The notes below the pieces were generated by a model. It was not told the DNA's origin. It did not search any database and worked only from the letters and a program-made list of their open reading frames with translations. A stretch of DNA of 32,522 nucleotides from Candidatus Bathyarchaeota archaeon (GTDB lineage: Archaea > Thermoproteota > Bathyarchaeia > Bathyarchaeales > Bathycorpusculaceae), in assembly GCA_026414525.1 (NCBI GenBank), contig JAOAIV010000005.1:1-32522 (forward strand), in the 5' to 3' direction. Shown in pieces: positions 1 through 32,522 of this stretch. The position numbers and the translations under genes are program-made. Positions within the stretch are counted from its first letter, which is position 1; each line of letters opens with the position of its first letter.

Positions 1-2345
1 TCGAACCTCGCGATTACCGTGTATTTGCCTGGAACTGGCGGCGTGAAGGTGGCGCTGTAGAAGCCGTTTGCGTCGCTTGTTGTCCTCGCCACTTCATAGT
101 AGTTGCCGTTGGGGTCAAGCACTTCAATGACCACTTCAACACCCTTAACGTTAGCAGGGCATTCGAATTGCTTGTAAACATATAGCATCCATTCGCTCAT
201 GGATTCGTCAGCGACTGCCGGAACGCCGTTCGGGAACCGCTTCCGCAGGACTATGTCGTCAGTTCCCGGTGAAATATCGGTGACTGTGCCTTCTACGAGG
301 ATTTTGCTGCCATGAGTAGAAACTTTCGGCGATGCAGTTACAGTTGTTTTGCTGGGTCCCTTGCCGATGGCGTAGATTCGCTGGTCGTAGGTGTCCATTG
401 TCGCGATTATGCTGTCGCCAATAACGGCATTACCACCCCAGCGGGTGCCACGGAACATGCCGTTAACGCGCCAGATGACATCGCCAGTCTCTGCATCCAA
501 GCACACGAAGGGTGCGCCACGAGGCAGAGGTTGCTCAGCGCTGTGCTCACAGTGGCCTAGGTATACTTTGCCATCAGCGATTAAGGCAATCCAGCCCCAC
601 CAGTTTTGGCCTGTAACAGACTCGCTATATGGATCGTTTAACGTGTAAGTCCACACAGTTTTGCCAGTTTTCAGATCATAGACGTACAAGATGCCGCCTA
701 CGCCGACCGAGTAGAGTTTCCCGTAAGCGAAGTACCATGTGTGTTCAACGTTACCCCAGCCGTAAGCGTCTAGGAAGTGCTCAGATTCTGTTTCCCATAG
801 ATAGTTGCCGTTTTCAACGCTGAAACCATAGTGTTTTCGCAGTTCTTTGCACCAGACTGCGATTACGCCGTCTTTGACTTCATTTGATGCACCAGTATAG
901 TGCAGTGTGACAGCGCCGTCAGCCCAGATGGCAGGTGGCGTCCATGTTTTGTCGAATAATGTGTATGTTGACGTGGAAGTTTTGCTCAGGCCCTTAGTGT
1001 TTAGAGCCCAGACTCGGACAAGTGTGCGGTTGTAAAATACACCTACAACGCGGTCATCATATATTTTTAGGGTGCTTGCGCCAAAGGATGTTGAAACTTG
1101 TAAGCCGGCAGGTATGGTTACGTTCCATGAGTATGCGCCGGTTGTGTTAGCAGCGAAGGTTGCTCCGTGGACAAGTGGGCGCATGTAAGCAGCCCAGCTG
1201 CCATAGTTGCCTGGATCTCTGAAGTTGGGGTTGGCTTGGCCTGCTGCGGTTGAGTTCCACATGGCCATCCAGCGGTTAGCAACATCCAACTGGAGGATGA
1301 GGATTTCTCCGCTTGGTCCACGTGTTCTCGTGCCTGAGGGGACGTTGGTCATTGTGTAAATCCATGCGCCGTTGAATGGATCATATGCATGCCAAGTGGT
1401 GCCTGATACGGACCAAAGGTAATTGTAGGAGCCGTCCATGTTCCAGCCGTTGAAGTAGAGAATTTGGCCAAAGGATAGAGAGACGCCTAATTTTTCCCAG
1501 AGGAATTCGCCCGTATGTAGGTCAACAGCAACAATTCCAGTGTTGTTAGAGACAGTTGCGGAGTCTCTGTTGTAATAGAGAATACCATTCATTACTACTG
1601 TGTTAGTGAATTTGCCTTCATATGGGTCGCCTGTTTCAGCTCCAACAGGTAGCTGTGCATCGCCCCAGTATCCGCCGTTCAAGCCGCCCGTGGTTAGCTG
1701 TCTAACCCACAATACGTGAGCAGTTTCAGGCGCATCGTCATTATAAAGCGCCAGCGAGTTAGCAGGACGCTCAAGCCAATTGCCTGAAACTACTGCCCAT
1801 TCGCGTAATTGTGGATCGATGGGTCGGCTCCAGTATTCTGTTGGCAGCGGGTGGCCTGGGTAAGTTGCACGTTTCTCCTCGACCACTTGGAACTCCATTT
1901 CAAGCGTGCTGCCTTTTATGGTTGTTCCATTGTATATCCAGTTGCCGCCTTCAACGTTGTAGAAGTTGCCCCACTTCCAGATTTGCTCAGGGAAATTCAT
2001 TTTCACCTTGTACGTGCCTGTTCGCGTGGGAACATAGTTCATGAATGTCGCTCCAGTAGAGTCAGTCTTGAACGGACCGAAGGATTCGGTGGTTCCATCG
2101 GGCTTTGTGATTGTAAGGGTTAATCCTTCGTAGCCATCGTATACGCTTGGTAGCTGCTGCATTACACCGAAGCGTATGATTGCGGTTTCGCCTACGCCAA
2201 CAGGGTTAGGAACGACGTCAAGGATGGGGAACGATGCTAAGGTTACGCCGGGTTGTGCTATGGCCGGTAAAGCAACAAGTGATAGTGCCATTGCAAATGT
2301 TAGAAGTGCAATTGCGGCATAGGTCTTGCATTTGATCAACTTCAT
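1..2345 (-). CDS. Secreted PQQ-type beta-propeller protein, 3' end beyond window
   Basis: An uninterrupted minus-strand reading frame of 781 codons runs from an ATG at 2345 to the left edge, so the C-terminus is missing. The first 30 residues form a signal peptide (MKLIKCKTYAAIALLTF, then a hydrophobic stretch ending ALPAIA before QPG). An Ig-like segment follows (about residues 30-140). Then comes a long region rich in W, G and Y with repeated blades, such as VAVDLHTGEFLWE, LYVYDLKTGKTVWTY and FVCLDAETGDVIWR, the pattern of PQQ-like propeller repeats. From about residue 680 the protein changes to Ig-like or carboxypeptidase-regulatory-like modules (KILVEGTVTDISPG; TSDANGFYSATFTPP). It is probably an exported surface protein. 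Such propellers in archaea have no single function, and no catalytic residue can be assigned. The gene stands alone behind its own TATA box. Confidence 0.85.
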   Translation of the reverse strand, partial: MKLIKCKTYAAIALLTFAMALSLVALPAIAQPGVTLASFPILDVVPNPVGVGETAIIRFGVMQQLPSVYDGYEGLTLTITKPDGTTESFGPFKTDSTGATFMNYVPTRTGTYKVKMNFPEQIWKWGNFYNVEGGNWIYNGTTIKGSTLEMEFQVVEEKRATYPGHPLPTEYWSRPIDPQLREWAVVSGNWLERPANSLALYNDDAPETAHVLWVRQLTTGGLNGGYWGDAQLPVGAETGDPYEGKFTNTVVMNGILYYNRDSATVSNNTGIVAVDLHTGEFLWEKLGVSLSFGQILYFNGWNMDGSYNYLWSVSGTTWHAYDPFNGAWIYTMTNVPSGTRTRGPSGEILILQLDVANRWMAMWNSTAAGQANPNFRDPGNYGSWAAYMRPLVHGATFAANTTGAYSWNVTIPAGLQVSTSFGASTLKIYDDRVVGVFYNRTLVRVWALNTKGLSKTSTSTYTLFDKTWTPPAIWADGAVTLHYTGASNEVKDGVIAVWCKELRKHYGFSVENGNYLWETESEHFLDAYGWGNVEHTWYFAYGKLYSVGVGGILYVYDLKTGKTVWTYTLNDPYSESVTGQNWWGWIALIADGKVYLGHCEHSAEQPLPRGAPFVCLDAETGDVIWRVNGMFRGTRWGGNAVIGDSIIATMDTYDQRIYAIGKGPSKTTVTASPKVSTHGSKILVEGTVTDISPGTDDIVLRKRFPNGVPAVADESMSEWMLYVYKQFECPANVKGVEVVIEVLDPNGNYYEVARTTSDANGFYSATFTPPVPGKYTVIARF
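271..305. repeat. 35-base segment repeated inverted at 24797-24831
   Basis: Positions 271-305 are identical to the reverse complement of 24797-24831 over 35 bases. Here the segment lies inside the propeller gene and encodes KILVEGTVTDIS on the minus strand. Confidence 0.85.
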
Positions 2346-2410
2346 TCTCCCGATTCTCTCCTTATTTCTTGTGCTACAACGCACGAACCTCATAAAATAC
2401 CAGTAGAACT

Positions 2411-2418
2411 ATATAAAA
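2411..2418 (-). promoter_or_regulatory. TATA box of the beta-propeller gene
   Basis: The minus strand reads TTTTATAT, preceded by GC. It lies about 70 bases before the ATG at 2345, predicting a transcript start near 2388 and a leader of about 40 bases. The leader contains AAGGAGAG and GGGAGA just before the ATG. Confidence 0.5.
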
Positions 2419-2569
2419 GCTATTCCAGATCTGCCCTTTTGATATGTCAGCGCACAGATTTTCACGTTGCGCCGGTTACATGTGCATAACAGTTACTGAT
2501 AAGTGAACCATTGAGAAGACGCCAGCAATTAGTTTAATTTAGGACATATATCGCGAATAGTAATTCAAT

Positions 2570-2579
2570 ACTTAAATAC
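2570..2579 (+). promoter_or_regulatory. TATA box of the DUF5658-like gene
   Basis: ACTTAAATAC sits about 50 bases ahead of the TTG start at 2623. It predicts transcription from about 2600 and a short leader holding the AGGAGAGG ribosome binding site. Confidence 0.4.
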
Positions 2580-2622
2580 GCAACGCGCCATATATGGAAG
2601 TTGAGAAAGGAGAGGACAAGCA

Positions 2623-2979
2623 TTGCTTAAGGGCCTGAGAGTTCCTTGCTTATCGCTTATTCTGATGGGCTCCATGGATTGGCTGACGACAATTATAGGC
2701 ATAGCGTATTTTGGAGCTGTAGAGGGCAACCCGTTCTTGGCTGAAATAACGAGAACAAGTTTGCCGGCATTTACAGCAATAAAACTCTCCACAACACTCA
2801 TTGTGAGCTTACTTTTTTATAACGCAGAGAAAATGCTCCTAAAGACTCAGGATAAGAACAGCTGCGCGTTCAAGCTTACACGCTTCACATTGAGAGGCGC
2901 ATACATTGCAGCCACTTTGCTTCTACTAGCAGCAGTTTTGAACAATCTATTTGTGGTTGTAAGCGCTGCTGCCATTTAA
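2623..2979 (+). CDS. DUF5658-like small membrane protein
   Basis: A 118-residue protein with hydrophobic segments at about residues 7-30, 48-65 and 90-115. The segment SMDWLTTIIGIAYFGAVEGN followed by PF matches the DUF5658 pattern (an Asp, two Thr, then Gly and Glu-x-Asn-Pro). No biochemical role is established for that family. The start is TTG at 2623, chosen because GAAAGGAGAGG lies about 8 bases upstream and no ATG is in frame. It is transcribed divergently from the propeller gene and followed directly by a decayed gene, so it looks monocistronic. Confidence 0.72.
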   Translation: MLKGLRVPCLSLILMGSMDWLTTIIGIAYFGAVEGNPFLAEITRTSLPAFTAIKLSTTLIVSLLFYNAEKMLLKTQDKNSCAFKLTRFTLRGAYIAATLLLLAAVLNNLFVVVSAAAI

Positions 2980-3011
2980 CGCATAGAAAACGCGAACATT
3001 TATTAAACAAA

Positions 3012-3388
3012 AGATTACTTATCTGCTTTGGCGCAAGCAGATTGCAGGCTAACTTCAAGCCGCTGATTGTCTGGCTTATTCTGAATGGGAAAGCAGAAGA
3101 AGCTCTTGAGCATCTTGCCAATGCCTGTGGAATAAGCACTCCGAAGCTGAAGGTGGCTTGCCAAAGGGTGCAAAAAGAAAATTTTAGCTTGTTATACGGC
3201 TAAAAATAAAACAATTGCATTACTTAACAGCGACACTCTGAGGAATCCTTTTGTTATTTTACATTAAGTTTTATAATCACTTGCGCACGCAACCCATTGA
3301 CAAGCAGCGCAAGGGCACCGAAAAGCATGCCAACAAATTTGCAAAAGTTCTCCGCGCATATGAAAACGCAGATACATGCAAAGTTTAG
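3012..3388 (+). pseudogene. Decayed HExxH metallopeptidase-like gene, three reading frames
   Basis: One protein-like sequence is spread over three frames. Piece 1 (to the stop at 3201-3203) reads SRLQANFKPLIVWLILNGKA and goes on to EEALEHLANACGISTPKLKV. Piece 2 overlaps it in another frame: ILACYTAKNKTIALLNSDTL, then RNPFVILH and a stop at 3265-3267. Piece 3, in the third frame, reads FYNHLRTQPIDKQRKGTEKH, then ANKFAKVLRAYENAD and the stop at 3386-3388. Joined, the H of VILH and the FYNH that follows rebuild an HExxH-type zinc motif whose glutamate codon has become part of TAAG. Similar small archaeal proteins with LHEFYHHLR are known to me only from memory. Either the gene is dead or the assembly holds several indels here. 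No convincing start codon remains. Confidence 0.7.
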
Positions 3389-3451
3389 GTGAATCTTGAT
3401 GCATCGCCGTTATATTTGGTGCAGACAACAAAGTTATATCTTATAATAATA

Positions 3452-3467
3452 AATTAGCGTGCTAATT
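3452..3467. repeat. Perfect inverted repeat, 7-base arms
   Basis: AATTAGC, two bases, then GCTAATT. It follows a TATA-like TTATAATAA at about 3441-3449 on the plus strand, but no gene starts downstream on that strand. It lies past the 3' end of the hydrogenase operon, so it may be a leftover operator or part of a terminator. Function unknown. Confidence 0.45.
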
Positions 3468-3526
3468 GTGCAGAAAGAGGGAGTTATTAATCTTGCTATT
3501 ACGCAGCTATTGACTTGAAAGCAATA

Positions 3527-4024
3527 TTACACTGAGAATAATTCAATCAGTATTTTCATGATTTCTTCTGCGGTTGTTTGAACTCTTGGTGTTAAGCCTT
3601 CTCCGAACTCGGTGTTTTCAGGCTCAATTAGCAACAAAGCAATTTTAGCGGTGGTCATTTTTTTGATGTATTCGCAGAAAATGCGCAGTGGCAGCACATG
3701 TGTGGTTACAGCAGCAAAATTTGCCACTTGCTCGGGGGAAACAAGGCGGACGGCGCCCGGTTGGAGCCCAAGAAATGCAGCGTCGATTATCAGCACATGA
3801 CTTGGTTTGAAATCAACTATGTCTTGTATGAAGCTTTCAGGGACTGTTTCGCATTCAATCAAACATATGTTTGCGGGTGCTTTACCTTTAAGGTCTTGGA
3901 CTATTTTCATGCCTACGAAGTCATCTCTTCGAATGGGGTTTCCAATGCCCGCAACTACAACTTTGTCCGCATAGGCAAACCACTTGTGTAGAGCATCACG
4001 AATAGAAACGGCTTTATTAACCAA
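3527..4024 (-). CDS. [NiFe]-hydrogenase maturation endopeptidase
   Basis: A 165-residue member of the HycI/HyaD/FrhD peptidase family, which clips the C-terminal tail of the hydrogenase large subunit after nickel insertion. Visible family marks are the early GIGNPIRRDDFVG (about residues 26-38), an ETVPE segment whose Glu is a likely nickel-sensing ligand, IIDAAFLG, and a His in the TTHVLPL segment. It lies 43 bases downstream of the large-subunit gene on the same strand, so its substrate is almost certainly that protein. The TTG at 4024 is the only canonical start between the in-frame stop at 4037-4039 and the conserved glycine motif. The spacer lacks a strong Shine-Dalgarno sequence, so translation may be weak or coupled. 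Confidence 0.88.
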   Translation of the reverse strand: MVNKAVSIRDALHKWFAYADKVVVAGIGNPIRRDDFVGMKIVQDLKGKAPANICLIECETVPESFIQDIVDFKPSHVLIIDAAFLGLQPGAVRLVSPEQVANFAAVTTHVLPLRIFCEYIKKMTTAKIALLLIEPENTEFGEGLTPRVQTTAEEIMKILIELFSV

Positions 4025-4067
4025 ATTGTATTCCAGCTAGAGAGGGGAAAGAGGAAATAAAAAAGGT

Positions 4068-5522
4068 TTAGCGCTGAATTATCTGTATAAGCTGCTTTTG
4101 TCTGTCATAAACTTCTATGGTCAGGGGCATCTGCCCAACCGCGTAGTGTGTTGCGCATGCAAAGCATGGGTCGTAAGCCCTGAATGCCATCTCCACCTTA
4201 TTCAGCACGCCCTGGTCAACTTTGCCGTTGCGTATCAAGCCCTTTGCGGCGTCGCGGATGGATATGCATATTGCCGGGTAATTGTTGGTGGTGGCCACGA
4301 TCAAGTTTACGTCCTTGACGAGCGCGTCTTTGTCAAGCACGTAGTGATGATAAAGCGTGCCCCTTGCAGCCTCAACAACTCCCACACCTTCACTTGGCTC
4401 ACCAGGCTTATTGCGCACGTTTGTGCTTGTGATTTCAGGGTCTTTTGCCAACTCGAGCGCACGCTCAGCAGCATAAAGCAGCTCAATCAGCCTTGCCCAG
4501 TGGAAAGCTAAAGTGCCGTGCACTGGTTTGCCGCCTAAGGTCTTGTACATCAGTTCGTATTCGGCTTGTGCAAGCGGGGTAGCCATGCCATCAGCCGCGT
4601 TTAGGCGCCCAAGCGGGCCTACGCGGTAGATGCCGCTGTCGGCGCCGTAGATTAAACCTTTCCATCCGACTTTCTTTAAGAATGGAAACTTGGAGTATGT
4701 CCATGGCTCCACGTGCTCGCCGATGTGCTGGAGGTAATCTTTGGGTTCGAACTTTAAGAATTCACGGCCATTTGGGTCTGTTACGCGGATTTTTCCATCA
4801 TAGAAGTTGACTCTGTTCTTGTCATCCACAAGGCCCATGTAGTAGGTCTTCATTGTGTACGCGTCGCTTTTTATCATGTCAACGTAAGCGCTGTTGCCTA
4901 AAACTATGTCGTGGAAAAGTTTCAAGGTGAGCTTCGCGAATTCAACGGATGAAGCAGCCATCTTCTCGATTTCTTGCCTCTTCTCCTCGCTTAAGGGTTT
5001 AGAGACACCGCCGGGTAAGCCGCACACTGGATGTGTAGCTTTACCGCCGAGAATCTCTGTTATCTTCTGTCCGTAGGCTCTGTGCTTTATGACCTCTTTG
5101 CCTATGTCTAGGCCTGCTTTTTCTATGACGCCTAAGATGTTGCGCTTCTCTGGTGGCGCATCTGGACCGACAATGAAGTCTGGTCCGCCTAAGTAGTAGA
5201 AGTGCAGTGTGTGATCGTATATGTAGTATGCTACATACATGAGTTCTCTGAGTTTCTTGGCAGCTGACGGTGGTTCAACTTTGAAAGCGGAGTCTAAGGC
5301 TTTGACTGAGGCAAAGTGGTGGGCGACAGGGCAGACTCCACAGATTCTTGTTGTCAAGATGGGCAGGAGTTCAGCGCGTCTTCCTTCACAGAATTTCTCG
5401 AAGCCTCTCAGTTCGGGAACTTTCAGGTAAGCATTTTCCACTTCGCCCTTATCGTTGAGGAATATGGATATGCTACCATGGCCTTCGAGGCGAGTTACTG
5501 GGTTTATACTTATTTCTTTCAT
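4068..5522 (-). CDS. mvhA: [NiFe]-hydrogenase large subunit, Mvh/Frh (group 3) type
   Basis: A 484-residue catalytic subunit that binds the Ni-Fe(CN)2CO centre. The L1 motif [11 protein letters not shown] places cysteines at residues 61 and 64. The L2 motif DPCFACATH near the C-terminus gives cysteines 453 and 456. Twenty-five residues follow the motif's His459, the tail expected to be removed by the protease encoded next downstream. The N-terminus [15 protein letters not shown] is typical of group 3 enzymes. The ATG overlaps the small-subunit stop as ATGA, indicating translational coupling. It most resembles the F420-non-reducing (Mvh) large subunit of methanogens. The exact subgroup (3c or another group 3 branch) cannot be settled without a tree. 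Confidence 0.92.
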
Positions 5523-6499
5523 TTCTTTATCACCTTTCTTCGGAGAATTGAAGCTGGAAGAGAATACATATAGAACGTGCCAACAGGATCCTTCACTTGG
5601 GCCATTATTTTCTCAATGTTTTCTGGATCTGCAGACTTCTCATCGTAGCCAAGTATGGAAGCTAAAGCGGTTATCATTCCAGCGCCAAGTTCGGGCATGT
5701 TTGGTGCAGCTCCACCACAGCCAGTGCATGGCATGTCCACTTTTAAGCACTGTGCGCCGCAGCCGCTACGGGTAGCAAGACCCATACAGAGTATTCCTTG
5801 CTCAAGCAAACATTTCTCTGGCTCCGGAGTCTTCTCGTACACACGATAAATCTTTGAGATTTTCTTGTTTTCTCTTTTTCGCGGGCATTCGTCGCAAACA
5901 GCCTTTAGCGGCGCAAGCACGGAGCCTTTTGGTGGAAGCTCATTTTTCGCGATGGCATCGACAGCGTTAACGATGAGTGGAACAGGCGGTGGGCAACCAG
6001 GCAGATAGTAATCTACGTCAACTGTCTGCGCCAAGGTTTTAACGGTATCATAGAATTCCGGGATCTCCAGGACACCTTCTTTCACTTTGGTCTCGGGTTG
6101 AGGTATAACTCCTGCAGGGTTAACTACAGACTTCTCGTTAAGATAAACATGCTCAAGGATTTCTTTGCTGTCATGCAGATTAGCTAATCCCGGTACGCAT
6201 CCTTCGTGTGCGCATGAACCGAAAGCCACTAGCAGATTGGACTTTTTCCGCAAAAGCTTGGCCATGTACTCTTGTTCGCTGTTACGGATAGAACCATTAA
6301 AGAATGTGATGTCAATGTACTTGTCAGGCATTGCTTCAACATCGGCATATTTGACGTCGAGAGCTACAGGCCAGAACACGATGTCAGCAATTTTCACTAC
6401 GTCAAGGATTTTCTCGTTCATGTCTAAAACTGCTATTTCACAGCCGCCACAGCTTGCAGCCCAGTAGAAGGCTATTTTCAGTTTTTTGTTTGTATTCAT
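5519..6499 (-). CDS. mvhG: [NiFe]-hydrogenase small subunit, Mvh/Frh (group 3) type
   Basis: A 326-residue electron-transfer subunit. Cysteines for the proximal 4Fe-4S cluster are at residues 17 and 20 (SCGGC), 96 (FGSCAHEGC) and 169 (PGCPPP). Eight further cysteines (202, 205, 230, 238, 247, 251, 258, 261) can hold two more clusters. There is no Tat signal, so the enzyme should be cytoplasmic. It is the first gene of a three-gene operon and overlaps the large-subunit gene by 4 bases. No mvhD, heterodisulfide reductase, F420-binding or diaphorase gene lies beside it, so its electron partner is not encoded here. The ATG at 6499 follows GAAGGTG with suitable spacing. Confidence 0.92.
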   Translation of the reverse strand: MNTNKKLKIAFYWAASCGGCEIAVLDMNEKILDVVKIADIVFWPVALDVKYADVEAMPDKYIDITFFNGSIRNSEQEYMAKLLRKKSNLLVAFGSCAHEGCVPGLANLHDSKEILEHVYLNEKSVVNPAGVIPQPETKVKEGVLEIPEFYDTVKTLAQTVDVDYYLPGCPPPVPLIVNAVDAIAKNELPPKGSVLAPLKAVCDECPRKRENKKISKIYRVYEKTPEPEKCLLEQGILCMGLATRSGCGAQCLKVDMPCTGCGGAAPNMPELGAGMITALASILGYDEKSADPENIEKIMAQVKDPVGTFYMYSLPASILRRKVIKK

Positions 6500-6796
6500 T
6501 TATTTTGCACCTTCAGAGGCTCTTTCAAGTTTTGGGGAATGGTGACTTGGGGCTTTACGTTTTTGCAACATTTTTTAGGCACCATTCATGGATAGCTTTT
6601 CAAATTGCATAACAACTACATAAAGCTTAAGCCGCGCTTTCATTGATTTCTCCATTCTGGGAAAGTTTTAAGCGGAAGATTTGACGCGACAATACTCGCG
6701 CTAATAAAAGGGTATCTCATTGACATATTCTGCAGCGCTTAGCTACCGTCAGTCAAATATGGCGACAAATTACTCGGAATACCTAGGAGGCATTTA
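6500..6796. other. Intergenic region ahead of the hydrogenase operon
   Basis: About 300 bases without a supportable gene. It holds the hydrogenase promoter region and the 3' end of the chemotaxis-side transcript. No RNA gene, repeat array or protein remnant was recognised. Confidence 0.5.
6619..6626 (-). promoter_or_regulatory. Possible TATA box of the hydrogenase operon
   Basis: The minus strand reads AAGCTTTATGTAG, a fair match to the archaeal BRE/TATA pattern, about 120 bases before the small-subunit ATG. A leader of nearly 100 bases would result. Other AT-rich spots nearby are possible. Confidence 0.3.
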
Positions 6797-7144
6797 TCAA
6801 ACTATGTAGAAAACATTACTTTTTTGGCCACTTTGCTTTTTCAACCAGTTTTCACTCATCAGACACCATTTTGACTCTTTTCCATCGATACGAAGTAACA
6901 GTATTAAATCGTCGCTGTCAAGTTTGGCATATTCAACCAGCATGTTATAGGTATCTTGCGTAATTTCAATTTCTAGGTCTTGAATTTGCCCGTCATTGGC
7001 TCTCCGTGCATGAAAAACCGCTTTGAGCATATCGCTGCCTTCTTGCAGTTTAACATTAACGCGATTTACAAAGTATATCGTGCTGCCATAGCTAAGGATG
7101 ACGTTGTGTGCGTTTTCAGATTTAACTTCGCTGTGCTCCCCCAA
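6797..7144 (-). CDS. Unknown 115-residue protein downstream of cheA
   Basis: A soluble 115-residue protein with alternating beta-strand-like and helical stretches (VNRVNVKLQEGSDMLKAVFH; QDLEIEITQDTYNMLVEYAK; LILLLRIDG). No signal peptide, membrane segment or metal motif is visible, and I do not recognise the family. It lies 131 bases downstream of cheA on the same strand, so it may be the last gene of the chemotaxis operon. The TTG at 7144 is the only start between the in-frame TAA upstream and the conserved-looking body; its ribosome site (AAGGGAAG) is weak. The next in-frame ATG would remove about 38 residues. Confidence 0.6.
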   Translation of the reverse strand: MGEHSEVKSENAHNVILSYGSTIYFVNRVNVKLQEGSDMLKAVFHARRANDGQIQDLEIEITQDTYNMLVEYAKLDSDDLILLLRIDGKESKWCLMSENWLKKQSGQKSNVFYIV

Positions 7145-7275
7145 CTTGCAGTCAACTTCCCTTAGTTAACTGCAATGAAGGAGGAAATTAAGCGCTTTTC
7201 CATTTACGGGAATATTATATATTCCGACTGGCACGTCAAAATAGTGGAAAGCCATTTTATAAAGAAAAAAGAGGC

Positions 7276-9522
7276 TCAAGCATTTTTCCGCGCTGTGTTT
7301 ACGAATTGACCTACATCCAGCACCAGAACCACTTGGCCGTCGCCTAGAATTGTGGCGCCGCTGATTCCTTTAATTCCCTTTAAGGTTTCGCTGAGAGGCT
7401 TCACCAGAATGTCCTGTTGGCTTATAACCGAATCTACTATTAAGCCGATCTTTGTCTTTTCGTCGCCCAAGTGGGTTATTAATAGTTCGAATTCTTCTTC
7501 TTCTGGACCTTCATAGCCTAGCAGTTTATGCAAGTGAACAACCGGAATTACCTTGCCCCTAACAACTATTGCATCTGTTTTACCCAGCAGTTTTATGTCG
7601 CTCTTCTTTGCACGGATAATTTCTGAGACTTGGCTTGTAGGAATTGTAAATGTCTGTCCTGAATCTCTTACAAGTATTGCCTTAATAATTGCTAATGTCA
7701 ACGGCACTTTTAGGATGATCTTTGTTCCTTTGCCTACACGTGTTTCAAACTGCACAGTGCCACCAAGCGCCGCAATTTTAGTTTTTACAACATCCATACC
7801 TACGCCCCTGCCGCTTGTTTCAGTAACTTCTTTGTTTGTTGAGAAACCAGGCAGAAAAATCAAGCCCACCAACTCATTTCGGCTCATTTTTTCAGCTTCC
7901 TCTTTGCTGATGAAGCCCTTTTGGATAGCCACTGCTTTAATTTTTTCAGGATCAATTCCTGCACCATCATCTTCCACTTCTATGATGACATGTTCTCCGC
8001 TTCGCTGCGCTGCGAGTCTTATTTTTCCAACAGGATCCTTGTTCAATTTCTTTCTTTCTTCAGGCGGCTCTATTCCATGATCAATGCTATTTCTTAATAG
8101 ATGGATAAGTGGTTCTCCGATTTCATCTAACACTGTTCGATCAATCTCTATGTCTCTTCCTTCCATCACAAGCTCAATTAACTTTTTTCTCTTTAGCGAA
8201 AGATCTCGAACTAATCTCGGGAATCGGTCAAAAATTTGACTCACTGGAACCATTCGCACTTGCATAACGAGATCGTGTAGATCAGATGTAAGCCGGTCAA
8301 TGTTCTCAGCGATTCTTTTTAACTCATTGCTTCTATTATCCGAAATTAACTGAAGCAAGGCAATTTTGTTAATGACAAGTTCACCCACTAAATTCATGAT
8401 CTTGTCGAGTTGCTCAAATTTAACACGGACAGTTTGAGTAGCTCTTACCTCCGCAAAAAGTTTCGTTGCCTCTGTTATTTGTTTACTTTGTTCATCAATG
8501 CAACGCCTTAAGGAAGATGCATTATCTGATAGAGGAGCGTTCTCCGTTTTTGCAGATGTCACTGTTGACGTTTCAACAAGAGAAACCTGATTTGTTCCTT
8601 CGACATTCTGCTCAAGGGCTACACAAAACGTGTTAAGTGCTTGTTTAGCTTCTATCTGATTCTCAGTTTTAAATGGAACCAGTGTCTCGGTTTTAATTTC
8701 AGGTTTAGTCTCTTTTTCTGGTAACACGGGATTGTAATGCGCAACATGTACATCCTCGATTTCACAGACTTGGCGGATGCATTTTTCAATTTCCTCAGCG
8801 CTACATTTGCTGATAATCGCTAGCTTAAAGCCAGCATCAAGCTCATCTTCTTTAAAAGCTTCAAGCGCTTTTTGATCGGGATGGGTCTTAATTACTTCGG
8901 CTAACTCTGAGATCTTGCTTAGAACAAGGATCGCTCGAACGCTTTTGAAAGCGCAATCTTTGCTAAACTTCAAATCTACAAAGTAACAATGCTCACCGCA
9001 TACTTCAGCGTTTATTATCGCCTCTTTTTCAGTTTCAGTGAGCTCTATGAACACCGTAGTTGTTTCTACAGGCAAAACTTCCTTCTTGATTTCGACAGGT
9101 GAAACCTCCTGCTTTATCTCTTTAACTTCTTCAATCGTAGTCAACTCTGTTGCTTCTTGGAGTCTTTGAAGCAAAATTGGAACTTTAATTTCCTCTTCAT
9201 TCATGTTCTGTATGTTTTCTAATCTCGAAGACAAAGCGTCTGCACATTCAAGAAGCACGCTGATTAGATTACTCGAGGGCTTAAGACCCTTCCGTAGGTC
9301 ATCGAAAACATCTTCCATTGCATGCGTCAGCTCTTGCATATCTTTATAGCCCATCATGCCTGAGCACCCTTTTAGAGTGTGCGCTGCCCTGAAAAGCACA
9401 TTGACGAGTTCTATGTTTTGCGGATCTTTTTCTAGACTTAGCAGTGATTGTGTGAGAGTATCTATGTGCTCCCTTGCCTCTTCAATGAAAACTTCTCTGT
9501 ATTGGTTACAGTCTGTTGGCAA
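7276..9522 (-). CDS. cheA: Chemotaxis histidine kinase CheA
   Basis: A 748-residue kinase with the full CheA domain order. The N-terminal HPt domain has the phospho-accepting His48 in FRAAHTLKGCSGMMG. A P2-like response-regulator docking domain spans about residues 165-265 (CAFKSVRAILVLSKISELAE), followed by a long linker rich in E, T and K. The P3 dimerisation helices begin near VRVKFEQLDKIMNLVGELVI. The HATPase domain has LLRNSIDHGIEPPEER (N box), DDGAGID (G1), GFSTNKEVTETSGRGVGMD (F and G2) and GKGT. A CheW-like domain closes the protein (about 600-745). It autophosphorylates and passes phosphate to CheY. It sits downstream of cheR with a 56-base gap. The start is TTG at 9522 with GGTTGGTGG just upstream. 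Confidence 0.95.
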   Translation of the reverse strand: MPTDCNQYREVFIEEAREHIDTLTQSLLSLEKDPQNIELVNVLFRAAHTLKGCSGMMGYKDMQELTHAMEDVFDDLRKGLKPSSNLISVLLECADALSSRLENIQNMNEEEIKVPILLQRLQEATELTTIEEVKEIKQEVSPVEIKKEVLPVETTTVFIELTETEKEAIINAEVCGEHCYFVDLKFSKDCAFKSVRAILVLSKISELAEVIKTHPDQKALEAFKEDELDAGFKLAIISKCSAEEIEKCIRQVCEIEDVHVAHYNPVLPEKETKPEIKTETLVPFKTENQIEAKQALNTFCVALEQNVEGTNQVSLVETSTVTSAKTENAPLSDNASSLRRCIDEQSKQITEATKLFAEVRATQTVRVKFEQLDKIMNLVGELVINKIALLQLISDNRSNELKRIAENIDRLTSDLHDLVMQVRMVPVSQIFDRFPRLVRDLSLKRKKLIELVMEGRDIEIDRTVLDEIGEPLIHLLRNSIDHGIEPPEERKKLNKDPVGKIRLAAQRSGEHVIIEVEDDGAGIDPEKIKAVAIQKGFISKEEAEKMSRNELVGLIFLPGFSTNKEVTETSGRGVGMDVVKTKIAALGGTVQFETRVGKGTKIILKVPLTLAIIKAILVRDSGQTFTIPTSQVSEIIRAKKSDIKLLGKTDAIVVRGKVIPVVHLHKLLGYEGPEEEEFELLITHLGDEKTKIGLIVDSVISQQDILVKPLSETLKGIKGISGATILGDGQVVLVLDVGQFVNTARKNA

Positions 9523-9578
9523 GAGACCACCAACCTTGAATTTTTATGTATTTCATTATTCGTATGGGCGCGAAGAGT

Positions 9579-10502
9579 TCACCGACGTACAATTGTTCCT
9601 TGTCCCCCTGTTAGATTATTTAGACTAAGTGTGTCAACTTGCGCTACACCTAAACGGTACTCTGACGTTGGAGAGGAGTCTTTGGAGGGCTTTTGGTATA
9701 CACGACAGTTAACATCTATACATAAAAACTTCGCACACGGCTCACCGCTAAGTATTTCAGATTTTCCAGTTACTAAATAGCCGCCCTCTCGTAGCGCATT
9801 GTAAAAATGCATGTGAACATGCTGTTGACTTTCTCTCGCGAAGAATATCATAACATTCCTGCATAATATTAAATCCAAATTATTATGCAACGGAGGTTTC
9901 ATCAAATCATGTTTTTCAAAGCGTACCAGTTGTTTTACGAAATCTTTGATTCGGTACGTTGTGTACTCATGCGAGAAGTATTCTTTAATTAGCGAGTCTT
10001 CAACGTCGCATAATTGTTTTTTGGTGTATTCACCTTTTTGGGCTTTTGTTAATGCGTCCTCATCTATATCTGAGGCATAAATTGTGACTTTGTAATTGGG
10101 TAATTGGTCACCTAGCACCTTGTGAACCAAAATTGCGAGGGAGTATGGTTCTTCTCCTGTTGCGCAACCCGCGCTCCAGATAGCGACTTCCTTTGAATTA
10201 AAAAGAACAGGAAGAACTCTCTTTTCGAGATAATCATAAACATCTCTATCTCTGAAAAACGTAGTAAAATTGATTGTTAAATCGTTAAGAATATTATTGA
10301 ATTCTATCGGGTTTTTCTTTAGATAACCCAGGTATTTGCTGAAAGTGTATGTACCAGTTGCTCTTAAACGAATCGATAATCTTCTTTTTAGGTATTCATC
10401 GCGGTAACAACTAAAATTGAGACCGATAGTTTCATGCAACAAGTTTTTTACTTTTTCGTAAGCGATATCTTCAAGAAAATTTTTAGTTTCAACCGTTGCC
10501 AT
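9579..10502 (-). CDS. cheR: Chemoreceptor methyltransferase CheR
   Basis: A 307-residue SAM-dependent methyltransferase that methylates glutamates of chemoreceptors. An N-terminal helical domain (LLHETIGLNFSCYRDEYLKR) precedes the catalytic domain. That domain has SAM motif I in WSAGCATGEEPYSLAI, the acidic YASDIDEDAL segment, and LILCRNVMIFF, the usual CRNVxIYF motif. The ATG at 10502 is preferred because a GGGGGG run lies about nine bases ahead and the family N-terminus fits. An ATG at 10511 is too close to that run, and a start at 10583 would overlap the preceding gene by 95 bases. With the chosen start, the overlap with the upstream cheC is 14 bases, indicating coupling. No receptor substrate is encoded in the window. 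Confidence 0.92.
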   Translation of the reverse strand: MATVETKNFLEDIAYEKVKNLLHETIGLNFSCYRDEYLKRRLSIRLRATGTYTFSKYLGYLKKNPIEFNNILNDLTINFTTFFRDRDVYDYLEKRVLPVLFNSKEVAIWSAGCATGEEPYSLAILVHKVLGDQLPNYKVTIYASDIDEDALTKAQKGEYTKKQLCDVEDSLIKEYFSHEYTTYRIKDFVKQLVRFEKHDLMKPPLHNNLDLILCRNVMIFFARESQQHVHMHFYNALREGGYLVTGKSEILSGEPCAKFLCIDVNCRVYQKPSKDSSPTSEYRLGVAQVDTLSLNNLTGGQGTIVRR

Positions 10503-11220
10503 CGCGCACATTCCCCCCCTGTGTATAACATACTGTCCCATAGTCGAATATATCATCAACAGCGTGATCAGCGGGTTCTTCATTTATAGAATCGCCTGTT
10601 AACCATCGTTTGCCTTTTTGTATCAGTATTTTTTGAAGTTCATCACCGAGAAAAGTTATGAGGAACCCTTCGGTTGAAGTATTATATCGCTTAAAGCGTG
10701 CATCAAAAATAACTGCAACATCGGAGCATAACGCTTGTTTGATTATGAGACCGTCGATGATCGCATCAAAAGAATCAACAATTAATTGCGGCGGGGTCAT
10801 GACAAGCTTGGTTGATGTGAAATTAGCCATGGCACTAAGGAAAGATGTCAGCACTATCGACCCCATTTCTTCTATGGCAGATCTCTGGATCTCTGGAGTA
10901 ACCTCCATGCCATTGGTCATTAACTCAGCGATTCTCGCACATTCCTTTTCCTCGAAAATCAGCATGACATCGCAGTCCGCTGCACCTCTCAATTGCATGA
11001 ACACAGCAGCGACAATAGTATCGTGTTTTCCGTAGATGCTTGGAACAAGGTGGGGGGATGTCATGTGAACACGGGGCAACTCGATTGCAATAGGTTCTTG
11101 CAATACTTGAGAAAGTGCAGTAGTTGCATGGCCAGCGCCCATGTTACCAATTTCGAGTAGTATATCGCGATCTGTAAGTGATTCAAAGTTATCTATTTTA
11201 GAAGAGACCAATTCATTCAT
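10489..11220 (-). CDS. cheC: CheC-family phosphatase/adaptor, one site degenerate
   Basis: A 243-residue two-repeat CheC-family protein, expected to dephosphorylate CheY-P and/or bind CheD. The first active-site helix reads DRDILLEIGNMGAGHA, with the family Glu23 and Asn26 present. The second reads SAIEEMGSIVLTSF: Glu118 is kept but the Asn position (121) is Ser. It therefore appears to have one intact site, unlike the neighbouring paralogue, which has both. The body contains the typical PRVHMTSPHLVPSIYG segment. About 40 extra residues after the second repeat are family-atypical and of unknown use. The ATG overlaps the upstream cheC stop by one base (TAATG). Confidence 0.88.
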   Translation of the reverse strand: MNELVSSKIDNFESLTDRDILLEIGNMGAGHATTALSQVLQEPIAIELPRVHMTSPHLVPSIYGKHDTIVAAVFMQLRGAADCDVMLIFEEKECARIAELMTNGMEVTPEIQRSAIEEMGSIVLTSFLSAMANFTSTKLVMTPPQLIVDSFDAIIDGLIIKQALCSDVAVIFDARFKRYNTSTEGFLITFLGDELQKILIQKGKRWLTGDSINEEPADHAVDDIFDYGTVCYTQGGNVRDGNG

Positions 11221-11960
11221 TAAAGTTCACCAGCCACCTTACTTTTTCGCCTAGTCTTGTCCTGAGCCTTCGTTTCGATTGCCAGATCTCCGGCGAAAAT
11301 CAATTCAACATCACTTCGCTTTCCAGCTTTTTTACTAGAAACTTTGGAACTGTTTATGAGTAATTCCTGAAGTTCATAACTGGGGAATATCATGAGTTGA
11401 GCAGGGGCATAATAACCGCCTTTGCGTTTGAAGCAGGTGTCTATGACTAATGCTTCCCCAGTTGTTCTTGCCAATTTGCCAACGAAGTCGCTAATTATGG
11501 AGTCGAAAGGCGCGCCGATTAAAAGCGGCGGAGTTGAAACCAGGTTTATTCCTGTGAAATCCGAAATTGCTGTCAGGAATGAACCTATTAGAATGTTGCC
11601 AAGTTCCTCAATAGCGGATAATTCAATAGAAGATTCATGCTCTACATAAGAGAGACTCCTTGTCATAAGCGTGGTAATCTCTTTCAGTTCAAGCATTTCG
11701 AAGATGAACAGAAAGTGGCATTCTACGTTTTCTGTGAGATGAATGTAAACTGCAGTTGCAGGCGTGTTCTGACCGTGATAAAACTTCGGCAGCATACCCG
11801 GCGGGATCATGCCAACACGAGGAACATCAATCGTCACAGGTTGCTTAAGAATCTTTGATAATGAGTTGGCAGCATGTTTCGCGCCGATATTGCCTAATTC
11901 AAGAAGTATTTTTAATTTTTTCTTCTCCAAGGCTTTACTTGATTTATTTTTAACTTTCAT
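11220..11960 (-). CDS. cheC: CheC-family CheY-P phosphatase, both sites intact
   Basis: A 246-residue CheC-family protein and paralogue of the next gene. Both phosphatase helices carry the Glu-x-x-Asn signature: LLELGNIGAKHA (Glu21, Asn24) and AIEELGNILIGSF (Glu118, Asn121). The strand segment PRVGMIPPGMLPKFYHG corresponds to one in its neighbour. The first dozen residues and the last 40 are rich in Lys and Arg, perhaps for contact with nucleic acid or an acidic partner (inference). It is flanked by cheD two bases upstream and cheC one base overlapped downstream, all in one transcript. It is the better candidate for the true CheY-P phosphatase of the pair. Confidence 0.9.
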   Translation of the reverse strand: MKVKNKSSKALEKKKLKILLELGNIGAKHAANSLSKILKQPVTIDVPRVGMIPPGMLPKFYHGQNTPATAVYIHLTENVECHFLFIFEMLELKEITTLMTRSLSYVEHESSIELSAIEELGNILIGSFLTAISDFTGINLVSTPPLLIGAPFDSIISDFVGKLARTTGEALVIDTCFKRKGGYYAPAQLMIFPSYELQELLINSSKVSSKKAGKRSDVELIFAGDLAIETKAQDKTRRKSKVAGEL

Positions 11961-11962
11961 TC

Positions 11963-12589
11963 TTATAGCTCCCTTATTTCTCCATTAGAAAGACGAACAG
12001 TTACAGTTCCATTTCCAATGTCAAATTCGACTCTCCGCCCGAGTGAACCTCCAACATCTTCTGCGACCAGCTTAATCCGATGATCTTTCAATGCCGCTTT
12101 GACTGCATCAACATTCTTCTTGCCTACGTGCTGATCATTGTTGTTTAAATTTGGGAGTATACAAGCACCACCTGCTATTTTTGCATAAAGAAAGGTGTCT
12201 TTTCCGCTAATTTGCCGCAAAGCTTCCGCGAGAGTTGGTACAGCAGTATCGGCGAATTTTCCTGGAATGTAATCTTGCGACTTAATGACGTTTGGAAGCA
12301 TAATATGCGCTAATCCACCGCATTTGTGTAGTGGATCATACATGCAAATAGCTACGCATGACCCAACATTGGTGACGAATTTAACCGGTTTATTTTCAAT
12401 TTTTATCTCTGCCATTGCTACACGCACTTCCGATATAGGAAGATGCATTTGAAGGCTTGTTAAATGTTGTAATACCGGCTGTGCATGGGTGATTGGTTGC
12501 TCGGGCAATCTCTGCAGCTCTTTGATGCTGCTTAACGGTACAGTTGTTTCTACTTTTACTTCTAGGGGATCTACCACATTGGGTGCCAA
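11963..12589 (-). CDS. cheD: Chemoreceptor glutamine deamidase CheD
   Basis: A 208-residue CheD-type protein. CheD deamidates receptor glutamines and docks on CheC. The catalytic core is visible: Cys78 in NVGSCVAICMYD and His95 in GGLAHIMLP, with the 17-residue Cys-His spacing of the family, plus Thr73 close by. Family proteins are about 150-165 residues, so the 47-58 residues before MHLPISEV or MAEIKIEN are extra. The TTG at 12589 is supported by GAGGAAC, which overlaps the cheY stop. Internal ATGs at residues 48 and 59 would give a standard-sized protein, so the extension is uncertain. Its neighbours on both sides are its expected functional partners. Confidence 0.9.
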   Translation of the reverse strand: MAPNVVDPLEVKVETTVPLSSIKELQRLPEQPITHAQPVLQHLTSLQMHLPISEVRVAMAEIKIENKPVKFVTNVGSCVAICMYDPLHKCGGLAHIMLPNVIKSQDYIPGKFADTAVPTLAEALRQISGKDTFLYAKIAGGACILPNLNNNDQHVGKKNVDAVKAALKDHRIKLVAEDVGGSLGRRVEFDIGNGTVTVRLSNGEIREL

Positions 12590-12598
12590 AGTTGTTCC

Positions 12599-12967
12599 TC
12601 AGCAGTACTTCGCAAGTGCTTCCATTACTTTCTCAGGCTGAAAGGGTTTCACAATGAAATCTTTTGCGCCTGCTTTGAGTGCTTCGGCTATTAGGGCTTG
12701 CTGACCGTATGAACTTACCATCACGATTTTTGCTGTGGGATTTGCCGCTACTATTTGTTTTAGGGCTTCGATACCATCTTTTGCTTTTGTTCCTGGTGGC
12801 ATGACAATGTCCATTAGAACGAGGTCAGGTTTTGTTTGCTGGAATTTCTGTATGGCTTCGTCGCCGTTGGATGCTTCGGCGATTACTTTGTGTCCGGATT
12901 CTATGATGATTTTTGTGAGTACTGCTCTCATGAATTTGGCATCATCTACTACGAGGACTGTCCCCAT
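12599..12967 (-). CDS. cheY: Response regulator CheY
   Basis: A single receiver domain of 122 residues and first gene of the chemotaxis operon. The acidic pair is Asp8-Asp9 (VVDDAKF), the phospho-acceptor Asp53 lies in VLMDIVMP, the switch Ser85 in VMVSSYG, and Lys107 in FIVKPFQ. The loop after the phosphorylation site reads MPPGTKAKDG, four residues longer than the usual MPxMDG. The ATG at 12967 gives the normal receiver N-terminus (MGTVLVVDD) and has GCGAGGC about ten bases upstream. An ATG at 12985 adds six residues and would lie only about five bases from the predicted transcript start. Confidence 0.93.
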   Translation of the reverse strand: MGTVLVVDDAKFMRAVLTKIIIESGHKVIAEASNGDEAIQKFQQTKPDLVLMDIVMPPGTKAKDGIEALKQIVAANPTAKIVMVSSYGQQALIAEALKAGAKDFIVKPFQPEKVMEALAKYC

Positions 12968-13012
12968 ATTGTTCTTGCCTCGCATGCACTTCTTTTTTTA
13001 TTCGGTATCAGA

Positions 13013-13020
13013 ATATAAAA
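13013..13020 (-). promoter_or_regulatory. TATA box of the chemotaxis operon
   Basis: The minus strand reads ATTTTTATATTC. It predicts transcription from about 12990 and a leader of about 23 bases to the ATG at 12967. The 286-base AT-rich gap to the next gene holds this promoter and a divergent one. Confidence 0.5.
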
Positions 13021-13232
13021 ATATTATGTATTACGATACACTATTATGTATAATCTTGACTTGCAGAAAACACATAAAAACCAAACAAAAAATTCCATAG
13101 AAACAACCATCACAGGCCACAACAAAAAAACCGAGTTTTTATCAAATTTTAAATACGTATTCTCCTTTCATAAAATCTATTTAAATAATTTTAAAACTGT
13201 AGTATTCCAAATTTACTTGGAACAAAACATCG

Positions 13233-13240
13233 TTATAAAC
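13233..13240 (+). promoter_or_regulatory. TATA box of the coiled-coil gene
   Basis: TTATAAAC lies 32 bases ahead of the ATG at 13272. It predicts a transcript start near 13262 and a very short leader containing GTGAGG. Confidence 0.45.
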
Positions 13241-13271
13241 AAGACTAGAACACATAGATAGTGAGGAAAAA

Positions 13272-13670
13272 ATGAGCGTGAACATTGAATTAGAGCAATT
13301 ACAAAATGAAAAAACACGCTTAGAAGAGGAAGCGCGAGACCTAGACGAAGAAATAAAACAGTTAGAAATCCGTTTAAAACTGCTCAGCGAAAAAATAGCA
13401 ATACATGAACTGAGAAAGAAAAACGCCGCTAAAAAAGAAACCATAAATCAACTACAATACAAAATCAATCTATTAGAAACACAACTAGAACAATTATCAA
13501 CAACAGACAAAAGCAGCACAGTTATAGACGAAAACAGTGAAATCGCAAAAGAAGTGCCCGCCATACAAAATGACGACACCATAACTATAACCGCAGTAGG
13601 CGACAATGAAGGAATAATAGAAAATTTTGAAAAAGAATATGCAAAGAAAAAGCACACCATACATTTTTAA
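13272..13670 (+). CDS. Coiled-coil protein divergent from the chemotaxis operon
   Basis: A 132-residue highly charged protein. Residues 3-78 form one or two long heptad-repeat coiled coils (LEQLQNEKTRLEEEARDLDE; KETINQLQYKINLLETQLEQ). A low-complexity Ser/Thr/Asp linker and a short C-terminal segment (DTITITAVGDNEGIIENFEK) follow. No enzyme motif is visible and I do not recognise a family. The ATG has GTGAGG five bases ahead. Its start is about 300 bases from that of cheY, pointing away. Its base composition is more A-rich than the neighbours. A scaffold or adaptor role beside the chemosensory genes is a guess from position only. Confidence 0.65.
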   Translation: MSVNIELEQLQNEKTRLEEEARDLDEEIKQLEIRLKLLSEKIAIHELRKKNAAKKETINQLQYKINLLETQLEQLSTTDKSSTVIDENSEIAKEVPAIQNDDTITITAVGDNEGIIENFEKEYAKKKHTIHF

Positions 13671-13737
13671 AGCTACATCAGAACTCAGTCATTAAAGCCT
13701 CGATTACAATTTAGCTTCCTAGCTTCCCCATGACAAA

Positions 13738-13745
13738 TTTTAAAA
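13738..13745 (+). promoter_or_regulatory. TATA box of the 13774 gene
   Basis: TTTTAAAA lies about 32 bases before the ATG. With the usual archaeal spacing the message would start almost at the ATG, so this gene is probably translated with little or no leader. No Shine-Dalgarno sequence is present. Confidence 0.4.
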
Positions 13746-13773
13746 ATGCCGCCTCATCCAATTATAATCATAT

Positions 13774-14415
13774 ATGAACATAAAACTCTGCTTCTTAGTT
13801 ACCCTGCTTACTTTATCATTCGCGGTGAACACTACAGTTGCTGAGATTCGGGTTGGAGTGAAAAAAGGCGACTGGATAGAATATCGAGCGGCTTTCACTG
13901 GTACACCACCTGCGGGACATGAAGTAACTTGGGCAAGAACAGAAGTCCTCGATGTTCAAGGGACAGTAATCAACCTGCAGGTTACGACAAAATTTTCTAA
14001 TGGAACATTATGGAATGAAACGATCACGCTGAATCTCGCGACAGGCCAGCTTGGAGATGAGTTTATAATTCCTTCGAACTTGAATGTAGGAGACGCATTT
14101 TTTGATAAGTATCATGGTAACGTAACTATCAGTAAAATCGAGGAGAAAACTTACTCAGGCGCTGTACGCAAAGTTATATCCGCAACTGCAGCGCAAAGCA
14201 CCTATTATTGGGATCAAGCCACAGGTGTTTTAGTTGAAGGTATCTCTGAGTTCCCAGAATATACTATTCACTCGATAGCTGAAAAGACCAACATGTGGCA
14301 ACCTCAAATATTCAGCGTGGAACCAACAGTTTTCTATACACTCACAATTCTGGTTGTCATTCTGATGATTGCTGCGCTAGCCATTCTTACGATGCAGCGT
14401 AAAAAGAAACATTAA
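13774..14415 (+). CDS. Secreted, C-terminally membrane-anchored protein, unknown
   Basis: A 213-residue protein with an N-terminal signal peptide (MNIKLCFLVTLLTLSFAVNT, cleavage likely after TTVA). A beta-rich exported domain begins VGVKKGDWIEYRAAFTG. A single C-terminal membrane helix of about 20 residues (from TLTILVVILMIAALAIL) ends in a short basic tail, MQRKKKH. NGT and NVT sites suggest surface glycosylation. The topology is that of an archaeal cell-surface protein anchored from outside. I do not recognise a named family. Its stop codon overlaps that of the convergent ABC ATPase gene (TTAA at 14412-14415). Confidence 0.7.
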   Translation: MNIKLCFLVTLLTLSFAVNTTVAEIRVGVKKGDWIEYRAAFTGTPPAGHEVTWARTEVLDVQGTVINLQVTTKFSNGTLWNETITLNLATGQLGDEFIIPSNLNVGDAFFDKYHGNVTISKIEEKTYSGAVRKVISATAAQSTYYWDQATGVLVEGISEFPEYTIHSIAEKTNMWQPQIFSVEPTVFYTLTILVVILMIAALAILTMQRKKKH

Positions 14416-15509
14416 ACGGATAGTTCCTCTGCCAAAGACGTCTCCGGATACGGAAAGACATGCGCTTTTTCTGGTTCAAAGCTTAATGTGATGCTTGCGC
14501 CAACATCAAACCAATTCTCGGTTAGAGAAGGCCGAATAACAATTAGAGAATCGTCGCTTTTCAGCTTAATCTCATATCTCACGAATGTGCCTTCAAACGA
14601 GATTTTTTCAACAACGCCTTTAAGTACATTTTCGCTTTGTGTCTTTTGTCTAGTCATGAAAACTTCAGGTCTTACTGCAACAACGGCCCTTTCGCCTTTC
14701 TTTAGGCCTTCTCCTAAAACTTTGACTTTGTCTCCACCACGCAGTTCTATTAACAACTCGCGGTCTTTAACTTCCATAACCGAACCTTCAAGAAAGTTTG
14801 ATTCTCCAATAAAATATGCGACAAAAAGACTGTTAGGCTTCATGTAAAGCTCTTGTGGCGTGCCAACCTGCACGATTTTCCCTTTTTTCATAACCGCGAT
14901 TCTATCCGAGATTGACATGGCCTCCGCTTGATCATGGGTAACATGAATAGCGGTCAAATTCAGGTCTTTTGCCATTCTACGCATTTCATATCTTATCTCA
15001 TTTCTAACTTTCGCATCTAATTGACCGAGCGGCTCGTCCAGAAGCAAGGTCTTAGCGCCAGCGGCCAGCGCACGTGCAACGGCTATCCGTTGCATCATGC
15101 CGCCGCTTAGCTCATTTGGATAAGCATTTAAGCGTTCATGAAGCTTAACAAGCTCCAGCACCTCATGCCCTATTGTTCCAGCAGCCTTTAAGTCGAAGTT
15201 CTTTACTCGAGGGCCATAATTCACGTTTTCCCAAACAGTCATGTGGGGAAATAACGCGAAAGTTTGAAAAACAAACCCGATTTCCCGGTCTTCAGGCGGG
15301 ACATTATCCACGCGTCTGCCGCCGATATAGATTTCGCCGCTGTCTGGCTCAATTAGCCCGGCTATAAGGCGTAGCAGGGTGGTTTTTCCGCATCCGCTTG
15401 GCCCCAACAGCGAAAAATATTCCTTGTCATGGATTACGAGGTTAACATTATCCAAAGCGACGATGTTTCCAAACTTTTTTGTTAAGTTTACAACACGGAC
15501 TTCAGGCAT
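14412..15509 (-). CDS. ABC importer ATP-binding protein (PotA/FbpC/WtpC type)
   Basis: A 365-residue ATPase that powers the importer whose permease is encoded just upstream. It has Walker A GPSGCGKTT, Q-loop GFVFQTFALFPHMTV, signature LSGGMMQR, Walker B TLLLDEP, D-loop LGQLDAKV and H-loop HVTHDQAEAMS. A C-terminal TOBE-type regulatory domain follows (about residues 235-360; VAVRPEVFM, VEKISFEGTFVRYEIK). This architecture is shared by polyamine, ferric iron, thiamine and molybdate/tungstate importers. The ATG at 15509 is chosen because GGAAGGTG lies nine bases ahead; a GTG at 15521 overlaps that site. No binding protein is adjacent, so the substrate stays open. Confidence 0.92.
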   Translation of the reverse strand: MPEVRVVNLTKKFGNIVALDNVNLVIHDKEYFSLLGPSGCGKTTLLRLIAGLIEPDSGEIYIGGRRVDNVPPEDREIGFVFQTFALFPHMTVWENVNYGPRVKNFDLKAAGTIGHEVLELVKLHERLNAYPNELSGGMMQRIAVARALAAGAKTLLLDEPLGQLDAKVRNEIRYEMRRMAKDLNLTAIHVTHDQAEAMSISDRIAVMKKGKIVQVGTPQELYMKPNSLFVAYFIGESNFLEGSVMEVKDRELLIELRGGDKVKVLGEGLKKGERAVVAVRPEVFMTRQKTQSENVLKGVVEKISFEGTFVRYEIKLKSDDSLIVIRPSLTENWFDVGASITLSFEPEKAHVFPYPETSLAEELSV

Positions 15510-15566
15510 TTTGATCCACACCTTCCAGCTTACACTCTTGATGCAGAGAGCTATAATTTTTTCATA

Positions 15567-17219
15567 TCAATATCGACCTTTTCCTTTAGTAACTAGTCTT
15601 AGCAATAGGAGAATCAGGAAGGAAAACACTATTAGAATTCCACAGCCCAATCCAACAACTGAAGGGGTAATATTTGTATTTAAAGCAGGATTCTGTAGTG
15701 CTCTTACCCAATTAACTATAACGACCGGCGCAGTCTGCAAATTTGTCACAACCGCCAAAGTGGCGCCTGTTTCACTTACGCTTCTGGTGAAAACCATTAT
15801 AGCGCCTGAAAGAATTGAATACTTGGTTAGCGGTAACATTATTGTTCGAAATACGGCGAATGGTTTAGCGCCTAGAGTTCTTGCCGCGTCTTCTATGTCT
15901 ATACTTATCCTCTCAAAAGCCGCGGATATCGACCTCACAATGTATGGATAAGTGATTGCAAGGTGAGCGAAGATTAGAAGTATAAATTCAGGTATGAAAG
16001 CAAAGTTTTGCCAGAAAAATTTAAGGGAAACACCCAAAGCGATAGACGGCACTATCAACGGCACGTTAATGAGTAGATCCAGTATAGTTGAGATGGCGCC
16101 GCCAAATTTCTTCCGCGCAATCAATATCGCCATGGGCAAGCCAACGACAAAGCCGATAAGCGTAACAATTGCGCCCAAAAGGTATGAAATAAACAGGCTT
16201 TGCCAATAATTTACCCACACACCTGAACTTGAAATCGCCGCTGAAAAAGTGTCTGTGAACAGTGCTTGAAAAGCGGGCAATGCAACAAAAAGAGAGGGAA
16301 GCAATACTATCACAAGAAAAACAAGTAGGGTAACAGTGTTCCTTGCCGCAGTGGCCTTTGAGTAACTGAATTTTCTTTCCATGGTCGGCCAGACTCGGTT
16401 GAATGGTAATCTCAGCCTTGAACCTAAAATGCGAATCAGAGCAAAAATCGAAAGAGACGTAACTATCAGTATTAGGCTTGCGAACACTGTAGCGCCCTCA
16501 TATGTAGCTTGAGAAACCAAACCGCTGGAATACGCATTTTTCATGTTTTGTAGAAACACTGGGCCATTCTCGAATAATCCGGCAACGATAAACGTTGCGC
16601 CGGTTTCTGAAAGGGACCTTGCAAACGAGAGAATAAAAGCGGCTATCAATGCAGGTTTAAGTATGGGAAAAGTAACTGTTCGCGCTGCTATTAAAGGTGC
16701 TGCGCCAAGTGTTCTGGATGCTTGCTCATATTCGCGCTTATAGTCAAGTAATGCGCCGACAAAAACGCGGACTACAATGGGATAGGAGAACGTGAAATGA
16801 AGAAGCGCAACAAGTAACCAGCCTGTCGAAATCAGTGAACCGCCGAAAAGTGCAGATAACCCCCCAGGCCCATTCCAGAATAGTAGCAGTGAATAGCCAA
16901 GCGCTGCGGTTGGCACTATAAACGGTATGTCTGCGAAGGTGTCGAGAACATTAAGCCATTTTGACTTGCCGCGCGTAATGAGCCAAGCTAATGGGACTCC
17001 TGCTGCTACATCTAATGCAGAAACAAGTAATGCAATCGCAAAGGAATTTACTACTGCATTCAGTGCCCGCTGCATGAGTGCTGGTTGGTCGAGGACCTCT
17101 TGGATGGCGCTCAATTTTGTGAAGATTCCAATTATAGGCGGCAGCAGGATTAATGCGAAGAAAACTGCGACTGCGGCAAGGTACATGGCGTATTTTATTG
17201 GCTTCTTAGCCGACATCAC
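15567..17219 (-). CDS. Fused double ABC permease (FbpB/ThiP-like)
   Basis: A 550-residue membrane protein with about twelve helices, formed by two homologous permease halves. Each half has its own coupling loop: EQASRTLGAAPLIAARTVTF followed by RSLSETGATF in the first, and EDAARTLGAKPFAVFRTIML followed by RSVSETGATL in the second. This duplicated layout is typical of ferric iron and thiamine importers. The ATPase gene follows after 57 bases. The annotated start is GTG 17219, directly followed by ATG 17216, but neither has a ribosome site. A strong GGAGGAGG lies at 17257-17264, ideally placed for an in-frame CTG at 17252 that would add 11 residues (FRRKIGNILNV after the initiator). The substrate is not determinable. 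Confidence 0.88.
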   Translation of the reverse strand: MMSAKKPIKYAMYLAAVAVFFALILLPPIIGIFTKLSAIQEVLDQPALMQRALNAVVNSFAIALLVSALDVAAGVPLAWLITRGKSKWLNVLDTFADIPFIVPTAALGYSLLLFWNGPGGLSALFGGSLISTGWLLVALLHFTFSYPIVVRVFVGALLDYKREYEQASRTLGAAPLIAARTVTFPILKPALIAAFILSFARSLSETGATFIVAGLFENGPVFLQNMKNAYSSGLVSQATYEGATVFASLILIVTSLSIFALIRILGSRLRLPFNRVWPTMERKFSYSKATAARNTVTLLVFLVIVLLPSLFVALPAFQALFTDTFSAAISSSGVWVNYWQSLFISYLLGAIVTLIGFVVGLPMAILIARKKFGGAISTILDLLINVPLIVPSIALGVSLKFFWQNFAFIPEFILLIFAHLAITYPYIVRSISAAFERISIDIEDAARTLGAKPFAVFRTIMLPLTKYSILSGAIMVFTRSVSETGATLAVVTNLQTAPVVIVNWVRALQNPALNTNITPSVVGLGCGILIVFSFLILLLLRLVTKGKGRY

Positions 17220-17249
17220 GTTTAGAATGTTACCGATTTTGCGGCGAAA

Positions 17250-17264
17250 CAGCTTTCCTCCTCC
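17250..17264 (-). promoter_or_regulatory. Strong Shine-Dalgarno followed by in-frame CTG
   Basis: The minus strand reads GGAGGAGGAAAG and then CTG in the permease frame, with no stop before GTG 17219. TATA-like sequences lie at 17270-17286 and 17358-17370. Only the more distant one would place this site inside the message. Confidence 0.4.
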
Positions 17265-17434
17265 AATTTTGTATATTTAATATATTGTTTCTATACTGTG
17301 ATGCCAGGGCTCTATTCTCCCCTCGAACCCAAATAGTACTCTATTTAGCCATCCAGACTTTATATATAATTCATAAATATTTTGTGCACCGCTATTGTGG
17401 AAATGTTAAAAGAAAATAGCGAATAGCGGCGCTT

Positions 17435-17835
17435 TCACTTTTTGGTCTCTGGCGTCTCTATTAATTCAATGTGTTCCATCAGGGTCTTCCACAAACGCTA
17501 TTAACGAAACTGTGGCGGCGAGTCTAAACGGCTCATCTGTTATTGTGACTCCCGCTTTTCTCATAGCCCCAATTGTTTGCTGCATGTCTTTAGCTTCGAA
17601 GGCTATGTTATCAAACACGTGATGCTCATAGTCTGCTTGGATAAACTTCTTTTGGTTGCGGTAGAAGGTTAATTTAAGCGTTGCGCCCCTTGCCTTCAGG
17701 ATCTCTGAGGAAAGCGATCTCGGCGTTGTTTTGCGGGATTTCTCGGCGGCTTACAAGTTTAAGCCCTAAAAAGCGAGGGTAGAAATCGATAGATCTTTCC
17801 ATGTTGCTTGTTCGGATGCTTGTGTAAACAAACAC
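17435..17835 (-). pseudogene. Glyoxalase/VOC-superfamily gene with two frameshifts
   Basis: From a GTG at 17835 the frame reads MFVYTSIRTSNMERSIDFY, then LGLKLVSRREIP and AFLRDPEGKG, a typical VOC domain start. The frame changes near 17683-17692, and the protein continues as ATLKLTFYRNQKKFIQADYE, then HHVFDNIAFEAKD and ITDEPFRLAATVSLIAFVED. After PDG it shifts again near 17472-17476 and ends HIELIETPETKK. Read through, the product has the 130-residue length and DPDGxxIEL ending of lactoylglutathione-lyase-like proteins. A TATA box (CTTTATAC, about 17865-17872) is intact. Either it is a recent pseudogene or the assembly has two one-base errors; the first shift lies in a run of four C. Confidence 0.75.
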
Positions 17836-17909
17836 CGCTTTTTACTTATATGTGGAGCGCGTAGTATAAAGACGTTTTGACTTTAAAGCAAACGGTGCCA
17901 AAATGGAAT

Positions 17910-18356
17910 TTAGAGAGAATTGCTCATTGCTTCATCTAGCGTTTGATTGACAAGAGCGTCTGCCCTTTGGATGTAATGGTTAGTTCGAGGCACACTAACA
18001 AAACTTGCTTTTTTGAAGCAGCGACTTAATTCTTTGGCTTTGCTCCAAAGTTTTTTCAGCGCAGAATTTTTCACCGAGTATTCTCCAGTAAGCTGCTTGG
18101 TTACCAGTTCACTGTCAAGATAACAAATGACTTCTTCGACATTATTGTTTACTGCAAATTGCAACGCTGCTATCAGCGCTTCATATTCAGCTTGATTATT
18201 GGTTCGTATGCCGAGGTAACGTGAATTCACAGTTATGATTTGACCATTATCCAGCATAGCTATGAACGCTGCCGCTGCTGGTCCAGGATTTCCTCTTGCA
18301 CCGCCATCGGAAAAAAGCAGCAATTTTTTTTGTATTATGCTTCCTCCAGTATTCAA
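17910..18356 (-). CDS. rnhA: Ribonuclease HI family protein
   Basis: A 148-residue RNase HI-type nuclease that cuts RNA in RNA-DNA hybrids. The four catalytic acids are visible in FSDGGARGNPGP, NNQAEYEALIAAL, CYLDSELV and RADALVN. The long basic insertion of the E. coli enzyme is absent, as in other archaeal-type family members. The annotated start is TTG 18356. However GGAGGA at 18344-18349 lies inside that reading, and a TATA-like ACATAAAG near 18370 predicts transcription from about 18347. Translation may therefore begin later, at the TTG at 18323, or at one of two ATA codons just after GGAGGAAGC. Confidence 0.88.
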   Translation of the reverse strand: MNTGGSIIQKKLLLFSDGGARGNPGPAAAAFIAMLDNGQIITVNSRYLGIRTNNQAEYEALIAALQFAVNNNVEEVICYLDSELVTKQLTGEYSVKNSALKKLWSKAKELSRCFKKASFVSVPRTNHYIQRADALVNQTLDEAMSNSL

Positions 18357-18444
18357 TATTGCCGTTCACTTTATGTGTTGCTAGCTCCTTTTTTGAGTAT
18401 TATTTTCTTTTTGGTAAACTTCGCAATTGACTGGGGCACAGAAA

Positions 18445-18454
18445 TTTTATATAA
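18445..18454 (+). promoter_or_regulatory. TATA box of the aldolase gene
   Basis: TTTTATATAA, a near-ideal archaeal TATA box. It predicts transcription from about 18476 and a leader of under 20 bases before the GTG at 18494. Confidence 0.55.
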
Positions 18455-18493
18455 CGTGCTACACCCACTCCATGTATGTTTAAAAGTTAACAT

Positions 18494-19423
18494 GTGGTGA
18501 ACAAAGTGCTTGTTACAAACAAGGATTTGATGGTTCCTGCGAGAAAAAAGGGCTATGCCATCGGCGCTTTTAACGTCCAAAACCTCGAAAGCACGTTAGC
18601 CATCGTTGAGGCGGCAACAGAAGAGAAATCTCCAGTAATAATGCAGATAACGCCAAGCGTCATCAAATACGCAGGCTTGGCATACATAACCAGCATTGTG
18701 AAAACCGCTGCGCAATCAGCACCCGTGCCAATAGCCATACACCTTGACCATGGAGAAGACTTTGAAACAGCTGCAAAATGCATCGAAGCCGGCTTCACTT
18801 CAGTCATGATTGACGGCTCATTCCTGAGTTTTGAGGAAAACATTGCATTAACGAAGCGCGTGGTGGATGTTGCACATCGGAAGGGTGTTTCAGTCGAAGC
18901 TGAGTTGGGCAAACTTGCAGGTGTAGAAGAGCGCAGCGTCGAAGAAAAAGAAGCCATCCTCACAGATCCAGATGCAGCAGCCGAGTTTGCCGAGAAAACA
19001 GGCGTGGACGCTTTGGCAGTTGCCATAGGCACATCACATGGCGCTTACAAGTTTAAAAGCGAAGCTAAACTGGATTTAGAGCGGCTGAAAGCTATAAGCA
19101 TGAAAGTGGCTATTCCGCTTGTTTTGCATGGCGCTTCGAACGTGCCGCAGTGGATCGTTGAAAAGGCCAACAAGTATGGCGCAGAGCTCAGTGGCGCAAA
19201 GGGTATACCGGAAGAGCAGATAAAGCAAGCTATCGCACTTGGCATCGCAAAAATCAACATCGATACAGACTTGCGCTTAGCATTCACGGCCACAGTTCGC
19301 GAAGTATTAACGAATTCGCCTAAAGAATTTGACCCGCGGAAAATCTTGGGACCCGCAAAAGACGCCATGAAAGAAGTAGCAAAAAGCAAAATGCGCCTCT
19401 TTGGAAGCTCAGGAAAAGCATAA
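18494..19423 (+). CDS. fba: Class II (zinc) fructose-bisphosphate aldolase
   Basis: A 309-residue class II aldolase that interconverts fructose 1,6-bisphosphate with glyceraldehyde 3-phosphate and dihydroxyacetone phosphate. Catalytic Asp85 and zinc ligand His86 are in HLDHGEDFE; further zinc ligands are His182 (GTSHGAYK) and His212 (LHGASNVP). The phosphate-binding segment KINIDTDLR is present. The longer loop after LHGAS, up to GIPEEQIKQ, marks the subtype with an extended active-site loop. A tagatose-bisphosphate specificity cannot be excluded. Most archaea use class I or the bifunctional aldolase/phosphatase, so this bacterial-type enzyme suggests transfer. The start is GTG 18494, with a second GTG directly after it. 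Malic enzyme follows. Confidence 0.9.
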   Translation: MVNKVLVTNKDLMVPARKKGYAIGAFNVQNLESTLAIVEAATEEKSPVIMQITPSVIKYAGLAYITSIVKTAAQSAPVPIAIHLDHGEDFETAAKCIEAGFTSVMIDGSFLSFEENIALTKRVVDVAHRKGVSVEAELGKLAGVEERSVEEKEAILTDPDAAAEFAEKTGVDALAVAIGTSHGAYKFKSEAKLDLERLKAISMKVAIPLVLHGASNVPQWIVEKANKYGAELSGAKGIPEEQIKQAIALGIAKINIDTDLRLAFTATVREVLTNSPKEFDPRKILGPAKDAMKEVAKSKMRLFGSSGKA

Positions 19424-19430
19424 CCTCAAA

Positions 19431-19446
19431 AATTTTCCTTTTTTCA
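19431..19446 (+). terminator. T-rich terminator after the aldolase gene
   Basis: Two T-runs within AATTTTCCTTTTTTCA begin a few bases after the stop codon. This is consistent with archaeal intrinsic termination, which needs T-tracts rather than a hairpin. Confidence 0.35.
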
Positions 19447-19596
19447 CGTAACTAAAATTTTACATAGGGTTTGTTAATAAATTCTTGGAGGACTAAAACG
19501 CATTTTGTGTATGTAAATCCGTTTTCGCGGTCATTAATGGCAAAAAGTTAAAACAGAACAGTGAACCATCCCTTTGCAAAGAAGGAGCGAAGCAGC

Positions 19597-20976
19597 ATGG
19601 TGAATGAGAAAAAACAGGGAAAACCCACAGTAGAGGAGTTGTTGGCTAAAGCCAAAAAACCCGCTTTGATAGCGCCTTCCATGCACCAATTCTATGAGGG
19701 CAAAGTGCAGGTTATGCCGAAATGCGCTATAAGAAGCATAGACGACTTTGCCATCTGGTACACTCCCGGCGTAGCCGCAGCATGCAAAGAGATTCAAGCG
19801 AAGCCAGAAAAAGCCTTCGAGCTTACAAACCGCTGGAACTATGTCGCCGTAGTTACCGACGGCACACGCGTTCTCGGCCTAGGCGACATCGGACCTGAAG
19901 CAGCAATGCCCGTAATGGAAGGCAAAGCGCTACTGTTCAAATATCTCGGCGGAGTAGACGCCTTCCCAATATGTCTCAAAACCAAAGATCCAGACGAGAT
20001 AGTGCGCGCCTGCGAGCTTCTCGAGCCCTCCTTCGGCGGAATAAACCTTGAAGATATAGAGAAGCCGAAATGTTTCCATGTTTTAGAAAAGGCTAGGGAA
20101 AGGCTTCAGATCCCTGTTTGGCATGACGACCAGCAGGGAACAGCCACCGTCATCCTTGCGGGCTTGATTAACGCGTTTAAAATTGTGGGCAAGAAACCAC
20201 AGGAATGCCTCATAACCCTTGTAGGCTCAGGCGCAGCCAACATACGCACTGCTTATGTGCTGATTAGGTGGGGCGTCAAGGCTGGCAACATAATAATGGT
20301 AGACACCAGAGGCATTGTTCACGCGGGCAGAACCGACATAACCCGCGAAGAAGACCCGTGGAAATACGAGTTGGCTCAGAAAACTAATGCTGAGGGCCGA
20401 ACAGGAGACCTCGCGGAGTCCTTCAAAGGCGTAGACGCCGTAGTTGCCGCCTCAAAGCCAGGGCCTGACACTATAAAAAAGGCATGGATTAAGACTATGG
20501 CGGACGACGCGATAGTTTTTGCATGCGCTAATCCTATTCCTGAAATTTGGCCGTGGGAAGCAGAAGAGGCTGGCGCTCGGATTGTGGCGACGGGCAGAAG
20601 CGACTTCCCTAACCAAGTAAATAATAGCTTGGGGTTTCCAGCGATTTTCCGCGGAGTGCTAGACGTTAAGGCGCGAACTGTTACAGATGACATGTGCATT
20701 GCGGCGGCGCAGGAATTGGCGAAGTTCGCCGAGGAAAGAGGCATGGATGAGCGGAATATATTGCCACGAATGGATGAGTGGGAGGTTTTTCCCAGAGAAG
20801 CCGTAGCTTGTGCCCTTAAATCAATTGAGCAAGGCGTTGCCAGAGTGAAGCTGAGTCGCCAAGAACTTTATCAGCGTGCATCCACTATAATTCAGAATGC
20901 AAGAGAAGCAACAGAGCTACTTATGAAACATGGCTTGATAAAGAAGGCGCCTCCTGAAGATAAACTTCTAAAATGA
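19597..20976 (+). CDS. NAD(P)-dependent malic enzyme
   Basis: A 459-residue malic enzyme that oxidatively decarboxylates malate to pyruvate. The N-terminal catalytic domain shows the Tyr of WYTPGVAAACKEI, the segment GLGDIGPEAAMPVMEGKAL with the expected lysine, DAFPICLKT, and the metal-binding acids in INLEDIEKP and VWHDDQQGTA. The nucleotide-binding domain begins LITLVGSGAANIRTAYVLI; the third Gly of the usual GxGxxG is Asn here. TGRSDFPNQVNNSLGFPAIF is the conserved C-terminal motif. The ATG at 19597 has GAAGGAGCG about nine bases ahead. A GTG at 19561 would add 12 residues that overlap this ribosome site. The cofactor (NAD or NADP) is not clear from sequence. Confidence 0.93.
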   Translation: MVNEKKQGKPTVEELLAKAKKPALIAPSMHQFYEGKVQVMPKCAIRSIDDFAIWYTPGVAAACKEIQAKPEKAFELTNRWNYVAVVTDGTRVLGLGDIGPEAAMPVMEGKALLFKYLGGVDAFPICLKTKDPDEIVRACELLEPSFGGINLEDIEKPKCFHVLEKARERLQIPVWHDDQQGTATVILAGLINAFKIVGKKPQECLITLVGSGAANIRTAYVLIRWGVKAGNIIMVDTRGIVHAGRTDITREEDPWKYELAQKTNAEGRTGDLAESFKGVDAVVAASKPGPDTIKKAWIKTMADDAIVFACANPIPEIWPWEAEEAGARIVATGRSDFPNQVNNSLGFPAIFRGVLDVKARTVTDDMCIAAAQELAKFAEERGMDERNILPRMDEWEVFPREAVACALKSIEQGVARVKLSRQELYQRASTIIQNAREATELLMKHGLIKKAPPEDKLLK

Positions 20977-21026
20977 ATCCCAATACTGCCGCAAAATTCC
21001 GAAAGGATTTCCAAAATGGGAGAAAA

Positions 21027-21034
21027 TTATTTAA
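21027..21034 (+). promoter_or_regulatory. TATA box of the 21068 gene
   Basis: TTATTTAA lies about 40 bases before the ATG at 21068. It predicts a start near 21056 and a leader of roughly 12 bases. Confidence 0.4.
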
Positions 21035-21067
21035 GAGATTCCATGAAACATAAGCTCAGGGATTGAA

Positions 21068-21586
21068 ATGCGTTTAGACTACACGTTATACGCTCTAGGT
21101 GCGTTAATTTTAATCATAACGGCAGTGCCCTTTGTTATAACGATAGAAGGCTTCGAGTCAGACACAAGGAATCTCTGGGTGGTATCAACCGTCGTGCTAG
21201 GGCTCTTATCAGTTGGGTTAGGCTACTCCCAGAGACCGAAAACAGTGGCGCAAGCATGCCAACCAACAGCAACAGTGGCATCGCAAGAAAAAGAAAACAC
21301 AGTAACAGCAGCACCTCAAGAAACTGTAACCACGAAAACACAGGAAGCGGCAATTCAAGAGCAGACTGTGCAATTAACCGAAACGCCCGCCCCCGTTGCA
21401 TTAACTTTAGAACTTACAGAAGTAAAAGGAATCGGAGCAAAGAGAGCAGCACAACTAAAGGCTTTAGGGATAAACAACGTTAGCGAGTTAGCTAACGCGT
21501 CTGCTGAAGACATTGCAGGAAAACTACAGATTTCCTCAAAGATAGCTCAAAAATGGATTGATAACGCACGAGAGCTAGTTAAGTAA
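21068..21586 (+). CDS. Membrane-anchored helix-hairpin-helix protein
   Basis: A 172-residue protein with two N-terminal membrane helices (about residues 7-25 and 36-54), a Gln/Thr/Glu-rich flexible linker (about 55-112), and a compact C-terminal helix-hairpin-helix domain. That domain reads ELTEVKGIGAKRAAQLKALG, then NNVSELANASAEDIAGKLQI and ending in a helix with ARELVK. GIGAKRA is the hairpin, and the following part resembles the DUF4332/SAM-like fold. Two helices would leave both ends on the same side, presumably cytoplasmic. The domain could touch DNA or another protein; the function is unknown. It is convergent with the next gene, with three bases between stops. Confidence 0.72.
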   Translation: MRLDYTLYALGALILIITAVPFVITIEGFESDTRNLWVVSTVVLGLLSVGLGYSQRPKTVAQACQPTATVASQEKENTVTAAPQETVTTKTQEAAIQEQTVQLTETPAPVALTLELTEVKGIGAKRAAQLKALGINNVSELANASAEDIAGKLQISSKIAQKWIDNARELVK

Positions 21587-21589
21587 TCA

Positions 21590-21865
21590 TTAAAAACTGC
21601 CCTGTTTACAGGGCATTAACTTCACTATATTTCTTTTCTCTAAACGCTTAATGGCATCTAAGCATTCGTCTTTTCTCTTGTCAGCAAGGTTCAAGTTTTG
21701 CATGATGTCCTTGATTGACATGCAAGGCTTTCCCAAATTCTTATGTCTATTATGAAGGTGCTTGACTATGGATTTTTCAAGTTTACCGCAGCGCCATGTG
21801 GTGTTACGCATTAAAACAACTATCGTGTGAATGAGAGTTTGTTCATTGGATTTGCGTTTCCGCAA
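21590..21865 (-). CDS. Small basic protein, likely winged-helix
   Basis: A 91-residue Lys/Arg-rich protein. The segment TWRCGKLEKSIVKHLHNRHK, then MSIKDIMQNLNLADKRKDEC and AIKRLEKRNIVKLM, has the helix-turn-helix plus wing spacing of winged-helix DNA-binding proteins. I cannot name a family. The TTG at 21865 is supported by GGGAGAGGGAAG a few bases ahead. It stands alone between a convergent gene and a GNAT gene. Confidence 0.6.
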   Translation of the reverse strand: MRKRKSNEQTLIHTIVVLMRNTTWRCGKLEKSIVKHLHNRHKNLGKPCMSIKDIMQNLNLADKRKDECLDAIKRLEKRNIVKLMPCKQGSF

Positions 21866-21971
21866 GGCTTCCCTCTCCCCCGCAGTAATAGTCTATTTTC
21901 ATCAACATTTTTAAACGTTTATTCCCAAAGACGCAATTATGGTAACCTTAAATTGAACTTCAAGTGCAAAA

Positions 21972-22445
21972 TTAAACCAAATTTTTTTGGAGATATAGGC
22001 CATGAACATCGCCATAGTATTGCATAAGTTTGCCTGCTTTCCTGTAACCTAGCTTCTGGTAAAGATTCAACCCAGCAATGTTATCTTCCCGGACTTCCAA
22101 GCGGCATTCCTTGACGCCTTTATCTCGAAACATCGATTCAATTTCAGCGAGGAGTTGCTGCGCTATACCTCTACGGCGATAAGCCGGCGCCACATTCACC
22201 GTCAATATATGACCAAATATTGACCCATTTTCAATATCTATGCGAGCTATTATAAAGCCGGCTATTTCAGTATCAACTCTCGCTATCAAACCAACAGTAT
22301 TGTAATCGGTTAACAAGTAGGCTAATTGCTGCTTCGTAAATGCCTCTTGCTCGAAACATTGCTTCTCAATCTCATAAAGCTTATCTAAAAACCTCAGCGT
22401 TGCATCTTCAATTTTTATCGCCATAGCTACCAAAAAATAATGCAT
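21972..22445 (-). CDS. GNAT N-acetyltransferase, RimI-like
   Basis: A 157-residue GCN5-related acetyltransferase. The acetyl-CoA pyrophosphate-binding loop is in VAPAYRRRGIAQQLL, followed by the RimI-like ECRLEVREDNIAGLNLYQKL and a GYRKAGKLMQYY end. In archaea such proteins often acetylate protein N-termini or ribosomal proteins; the substrate here is unproved. It lies 21 bases downstream of the flippase-like gene and is probably cotranscribed. The ATG at 22445 is used; a TATA-like GTGTAAAAAG near 22463-22472 would make it nearly leaderless. A second ATG, 21 bases on, gives MAIKIEDATL. Confidence 0.88.
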   Translation of the reverse strand: MHYFLVAMAIKIEDATLRFLDKLYEIEKQCFEQEAFTKQQLAYLLTDYNTVGLIARVDTEIAGFIIARIDIENGSIFGHILTVNVAPAYRRRGIAQQLLAEIESMFRDKGVKECRLEVREDNIAGLNLYQKLGYRKAGKLMQYYGDVHGLYLQKNLV

Positions 22446-22466
22446 AGAAGAGCAATTTTAGGCTTT

Positions 22467-23525
22467 TTACACAAACGTTGGTGCTAAAGCTGACTTCAAC
22501 TCCAACCACTGCTGTGCCACAAAACCTATGGCAAATTTCAACCAAAGTGTTATAAGCCTAATCAAGATTGTCGCCGTGGCACTTATTTCTGCAGGCACAC
22601 CTAGCGAAGTGTACAGCGTCGTCATCGCTATTTCAGGTAGTCCAACTTCAAAGGGTACCCCTACAGGCATAGATTTGACGGCTAAAACTATAGTTGAAGT
22701 CACGAGAATCACGCCCCACGATACAGGAAACTGAAGCGACAGAAAAACCAAGAAAGGTATGCTTAAACTTAAAATCCAAGAAAAAGAAAGATAAAATAGA
22801 GAAAAAACTATTGCTTTGGGTTTATGCCGAAACTCCTTCATTGAATCATGAAAATTCGCCGCTATTTTGCAAGCCTCTTCCTTAAATTTGGTTAACCACA
22901 TATGCCACCTTCCTTGGCTGAGAAACTTCCCCAGCCTCGTCAGCCAATCGATTATTTTCATGAGCCATAGCACCTTAAAGGAAAAAAGCATGACTAAAAA
23001 GAGAGTAACAGCGACGCCGGCTGCAAGAAAGAGGATTAAATTAAAAATTAAGGGATTAACCTGTGTTTCAGCGAAAAGCAAAAACATACCGGCGACAAGG
23101 ACTATGATGTTAAGACACATGCCCAAAATTCGGTGCATAACAAGAGATGCAACTGCTTGACCGCACTTACTGTTACCATGCTCTTTAGTGATCAAGTAGA
23201 CTCGCAAGGCTTCGCCGCTTATGGACTCCGCTGGGATTATGGCATCCACGAATATGCCATACCACACATAAAGATAAGATTTAACCACAGACAGCTTGAT
23301 GGCAAGAAAATTGGTTAATATTCGCCAGGATAAAGAAAAAAAGAATACTTCCGCTAAACTAAAACCTACCGCCAAAGCGTAAGGCAAGGGGTCAACGCGT
23401 TGAGCTGTAGCGATAATAGTCACGACGTCTACTTGAAAGAGATAAACATACGTAAAGAAGGCAATTAACCCTATCAGTGGAAACAACAAGGTTCTAGGCG
23501 TTACTTTAGGCTTCCGTGTTCCCAT
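22467..23525 (-). CDS. Flippase-like integral membrane protein (LPG synthase TM/UPF0104)
   Basis: A 352-residue protein with about eight membrane helices and the marks of the lysylphosphatidylglycerol-synthase membrane domain family: SLSWRILTNFLAIKLSVVKS, then IIPAESISGEALRVYLI, the charged helix of a conserved cytoplasmic segment, and MPVGVPFEVGLPEIAMTTLY near the end. Family members lacking the synthase half include archaeal lipid-linked sugar transfer or flipping proteins (AglD-like), but activity is unproved. It is first of a likely two-gene unit with the GNAT gene. A TATA-like GCATATAAC at 23572-23580 lies about 50 bases before the ATG. Confidence 0.85.
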   Translation of the reverse strand: MGTRKPKVTPRTLLFPLIGLIAFFTYVYLFQVDVVTIIATAQRVDPLPYALAVGFSLAEVFFFSLSWRILTNFLAIKLSVVKSYLYVWYGIFVDAIIPAESISGEALRVYLITKEHGNSKCGQAVASLVMHRILGMCLNIIVLVAGMFLLFAETQVNPLIFNLILFLAAGVAVTLFLVMLFSFKVLWLMKIIDWLTRLGKFLSQGRWHMWLTKFKEEACKIAANFHDSMKEFRHKPKAIVFSLFYLSFSWILSLSIPFLVFLSLQFPVSWGVILVTSTIVLAVKSMPVGVPFEVGLPEIAMTTLYTSLGVPAEISATATILIRLITLWLKFAIGFVAQQWLELKSALAPTFV

Positions 23526-23582
23526 TGAGGTCTACACCCAGTAAAGTAAACGCTAAATTGCGGTTTCGGCTGTTATATGCTT

Positions 23583-24449
23583 TTAGTTACGAGGCATGTT
23601 TACCGCACTTTTAGTTGCTGCTCTTTTTTCAACCAACTGACATTTGCTTGCAGAAGGATTGGGTTCGTTAGGCAGGTTACCCCACAATTCTTCAAAGTAA
23701 GCCGCTACGACTCTTATAAATCTCTGATTAGTCGAACATAGACTTGGAACCTCATTATCAGGCAACGTTGCTATGCACATGTTTATCTCTTTCTCATCAT
23801 GAATTACCGCGTTAACTGGAATGGGTGTAGAACTATATTTTATTTCAAATGTCGGATATTTCATGAAAGCCTGTATAATTTTTTCAACATGCCTGTCCTT
23901 TTCGTGCATCTCAGTTATTATCTTAAGCTTTACACCTCTTTTCAGTGCATTTATAATATCGTTGGATCTATTGAAAAAAGTGCTCCGTATAGTTTTCCAG
24001 TTTGCAATGGCAACTATACTTTTCTGTGCAACTTGATCTTTCTCAGAAAGCCTTTTTTGCAGCAACCTTTTCGATGAGATAATACTGAATTGTTCCTCCT
24101 CTTGTGAAGTAACTTCCTCGATTTTATCGTTAAAGTTGCTAAGCAAAAACTTAATTTTCATCTGCAGTTCCATGCATTCTCTTGTTTTATTTTCAAGCAA
24201 AACACAAAGGCTTTCTTTTATTGGCGTAACCTTATACAATGTGGGTGAAGCCACAATTTTCTCTACAAGACCAATACGTTGAAGCGCCGGCATTATTCGA
24301 TAAATATCTTGCCTTGCCACTTTTGAAGTTCTTGAAATTGTTTTTACATCCGCTTTTCCAAGTTTGGCAAGAGCTAAATAGGTTTTTGCTTGCAAAAAGG
24401 TAAGTCCTAACTGCGTTAGTAATTGCACATACTCGTTGTCTTGAATCAT
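23583..24449 (-). CDS. TrmB-family transcriptional regulator
   Basis: A 288-residue regulator. The N-terminal winged helix (about residues 5-70: LLTQLGLTFLQAKTYLALAK, then VKTISRTSKVARQDIYRIMP and VEKIVASPTLYKVTPIKE) matches the TrmB DNA-binding domain. It is followed by a helical linker and a phospholipase-D-like effector domain without catalytic HKD motifs (SIVAIANWKTI; IINALKRGVKLKIITEM; INMCIATLPDNEVPSLCSTN). TrmB proteins sense sugars or other small ligands. The effector and targets are unknown; the flippase-like gene immediately downstream is one candidate target. The ATG at 24449 is preferred over TTG 24455 because GTTGAGG lies eight bases ahead. Confidence 0.88.
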   Translation of the reverse strand: MIQDNEYVQLLTQLGLTFLQAKTYLALAKLGKADVKTISRTSKVARQDIYRIMPALQRIGLVEKIVASPTLYKVTPIKESLCVLLENKTRECMELQMKIKFLLSNFNDKIEEVTSQEEEQFSIISSKRLLQKRLSEKDQVAQKSIVAIANWKTIRSTFFNRSNDIINALKRGVKLKIITEMHEKDRHVEKIIQAFMKYPTFEIKYSSTPIPVNAVIHDEKEINMCIATLPDNEVPSLCSTNQRFIRVVAAYFEELWGNLPNEPNPSASKCQLVEKRAATKSAVNMPRN

Positions 24450-24790
24450 GAACAAGCCTCAACGGGCTTATTTAGAAAATGTTCGTGGAAGTTTATGAAT
24501 GTTTTTTAATTTTTGTCAGAAGACGAACTTTCTCCATATGTTTAAATCTCGAAAAAAGATTAAAACATCAAGGAGAAAAATTGAGGAATAAGGGGCTGAG
24601 TGGGCTCTGGAGATGTTGGCAACAGCCTTTAATTATAAGTTGCGTTTTTTCTATTCTCCTTTAATCTCCCTATCCAAAGCCCCAGCAAACCCTCCTGAAA
24701 ACCATTTATGCGGATAATTTCTTACCTTTAATCAAGAACCCAATCAATTATTGTCATAAGTGCCGCTTGCTACAAGTCTTTAAGTAAATT

Positions 24791-24850
24791 ATCAAGAAAA
24801 TCCTCGTAGAAGGCACAGTCACCGATATTTCGCCTGGCACAAAGGTTGAT
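24791..24850 (+). pseudogene. Fragment of a PQQ beta-propeller-type gene
   Basis: The plus strand reads IKKILVEGTVTDISPGTK, matching GSKILVEGTVTDISPGT of the propeller gene at 1-2345. Thirty-five bases are identical, and the following Ser, Pro, Gly and Thr codons differ only in the third base (TCG/TCA, CCT/CCG, GGC/GGA, ACA/ACT). That pattern points to a protein-coding relative of the propeller gene. Similarity ends abruptly on both sides, an in-frame stop lies just upstream, and another follows TSFLRL-like sequence further on, so only a relict remains. Confidence 0.6.
24797..24831. repeat. 35-base inverted copy of 271-305
   Basis: Identical to the reverse complement of 271-305. Both copies encode the same KILVEGTVTDI stretch relative to their own strand. 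Confidence 0.85.
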
Positions 24851-24912
24851 TGCAGCTTTTTGAGATTGGTTTATATCCATAAGATATTGGTGCGTGCATT
24901 ATTAAACTATGT

Positions 24913-25419
24913 TTAAACTATGTAGCTGCCTGCTTTTTCGAAATCCTTTACAATTTGCATGACTCTTTTCGGCGCATTGAGCGCTTGCACAGGAATATTT
25001 TGTAAAAGAACCCAAGGTGTTTTGAGGGCTATGATCGTTGCTATATGTTTTTCGCCGAAGCATATACGGGTTATATTAACGACATCGCGTCTCACTATTG
25101 TTTCAGATAATTCGCCTAGAGAATGAAGATACTCGTGAAGTAGCAAATTGTAGACTAAAGCGTTTACCACAGGCTTTGAACTTATTGAAGCTTCCACAAT
25201 TTCAACTAGTCTTCTGTTTAACACGATGTTGTTTGTGCCAACGGGGTGATAAGCACCCAACTGAAGAGGCAAATCATCAAGGAAAAGCATCATACTTCCC
25301 CCGCGTTTGCCTAAAGAGAACTCCACAGCGTCCTTGACGACTTGCCAAACCTCAGAATAGCTCTTGGCGGTGTCAAGCCTACTGCGAAACTTTGTTACGA
25401 TTGAATCATCCATATTCAA
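24913..25419 (-). CDS. Zincin-like protein with HEYLH motif
   Basis: A 168-residue soluble protein with HExxH at residues 95-99 (YNLLLHEYLHSLGEL), the zinc-binding and catalytic signature of metallopeptidases. Glu103 and Glu106, shortly after the motif, are possible third ligands. The upstream part (GGSMMLFLDDLPLQLGAYHP; NNIVLNRRLVEIV) resembles the strand pattern before the motif helix in small archaeal zincins. There is no signal peptide, so it should be intracellular. Substrate unknown. The TTG at 25419 has GGTGA eight bases ahead; an ATG two codons later is also possible. It is 68 bases downstream of pyrG on the same strand. Confidence 0.75.
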   Translation of the reverse strand: MNMDDSIVTKFRSRLDTAKSYSEVWQVVKDAVEFSLGKRGGSMMLFLDDLPLQLGAYHPVGTNNIVLNRRLVEIVEASISSKPVVNALVYNLLLHEYLHSLGELSETIVRRDVVNITRICFGEKHIATIIALKTPWVLLQNIPVQALNAPKRVMQIVKDFEKAGSYIV

Positions 25420-25487
25420 GGGATTTCACCAGTAAGCAATAGTAATGTCAAAACGCAGTTTTAAACAACACTATAAAAAATAGAAAA

Positions 25488-27116
25488 CTAGTCAAAAGTG
25501 GGTTTGGGCTTACCAAGTTTTCTGTTTAAACAGGCACTGATGAAACCGTAGTATTCAGGAGAAGGCTTACCTGGTCGGCTTTTGAATTCGCCATGGAACT
25601 GAGAAGCAAAGAAGAAATAGCGATCAGGCAATTCCAGTGTTTCCATTCTTTTGCCGTCAGCGCTTTTGCCAGAAAAGCATAAGCCTTTTTCCTTCAAAAC
25701 TTGCAGGTAATCAAGGTTAACTTCATATCTATGTCTATGTCGTTCAAAAATTTCTCGGCGCTTGTATAAGCTATATGCCAACGTGCCTGGTTCTAGTATT
25801 ACTTTATGGGCACCTAATCGCATGGTAGCACCTTTATCCTTCACATCACGCTGTTCAGGCATAAGTGCAATAACCGGATGGGGTGATTCAGGATTAATCT
25901 CCACGCTGTTCGCATCTTTTAAGCCGCATATGTTCCGAGCAAATTCTATAACTGCCAACTGGAAGCCGTAACAGATGCCGAGAAAGGGGATGTTGTTTTC
26001 TCTTGCAAATTTTATGGCAGCCATTTTCCCTTCTGTGCCTCTTGGACCGAAACCATAAGGAACAAATATACCATCGAAATTTGCTAAATCTTTTACACAT
26101 TCGGGATTTCGCTCAAACTTTTCAGCCTCAAAATACGTGATACATACGCGTGTTTTGCATGCTGCTCCGCTGTGGCGTAGTGCTTCATTCATGCTTACAT
26201 AACTATCCGCTAAACCAGCATACTTGCCTATCAGTGCTATGTTAACTTGGTGTTCAGGTTTTAGCAAAGCATTTACAAATTGTTGCCACTCTTGGAAGTC
26301 GTTAACAGTGCAATTATAGCCCAGCCTCTTGCAGATGAAGTCGCCCATGCCCTGTTTATCAAGAATAAGCGGCACTTGATAGACGGATTCAACATTATAC
26401 GAGCAGAAAACGGCATCTTCAGGTATTGTTCCGAAAAGCGCTATCTTCCGCAGGGTTTCCACATCTATCATTTTTGGGCTTCGAGCGACTATTATGTCGG
26501 GTTGAATGCCAATGCGTCTTAGCTCGTTTACACTATGCTGCAGTGGCTTCGTCTTCATCTCGTTAGTAACATCCAGAATTGGAACCAAAGCAACGTGAAC
26601 ATACAAAGTATTCTCAAAACCCTCTTCTAACCGCATCTGGCGTATCGCTTCTAAGAAAGGCAAGCCTTCGATGTCGCCTACTGTGCCACCCACCTCCGTC
26701 AAAACGATGTCAACGTTAGAGTTTTTCGCCACGCTTCTTATGCGATGCTTAATTTCGTTCGTGACATGCGGCACTATTTGGACACAACGACCAAGAAAGT
26801 CGCCGCGCCTTTCTTTCTCAATTATCGTCTTGTACACTAGACCGGTGGTAATATTGTTTTCCCGTGTTAGGCTTAAATCCAAAAAGCGCTCGTACCATCC
26901 TAAATCTAAGTCGGTTTCGCCGCCGTCGTCTGTAACGAAGACTTCGCCATGCATGTAAGGATTCATAGTTCCCGCGTCAACATTCACGTAAGGATCGATC
27001 TTTATGACCGTGGGCTTTATTCCTCTCACTTGAAGCATCTTGCCTATAGAAGAGGTAAGAATACCCTTCCCAACAGAGCTTAACACGCCTCCGGTGACAA
27101 AAATATACTTGACCAT
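25488..27116 (-). CDS. pyrG: CTP synthase
   Basis: A 542-residue CTP synthase, converting UTP, ATP and glutamine to CTP. The N-terminal synthetase domain starts KYIFVTGGVLSSVGKGILTS with the P-loop-like SSVGKG and continues KIDPYVNVDAGTMNPYMHGE, VFVTDDGGETDLDLG and EVGGTVGDIEGLPF. The C-terminal glutamine amidotransferase domain has the nucleophile Cys in FLGICYGFQ and the His/Glu pair in SQFHGEF, where Gly replaces the usual Pro. Length is normal for the family. The ATG at 27116 is preceded by GGGGG and a TATA box. Confidence 0.97.
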   Translation of the reverse strand: MVKYIFVTGGVLSSVGKGILTSSIGKMLQVRGIKPTVIKIDPYVNVDAGTMNPYMHGEVFVTDDGGETDLDLGWYERFLDLSLTRENNITTGLVYKTIIEKERRGDFLGRCVQIVPHVTNEIKHRIRSVAKNSNVDIVLTEVGGTVGDIEGLPFLEAIRQMRLEEGFENTLYVHVALVPILDVTNEMKTKPLQHSVNELRRIGIQPDIIVARSPKMIDVETLRKIALFGTIPEDAVFCSYNVESVYQVPLILDKQGMGDFICKRLGYNCTVNDFQEWQQFVNALLKPEHQVNIALIGKYAGLADSYVSMNEALRHSGAACKTRVCITYFEAEKFERNPECVKDLANFDGIFVPYGFGPRGTEGKMAAIKFARENNIPFLGICYGFQLAVIEFARNICGLKDANSVEINPESPHPVIALMPEQRDVKDKGATMRLGAHKVILEPGTLAYSLYKRREIFERHRHRYEVNLDYLQVLKEKGLCFSGKSADGKRMETLELPDRYFFFASQFHGEFKSRPGKPSPEYYGFISACLNRKLGKPKPTFD

Positions 27117-27155
27117 GAATTGCCCCCGTGAATAACTTACCCTCTTTCAGCGGCA

Positions 27156-27165
27156 TTTAATATAA
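27156..27165 (-). promoter_or_regulatory. TATA box of pyrG
   Basis: The minus strand reads TTATATTAAA, predicting transcription from about 27134. The resulting short leader contains ACGGGGGC as ribosome binding site just before the ATG at 27116. Confidence 0.5.
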
Positions 27166-27306
27166 CTTTTTTGTGTGTCTGAAAACAGCGGATACGAATG
27201 AAAACATGCAATTTCCAGGTTTACTACATAGAAGGTTTCAAAGCTTTATTTAGATATAAGCAGTCGAACTGTTGACTGCAGAAACATTAAAGAGCAAGCG
27301 CACCCA

Positions 27307-27314
27307 TTTTATAG
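27307..27314 (+). promoter_or_regulatory. TATA box of dnaG
   Basis: TTTTATAG lies 113 bases before the proposed start at 27420. Transcription would begin near 27337, just ahead of the inverted repeat at 27343-27372. The rest of the 303-base gap between pyrG and dnaG holds no gene that I can see. Confidence 0.4.
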
Positions 27315-27342
27315 TCACGTATAGCATAACAGCAAGTAATCT

Positions 27343-27372
27343 CATGTCACGCGAATGATAATTCGTGTCATG
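27343..27372 (+). promoter_or_regulatory. Imperfect inverted repeat in the dnaG leader
   Basis: CATGTCACG on the left pairs with CGTGTCATG on the right (one T-T mismatch), with further AAT/ATT pairing inside. It could be an operator next to the transcript start or a leader hairpin. No regulator is known for it. Confidence 0.4.
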
Positions 27373-27419
27373 CGATTAACCTTAACTGAATGTAACTTGC
27401 ACATTGGAGGTGCACGCTT

Positions 27420-28562
27420 ACGGGATCATCACAGACATTTACCATAAAGTATATTATACATGCTAAATTTGAGATAGAAGGCGTAGTAGAGAAACCTGAT
27501 GTTATAGGCGCAGTTTTTGGTCAAACTGAAGGACTTTTCGGGCCTGAACTTGATCTTAGAGAACTGCAGAAAACTGGCAGAATAGGCAGAATTGAAATTG
27601 AGCTACATTCGAAAAATGACCGCACCACGGGCACAATAACGGTGCCAACAAGCTTAGATCGCGTTAGCACAGCATTAATTGCCGCGAGCATAGAAAGTAT
27701 AAACCGCGTCGGGCCTTGTGCAGCCAAGGTTGTGCTAGACCGCGTTGAAGACGTGCGTGAAGCAAGACGTAAATTAATCATCGACCGCGCTAAGGAGATT
27801 CTGCATAAGTGGAATATTGAGTCGATGCCAAGCGTAGATGAAGTCTACAAGCAGATTTCTGACACGATGAAAATTGGTAGGGTTGAGAAATATGGGCCAG
27901 AAGAGCTTCCTGCCGGTCCAGAATTGGAGAATGCAAAGGAAATTATTATTGTTGAAGGCCGCGCAGACGTAATAAACCTAATGCGCTGCGGAATTATGAA
28001 TACTGTAGCGCTTGAGGGCGCGAAGGTTCCAGAATCGATTAAAAAGCTTACACGGGAAAAAGAGGCAACAGCGCTTTTGGACGGAGACAGAGGCGGCGAT
28101 TTGATTCTCAAAGAACTGTTGCAGGTTACGAATATTCGCTATGTTAGCCGTGCGCCTAGAGGCAAAGAAATTGAGGAATGCAATTGCAAAGAAATCTATG
28201 AAGCCTTAGCGGCACGCGTTCCTGTTTCAGAGCTTTTGAAGCCTAAGAAAGAGCGGCCTAAACTTGAAGTACCCGAGGAAATTGTGAAAACAGCAAAGGA
28301 GTTGCAGGGCACGCTTGAGGCAGTTCTTTTAAATGAGAAGCTCGAGCAGATTGAACGGTTGCCTGTGAGCCAATTAGCCGAAAGGTTGCAGCAAGTAGCC
28401 AACGTGGATACAGTAGTTTTCGATGGTATTATTACTCAACGAATTGTGGATATGGCTAGCGAAAAGAACATTAAGCGCATAGTTGCCTCTCGCCTTTCAG
28501 AGGCAGTGAAGCCGGCGTTAAACGTGGAGCTCTTAACCTTTAAGGATGTTCTTCCGGGTTAG
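27420..28562 (+). CDS. dnaG: Archaeal DnaG-type primase, apparent ACG start
   Basis: A 380-residue archaeal DnaG protein with a Toprim domain, linked in other archaea to primer synthesis and to the exosome. The conserved N-terminal domain is complete: KFEIEGVVEKPDVIGAVFGQ, then TEGLFGPELDLRELQKTGRI. The Toprim domain has EIIIVEGRADVINLM and LLDGDRGGDLILKEL. Between the in-frame TAA at 27393 and GTG 27642 there is no ATG, GTG or TTG, and starting at 27642 would delete the conserved first 74 residues. ACG at 27420 lies seven bases after a perfect GGAGGTG (27406-27412) and gives the expected N-terminus. Either ACG is the start or a T-to-C error or mutation hit an ATG. It is convergent with polB and overlaps it by 4 bases. 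Confidence 0.9.
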   Translation, partial: TGSSQTFTIKYIIHAKFEIEGVVEKPDVIGAVFGQTEGLFGPELDLRELQKTGRIGRIEIELHSKNDRTTGTITVPTSLDRVSTALIAASIESINRVGPCAAKVVLDRVEDVREARRKLIIDRAKEILHKWNIESMPSVDEVYKQISDTMKIGRVEKYGPEELPAGPELENAKEIIIVEGRADVINLMRCGIMNTVALEGAKVPESIKKLTREKEATALLDGDRGGDLILKELLQVTNIRYVSRAPRGKEIEECNCKEIYEALAARVPVSELLKPKKERPKLEVPEEIVKTAKELQGTLEAVLLNEKLEQIERLPVSQLAERLQQVANVDTVVFDGIITQRIVDMASEKNIKRIVASRLSEAVKPALNVELLTFKDVLPG

Positions 28563-30943
28563 TCACGCATGAAGTCCATTAGACTTCTCGCAGCGCCTTC
28601 TTTTTTCTGAGCCTTCAGTAGGTCTTCTTCAGTTATGCCGAAAAACTCAAGTACACGGGCAGCGGCGGGCGCAACCTGCTTGGTCACGTAATATTCAGTG
28701 TCCACTTCGCCATAAGCAGCGAAGACGTAGGGTTTTACCCTATCGTAAAGGCGTCCTTCGCCAGTCAAGACCACATAGCCTACTTTGTCGCCTACACTCA
28801 TTTTCCAGCCTTTGCGGCTTAGTGCTTTCGCGGCTTCCACGTGCGAGGCTTTTATTTTGTATTCCTCCACGGGTTTTGTGAGAGTTTTCCAGATGATGAG
28901 GTCGCGGAACGGCACTTTCCTTTGTCTTAAATCCGCGATGACATTACGTACATACTCAGCGGCTTTACTGGGGGCCTGTTCTTTTAGGATTATTTCTAAA
29001 ACTTGCTCTTGCACTTTTTTGGCGACTTCTGCCCAGTCTCCGCGGATAACTTCTAAGCCGACGATGTCTATGCTACCATCTGGTAGCAGCCCTGCGTAGC
29101 GTTTTTTGGCTTCAGTGAAGAAAATGCGCGTGTAAAGCTTGTCTCGTTCGATTTCTAAACCTAATTCCTGCTTGATTTGCTTTTCGAGCTCTTGGATTTG
29201 CTTTTCCTCGTAAGCTACGAATAAGCTGTCGGTGTCGCCGTAGATGACTCTTAAGCCCTTCTGTTCAGCCATTTTGATAGCAGCGAGAATTGTGTGTCTG
29301 CCCCATGCGGATGCGGCTTCGGCTACTGGCTTACGGTACCATCTTGCGCCTGTCCAGCCAGCGTATCCATAGGCGGCGTTTGTGATGACTTTAACCGCTT
29401 TTTGTCTGGCATCCAAGACTTGGTATTCGGTGCTCTTCGGGTCTAATGTTTTCATTTTGGCGCGAACTTCATTCCGCGTATCGATTAGGTAGGATAAGAC
29501 TTCCTTGTAGAAGCCTGCTGGTTGTCTTCGGAATTTATGCTTGACTTCAGGCGCTTCGAATATGCCGCTTGGCGGTGCCGGTTCTGATGGTGGGATATAA
29601 GTGTCTGGAGAAAGGTTGTATGTAATCATTATGTTGGGATACATGGATTTGAAGTCCAAGACTGCGATATTAGTGTGAAGACCTGCTTTTGGTTTGAGCA
29701 CGATTCCACCAGCATAAGGCTTGTATGGCTGCTCCACACGTTTTGGTACGAGCTCGCTGATTTTCTGCGCGTGTTTTATGAAGAACCATTCTACGCGGAA
29801 GCCTACCGCGGCGGTCATCACATGATCTAGCGGTAAGCCTACGAGGCTTGAGAGTTGGATAGCAAAATCCAAAAGCGCTACTGTGGCACCTTTTATCCTA
29901 AGCGCGTTTTCTTTGGCGAATGTTTTAAGGGCTTCTCGTTTTTGCTTGCTGTCCCAGTAATCTGCGAAGTCTACATCGTCTATTATCGGGTGCTGCGTGG
30001 TTTTCATGATGCCCAAATAGTCTGCGAGGTTCTGGAGGGTTTTTACTTTAATGTCTGGGAATTCATCTGCAAAGTCTGCGAGATCCAGATTGGCGATTCC
30101 TGTCAGCGATGTGTGGCCGTAAACGCTGGTGTGCGGCTCGGCGCATGCACGGTCAATGCAGAGTTTTATCCCAAGTTTGCTACTTCGCTCCTTCAGGTAA
30201 GACCAACCGACGGTGTTTGTAGCGTAGCCAGCAATAATGTCGGGGTTGAATTTCTTGACGTAGCTTAGGAATTGCTCCAGCAAGGGCTTGTCGTCTTTGT
30301 CCTCGCCTGCAAGAAACTGTTTGTCTTCGCCACTACTTGTTGCTGCAGAGAGTATCACGATTGGATTTCTATCGGGTTTCGGTGAGCCTTCGCGGCTGTA
30401 ACAGATCATCGAGAAGCTGAGAATGCGTAGTGCTGGCAGGTCATGCCTATTCAGCAGTTTAGGCGTTGACGTTGCCGTGTAGATTTTGTCTGCGCGAACA
30501 CCGATAGTGTTTTCTGCTTCCACAGCGTCTACTTCGTGCCAGCTGCATGGAACAACGTTGTTGCTGACGAGGTATTGCATGGTGAAGCGAACGTCATCTT
30601 CGAGGCACATTTCTACACCTTCGATTTCCCGAACTGCTTTTGCAAGCCTTGCCGCTTCATTGGGGCTTCTGCAGTAAACCTTTATGGTCTGCACGGGTTT
30701 ACCGAAGAACCTACGCGGCGCAGCCTCTAACTTCACTATTGATAAGTTATGCGCTTTGCTGATTTCCTCGGCAACTTTCGCCGGCTCAAAGCCCTCTTTA
30801 ATGACCGCGTAAAAGTAACAAACAAAGTTCCGGTCGATAATAAGCACTCTTTCGTCGTTTTCCGTAATTCCCCAGAGCCACAGTTCCGCTACGCCATCTC
30901 GCACCTCGGAGTTAATGTCCAGGAGCCAAAAAGTAATCTTCAC
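28559..30943 (-). CDS. polB: Family B DNA polymerase, exonuclease motifs lost
   Basis: A 794-residue family B DNA polymerase. The polymerase motifs are intact: A at residues 430-438 (DFKSMYPNI), B around 517-527 (KVITNAAYGYAG) and C at 568-575 (YGDTDSLF). The N-terminal 3'-5' exonuclease fold is kept, but its motifs are altered. Exo I reads LRILSFSMICYS (about 172-183) where active enzymes have DIE. Exo II reads GYATNTVGWSYLKERSSKLG (239-258) with VG where FD is expected. Exo III has VALLDFA with no Tyr ahead of the Asp. Proofreading is therefore probably absent. The start is GTG 30943, close to its predicted transcript start. Confidence 0.93.
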   Translation of the reverse strand: MKITFWLLDINSEVRDGVAELWLWGITENDERVLIIDRNFVCYFYAVIKEGFEPAKVAEEISKAHNLSIVKLEAAPRRFFGKPVQTIKVYCRSPNEAARLAKAVREIEGVEMCLEDDVRFTMQYLVSNNVVPCSWHEVDAVEAENTIGVRADKIYTATSTPKLLNRHDLPALRILSFSMICYSREGSPKPDRNPIVILSAATSSGEDKQFLAGEDKDDKPLLEQFLSYVKKFNPDIIAGYATNTVGWSYLKERSSKLGIKLCIDRACAEPHTSVYGHTSLTGIANLDLADFADEFPDIKVKTLQNLADYLGIMKTTQHPIIDDVDFADYWDSKQKREALKTFAKENALRIKGATVALLDFAIQLSSLVGLPLDHVMTAAVGFRVEWFFIKHAQKISELVPKRVEQPYKPYAGGIVLKPKAGLHTNIAVLDFKSMYPNIMITYNLSPDTYIPPSEPAPPSGIFEAPEVKHKFRRQPAGFYKEVLSYLIDTRNEVRAKMKTLDPKSTEYQVLDARQKAVKVITNAAYGYAGWTGARWYRKPVAEAASAWGRHTILAAIKMAEQKGLRVIYGDTDSLFVAYEEKQIQELEKQIKQELGLEIERDKLYTRIFFTEAKKRYAGLLPDGSIDIVGLEVIRGDWAEVAKKVQEQVLEIILKEQAPSKAAEYVRNVIADLRQRKVPFRDLIIWKTLTKPVEEYKIKASHVEAAKALSRKGWKMSVGDKVGYVVLTGEGRLYDRVKPYVFAAYGEVDTEYYVTKQVAPAAARVLEFFGITEEDLLKAQKKEGAARSLMDFMRD

Positions 30944-30978
30944 AAGTAATCGCCAATAATAGATTAGGCCGCAATCGC

Positions 30979-30988
30979 CTTTAAATCT
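30979..30988 (-). promoter_or_regulatory. TATA box of polB
   Basis: The minus strand reads GATTTAAAGG, predicting transcription from about 30958, some 15 bases before the GTG start. No Shine-Dalgarno sequence fits in the leader. Confidence 0.4.
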
Positions 30989-31023
30989 TTAAGTGCGGGA
31001 TGCACGGTACAAACTATGGCCCT

Positions 31024-31092
31024 CTTATATATAAGGCAGAATGCGCCGTCAAACTAAAGCGCATTATTCAGCTATTTGAATTTTGCATTCTG
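31024..31092 (+). promoter_or_regulatory. Palindromic TATA box and competing hairpins
   Basis: CTTATATATAAG (31024-31035) is a perfect palindrome and good TATA box. Directly after it, AATGCGC (31040-31046) pairs perfectly with GCGCATT (31059-31065). Alternatively the overlapping CAGAATGC (31037-31044) pairs with GCATTCTG (31085-31092). The two stems exclude each other. No plus-strand gene follows, so a non-coding transcript or a protein-binding site is possible. Confidence 0.35.
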
Positions 31093-31380
31093 AAGTGCCG
31101 TACTTAAGGGAGACTTTGATTTTTTAATTGCCCACGGCTACTTGTGTGTAGTTTAAGTTATTCTGATTCCACACATTCGGGAAATATGCGTGCTTGGAAT
31201 GCGGCTATTGTGTAGATGCTGGAATTGGGAGAGTAATACATATCATGCAGCCGTAGACTTCCTGTACCTCGGAGTCAAACACTATGTATAATATGGCAAT
31301 GTGGCGCAGTTGTCGGAGTCGTCTTTGCCTATCGGACAGCTAATTTACTGCGGACACCCAAATTACAATGGAATACCTTT

Positions 31381-32522
31381 TCAAGTATTGTTCTTGAGTA
31401 GTGCTATTACGTCTGGAAAGTCTATGCCAAGCGCTTTTACCTTTTCTAGGGTAGGTACGCCGTTGGGTGTCCAGCCACGTCGTTTGTAAACTGCATCCTT
31501 CAGCTTCTCATACTCCGCCTCGCGGTGCTTCCTCAGCAAGGCAATTTTCTCCTCTGTTGACTTACCCACCGGGTCTATGCCAAGCTTTTCCTTAAGCTGC
31601 TTATCATAGCGTTCTCTGCGGCTTTCATATTCCTCCTTCGTGACTGGGCCAACTGCGCGGTAAGGTATGGTGTCGTGCTCACGTGTGCCGTAGCCCATGC
31701 GCAGGGTGAAGCTGCGCTGGAAATTGTCAACCCGCTCGTTCATAAGTATTAAATCGTCCACAGTCACTTTCTTGCCTGTTACCGCATAGAATAGTTTGGC
31801 GTAGTTCTCCACGTGCGCCATGACTTTGGCTGGCTCCTTCGTCTGTTTATTGTTTTCCGGCACGACATCGTTCCAGGGCAGTTTGCATAGGCCGTTAAGC
31901 CCGAACCATGTGCGCCACATGGGGAACCAATGCAGGCTTTCGGCTTTCTGCTCGAACGTGGGCATTAAGTTGTGAACCATGTCTAGGAAGATCAGCCACG
32001 CCTCGTCGTGCTGGGGGCCCTTAAGCGCCAGCCCGTAGCCGCCCTGCTGCGCCAGCGACTCCTTCGTAACGTATTCTGAAAACTCTAAGCCCTTTGCTTC
32101 CATGCCTATGTCGTTCATAACTGCGGGATCGGCGCTGTATTTCTCCGCGAAAATCTTCTTCATCCGCCTTATGCCCTGCCCAACGATGATGCCGAAGCCT
32201 TCGCCACGCGCCATCTGATGCACAAGCTCAAGCGCCGCAGCCTTGTTGCCGAACCGCAAATCTAAGCCGCCTGTGGCTTCCTTGCTGATCAAGCCCATTT
32301 CATAGCATTCCATGGCGAATGCTGTGGCGGTGCCCACGCTAATGGTGTCCAAGCCGTAAATGTCGCAGTAGAAGTTCATTTCGATAACGTGATCTACATC
32401 GAAGATGCCGCAGTTGCTGCCCACAGCCGCAGCCGTCTCATACTCTGGGCCAGTGACGAATACCTTCTGACCCTTGTACGGACCAGTTTTCAACTCGAAG
32501 TCCTTAACCACATGTGCGCAAG
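31381..32522 (-). CDS. aor: Tungsten-type aldehyde:ferredoxin oxidoreductase, 5' end beyond window
   Basis: The C-terminal 380 or so residues of an AOR-family enzyme, open to the right edge. These enzymes oxidise aldehydes to acids with ferredoxin, using a tungsten bis-pterin cofactor and one 4Fe-4S cluster. The fragment starts in CAHVVKDFE, where the Cys is likely the last of the CxxCxxxC cluster motif. It continues with GPEYETAAAVGSNCGIFDVD, YGLDTISVGTATAFAMECYE and the distal cluster Cys in GLNGLCKLPW. RMGYGTREHDTIPYRAVGPV and the long charged tail KSTEEKIALLRKHREAEYEK follow. A GTG at 32511 is internal, not the start, since homology continues to the window edge. Which aldehyde is used cannot be read from sequence. 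Confidence 0.92.
   Translation of the reverse strand, partial: CAHVVKDFELKTGPYKGQKVFVTGPEYETAAAVGSNCGIFDVDHVIEMNFYCDIYGLDTISVGTATAFAMECYEMGLISKEATGGLDLRFGNKAAALELVHQMARGEGFGIIVGQGIRRMKKIFAEKYSADPAVMNDIGMEAKGLEFSEYVTKESLAQQGGYGLALKGPQHDEAWLIFLDMVHNLMPTFEQKAESLHWFPMWRTWFGLNGLCKLPWNDVVPENNKQTKEPAKVMAHVENYAKLFYAVTGKKVTVDDLILMNERVDNFQRSFTLRMGYGTREHDTIPYRAVGPVTKEEYESRRERYDKQLKEKLGIDPVGKSTEEKIALLRKHREAEYEKLKDAVYKRRGWTPNGVPTLEKVKALGIDFPDVIALLKNNT

Follow-up and report, generated by a model that had tools for sequence, protein, structure and literature searches.

A conserved ACG codon as the probable translation start of dnaG in a family of Bathyarchaeia

Where does translation of dnaG begin at a locus whose reading frame opens without any standard start codon? 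The question is raised by a 32,522-nucleotide stretch of DNA (the window) from a draft metagenome-assembled Bathyarchaeia genome that is about 85% complete. Direct reading of the dnaG frame between the in-frame TAA at 27393 and the GTG at 27642 revealed no ATG, GTG or TTG. This absence, together with an in-frame ACG following a full Shine-Dalgarno sequence, had been described in the original prediction and is confirmed here. The same prediction had anticipated that automatic annotation would begin at the GTG and lose the N-terminal domain, which is borne out by the list of open reading frames. The features discussed are the following.

27420-28562, + strand: dnaG coding sequence from ACG to TAG, 380 codons, stop codon at 28560-28562, with RNA-binding N-terminal domain, TOPRIM domain and C-terminal domain
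27420-27422, + strand: putative ACG start codon, in frame with dnaG (conservation in the family and sequence)
27406-27412, + strand: Shine-Dalgarno sequence GGAGGTG, followed by 7 nt (CACGCTT) and then the ACG (sequence)
27393-27395, + strand: TAA in frame, upstream of the start (sequence)
27447-27452, + strand: Lys-Tyr codons of the N-terminal domain (translation; PMC4227792)
27642-27644, + strand: GTG, first canonical in-frame codon, internal, at which ORF calling begins
27338-27386, + strand: inverted repeat AATCNCRTG...CAYGNGATT with an inner stem (potential leader hairpin), then a conserved downstream motif (covariance model, covariation)

The dnaG frame is intact from 27420 to 28562 and occurs as a single copy in the genome. 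Its product matched the archaeal DnaG model NF003108 of NCBIfam from residue 10 onwards with 468.6 bits against a cut-off of 300 (E 2.2e-140), and the TOPRIM domain was recognized by Pfam Toprim_4 (PF13662, E 3e-8). The 74 residues encoded 5' of GTG 27642 match the DnaG N-terminal domain, including the invariant Lys-Tyr pair of this RNA-binding domain, which lies in IKYIIH (residues 9-14 counting from the ACG). Translation from 27642 would lose this pair, which matches the K6Y7 pair of S. solfataricus DnaG that is essential for RNA binding (PMC4227792). An out-of-frame GTG at 27410 lies inside the Shine-Dalgarno sequence; a programmed frameshift from this codon was rejected, since the GTG is not conserved and its frame closes after 18 codons.

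The dnaG loci for comparison were taken from the genome contigs of relatives and from a set of 256 genomes belonging to the class, and the homologous codon was identified by its distance of 32 codons upstream of the FGQTEGL motif. In the GTDB family of the window (f1), this codon was ACG in 71 of 78 readable loci, ATG in seven and never anything else, so that the alignment of the 5' region with relatives proposed in the original prediction shows the ACG to be homologous and conserved. The ATG cases comprise five loci of the Bathycorpusculum group and the genomes G132 and G114, in the latter of which the ATG seems to have been created by a small indel. The nearest relative, with 97% DnaG identity, has the same ACG as the window, the position of the Shine-Dalgarno sequence is conserved within the family, and sisters with ATG at exactly the ACG codon position keep the same spacing to it. 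Of the two options originally offered, genuine non-AUG initiation is supported by this sharing of ACG among most family members, whereas an isolated T-to-C change is excluded by the same ACG in relatives and by ATG at exactly that codon in a few of them.

Among the loci first fetched from other families of the order, ACG was found in six loci of f4, one of f6 and two of f9, and later sampling added three f4 genomes with an ACG start; relatives of these loci have ATG or TTG in this position. A tree of the order, built on 105 columns and poorly resolved at many forks, calls for 10 switches between ACG and a canonical codon. A wider sample comprised forty further start regions, mostly from other Thermoproteota families; apart from the three f4 genomes with ACG, all those containing the motif had a canonical ATG, TTG or GTG close to the N-terminus. 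A separate observation concerns three Thorarchaeota dnaG genes (L299-L301), which are without ATG, GTG or TTG near the start and have AGGAG followed after six bases by ATA or ATT; these genes may start at AUA or AUU.

The ACG does not behave as an ordinary threonine codon. Threonine in residues 2-100 of the family's DnaG is encoded by ACA (328), ACC (188), ACT (105) and ACG (71), the last thus accounting for about 10%, and all seven conserved threonine columns show mixed codons, whereas the start column holds only ACG or ATG. The codons upstream of the ACG are variable, not protein-like and include stops. Parsimony on the family tree gave 3 substitutions at the second base of the start codon; C/T-only third positions averaged 12.8 (range 3-20) and fourfold sites 23.6. 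Synonymous sites are an imperfect neutral yardstick for a second codon position, and the 105-column tree is poorly resolved. The non-canonical start is kept in orthologs beyond synonymous expectation. ATG is a single C-to-T step away from ACG, yet rare, which indicates selection against ATG. Taken together, the ACG/ATG pattern, the low share of ACG elsewhere and the few changes of the start codon provide good support for regarding the ACG as a fixed, selectively kept start of dnaG in this family and not as an error.

Our preferred reading, to which we assign a probability of about 0.8 on the basis of the sequences compared, is that dnaG of this family starts at ACG, decoded by Met-tRNAi with the help of the Shine-Dalgarno sequence, and that initiation is kept weak by selection. 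The initiator tRNA-Met found in the genome is canonical (CAU anticodon, A1-U72, GGG/CCC anticodon stem), so that an altered initiator tRNA was rejected and near-cognate decoding of ACG with Shine-Dalgarno help represents the simplest mechanism. The strong Shine-Dalgarno sequence would place the 30S subunit at the ACG, where Met-tRNAi would pair by the first and third bases and leave a C-A mismatch in the middle. Full-length DnaG, probably with Met as its first residue, would then be made at a low rate, and this lower yield would itself be the selected trait, C-to-T mutations giving ATG being mostly removed. The purpose of a low DnaG level, named in the original prediction, is consistent with such selective maintenance. 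Regulation of the DnaG level via the ACG is plausible, and there might be a need to limit or regulate this RNA-binding exosome cap protein, possibly jointly with the upstream inverted repeat. Since ACG should initiate poorly, it is also conceivable that the C itself is under equal constraint for another role, as part of an RNA element or as an editing site.

Among the rival explanations, C-to-U editing that turns the genomic ACG into AUG in the dnaG mRNA fares best, and is nevertheless improbable. No C-to-U editing of mRNA is known to us from archaea, which counts against it. The restriction of the start codon to ACG and ATG is the pattern expected of an editing site, but the absence of GTG and TTG is expected anyway, both being two substitutions from ACG. 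A precedent exists in plastids, where the ACG starts of psbL, ndhD and rpl2 are edited to AUG (PMC9845219).

It is still less probable that the internal GTG at 27642 is the true start and that the N-terminal part is not made. This GTG is the sole canonical in-frame codon and is picked by mechanical ORF calling, but the 74 codons upstream of it encode the conserved RNA-binding domain with a coding bias of 21.9 bits and show synonymous-type variation, and relatives have their first canonical codon downstream at widely differing places, 11 to 135 codons past the ACG. Just as doubtful is decoding of the ACG by a tRNA for threonine, or by an undetected initiator with CGU, giving an N-terminal threonine. 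Nothing specific speaks for it, although a second initiator tRNA could be missed in a genome of this completeness; the initiator found has CAU and normal features, and the alternation of ATG with ACG implies methionine. A start at a canonical codon slightly upstream (GTG or TTG at -3, ATG at -2 or -5) is very unlikely for the family and is refuted for the window by its sequence: such a codon occurs in 28 of 80 ACG loci, mostly at -3, but most of these are the GTG inside the Shine-Dalgarno sequence itself, and none lies between the upstream stop and the ACG in the other 52, the window included. Finally, a sequencing or assembly error at base 27421 (true base T) can be dismissed for practical purposes despite the draft metagenomic origin of the window, since the nearest relative shares this C, as do about 80 genomes that were assembled separately.

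The preferred reading of a weak, selectively kept ACG start has a possible companion in the inverted repeat, which lies about 34-82 nt before the ACG in the family and, in the window, between the divergent pyrG and dnaG. Folding z-scores of the leader averaged -2.9 in the family, with 42 of 51 below -2, compared to +0.7 for coding controls; most of the order's other families lay at about 0, with f6 intermediate (-1.9). With a covariance model, the element was recovered at a matching position in most of the family's loci, and no locus from another family gave a hit; the window, which was among the 14 sequences from which the model was built, scored 53.7 bits (E 2e-9). In 31 loci, 7 of 15 pairs had changed on both sides, and the covariation score was 0.219 versus 0.128 in shuffles and below 0.08 in all slid controls, in an alignment fitted to the structure, which favours the structure. 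RNAalifold on a MAFFT alignment gave no pairs, the arms being misaligned, and a hand-set structure and the covariance model were used instead. Since G-U pairs (14) are not in excess of A-C mismatches (22), the element may be either an RNA hairpin or a DNA operator. Two ATG-start members of the family (L049, L057) have hairpins as well, and the element is therefore not strictly tied to the ACG. A known RNA family was rejected as the identity of the leader, for which Rfam gave no match.

To see how far ACG starts extend beyond dnaG, coding potential ahead of the first canonical start was scanned in 398 kb of a relative with ACG-start dnaG (G121) and in the window (260 coding ORFs), a scan blind to genes in which the ACG is soon followed by a canonical codon. 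In G121, dnaG came out on top (32.5 bits) with few others, so that wholesale use of ACG was rejected, and among 211 pairs of orthologs shared with a close relative, 181 have a canonical codon near the start in common; ACG starts are therefore rare. A free scan for non-canonical starts with Shine-Dalgarno spacing was too noisy for use. An ABC-2-type permease gene adjoining an ABC ATPase gene (G121:C1:152524-153297 and homologs, L223-L244) carries ACG at the corresponding start position in 14 loci of the same family (14/14, versus 27% ACG among the gene's other threonine codons), while other homologs have GTG at this position or one of ATG, GTG and TTG two to three codons upstream. In three loci (L226, L227, L229) the ACG directly follows TGA or TAG, and because the permease start adjoins the upstream stop in several loci, translational coupling may help it. 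ACG start use thus appears, from these sequences, to be rare but not confined to dnaG. Two other genes drew attention. A methyltransferase-like gene has ATA in L253 and L254 where the homologs L255-L258 have ATG, a possible AUA start; a gene near 320477 (-) of G121:C1 and its G120 ortholog have GGAGG, seven bases and then ATC with no shared canonical start, a possible AUC start.

A broader proposal is that ACG belongs to the family's regular, if rarely used, start codons, serving two or more unrelated genes, and that in dnaG it works together with a structured 5' leader through which the RNA-binding DnaG protein would control its own synthesis; we regard this as tentative and rather unlikely.

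In archaea, AUG, GUG and UUG are the start codons described (PMC7531240); for 61,358 prokaryotic AUG starts reconstructed in one survey, the reported switches went to GUG, UUG, CUG and AUU, without mention of ACG (PMC5622118). No report of archaeal ACG starts was found in open-access text, such absence being weak evidence. A family-wide kept ACG start, if true, would extend the range of codons known to be decoded in archaeal initiation, and gene-finders restricted to ATG, GTG and TTG would cut the RNA-binding domain from DnaG in these genomes.

The closest likeness to a known system is offered by infC of E. coli, an essential gene whose AUU start follows a good Shine-Dalgarno sequence, has been kept in evolution and is thought to hold expression down, with autoregulation by IF3. 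The codon and the domain of life differ, and since DnaG does not serve as an initiation factor, the feedback loop of infC is not directly applicable. The edited plastid genes resemble dnaG in having a genomic ACG where relatives have ATG, but editing is established for the plastid transcripts and would be improbable for dnaG of this family. DnaG of other Thermoproteota is the same protein, with N-terminal and TOPRIM domains, and has a canonical codon close to its N-terminus in the genomes sampled outside the order. Initiation at ACG in eukaryotes and viruses (a mammalian ACG triplet, yeast non-AUG starts) shares the near-cognate codon, probably decoded by Met-tRNAi, and differs in that dnaG has a Shine-Dalgarno sequence and conservation across a whole prokaryotic family. 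Since e/aIF1, e/aIF1A and e/aIF2 are common to archaea and eukaryotes (PMC7531240), dnaG of this family may represent a natural system for near-cognate initiation with factors that eukaryotes share.
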